Shown here one piece after another: positions 1 to 13,127 of a DNA stretch of 13,127 nt. Under the pieces are notes generated by a model. It ran no database searches, was not told the DNA's origin, and worked only from the letters and a program-made list of their open reading frames with translations. Every line of letters starts with the position of its first letter. The stretch's first letter is position 1. The stretch spans positions 1 to 13,127 of the forward strand of contig JAHIPN010000173.1 in the NCBI GenBank assembly GCA_018894595.1, written 5' to 3'. This stretch comes from a bacterium. GTDB lineage: Bacteria; Atribacterota; JS1; SB-45; 34-128. A program made the translations under genes and the position numbers.

Positions 1-355
1 ATCCGAATCCAGCTATAATTATTAAAAGGGCATAATCTGAAACTTTAAAGGCGATTATTTGGTTAGCGACAATAGTACCTATACCGGTTCCGAGCAAAAT
101 ACTTAGGGTCTGACTCAAGCTCATAATCCCGGTGTTTACCAAGCTTACCAATAGAGTAGAAGCAGCGGTGCTACTCTGGACAGTTAAGGTAAGGATAATA
201 CCAGTGGATAAGGCGATTAATTTATTTTTAGACAAGGTACTAAGGATCTGTTTTAGTTTATTCCCGAAGGTACTCTTTAGGCCTTCACTGGTAATCTGCA
301 TCCCATATAAGAAGAGAGCCAGACCACCGATTAGACCCATTAAAACAAAAAACAT
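1..355 (-). CDS. Na/Pi cotransporter family protein, N-terminal part (runs off window)
   Basis: This is a partial reading frame of about 118 codons, open to the left edge of the window. It starts with the ATG at 355-353, and its ribosome binding site (AAGGGAGA on the minus strand) lies six bases upstream. The protein begins MFFVLMGLIGGLALFLYGMQ, followed by a short polar stretch (SEGLKSTFGNKLKQIL) and then TGIILTLTVQSSTAASTLLV. The GGLALFLYGM opening and the QSSTA motif are hallmarks of the PF02690 Na+/phosphate symporter repeat (NptA/YjbB type), an inner-membrane protein that moves phosphate with sodium. Only the first of the two internal repeats is visible, so whether a PhoU-like C-terminal domain follows cannot be judged. 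It is transcribed divergently from panB. Phosphate handling beside a glycerol-phosphate region is suggestive but may be chance. The family call is firm; the transported substrate is not. Confidence 0.85.
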   Translation of the reverse strand, partial: MFFVLMGLIGGLALFLYGMQITSEGLKSTFGNKLKQILSTLSKNKLIALSTGIILTLTVQSSTAASTLLVSLVNTGIMSLSQTLSILLGTGIGTIVANQIIAFKVSDYALLIIIAGFG

Positions 356-547
356 ACTATTCTCCCTTTTTGTTAAGAATTTGTCTTATTAAATTTTATG
401 ACTATTTTATATTTTATTATTTTTGCAAAGCAACTAAAAGATATTATGGTTATTTCTCAAAAAACCAAAAATATTTTCAACGGATTATATATATGGGGTG
501 TTGCAGATAATTTTATAGTAAATTATGACTTTTTGGTTATAATTATG

Positions 548-567
548 GGGCACAATGAATTGTGCCC
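548..567. repeat. Palindromic repeat, copy 1 (GGGCAC...GTGCCC)
   Basis: The arms GGGCACAAT and ATTGTGCCC pair perfectly over 9 bp around the two-base loop GA. It is related to the palindrome at 597-616, with a compensated base-pair change in the stem. It looks like a REP-type dispersed palindrome in the intergenic space between the phosphate transporter and panB. Confidence 0.8.
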
Positions 568-596
568 TCGCTATATTATTGCCTAATTTCTCCTGT

Positions 597-616
597 GGGC
601 ACGATGCATCGTGCCC
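597..616. repeat. Palindromic repeat, copy 2 (GGGCACGATG/CATCGTGCCC)
   Basis: This is a perfect 20-base palindrome, GGGCACGATGCATCGTGCCC, starting 29 bases after copy 1. The two copies share the outer GGGCAC/GTGCCC and the inner AT pairs. An A-T pair in copy 1 is replaced by G-C in copy 2, as expected if the hairpin is what is conserved. Such GGGCAC palindromes are typical intergenic REP-like elements; transcribed, it could also act as a weak bidirectional terminator. Confidence 0.8.
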
Positions 617-719
617 CTACATTACCATTTTGTTTACTTTTTAGGTTACAATCATTTTATAGTTCATTTCAGCTTTTTATATAATACCCTGAAAGAGTAA
701 ATTTGTAAATTCATTTTTT

Positions 720-784
720 GCTTTTGCTTTTGTTTCCCCATCTTCCTTTTCTCTATTTCTTTTTCTTCACGCGATACTCGATAC
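720..784. repeat. Pyrimidine-rich tract ending in ACGCGATACTCGATAC (dispersed repeat, copy 1)
   Basis: A T/C-rich tract runs into ACGCGATACTCGATAC at 769-784. The same arrangement, T/C-rich tract then ACGCGATACACGATAC, recurs at 6691-6728 in the gap before glpP. Fifteen of the 16 core bases match. The matching architecture suggests a dispersed intergenic element and not coding DNA. No function can be assigned. Confidence 0.55.
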
Positions 785-808
785 CCAATACGCGAGATGA
801 AATAGCGT

Positions 809-837
809 TTGACAATATTTGAATGGTAATGTATATT
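809..837 (+). promoter_or_regulatory. Sigma70-type promoter upstream of panB
   Basis: A consensus -35 box TTGACA (809-814) is followed after exactly 17 bases by TATATT (832-837), a five-of-six match to TATAAT. This is the best promoter-like match I found in the window. A start near 844 would give panB a leader of about 215 bases. The leader contains no hairpin or riboswitch motif that I recognise. Confidence 0.6.
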
Positions 838-1058
838 TAAAATGGTTATAATCCTTTTTCCTAAAGGAGCCGTCGTATTTATGTTACCGCCAACCCCAGA
901 ATCCAATACTCAAATGCTTTTACCATACTGCTTTTCAAGAAAAAGAACCAAAAGATACATTTTAAAAATTTCTAAAATATAGAGATCGCAAAATAGGATA
1001 ACTGCCCATTTTTGTTTGTAATTATAAAAAAATAAAAATAGAAAGGAAGGATTAAAGA

Positions 1059-1913
1059 ATGGCTAAAAAGAAGACCCGTTTAGATTTCATAAAAATGAAA
1101 AAGGAAGGAGAACAAGTAGCCTGGGTAACTGCTTATGATTTCCCTACTGCATCTTTTGTTGAGCAAGCCGGTATGGATATGATCTTGGTCGGTGACTCTT
1201 TAGGGATGGTGGTATTAGGTTATCAAGGTACAGTCCCGGTTACCATGGCGGATTGCATCTCTCATTGCCAGGCAGTTCGACGAGGAGCACCGAATACTTT
1301 TTGTATAGGAGATATGCCTTTTCTCTCCTATCAGATTTCCGATCAGGAAGCAATCAGAAATGCGGGACGTTTTCTTAAAGAGGCTGATATGGATGCAGTA
1401 AAATTAGAAGGAGGGAAGAGAGTATGCACTAAAATAAAGGCTATAGCTGATGCCGGAATATTAGTTATGGGCCATATTGGTCTAACCCCTCAGAGCTCAG
1501 GCCAGTTAGGTGGGTTTAAGGCCCAGGGTAGAGATGCTGCCAGTGCCCGAGAATTGATTAAAGATGCCTTAGCCATCCAGGAGGCTGGTGGTTATGCCCT
1601 TCTCTTAGAAGCTGTCCCTCCGGAGTTAACCGCATTTATTACTAAAAAGCTAACTATACCCGTATATTCTATTGGAGCAGGGGGACCCTGTGATGGTCAG
1701 TTATTAATATGTGGCGATATGCTGGGACTATTCCAAGCCTTTACTCCTAAATTTGTTAAGAAATATGCTAATGTTGCTGAGATAGAGACCAATGCTTTTA
1801 AAGAATATATCAAGGATGTAAAGACCGGCGCCTTCCCTACCGATGACCATGCTTATCACATTAAGAAAGGCAAGGAAGAAGAGTTTTATGAGATGTTGAA
1901 AGAGTTTGAATAG
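1059..1913 (+). CDS. panB: 3-methyl-2-oxobutanoate hydroxymethyltransferase (ketopantoate hydroxymethyltransferase)
   Basis: PanB transfers a hydroxymethyl group from 5,10-methylenetetrahydrofolate to 2-oxoisovalerate, giving ketopantoate. This is the first committed step of pantothenate and coenzyme A synthesis in the cytoplasm. At 284 residues it is slightly longer than the usual 260-280. The metal ligands of the family are visible: Asp46 in VGDSLG, Asp85 in IGDMPF and Glu117 in VKLEGG, with Lys115 beside it. The catalytic Glu184 sits in LLEAVP, and the GHIGLTPQ signature and the IGAGGPCDGQ loop are intact. The start has an AAGGAAGG site (1043-1050) eight bases upstream. No panC, panD or panE is seen, so the rest of the pathway lies elsewhere or is lacking. 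It is followed 66 bases later by an unrelated-looking unknown gene and may share a transcript with it. Confidence 0.96.
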   Translation: MAKKKTRLDFIKMKKEGEQVAWVTAYDFPTASFVEQAGMDMILVGDSLGMVVLGYQGTVPVTMADCISHCQAVRRGAPNTFCIGDMPFLSYQISDQEAIRNAGRFLKEADMDAVKLEGGKRVCTKIKAIADAGILVMGHIGLTPQSSGQLGGFKAQGRDAASARELIKDALAIQEAGGYALLLEAVPPELTAFITKKLTIPVYSIGAGGPCDGQLLICGDMLGLFQAFTPKFVKKYANVAEIETNAFKEYIKDVKTGAFPTDDHAYHIKKGKEEEFYEMLKEFE

Positions 1914-1979
1914 CAATTTTAGCAGCAATAACAAAAGTATAAAAGTATATAAAGTTATATTATGAGGGAGGGAATCCTT

Positions 1980-3221
1980 GTGAAAGAAGAATTAATAATT
2001 GATTCTAAGGTATTAAATGAGGTTAATAAATTTTTAACCAAAAAGAGCAACCCGGTAATTGACGAAATAATTAAAATTGTTGAGAAATATGGTTGTCCGA
2101 AAAAGATTAATGATCTTGCTCAAAAAAATGGAAAAATTGGAATACTTATGGAAAAATTAAAACATAAAAAACCGGAATATGTAGACCAACTCAATTGGTT
2201 AATAGAACAAAGAGATGAAAAAAAATTCATAAGTATGGATGAATACAAAAATAAGATTAATGCCCCCAAAGACATGATTGACGAAAGCTACAAAGTTACA
2301 CTGGAAATATCTTCACTACATTATTTCCCCTGGCTAATTTCCCAGGCAAAACAGTCGATTGAAAGAGGAGAACTGATGCCAGGCAGGTTTATAAGGGTTA
2401 GGTTTATGAAAGAACAAGAGGAGGACGGAGATCTATTAGCTACTATTTCAGCGATGAAAATATTAGGCTCGACATGGGTTGAAAGCCTGGACACAAAAGG
2501 AACAGATGGTTCAAATATACATTTAGGCGGCGCCGAGACAATTACCGGATATTTTGGAGGAATTGGACAACCGAATGATTATGTTTATAAGTGGATTGAT
2601 GAGTATCTTTACTATTATACCAATTATGGTGTAAAGGAGGTACTAAATATAAATGGAGGAACAATTTTAGCAAGCTATTTCCTCTACAAACTTGGAATCG
2701 ATATTGAGTTTAAGATTTCAGTATTTATGGGAAATGATAATCCTCTTAATGTTTTGTGGACATTAATGACTGCAAAGTTATTTTCCCGAGAAGATGGGAC
2801 AACACCACTTGTAGGGTTTAACCTCTCAAATTCAGTCAATAATGAAACAATTTCTTTTACAGGAGATATAAGAAAAGCTTTAGGATTTGAGGATATGGTT
2901 AGAATAGAACACCATATAGTCGAAACTTCTAAAGGTATAGTAAAACAACCATACGATAGACTGGCAGAGCTAATTGAAATCGCTAAAAAAGTAAAAAATA
3001 TTTCCGCCAAGCATGAAGGGGGAATTCCTGAAGTTGAGGAGAAGAGAGAACATCCATCTGATATTCTGGAATATTTTATGCCAAGAAATGAGGTTATAAA
3101 AAGCAATTTAATGTCATGTTTAGAGCGAAACTATCTGGACAAGCACGATGCAGTTCAGAGGACTGCTAAAGAGCTTTTAAGAAATGGTATTCCGGTAATA
3201 GCTGCCCCAAAACTTCATTAA
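1980..3221 (+). CDS. Conserved-looking protein of unknown function, possible TIM-barrel enzyme
   Basis: I do not recognise this 413-residue soluble protein. I place the start at GTG 1980, not at the in-frame ATG 1962: the sequence GAGGGAGG (1964-1971) is a near-perfect ribosome binding site about eight bases before the GTG, whereas nothing suitable precedes the ATG. The first ~110 residues are charged and helical-looking. The rest has alternating strand/helix character with conserved-looking glycine-rich turns: TKGTDGSNIHLGGAETITGY, EVLNINGGTILASYFLYKLG, FNLSNSVNNETI and EHHIVETSKG. That pattern would fit a barrel-type enzyme, loosely reminiscent of cobalamin-dependent mutases, but this is an impression and not a match. 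There is no signal peptide, membrane segment or cysteine cluster. It follows panB in the same direction and ends 307 bases before the G3P block. Confidence 0.85.
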   Translation: MKEELIIDSKVLNEVNKFLTKKSNPVIDEIIKIVEKYGCPKKINDLAQKNGKIGILMEKLKHKKPEYVDQLNWLIEQRDEKKFISMDEYKNKINAPKDMIDESYKVTLEISSLHYFPWLISQAKQSIERGELMPGRFIRVRFMKEQEEDGDLLATISAMKILGSTWVESLDTKGTDGSNIHLGGAETITGYFGGIGQPNDYVYKWIDEYLYYYTNYGVKEVLNINGGTILASYFLYKLGIDIEFKISVFMGNDNPLNVLWTLMTAKLFSREDGTTPLVGFNLSNSVNNETISFTGDIRKALGFEDMVRIEHHIVETSKGIVKQPYDRLAELIEIAKKVKNISAKHEGGIPEVEEKREHPSDILEYFMPRNEVIKSNLMSCLERNYLDKHDAVQRTAKELLRNGIPVIAAPKLH

Positions 3222-3228
3222 AGACTAA

Positions 3229-3256
3229 ACAAAGAAATGGGGACAAAGAAATGGGG
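3229..3256 (+). repeat. Tandem duplication of a 14-base unit
   Basis: ACAAAGAAATGGGG occurs twice in perfect head-to-tail copies (3229-3242 and 3243-3256), starting eight bases after the stop codon of the preceding gene. The second copy leads directly into ACGGTTCTATTTTTT, the left arm of the hairpin described next. Confidence 0.9.
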
Positions 3257-3313
3257 ACGGTTCTATTTTTTATTACAGAATTAAATTGATTTCTGAAAAA
3301 TAGACTGTTCCCT
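3253..3313. repeat. Imperfect long hairpin, REP-like element / possible terminator
   Basis: The left side carries GGGGACGGTTCTATTTTT (3253-3270) and the right side AAAAATAGACTGTTCCC (3296-3312). Nine inner base pairs (TCTATTTTT/AAAAATAGA), an apical CAGAA/TTCTG stem with a 10-base loop and an outer GGGA/TCCC clamp can form. The GGGGACGGTTCTATTTTT arm resembles widespread REP-like intergenic elements, which are often linked to TnpA-REP (RAYT) transposases. No transposase is present here. A short T-rich run follows, so it may also terminate the panB-side transcript. Confidence 0.6.
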
Positions 3314-3354
3314 CTTTTCTAAAGAATTGATCCAGACAAGATGTAAACAAACAT

Positions 3355-3382
3355 TGTAAATTATAATTCTGTATGATATTAT
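3355..3382 (+). promoter_or_regulatory. Candidate promoter of the G3P dehydrogenase operon
   Basis: TTGTAA (3355-3360) and TATTAT (3377-3382) are separated by 16 bases in a very AT-rich stretch. A start just downstream would give a leader of about 140 bases before the dehydrogenase gene, and that leader contains the overlapping hairpins at 3433-3474. The surrounding AT-richness makes chance matches easy. Confidence 0.35.
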
Positions 3383-3432
3383 ATAAAAAATTGAATATAC
3401 AAATGGTAGAGATTTTAGAGAAAGCCATTTTA

Positions 3433-3474
3433 TTAACCAGGGGGTTAATCCCCTTTATCTGATTTTGGTCAGAT
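3433..3474 (+). promoter_or_regulatory. Overlapping hairpins in the dehydrogenase leader (candidate attenuator)
   Basis: Hairpin A pairs TTAACC (3433-3438) with GGTTAA (3443-3448). Hairpin B pairs GGGG (3440-3443) with CCCC (3450-3453), plus one G-T pair, around TTAA. A and B share bases and cannot form together. Hairpin C pairs ATCTGA (3457-3462) with TCAGAT (3469-3474). A switch of this kind ahead of a G3P catabolic gene, with a GlpP gene a few kilobases away, suggests an RNA control element. The stems are short and no clean terminator U-tract follows, so this is tentative. Confidence 0.3.
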
Positions 3475-3528
3475 ATGTCGGTTGGTGAAATGGTTTTTTT
3501 ATTTATTATGCAACCAAGGAGAATGTTA

Positions 3529-5037
3529 ATGAAAGCAGATGTGGTAATTATAGGTGGCGGAGTAATTGGTACAGCCATTGCCCGAGAGCTATCCAGATAT
3601 AGTCTGAAAATAATTCTTATAGAAAAAGAAGATGATGTGGCTATGGGGACCAGCAAGGGCAATTCCGGGATTATCCATGCCGGCTATAATGCTGATTTTA
3701 GAACCCTAAAAGGACAATTAAATATAAAAAGCAATCCCAGGTTTGATAAATTATGCCAGGACTTGAAAGTGCGTTTTAAGAGAATAGGATCATTAGTTGT
3801 AGGCTTTACCCAGGAAGATTTTAATAAATTGAAAGAATTAAAAGAAAATGGAGAGAAGAATGGGATTAAAAATTTAGAAATAATTAGAGGTCCTAAATTA
3901 TTTGAATTAGAACCCAATTTAAATCCCCAGGCCAAGTATGCCCTTTATGCCCCTTCTGCCGGGATTATTTCCCCTTATAAGTTTACCATCGCCCTGGCTG
4001 ATAATGCAGTGATAAACGGGGTTAAAGTATTACTGGAGACAGAAGCAAAAGATATCAGAATTGAGGAAAAGCAAGTTTACGGTGTAGTTACTGACCGGGG
4101 CTTGATCGAAACAAGGGTGATAATAAATGCTGCCGGATTGTATGCTGACGAAATAGCCAAAACTGCCGGAGATAGTTTTAAAATAAGTCCTTTGAAAGGC
4201 GAATATCAGCTCTTTGATAAACAGTGGGGGAATCTGGTGAATCATATTCTTTTCCCCATTCCCACTAAATTATCCAAAGGAATTTTAGTGGCTCCCACGG
4301 TTCATGGCAATCTCTTAGTAGGGCCTAACTCTTGCCGGGTAAAAGAAAAGGATGACCTGTCTACTACCAGGGCCGGGACACAGGAAGTATATGAGGGAGC
4401 CAGAAAATTAATTCCTCATCTTCCCCATCAAGACCTGATAAACTCTTTTGCCGGTTTAAGAGCCGATATTGAAGGAAGAGATGATTTTACCATTGAAGCT
4501 TCAAAAAAGATTAGAGGATTTATCAATGTAGCAGGTATTGAATCACCGGGCTTAAGTTCCGCACCGGCTATTGCCGAGATGGTCAGTGGTATTCTAAAAG
4601 AAGTGGTTAAAGAAATTTCTCCCCAATTAGAATTAAATTACAAGGATGATTTTATAGAAGCCCTGCCTGAGCAGCCGAAATTTGCAGATTATTTAGACAA
4701 GACAGGCGAATGGCAGGAGATAGTAGAAAAAGATGCTGATTACGGAGAGATTATCTGCCGATGTGAAAAGGTAAGCAAAGGAGAGATGCTCAGAGCTATC
4801 CATCAACCGCTACCGGCCAGAAGTCTGGATGCCATCAAAAGAAGGATAAGGGCAGGGATGGGACGATGCCAGGGAGGTTTTTGCAGTCCCAGAGTTTTAA
4901 AAATTCTATCGGAAGAATTAAAAATTTCTCCTTTGAGTATAACTAAAAAAGGAAAAGGTTCAGAAATTTTGAAGACCAAGACCAAAGATATGATCAAAGA
5001 AACGGGAGTTAAGTTTAAAGATGAAGTTAGAGTATGA
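3529..5037 (+). CDS. FAD-dependent glycerol-3-phosphate dehydrogenase-like oxidoreductase (GlpA/LhgO type) with BFD-like [2Fe-2S] domain
   Basis: This protein probably oxidises G3P to dihydroxyacetone phosphate, passing electrons from FAD onward. I start it at ATG 3529 because AAGGAG (3516-3521) lies seven bases upstream; this gives 502 residues, and the ATG at 3523 is also possible. An FAD-binding Rossmann fold opens the protein (GGGVIG at 9-14, ribose-binding Glu32). TSKGNSGIIHAGYNA follows, a DAO-superfamily motif typical of GlpA and L-2-hydroxyglutarate dehydrogenase relatives. FAGLRADIEGRDDFTI is a further family signature. The C-terminus is a BFD-like domain with Cys410, Cys412, Cys447 and Cys452 (CRC...CQGGFC), expected to hold a [2Fe-2S] cluster. 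Its 3' end overlaps the next gene by 17 bases, indicating translational coupling. The G3P substrate is inferred from neighbouring GlpP and UgpBAE; another 2-hydroxyacid is the main alternative. Confidence 0.88.
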   Translation: MKADVVIIGGGVIGTAIARELSRYSLKIILIEKEDDVAMGTSKGNSGIIHAGYNADFRTLKGQLNIKSNPRFDKLCQDLKVRFKRIGSLVVGFTQEDFNKLKELKENGEKNGIKNLEIIRGPKLFELEPNLNPQAKYALYAPSAGIISPYKFTIALADNAVINGVKVLLETEAKDIRIEEKQVYGVVTDRGLIETRVIINAAGLYADEIAKTAGDSFKISPLKGEYQLFDKQWGNLVNHILFPIPTKLSKGILVAPTVHGNLLVGPNSCRVKEKDDLSTTRAGTQEVYEGARKLIPHLPHQDLINSFAGLRADIEGRDDFTIEASKKIRGFINVAGIESPGLSSAPAIAEMVSGILKEVVKEISPQLELNYKDDFIEALPEQPKFADYLDKTGEWQEIVEKDADYGEIICRCEKVSKGEMLRAIHQPLPARSLDAIKRRIRAGMGRCQGGFCSPRVLKILSEELKISPLSITKKGKGSEILKTKTKDMIKETGVKFKDEVRV

Positions 5038-6286
5038 TTTAGTAATTATCGGAGGGGGTCCGGCTGGTCTGGCTGTTGCCCTGGAAGCCAAAAGAAACGC
5101 GGTGAAAGATATTTTACTTTTAGAGAGAGACAAATATCTGGGAGGAATCCTTCCCCAATGTATCCACAATGGATTTGGTTTACAGTATTTTAAGGAAGAA
5201 CTGACCGGACCGGAATATGCAGAAAGATTTATTGCTAAACTTAATGACAATCAGATTAATGTAAAGACAGAAACGATGGTTATAAAGATAACCCCCGATA
5301 AACGGATTATAGCCATAAACAGAGATGATGGTTTATTGCATATTCAGGCTAAAGCGGTTGTTCTGGCTATGGGGTGCCGGGAAAGAACCCGAGAAGCGAT
5401 TGCTATCCCCGGGAGCAGACCTGCCGGAATATTTACCGCCGGCACTGCCCAGAGATATATTAATATTGAAGGATATATGCCGGGCCGTGAGGTAGTCGTT
5501 CTGGGTTCGGGGGACATCGGGATGATTATGGCTCGCAGGATGACTTTAGAAGGAGCAAGGGTTAAAGCAGTTCTGGAAATTATGCCATTTTCTACTGGAC
5601 TGATCAGAAACAAAGTTCAGTGTCTGGATGATTTCAATATTCCTTTAAAATTCAATCATACTATTACCCTGATTAAGGGGGAAAAGCGGGTAGAAAGAGT
5701 GACCGTCGCTCAGGTGGATAAAAATTTACAGGCAATTCCCGGAAGCGAGGAAGAGATAAGCTGTGATACCATCCTATTATCTGTTGGCTTAATCCCGGAA
5801 AATGAACTAACCGGAGAAGCAGGGATTAAATTAGACCCGGTAACCAGAGGCCCCATAGTAAATGAAAACCGAGAGACAGAGATTGAGGGAATTTTTGCCT
5901 GTGGAAATGTCCTGCATGTCCACGATTTAGCCGATTTTGTTACTGAAGAGGGAGAAATTGTGGGTAGAGCTGTAGGCGAATACCTCAAAAGGAATAGAAA
6001 GTTTCGTTCCCAATCTATAAAAATAGTCCCCGGTGATAATATTGCTTATGTAGTTCCTCAACATATAGATTTTATTGTTCCGGGAAGGAAGAAAATAAAA
6101 ATATTTATGCGGGTAAAAAAGCCGGCAGAGAAGGTCAGGATTAATTTATTAGATGATAAAGGCAGAGCATTGGGTTCTTACAAGAAGAGGATTGTAACCC
6201 CGGGGGAGATGGTGAGCATCTATTTGCCGGAAGTTTTATTGGATGATGAATTAAAAAATATAACCATCTCTATTAAAAGGGATTAG
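5021..6286 (+). CDS. NAD(P)/FAD-dependent oxidoreductase, partner of the G3P dehydrogenase
   Basis: This 421-residue flavoprotein has two nucleotide-binding folds. The first binds FAD (GGGPAG at 11-16, Glu35 ending strand two); the second has GSGDIG at 162-167 and probably binds NAD(P). Between them, LGGILPQCIHNGFG (around 40-53, with Cys47) and AMGCRERTR are shared with the HcnB/GlpB-like pyridine nucleotide-disulphide oxidoreductase group. FACGNVLHVHDLADFVTEEG is the closing FAD motif. Residues from about 325 onward look like a small beta-rich domain. The gene starts inside the 3' end of the dehydrogenase gene, with GGGAG (5004-5008) ahead of it, and is followed after 12 bases by the DUF1667 gene. 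In related clusters these three genes travel together, so it most likely accepts electrons from the dehydrogenase and passes them to NAD(P) or the DUF1667 protein. The exact redox partner is inferred. Confidence 0.88.
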   Translation: MKLEYDLVIIGGGPAGLAVALEAKRNAVKDILLLERDKYLGGILPQCIHNGFGLQYFKEELTGPEYAERFIAKLNDNQINVKTETMVIKITPDKRIIAINRDDGLLHIQAKAVVLAMGCRERTREAIAIPGSRPAGIFTAGTAQRYINIEGYMPGREVVVLGSGDIGMIMARRMTLEGARVKAVLEIMPFSTGLIRNKVQCLDDFNIPLKFNHTITLIKGEKRVERVTVAQVDKNLQAIPGSEEEISCDTILLSVGLIPENELTGEAGIKLDPVTRGPIVNENRETEIEGIFACGNVLHVHDLADFVTEEGEIVGRAVGEYLKRNRKFRSQSIKIVPGDNIAYVVPQHIDFIVPGRKKIKIFMRVKKPAEKVRINLLDDKGRALGSYKKRIVTPGEMVSIYLPEVLLDDELKNITISIKRD

Positions 6287-6298
6287 GGAGTAAAGAGG

Positions 6299-6682
6299 AT
6301 GGAACAAAATAAGATAATATGTGTAAGCTGTCCCATAGGTTGTAGGATGACCATCCAGAGTAAAGATGGAAAGACTACCTCTATTATAGGGAATGACTGT
6401 CCTAAAGGGATTAAATATGCCGAAGGAGAATTTATTAATCCACTAAGAATTTTACCCACCACAGTAAAAGTGATTGGCGGTGAATTACCTTTAGTGTCGG
6501 TAAAGACGGAAAAAGCAATTCCTAAAAGATTATTATTAAAAGCTATGACGGAAATTGCTGAAATCGAAGTTAATGCCCCGGTTAAGATAGGTCAGGTAAT
6601 AAAAGATGATTTGATGGGAACAGGCGTAAGCCTGGTTGCCACCCGTAATATTAAGAGAGCTGATTCTAACCTGCGTTCCTAA
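6299..6682 (+). CDS. DUF1667 domain-containing protein
   Basis: This small 127-residue protein has the DUF1667 layout. The N-terminal cysteines Cys8, Cys11 and Cys15 (CVSCPIGC) and Cys34 (NDCPKG) suggest an iron-sulphur or metal site. A C-terminal half follows, rich in strands, containing INPLRILPTTVKV and VKTEKAIPKRLL. The family has no firm biochemical role that I know of, but it is regularly found directly after a GlpA-like dehydrogenase and an FAD/NAD oxidoreductase, as here. It may therefore be the electron-transfer or assembly subunit of that complex. The ribosome binding site GGAG (6287-6290) lies immediately after the stop codon of the preceding gene, so translation is probably coupled. 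There is no signal peptide or membrane segment. The family call is firm; the role is inferred. Confidence 0.9.
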   Translation: MEQNKIICVSCPIGCRMTIQSKDGKTTSIIGNDCPKGIKYAEGEFINPLRILPTTVKVIGGELPLVSVKTEKAIPKRLLLKAMTEIAEIEVNAPVKIGQVIKDDLMGTGVSLVATRNIKRADSNLRS

Positions 6683-6690
6683 TGTAAACT

Positions 6691-6728
6691 TTTATTTTTT
6701 TTCTCTTTCTTAACGCGATACACGATAC
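6691..6728. repeat. Pyrimidine-rich tract ending in ACGCGATACACGATAC (dispersed repeat, copy 2)
   Basis: The core ACGCGATACACGATAC (6713-6728) matches the element at 769-784 at 15 of 16 bases and is likewise preceded by a T/C-rich run. It sits eight bases after the DUF1667 stop codon, in the 168-base gap before glpP. Confidence 0.55.
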
Positions 6729-6751
6729 TAGTTTTGCATTCCTATAAAATT

Positions 6752-6780
6752 TTGAAGTAACCGATTATATGTGTTATTAT
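6752..6780 (+). promoter_or_regulatory. Candidate promoter of glpP
   Basis: TTGAAG (6752-6757) and TATTAT (6775-6780) are spaced by 17 bases, and the glpP start codon lies 70 bases further on. The region is AT-rich, so the match is only suggestive. It would give the regulator its own transcript, independent of the dehydrogenase operon. Confidence 0.35.
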
Positions 6781-6850
6781 TTTTATAGCGATTTTAAAAT
6801 CAATATTTTGTACTTATATAAAATCATAACTTTAGGGGAAAAAACTATAG

Positions 6851-7411
6851 ATGCAAGAACTTAGAGAATGTTTTAAAGAACACCCCGTAATTGCCTCCAT
6901 AAGAAACAATACAGATTTTACATATGCCCTCAACAGTAAGGCTGCTGCCCTTTTTATTCTTCACGGAGATATATTTAATCTTCCCCAGATTATGGAAGAA
7001 TGCAAAAAGCATAACAAGCTGGTTTTTTTACATATGGATCTAATTAAAGGAATTGGTCGAGACAGGGAAGGGATAATATATTTAGCCAGGAAAGAACTTT
7101 GTAATGGGATTGTTACCACTAAAAATAATCTAATTAATATAGCTAAAAAACAAGGGCTTATTGCTATACAGCGTCTTTTTTTGCTTGATTCCGCTGCCTT
7201 AAAAACCGGAGAACAGATATTAAAACATAATCAACCCGATGCAGTGGAAATTTTACCCGGGATAGCCGCTCCATATTTTATAGAGCATATATATAAAGAG
7301 TTGCTCTGTCCGGTTATTGCCGGCGGTCTGATTTCTGATAAAAGTGAAATAGAGAAATTATTGCAAAAAGGAGTCCTGGCAGTATCTACCAGTAAAAAAG
7401 AATTATGGTAG
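6851..7411 (+). CDS. glpP: Glycerol-3-phosphate responsive antiterminator GlpP
   Basis: GlpP binds G3P and then leader mRNA of glycerol genes, preventing premature termination and stabilising the transcript. The 186-residue length matches Bacillus GlpP. The motifs match closely along the chain: VIASIRN near the start, VFLHMDLIKGIGRDREG, GIVTTKNNLINIAKKQ, IAIQRLFLLDSAALKTG, EILPGIAAPY, PVIAGGLI and the end VSTSKKELW. The whole protein is a compact beta/alpha barrel-like domain. Its ribosome binding site is weak (AGGGGAA about ten bases before the ATG). It stands alone between the dehydrogenase trio and the ABC importer, each of which has a long structured leader, so both are natural candidates for its targets. 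Neither glpF nor glpK, the classical targets, is in the window. The identification is firm; the target assignment is inference. Confidence 0.95.
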   Translation: MQELRECFKEHPVIASIRNNTDFTYALNSKAAALFILHGDIFNLPQIMEECKKHNKLVFLHMDLIKGIGRDREGIIYLARKELCNGIVTTKNNLINIAKKQGLIAIQRLFLLDSAALKTGEQILKHNQPDAVEILPGIAAPYFIEHIYKELLCPVIAGGLISDKSEIEKLLQKGVLAVSTSKKELW

Positions 7412-7442
7412 TTTTAATTAAACTTGGAAATAATATTTTTTC

Positions 7443-7471
7443 TTTAAATACAGTAGCAATTAGGTTATAAT
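7443..7471 (+). promoter_or_regulatory. Candidate promoter of the ugp operon
   Basis: A perfect -10 box TATAAT (7466-7471) lies 17 bases after the weaker -35 TTTAAA (7443-7448). Transcription from here would make an untranslated leader of about 330 bases in front of ugpB, long enough for antitermination control. Confidence 0.4.
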
Positions 7472-7810
7472 TAAAAATAGCTCGTTATACTTTTTTGGTA
7501 AGTTAGTTTAGAGTTTTAATAGATAACTTCAATTTGCGATTTATCAACTACATATTCATCGCTAACCTACTACTAGATTAGCGTTGGGTGCTTGAGGAAG
7601 AATTCTATCAGTTCGATGTTTTTGCGATATTGATAGGCTTTTCTAACTTACTGATAGGGTTATTTAATTTCTCCGCTCTTAGTACACTCTTAGAGAATAG
7701 CAATTTTGCATGGGCTACTAATTTAAGATGAAAGGGGGCGATATATAGAAATAATAAAGGTGTATCAATCAATAAAGTTTTAAAATTTTTAAGGAGGTTA
7801 TAACTTTATT
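7472..7810 (+). promoter_or_regulatory. Long non-coding leader of ugpB, candidate GlpP-responsive region
   Basis: No reading frame of note occurs in this stretch. Visible structure includes a 6-bp stem CGCTAA/TTAGCG (7560-7565 with 7578-7583). CTATCA (7605-7610) can pair either with TGATAG at 7631-7636 or with TGATAG at 7652-7657, which are mutually exclusive. There is no GC-rich stem with a U-run, so a classical intrinsic terminator is not evident. It ends in a strong AAGGAGGT site (7791-7798) for ugpB. The GlpP gene directly upstream and a G3P importer downstream are the reason for suspecting GlpP control; there is no direct proof in the sequence. Confidence 0.3.
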
Positions 7811-9130
7811 ATGAAATTGAGAAAGAATTTTTTGATTATTTTGATTTTAACTTTATGTTTGTTGTTATCAACAGGGACTGTTTTAGCTCAACCGGTAACC
7901 ATAACCTTTTGGCATGCAATGAGCGGGTCGCGTCTTGGGGTATTAGAGTCGATTATTGAAGGCTTTAATGCCACCCATCCTGATTTTGAAGTTAAGCCGC
8001 TATTTACCGGGACCTATGCGGAAACACTAACTAAATATGTTGCAGCATACCCTAGTAAAACAGGACCAAGTATAGTCCAAGTTTATGAAGTAGGGACTCA
8101 GACGATGATTGACAGTGACGCCATTACTCCTGTCTATCAAATCCCTGGAATGTTGGGAGAAACCTGGGATTGGGCACAATATGTTATCCCCATTACTAAC
8201 TACTATTCAGTCGACGGGAACCTTTGGTCCATGCCTTTTAACTCCTCTACCGCCATGCTTTACTACAACAAAGATCTTTTTGAAGCAGCCGGACTTGATC
8301 CGAATAAGCCGCCTACAACCTGGAAAGAGATGGAAGAGTATGGAGAAAAATTCCTGGCAAGCGGAGTAGTAGATCATGTCTATTCCACTGGTTGGCCTGA
8401 TTGGATTTTCGAACAAGCCCTTGCCATTCATGACCATCTTTATGCAGACAATGATAATGGACGATCCGGATTAGCCACAGAAGTAGTCTTTAACGATGAT
8501 TTTGGTCATATGATCTTCGAAACCTGGACAAGGCTGCACGATAAGGGAATTTTTATCTTTGGTGGAGCAGAGTACTCGGCAAACACAGCTTTTAATTCTG
8601 GGCAGATCGCTATGCTTATCCAGTCTACTTCATCACTGGCTGGCATTATCAAAGCTGCTGAATTTAAGGTTGGCACAAGCTTCTACCCTCGTTTCGAAGG
8701 ATATCCGGTGGGAAACTCTATTATCGGAGGCGGAAGCCTTTGGGTCACCAAAGGACAAAGCGAAGAAGAACTCCGCGGTGTTTGGGAATTCCTTAAATAT
8801 CTTGGCCAAAAAGATATTGCTATCCAGTGGCACAAAGGTACAGGATACTTTCCGGTGAGCGGAGCCGCACTTAAAACTCTATTAGACGAAGGCTGGTTCT
8901 CGGAAGATCAAGCCTACCTCACCGCTTTCCTTCAGATCCTTTCCGGGAAACGGGATACTGCAGCATCTACTGGAGTCCGCTTAGGACCTTTTGTGGCAAT
9001 GAGAGAAGTTTTTGTATCTAGCCTTGAGAAATCACTTGCCGGTCAGCTTTCTCCGAAAGATGCTTTAAATGAAGCCGCAGAAAAAATGAACCTAAAATTA
9101 AAAGACTACTTAGAACTATACGGCAAATAA
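7811..9130 (+). CDS. ugpB: sn-glycerol-3-phosphate ABC transporter, substrate-binding protein UgpB
   Basis: This is a 439-residue exported family-1 solute-binding protein that captures G3P or glycerophosphodiesters and delivers them to UgpAE. The signal peptide spans residues 1-26: a KLRK start, a long leucine/isoleucine core and VLA before Gln27. There is no lipobox, so a free periplasmic protein is likely. The mature protein opens ITFWHAMSG. Features shared with Escherichia coli UgpB include QVYEVGT (90-96), the aromatic WPDW (195-198), IIGGGSLWV, WHKGTGYFPV with Tyr346, and GVRLG with Arg390. These match positions known to surround G3P in the family, which makes the substrate call stronger than for a generic sugar binder. 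AAGGAGGT lies 12 bases upstream of the ATG. The gene ends 80 bases before ugpA, with a terminator-like hairpin between them. Confidence 0.93.
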   Translation: MKLRKNFLIILILTLCLLLSTGTVLAQPVTITFWHAMSGSRLGVLESIIEGFNATHPDFEVKPLFTGTYAETLTKYVAAYPSKTGPSIVQVYEVGTQTMIDSDAITPVYQIPGMLGETWDWAQYVIPITNYYSVDGNLWSMPFNSSTAMLYYNKDLFEAAGLDPNKPPTTWKEMEEYGEKFLASGVVDHVYSTGWPDWIFEQALAIHDHLYADNDNGRSGLATEVVFNDDFGHMIFETWTRLHDKGIFIFGGAEYSANTAFNSGQIAMLIQSTSSLAGIIKAAEFKVGTSFYPRFEGYPVGNSIIGGGSLWVTKGQSEEELRGVWEFLKYLGQKDIAIQWHKGTGYFPVSGAALKTLLDEGWFSEDQAYLTAFLQILSGKRDTAASTGVRLGPFVAMREVFVSSLEKSLAGQLSPKDALNEAAEKMNLKLKDYLELYGK

Positions 9131-9143
9131 AAACATACCACAG

Positions 9144-9180
9144 TGCGGGAGCAGGTTTTATACTTGCTCCCGTAGTTTTT
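9144..9180 (+). terminator. Terminator-like hairpin between ugpB and ugpA
   Basis: CGGGAGCAGG (9146-9155) pairs with CTTGCTCCCG (9163-9172) around the loop TTTTATA, with one G-T pair, and the stem can extend by two weaker pairs. TAGTTTTT follows. This is a good intrinsic-terminator shape. Lying inside the ugp operon it is probably leaky or stabilises the upstream mRNA 3' end, giving more binding protein than permease, a common arrangement in ABC importer operons. Confidence 0.75.
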
Positions 9181-9209
9181 AAACCCCCAATGTACCAAAA
9201 GGAGAAAGA

Positions 9210-10103
9210 ATGCACGAAGATAAATTCCCAGGACACAAATTTTTACCTTACCTACTTATAGCTCCATCTATTGCAGTAATTTTTATCTTTTTAATCGGTC
9301 CTTTTGGCCAAAGCATATATGAATCTTTCTTTGTCTCGACGCCGTTTGGCACGAGAACTATATATGTTGGACTTCGCAATTATATCCGTTTATTTTCTTC
9401 CCCGGACTATCTAAACAGTGTTGCAGTTACCTTTAAGTTCGCTGCTTTTGTTATCATTATTGGACTTTCTTTTTCACTGGCGATTGCCCAATTACTAAAT
9501 CAGAAGATCAGGGGAATGGGCTTCTATCAAGTCGCCCTTATCTGGACTTACGCCATTTCTCCGACAATAGCTGGTGTTATCTGGGCTTCAATGTTTGCAC
9601 CTGCCACCGGTCTTATCCCTTATATTATCTCTATACTATCCGGGGGATACAAGATGAATTGGATGACCAACGGCCAGTTAGCGCTGCTTATAGTTTCGGC
9701 TGCTGCTACCTGGAAAATGCTGGGCTACAATATCATTTTTTTTCTGGCGGGATTGCAAAATGTACCGAACGAATTTCTGGAAGCTGCTCAGATAGATGGT
9801 GCAAGCCCCTGGAAAGCTTTTTGGCGGATAACTTTTCCCATGCTTTCCCCCACTACCAGCTTTTTATTATTTGTTAATATGCTTTATGCTTTCTTCCAGG
9901 TTTTCGGATTGATAGATATTATGACACATGGCGGGCCTGGAAACGCAACAGAACTTCTGGTCTATAAGTTGTATCGTGATGGTTTTATTCATCTAAATAC
10001 CGGATCTGCATCAGCCCAATCATTTATAATATTTTTTGTAATTTCTGTGGTAGCGATTATTCAATTAAGAATAGTTACCAGAAAAGCTATTTATTTTCGG
10101 TGA
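9210..10103 (+). CDS. ugpA: sn-glycerol-3-phosphate ABC transporter, permease UgpA
   Basis: This is a 297-residue inner-membrane permease of the MalF-like class, with about six hydrophobic segments; the first is around residues 11-30 (YLLIAPSIAVIFIFLIGP). The ATPase-contact EAA loop is intact: EAAQIDGA beginning at Glu191 with Gly197, then FWRITFPMLSP. The C-terminal VFGLIDIMTHGGPGNATELL is characteristic of the UgpA/MalF family. AAAAGGAG (9197-9204) sits five bases before the ATG. The gene stops within the ribosome binding site of ugpE, so the two permeases are probably made in a coupled way and form the heterodimeric channel. Substrate assignment rests mainly on UgpB upstream. Confidence 0.92.
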   Translation: MHEDKFPGHKFLPYLLIAPSIAVIFIFLIGPFGQSIYESFFVSTPFGTRTIYVGLRNYIRLFSSPDYLNSVAVTFKFAAFVIIIGLSFSLAIAQLLNQKIRGMGFYQVALIWTYAISPTIAGVIWASMFAPATGLIPYIISILSGGYKMNWMTNGQLALLIVSAAATWKMLGYNIIFFLAGLQNVPNEFLEAAQIDGASPWKAFWRITFPMLSPTTSFLLFVNMLYAFFQVFGLIDIMTHGGPGNATELLVYKLYRDGFIHLNTGSASAQSFIIFFVISVVAIIQLRIVTRKAIYFR

Positions 10104-10114
10104 GGTAATATTTT

Positions 10115-10942
10115 ATGACAAGAAAAACTCGACAGGAAATTTTTATTCATGCAATACTTATTATATTGGTTATAGTCCTGGCTTTTCCGGTGTTTTTCGC
10201 TTTGGTTACCAGTACCTTAAGCCTCCAGGAGTCTTACCAGTATCCACCAAAACTTATACCAGGAGACCAATTTACGAACAATCTTAAAGAAGCCTGGGAG
10301 CGAGTTAATATAGGGCGGCTCTTTTTTAATAGTACCTTGATTTCAGTAGTAGTAGCAATAGTGAAAACTATCCTGGCATTACTGGCTGCCTTTGCCTATA
10401 CCCACTTTAAATTTCACGGTCAGGGTCTGTTATTTTCCCTGTGTATGATCACCCAAATGCTTCCTCTCCCCGTCCGTATTATTCCAACTTATCAGTTAAT
10501 GGCAACCTTCAACTGGATAAATTCTTACTATGCTCTTATGGTACCATTTTTTGCCAGCACAACCGGACTACTTCTTTTTCGGCAGTTCTATTTAACTGTG
10601 CCCGAAGACCTTCCGGACGCTGCCCGGGTCGATGGGGCAAGCCCTATGCGTTATTTCCTGCAAATTTTAGTTCCCATCTCCAAGACCAACATTGCCGCAC
10701 TATTTGTTATAGAATTTATCTTTATGTGGAGTCAGTACCTATGGCCGTTAATTGTAACCACTACCGGTGAAATGCGGGTTATACAAATTGGCATTAAAAT
10801 GCTCTTGGCCAGTGAGCAGATAGCTCCTGAGTGGAATGTTATTATGGCTGCTACAGTTATTGCTATGCTGCCTCCGCTTGTAGTCCTTCTGGTTTTGCGG
10901 AAAAGCTTTGTTGAAGGAATTGCAATGCAGACAACTAAATAA
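10115..10942 (+). CDS. ugpE: sn-glycerol-3-phosphate ABC transporter, permease UgpE
   Basis: This is the second permease, 275 residues and MalG-like, with about six membrane segments; the first is near residues 10-30. Its EAA loop reads DAARVDGA from Asp168 to Gly174, with Asp in place of the usual Glu, a conservative change, followed by MRYFLQILVPIS. The C-terminal MWSQYLWPLIVTT and the end VLRKSFVEGI closely follow E. coli UgpE (NQYLWPL, AFVRGL). GAGGT (10102-10106) overlaps the ugpA stop codon and is eight bases from the ATG. No UgpC ATPase gene follows: the next gene, 23 bases on, is a DUF89 protein. The ATPase must therefore come from elsewhere, possibly a shared multi-transporter ATPase. 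Confidence 0.92.
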   Translation: MTRKTRQEIFIHAILIILVIVLAFPVFFALVTSTLSLQESYQYPPKLIPGDQFTNNLKEAWERVNIGRLFFNSTLISVVVAIVKTILALLAAFAYTHFKFHGQGLLFSLCMITQMLPLPVRIIPTYQLMATFNWINSYYALMVPFFASTTGLLLFRQFYLTVPEDLPDAARVDGASPMRYFLQILVPISKTNIAALFVIEFIFMWSQYLWPLIVTTTGEMRVIQIGIKMLLASEQIAPEWNVIMAATVIAMLPPLVVLLVLRKSFVEGIAMQTTK

Positions 10943-10965
10943 AAAGAGAAAGGAGTAATTATCAG

Positions 10966-11856
10966 ATGCGTACACATTTGAACTGTGCCAGCTGTATAAT
11001 AGATGATTTGTGCGGTGCTTTACAGTTAATCCCTTTAGAGGAAAAAATTAAAAAGGAGATATTAAGGGAATCTTTTCAATTTTTAGCTCGAGAGTTCTCC
11101 ACAGAAAAAATTCCCTCTTACTTCATCACTGAAGTTCATAGAATCTTAAAAGGGATATCAGGGATAGAAATTCCTTTTAAAGAAAGAAGAGATAAATGCA
11201 ACCAGCTCGGTATAAAGATGGCAGAAAAGATTGCCTTGGAAGCGGAGGGGATGGAAGAATTTGATAAATTTTCATTTTTAGTTAATTGGGCTATTGCCAG
11301 CAACCATTTGGATTTTCGGACAGTTGGAACCGGTTATGGTTTTCAAATGGCTGAAATAATAGAGGAACTTCGGGGCTGTGTTTCGGAGGGATTAAAAATA
11401 GACCAGAGAGCTGAAATATTTCAAAAAGCCAAAAACTCGTCCAAAATACTTTATATCCATGATAACGTGGGTGAAATTGCTTTTGATAAATTACTGATCC
11501 GGGAACTCAGAAGATATGGAGCTTCAGTAACTTCTGCCTTAAGGGGAGGGCCTATAACCAGTGATGCTACTATGGAAGATGGAGAAACGGTAGGACTTCA
11601 AGAAGCTGCTTCAAAAATTATTTTAGCCGGACCGGATACGCTGGGCATTTTTCTTAATGAAATGTCTGACCAATTAAAACGAGAGCTTCAGACTGCTGAT
11701 TTGATAATTGCCAAAGGCCAGGCGAATTATTACGCTTTAACTGAATACAAACCAAAAGTACCCGGTGAAATTTCCTGCCTTTTTAGAACCAAATGCGAGA
11801 TAGTATCAAACGATCTGGGAGAAACAGGAAAAATAAATGTAGCCATCTTGCTCTAA
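10966..11856 (+). CDS. DUF89 / ARMT1-like damage-control phosphatase family protein
   Basis: DUF89 proteins are metal-dependent phosphatases thought to remove harmful or misplaced sugar-phosphate and cofactor-phosphate by-products. At 296 residues this one is full length for the prokaryotic type. It opens MRTHLNCASC, with Cys7 and Cys10 as in bacterial and archaeal members. The metal and phosphate site is visible as DNVGEIAFD (166-174), ALRGGPITSDAT and IIAKGQANYYAL, and the end FRTKCEIVSNDLG is complete. At the usual N-D of the second motif it carries Ser-Asp, a mild departure. AAGGAG (10950-10955) lies ten bases before the ATG and only 23 bases separate it from ugpE, so it is probably cotranscribed with the importer. 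A role in clearing surplus phosphorylated intermediates of G3P metabolism would fit, but that is inference. Confidence 0.88.
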   Translation: MRTHLNCASCIIDDLCGALQLIPLEEKIKKEILRESFQFLAREFSTEKIPSYFITEVHRILKGISGIEIPFKERRDKCNQLGIKMAEKIALEAEGMEEFDKFSFLVNWAIASNHLDFRTVGTGYGFQMAEIIEELRGCVSEGLKIDQRAEIFQKAKNSSKILYIHDNVGEIAFDKLLIRELRRYGASVTSALRGGPITSDATMEDGETVGLQEAASKIILAGPDTLGIFLNEMSDQLKRELQTADLIIAKGQANYYALTEYKPKVPGEISCLFRTKCEIVSNDLGETGKINVAILL

Positions 11857-11888
11857 AAAGCATCACCCAATCAGGAATCAAGGGATAA

Positions 11889-12368
11889 GCAGCAGAATTT
11901 AATCCCGGTTCACTCCCCAAGAAAATAGAATACATTTTAGAAGAAGATTTTTCTCTACCGAGAAACCCTATAATTGCCAAAATATTCAGATTTGTTAGAT
12001 TGGCGGAAAGTATAGGCAGCGGTTTCCATAAAATGATTGGAGGATGGGAGCAACATTATGGATTAGAACCGGTAATAGAGGGAGATTTTGATTATTATAA
12101 AATTACTTTTCCTACTGTCACTGAAAAAGTCCCTGAAAAGTTGGGTGTAAAGTTGGGAGATAGGTTGGGTGTAAAGTTGGGAGAAAACGAACTAAAAATT
12201 CTAAAATTAATGGAAGATAATAAATATATCACCACGAAAGAACTTTCTGAGCATATAAAAATAAGCACTACGGCGGTTGATAATAATATTTCAAAATTAA
12301 AGAAAAAAGGATTATTAAAAAGAATCGGCCCTGCAAAAGGCGGCCATTGGGAGGTTATTGAGAAATAA
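11889..12368 (+). pseudogene. C-terminal remnant of an AlbA_2/RecG-like ATP-binding transcriptional regulator
   Basis: The reading frame is open from just after a stop at 11886-11888 to TAA at 12366-12368, but has no credible start (the only early candidate is TTG at 12000). Translation gives EFNPGSLP, then PRNPIIAKIFRFVRLAESIGSG and FHKMIGG. This is the typical end of the ATP-binding half of COG2865 proteins (Schlafen AlbA_2 plus helicase-like HATPase). Next comes a short repeat-rich linker (KLGVKLGDRLGVKLGE, encoded at about 12139-12186), then a winged-helix domain (TTKELSEHIKISTTAVDNNI, then LKKKGLLKRIG). The N-terminal AlbA_2 domain and most of the ATPase are missing, and no upstream frame restores them before the DUF89 gene ends at 11856. 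It is most likely a deletion remnant. A short expressed winged-helix protein from an internal start is possible but unsupported by a ribosome binding site. Confidence 0.75.
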
Positions 12369-12488
12369 GAGAAAAAATACAAATAGAAGATACATATAAG
12401 AAACTAAAAGAGATTTTGAAATAAACAGAGACACATCCTATTTTCCCAAAAAAGGAAGCTAAAAACACCGTTTAGTTTATTTAATAAA

Positions 12489-12511
12489 GAACAGGTAACG
12501 GTTCTCTGTTC
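12489..12511. repeat. Small inverted repeat GAACAG/CTGTTC
   Basis: GAACAG (12489-12494) pairs with CTGTTC (12506-12511) around GTAACGGTTCT. The loop contains ACGGTTCT, which also occurs in the left arm of the REP-like hairpin at 3253-3313. It may therefore be a diverged relative of that element, although the match is short. Confidence 0.35.
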
Positions 12512-12540
12512 CTATTTATCCTCCTTCTAAAACCCTTTAT

Positions 12541-12768
12541 TTACAAGGCTTTCAGACCCCCTTCAGGAATGCCCTTTTTACGCACGTAGAGTGCCTTTAA
12601 ACGCGCCTCAATTTTCGAAAAATTGGCAATTACGACATTTTTTTTAGTCTTTTTTGACCTCCCCGAAACTCTGTAACCCTTACAGGAAGCCACTTTCAGA
12701 TTTTGAGGGGGGTGAAAATAGGCCAAAAAACACCTATTTCCCGAGGGTAAAACCATAGGTTTAGGCAA
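12541..12768 (-). other. Doubtful 75-codon minus-strand frame within repeat-rich DNA
   Basis: An ATG-started frame of 75 codons runs across this stretch. Its product is very basic in the middle (SGRSKKTKKNVVIANF) and ends EGGLKAL, with no recognisable domain, no signal peptide and no clear ribosome binding site. Its last codons are made of the CAAGGCTTTCA motif (12544-12554) that recurs nearby as a repeat. I regard it as more likely part of a dispersed repeat than a gene. It is listed because it is the only frame of any length in the final 760 bases. Confidence 0.2.
12544..12554. repeat. CAAGGCTTTCA motif, copy 1
   Basis: TACAAGGCTTTCA (12542-12554) is repeated exactly at 12819-12831. The shared CAAGGCTTTCA core is present a third time in inverted orientation at 13114-13124. 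The spacing suggests boundaries of a repeat unit and not coding conservation. Confidence 0.55.
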
Positions 12769-12803
12769 AAAAAGCGCTTACAATCAAAAATTCGCAGCCT
12801 ACC

Positions 12804-12833
12804 CTTGAAACCTTATTATACAAGGCTTTCAAG
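12804..12833. repeat. Hairpin at the left end of a candidate repeat element
   Basis: CTTGAAACCTT (12804-12814) pairs with AAGG and TTTCAAG (12822-12825, 12827-12833) with a single bulged C at 12826 and the loop ATTATAC. The right arm is the CAAGGCTTTCAAG motif, so the repeat end itself sits in a hairpin. Confidence 0.6.
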
Positions 12834-13124
12834 AAGGCCTTTTTCTACAGATTTTACACACTTTCCCCTCTGTCATTCCCGCGCACGCGGGAATCCATCT
12901 TCTCTATCATTGCGAAAGATACGGCATAAATAAGGGAGATCAATATAAATAGAATTAGAGCATTATCGGTTTTTATGAGAAAAAATGGCAAGGCTCTAAA
13001 ACGTGGGAGACATAAGGGTTTCTGCGTTTTTTTGTTATATGGAATAGTGTTAGTACTTCTAAAATATGAAGAAAATAAGACAAAAAGGGCTAAAAACGCT
13101 ATTTTTAGGAGCTTGAAAGCCTTG
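12821..13124. repeat. Candidate element bounded by a perfect 13-bp inverted repeat
   Basis: CAAGGCTTTCAAG at 12821-12833 and its exact complement CTTGAAAGCCTTG at 13112-13124 enclose about 300 bases with no reading frame of note. Inside are a Correia/dRS3-like palindrome (12875-12894) and a CTAAAAA/TTTTTAG hairpin (13090-13096 with 13102-13108). The arrangement resembles a small non-autonomous mobile element, but no target-site duplication can be confirmed, because the right flank is at the window edge. Confidence 0.4.
12875..12894. repeat. Palindrome ATTCCCGCG-CA-CGCGGGAAT
   Basis: A perfect 9-bp stem with a two-base loop, in the context GTCATTCCCGCG...CGCGGGAATCC. Palindromes of this ATTCCC/GGGAAT form are widespread short dispersed repeats (compare dRS3 of Neisseria). 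It is markedly more GC-rich than its surroundings. Confidence 0.8.
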
Positions 13125-13127
13125 CAA

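Follow-up and report, generated by a model that had tools for sequence, protein, structure and literature searches.

In Bacillus subtilis, GlpP acts on the glpFK, glpD and glpTQ leaders. According to the available text of PMC9604022, a promoter, a GlpP site and a terminator are found in the 5' UTR of three promoters, and glpT and glpQ are among the regulated genes. The principle is therefore already known, which weakens the claim of the first-pass annotation that RNA-level control of scavenged glycerol-3-phosphate (G3P) is undescribed. In the literature found, mostly judged from titles and the openings of abstracts, no report of GlpP control of a Ugp ABC importer was seen. We regard the present system as a regulatory variant and do not claim a new mechanism. 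The window (the whole stretch of DNA analyzed, 13,127 nucleotides) shares the GlpP family with the B. subtilis regulon, but it has the ABC importer UgpBAE as permease and a DUF1667 trio as oxidase, glpP lies inside the operon, and glpF and glpK are not adjacent. The ugpBAECQ genes of E. coli have UgpBAE homologues in common with the window, whereas they belong to the Pho regulon, with transcription-factor control instead of antitermination, and include ugpC and ugpQ.

Open reading frames and family profiles gave a run of genes on the + strand in which a GlpA-like/Pyr_redox/DUF1667 trio is followed by GlpP, UgpB-A-E and an ARMT1/DUF89 gene. The features are as follows (L005, L006 and L123 are related loci).

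3354-3382, + strand: promoter-like site of the cluster (consensus scan), TTGTAA, 17 bases, TATTAT, the second hexamer being preceded by TG
3401-3430, + strand: proposed GlpP antiterminator hairpin (pattern scan match), arms 3401-3407 and 3424-3430
3425-3500, + strand: intrinsic terminator (folding), stem 3425-3438/3480-3493 with an inner hairpin, then seven U
3529-5037, + strand: GlpA-like FAD G3P oxidoreductase with a C-terminal BFD [2Fe-2S] domain (DAO and BFD profiles)
5021-6286, + strand: Pyr_redox_2 FAD/NAD oxidoreductase, trio member (family profiles)
6299-6682, + strand: DUF1667 protein (104 bits)
6752-6780, + strand: promoter-like site before glpP (consensus scan), TTGAAG, 17 bases, TATTAT
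6851-7411, + strand: GlpP, glycerol-3-phosphate responsive antiterminator (G3P_antiterm, PF04309)
7412-7656, + strand: insert of about 245 bases in the glpP-ugpB gap, specific to the window and absent from L005, L006 and L123; its edges are approximate
7811-9130, + strand: UgpB-like protein, predicted to bind G3P (NF008211)
9144-9174, + strand: terminator-like hairpin between ugpB and ugpA (terminator scan)
9210-10103, + strand: UgpA-like permease (252 bits, cut-off 335)
10115-10942, + strand: UgpE-like permease (257 bits, cut-off 297)
10966-11856, + strand: ARMT1-like (DUF89) phosphatase (family profile), which closes the conserved run and is kept in L005, L006 and L123

The ARMT1-like gene falls past position 10942, where the first-pass annotation had ended the cluster. 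Its order of trio, GlpP and UgpBAE was confirmed by the reading frames, the families and the single strand. L005 and L123 have the same order, and so does L006 over the part its contig covers, which begins within the Pyr_redox gene; the order is therefore not made by chance.

The window GlpP passed the Pfam gathering score over the whole PF04309 domain (215.2 bits, cut-off 27, profile positions 1-173 of 173), and its nearest PDB structure is 3kts. Among NCBIfam models, type 2 glycerol-3-phosphate oxidase scored highest for the 3529-5037 protein (325 bits, under the cut-off of 460), and the top PDB match is 4x9m, an L-alpha-glycerophosphate oxidase; it did not pass the GlpA model TIGR03377 (163 bits vs. 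a cut-off of 552.8), and GlpB and GlpC models were absent among the best 25 NCBIfam families of each window protein. The GlpD reference and L076 match glycerol-3-phosphate dehydrogenase/oxidase models below the cut-offs. Four N-terminal Cys residues were read from the DUF1667 sequence and are possible Fe-S ligands. The UgpB-like protein did not reach the equivalog cut-off of 411 for NF008211 (310.7 bits), although this was still its best model by far. A UgpC ATPase was not among the genes of the run; the UgpC model NF008653 scored above cut-off elsewhere in the genomes of three of four relatives, and an ATPase gene outside the run presumably provides the missing function. The reported absence of glpF and glpK holds within the window, but for glpK it does not extend to the kin of the window: G001, the closest relative with this arrangement, has three glycerol kinases above the curated cut-off, one of them about 30 kb away on the same contig, which rules out a lack of glycerol kinase in that relative.

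The first-pass annotation had proposed a leader RNA at 3383-3528, and this region indeed looks like an attenuator, with a promoter, a twin-AGAGA hairpin and an overlapping terminator ahead of the first gene. The promoter-like site at 3354-3382 is conserved in L005, and by eye a similar one precedes the L123 and L125 leaders. The loop of the 3401-3430 hairpin holds two AGAGA boxes (3408-3412 and 3417-3421). Its 3' arm is the 5' arm of the terminator, giving two mutually exclusive RNA structures in the glpA leader (about 3389-3505). The leader fold had a z score of -5.5 in the window and -7.9 in L005. The antiterminator core stem AAAUGG/CCAUUU (3401-3406/3425-3430) is unchanged in all six closest related leaders and thus shows no covariation. 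In the terminator of the six leaders 92.8% of cells are paired and three pairs are changed on both sides. This covariation is thin: 109 of 500 shuffles reach the same score and 435 of 500 the same number of pair types. The Halanaerobiales loci L007 and L008 also retain both the twin boxes and the alternative stem. No Rfam family reached its gathering score in the window, where only sub-threshold matches were seen at 3350-3540 and 7412-7820.

We defined the element as two RGAGA boxes 2-6 bases apart with a closing stem and an overlapping terminator. Because the site is short and the terminator length variable, pattern-plus-stem scans with shuffles were used instead of a covariance model. The first count was made in the very loci where the pattern had been spotted by eye: there were 34 matches in the window plus 84 loci, with one site entered twice and some nearly identical loci among them, vs. 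3.0 on average over three shuffled sets. Across 208 GlpP sequences, which include the first set as well as later-fetched loci and had the end of the glpP protein as the sole criterion of redundancy, 71 matches fell in the 0.31 Mb upstream of glp/ugp genes and 19 in 5.84 Mb elsewhere, an enrichment of about 70-fold. When 85 elements were chosen without regard to the stem, 59 had a closing stem of at least four pairs, vs. 15.7% with shuffled arms. The strict element was present in only 64 of the 208 sequences; therefore many leaders escape the pattern, or the element is missing from many GlpP loci. With later-fetched loci added, 21 of 52 Bacilli loci with GlpP had it no more than 1.5 kb upstream of glpK, compared with none of 15 Bacilli genomes lacking GlpP (Fisher p 0.003), and the strict scan detected it before glpT in two of five loci, one of them away from glpP, with no match in the other three leaders. 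A relaxed pattern gave 10 matches in nine of 32 ugp-linked loci (five shuffles: 1, 2, 1, 0, and 1). This distribution across loci points to the box pair as the GlpP site. An RNA-level tie between GlpP and the cluster is very likely, since glpA is preceded by the same twin-box antiterminator/terminator that is characteristic of leaders linked to GlpP at other loci.

Linkage of glpP and ugp is not confined to this assembly, as a survey of glpP neighborhoods in Atribacterota, Bacilli and Halanaerobiales indicated; the first-pass annotation had named such confinement as a result that would count against it. At least three of 50 genomes of Atribacterota have the trio-glpP-ugpBAE order, which is a lower bound, since for most of the 23 Atribacterota genomes the view reached only some 1.5 kb to either side of glpP. 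In G044, which is very close to the window, the trio, glpP and DUF89 genes occur without ugp between them and the leader is kept (on split contigs); no UgpB was found in this genome at E 1e-30, so ugp is not a fixed part of the cluster. With "Ugp-like" meaning BLAST similarity to the window proteins, linkage was observed for 17 of 87 Bacilli and six of 30 Halanaerobiales glpP genes or loci. The 87 Bacilli loci come from places above cut-off, leaving out two fragments (G111 and G116) and the L023 place; L140 and L172 have no glpP by the ORF filter, and L240 and L245 each hold two glpP genes. The Halanaerobiales count covers 30 of 34 places, with L007, L008 and two others outside it. Many of the Bacilli binding proteins share only 5-6 of nine pocket residues, and not all are proven G3P importers.

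Three kinds of cluster resemble the window in part. Clostridial glpP-glpF-glpK-glpA-FADox-DUF1667 clusters (for example Acetoanaerobium noterae, L001) have the same trio near GlpP and a twin-RGAGA leader before glpF, but carry glycerol facilitator and kinase genes where the window has ugpBAE. The glpP-ugpC-ugpA-ugpE-ugpB-GDPD operons of Bacilli (L178, L182, and L183; similar in L023 and L031) combine GlpP and Ugp in one same-strand run behind a terminator leader before glpP, in which the boxes appear by eye to be a variant; unlike the window, they have their own UgpC and a GDPD-like gene and no trio, and their UgpB pockets keep eight of nine residues. In Halanaerobiales L212 and L217, Ugp, trio and GlpP lie on one strand as in the window, in a different order and with an extra GDPD gene (ugpB-A-E-?-GDPD-glpA-FADox-DUF1667-glpP); the visible sequence begins within the run, past its start.

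A second leader RNA proposed at 7472-7810 did not hold up. Pattern search and folding gave nothing for a GlpP leader ahead of ugpB: no GlpP-type element was detected in 7412-7810, the fold was not unusual (z -1.2 for 7412-7822 and -0.2 for 7660-7809), and the region is largely the window-specific insert. The insert, a possible mobile element, has a 24-nt imperfect inverted repeat (7498-7521/7628-7651) but only partial matches of 45-50 bases in two of eight genomes. RNA-level control by G3P, as proposed earlier, thus keeps its footing at the glpA leader but not directly before ugpB. In the window, transcripts covering ugp would come from read-through of about 4.3 kb or from the promoter-like site before glpP.

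The cluster is probably an operon by which an uncultured Atribacterium scavenges and oxidizes G3P; its own product-sensing antiterminator would turn it on, and it would be read as a single transcript from the glpA leader. Transcription would start near 3389. Without G3P, the RNA would form the strong terminator (3425-3500) ahead of glpA. G3P-loaded GlpP would bind the twin-AGAGA loop and stabilize the small hairpin at 3401-3430; as this hairpin would occupy the 5' arm of the terminator, polymerase would go on to transcribe the trio and then glpP, ugpBAE and the DUF89 gene. In this way, G3P taken up by the cell would boost its own oxidation and import. The sequence itself shows the gene families, a conserved pair of mutually exclusive predicted structures and a statistical link between the element class and GlpP loci; from these we infer that GlpP binds the leader loop, that G3P is the ligand in this organism, and that read-through extends to ugpBAE about 4.3 kb downstream.

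Alternatively, GlpP may govern only the trio through the glpA leader, with glpP and ugpBAE constitutive from 6752-6780 and import here without RNA-level G3P control. An antiterminator needs to be made before its own target opens, ugpB is preceded by no GlpP-type element, and in G044, where ugp is absent, the leader is retained. Both hexamer regions before glpP are kept in the window and four Atribacterota sequences (L005, L006, and L125, and L123 with an 18-base spacer), but promoter-like matches in the window are at chance level (44 found vs. 38.2 expected). Against this arrangement, no terminator-like site was found on the + strand from DUF1667 through glpP to ugpB, so leader read-through should add to any constitutive level, and at some loci outside the window the element immediately precedes ugp or a glpP-ugp operon. 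We consider it a credible but rather doubtful account. It is very improbable that the leader hairpin merely ends the upstream gene (1962-3221), with GlpP adjacency incidental: an intrinsic terminator does sit between that gene and glpA, but its stem begins about 200 bases beyond the gene, past the conserved promoter-like site, the twin boxes and alternative stem persist in the Halanaerobiales leaders, and the element class tracks GlpP across loci.

The operon reading also assigns G3P to the importer. Atribacteria live among archaea as neighbors, and the main ligand could instead be glycerol-1-phosphate (G1P) derived from archaeal lipids or else a glycerophosphodiester, G3P serving just as the inducer. 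The UgpB-like protein keeps all nine G1P/G3P-contact residues of Phaeobacter UgpB (Y69, E93, S146, W195, W198, S272, G307, Y346, and R398), the contacts being taken from its structure in the available text of PMC12718374, where one pocket takes both G1P (Kd 2.36 uM) and G3P (0.80 uM). On the other side, both Trp residues of the window pocket are of the G3P/G1P type that this text sets against the GPC type, and the first enzyme of the run is nearest to G3P oxidase models. A main ligand other than G3P appears unlikely.

Returning to the leader-controlled operon, the GlpP-cluster link moves from adjacency to a testable RNA site, and the element offers a concrete signature by which GlpP targets could be recognized in uncultured bacteria. 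We tentatively propose, at slightly less than even confidence, that GlpP acts through one compact, phylum-crossing RNA element (a hairpin-loop RGAGA pair whose 3' arm is the terminator 5' arm), set before the glycerol-phosphate importer of each lineage: MFS GlpT, CUT1 Ugp, or the recently found phosphonate-family G1P/G3P importer GpxB (L052). In Atribacteria it might govern recycling of lipid head groups, perhaps including archaeal G1P. The results suggest that RNA-level G3P sensing governs glycerol-phosphate scavenging through several importer types, and not glycerol use alone.

Eight genes run on the + strand of the window, from a GlpA-like gene to an ARMT1/DUF89 gene, as determined from reading frames and Pfam and NCBIfam profiles:

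3529-5037, + strand, GlpA-like protein with BFD domain (family profiles)
5021-6286, + strand, Pyr_redox_2 protein (family profiles)
6299-6682, + strand, DUF1667 protein (family profiles)
6851-7411, + strand, GlpP, glycerol-3-phosphate (G3P) responsive antiterminator (PF04309, 215 bits, full-length match)
7811-9130, + strand, predicted UgpB (pocket residues and similarity to solved UgpB)
9210-10103, + strand, UgpA (family profiles)
10115-10942, + strand, UgpE (family profiles)
10966-11856, + strand, ARMT1/DUF89 protein (family profiles)

The profiles confirmed the identities and order that the first-pass annotation had given for the G3P oxidation trio (the first three genes), GlpP and the ABC importer UgpBAE, all on the + strand. 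GlpP matched only 3kts and 1vkf in the PDB. The nearest PDB chains to UgpB were 4aq4 (5.8e-78), 9lff (8.8e-76) and 6x84 (2.1e-74), followed by a chain at 2.5e-23. Nine residues of Phaeobacter UgpB (9lff) contact G1P or G3P according to the accessible portion of the source (PMC12718374), and 9/9 are conserved in the window protein when mapped via the PDB-search alignment. Because the protein fell below the NCBIfam equivalog cut-off, its putative naming as UgpB is based on pocket and similarity, not on the equivalog test. A 419-aa protein without Pfam or NCBIfam match is encoded at 1962-3221, downstream of panB.

The region before glpA contains a promoter-like site:

3354-3382, + strand, promoter-like site between the upstream gene and glpA (scan)

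The leader RNA before glpA was far more stable than its shuffles (z -5.5 in the window and -7.9 in L005; L-numbers denote loci from other genomes). Alignment of six leaders (window, L005, L123, L125, L007, and L008) revealed a conserved AAAUGG-[UAGAGA...RGAGA...]-CCAUUU, and a large stem with CCAUUU as its 5' arm, followed by a U-rich tract, was conserved as well. Since CCAUUU is shared by the small stem and the terminator, the two hairpins are predicted to be mutually exclusive, which is the layout of an antiterminator switch. The small (proposed antiterminator) stem is invariant across the six leaders. In the terminator stem, 92.8% of cells are paired (22-47% when slid), and three pairs are altered on both sides, a number reached in 20/500 shuffles. 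The covariation score was reached in 109/500 shuffles and the number of pair types in 435/500; overall, the shuffle control is modest.

Twin RGAGA boxes were also found by eye before glpF (L048, L074, L079, L001), glpA (L022, L078) and a GlpD-like gene (L076). A strict scan for the element (RGAGA-N2..5-RGAGA with closing stem and overlapping terminator) yielded 34 matches in the window and 84 loci, compared to 3.0 on average over three first-order shuffles. When 208 non-redundant sequences were scanned with box spacing up to 6, the element was present in 64 of them; the 0.314 Mb preceding glp/ugp/GDPD/Na-Pi genes contained 71 matches and the other 5.84 Mb contained 19, some of which precede genes outside the reference set (e.g., the HAD gene of L002). 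Among 85 elements picked by boxes and terminator alone, 59 had a closing stem of at least 4 pairs (15.7% with shuffled 5' arm). The accessible text of one report names glpT as a GlpP target in B. subtilis (PMC9604022). Under the strict rule, the element occurs at two of five glpT loci, L259 (glpT and glpP on different contigs) and L262 (glpP adjacent, glpT frame interrupted by one stop); in L261, where glpT adjoins glpP, a near match was spotted by eye, and L260 and L263 have no element. An element was detected within 1.5 kb of glpK in 21/52 GlpP-bearing loci vs. 0/15 GlpP-less Bacilli. Based on this distribution (glp/ugp enrichment, glpT, and GlpP-less Bacilli), the twin-RGAGA element is taken as a putative GlpP site. 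Rfam contains no family for it. The element was also seen upstream of a Na/Pi cotransporter (L015:2636), a HAD-type phosphatase (L025:5333) and an L-sulfolactate-dehydrogenase-like gene (L016:5935), which are possible further GlpP targets. A GlpP locus of Streptomyces clavuligerus (L004:8758-8769) carries the element too, its terminator arm comprising 12 pairs.

The glpP-ugpB gap is 154 bases in L005 and 399 in the window owing to an insert:

7412-7656, between glpP and ugpB, insert of ~245 bases, absent from three relatives

The insert contains a 24-nt imperfect inverted repeat, and only partial matches of 45-50 bases were found elsewhere, in two of eight genomes searched. A leader RNA had been proposed at 7472-7810, but neither the window nor the L005 form of the gap has an element or an unusual fold. 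No terminator-like site was detected by scanning the + strand from DUF1667 to ugpB, so read-through could continue. A promoter-like site in the DUF1667-glpP gap is preserved in the window and four relatives. Two routes may operate together: basal expression of glpP and ugp, and expression boosted by G3P. One more hairpin lies among the ugp genes and may raise the binding protein relative to the permeases:

9144-9174, between ugpB and ugpA, strong terminator-like hairpin (scan)

Among the best 80 of 504 matches in GTDB contigs, the nearest GlpP proteins are from Candidatus Atribacteria (91% L005, 82% L006), followed by Halanaerobiales GlpP (65%). PF04309 scored above cut-off in 23/50 Atribacterota genomes. 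The trio-glpP-ugpBAE-DUF89 order was found in genomes G001 (L005), G040 (L123) and G002 (L006, where glpA falls outside the contig). In genome G044, whose trio and DUF89 products share 90-95% identity with those of the window, DUF89 starts 45 bases past the glpP 3' end with ugp absent between, and a genome search for UgpB at E 1e-30 found none. Because the contigs break inside glpP, this absence is only a lead. One reading is that ugp was gained by, or lost from, a GlpP-trio core. The lack of glpK described in the first-pass annotation does not extend to G001, which carries three glycerol kinases above cut-off. A second ugpB-A-E set is located downstream of DUF89 at L006:6486-9619 and L123:13871-17017. 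Its UgpB pocket reads YDSLWSGYR, with Asp and Leu replacing Glu and the first Trp, and may accept a larger ligand such as GPC.

A survey of glpP neighbourhoods, as suggested in the first-pass annotation, found ugp adjacency also in Bacilli, Methylomirabilota and Halanaerobiales. Same-strand runs with glpP and at least 2 Ugp-like genes accounted for 17/87 glpP genes sampled from Bacilli (a UgpC-like ATPase being present in 13 cases), 1/4 in Methylomirabilota and 6/30 in Halanaerobiales. Typical runs are glpP-ugpC-A-E-B-GDPD in Bacilli (UgpC above cut-off in L023, GDPD-like gene below cut-off in L031) and ugpB-A-E-?-GDPD-trio-glpP (L212, L217). The leader scan covered 32 loci, ugp-linked or related, under strict and relaxed rules. 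Matches ahead of glp or ugp genes were obtained in L151, L156, L162, L188, L194, L198, L211, L219, L254, L026, L083 (ahead of a GlpD-like gene), L018, and L206. With the relaxed rule there were 10 matches vs. 1.0 on average over five shuffles. The scan was empty for L185, L191, L199, L203, L205, L212, L213, L217, and L218, the run start falling outside the sequence scanned in L212 and L217. By eye only, variant boxes appear upstream of glpP in L178, L182, L183, L181, and L197; those of L023, L031, L046, L057, and L066 are less distinct. L083 also has boxes 183 bases upstream of a ugpBAE set (the T run fails the scan rule), and its UgpB is above the NF008211 cut-off. The UgpB pocket is 9/9 in L005, L006, L123, L083, L026, and L218, 8/9 in L023, L031, L178, L211 and others, and 5-6/9 in many Bacilli, whose binding proteins may have other ligands. 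Repeats similar to TTAACA Pho boxes were noticed by eye upstream of the glpP-ugpCAEB operon of L031 and L046, and phosphate control may therefore be layered over GlpP control.

The first-pass annotation knew of no description of this wiring. For B. subtilis, the general principle of a G3P permease controlled through GlpP has been published. The importer next to GlpP in the window is of the ABC type (Ugp); neither this ABC-importer version nor the Atribacterial operon was found in the accessible text of the literature searched (GlpP, ugp antitermination, DUF1667, and Atribacteria G3P). A report on B. cereus genomes lists glpPFKD as well as a UgpBEAC importer and, in the portion available, does not connect the two (PMC4896439). 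In C. perfringens, glpP, glpA, lpd and a CXXC protein (CPE2549-2553) are among co-changing genes, as far as the available excerpt goes (PMC6958937), in line with the GlpP-trio pairing likewise seen in the window.

A different importer accompanies glpP in Firmicutes bacterium ZCTH02-B6 (L052:10585-14453). Here the gene after glpP encodes a PhnD-type binding protein that matches GpxB (9lf9) with 332 bits (next chain 108); PhnC and PhnE homologues accompany it. The accessible text reports that GpxB, a binding protein of the phosphonate family, binds G1P and G3P (PMC12718374). Between glpP and the PhnD-type gene, a twin-RGAGA hairpin, GGGAC-GC-GGAGA-CCGU-GGAGA-A-GUCCC, was found by eye (it fails the strict rule). 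The element is also present upstream of a GlpD-like gene on the opposite strand of L052. Counting the GpxB-like importer beside glpP, three unrelated types of importer may be served by GlpP.
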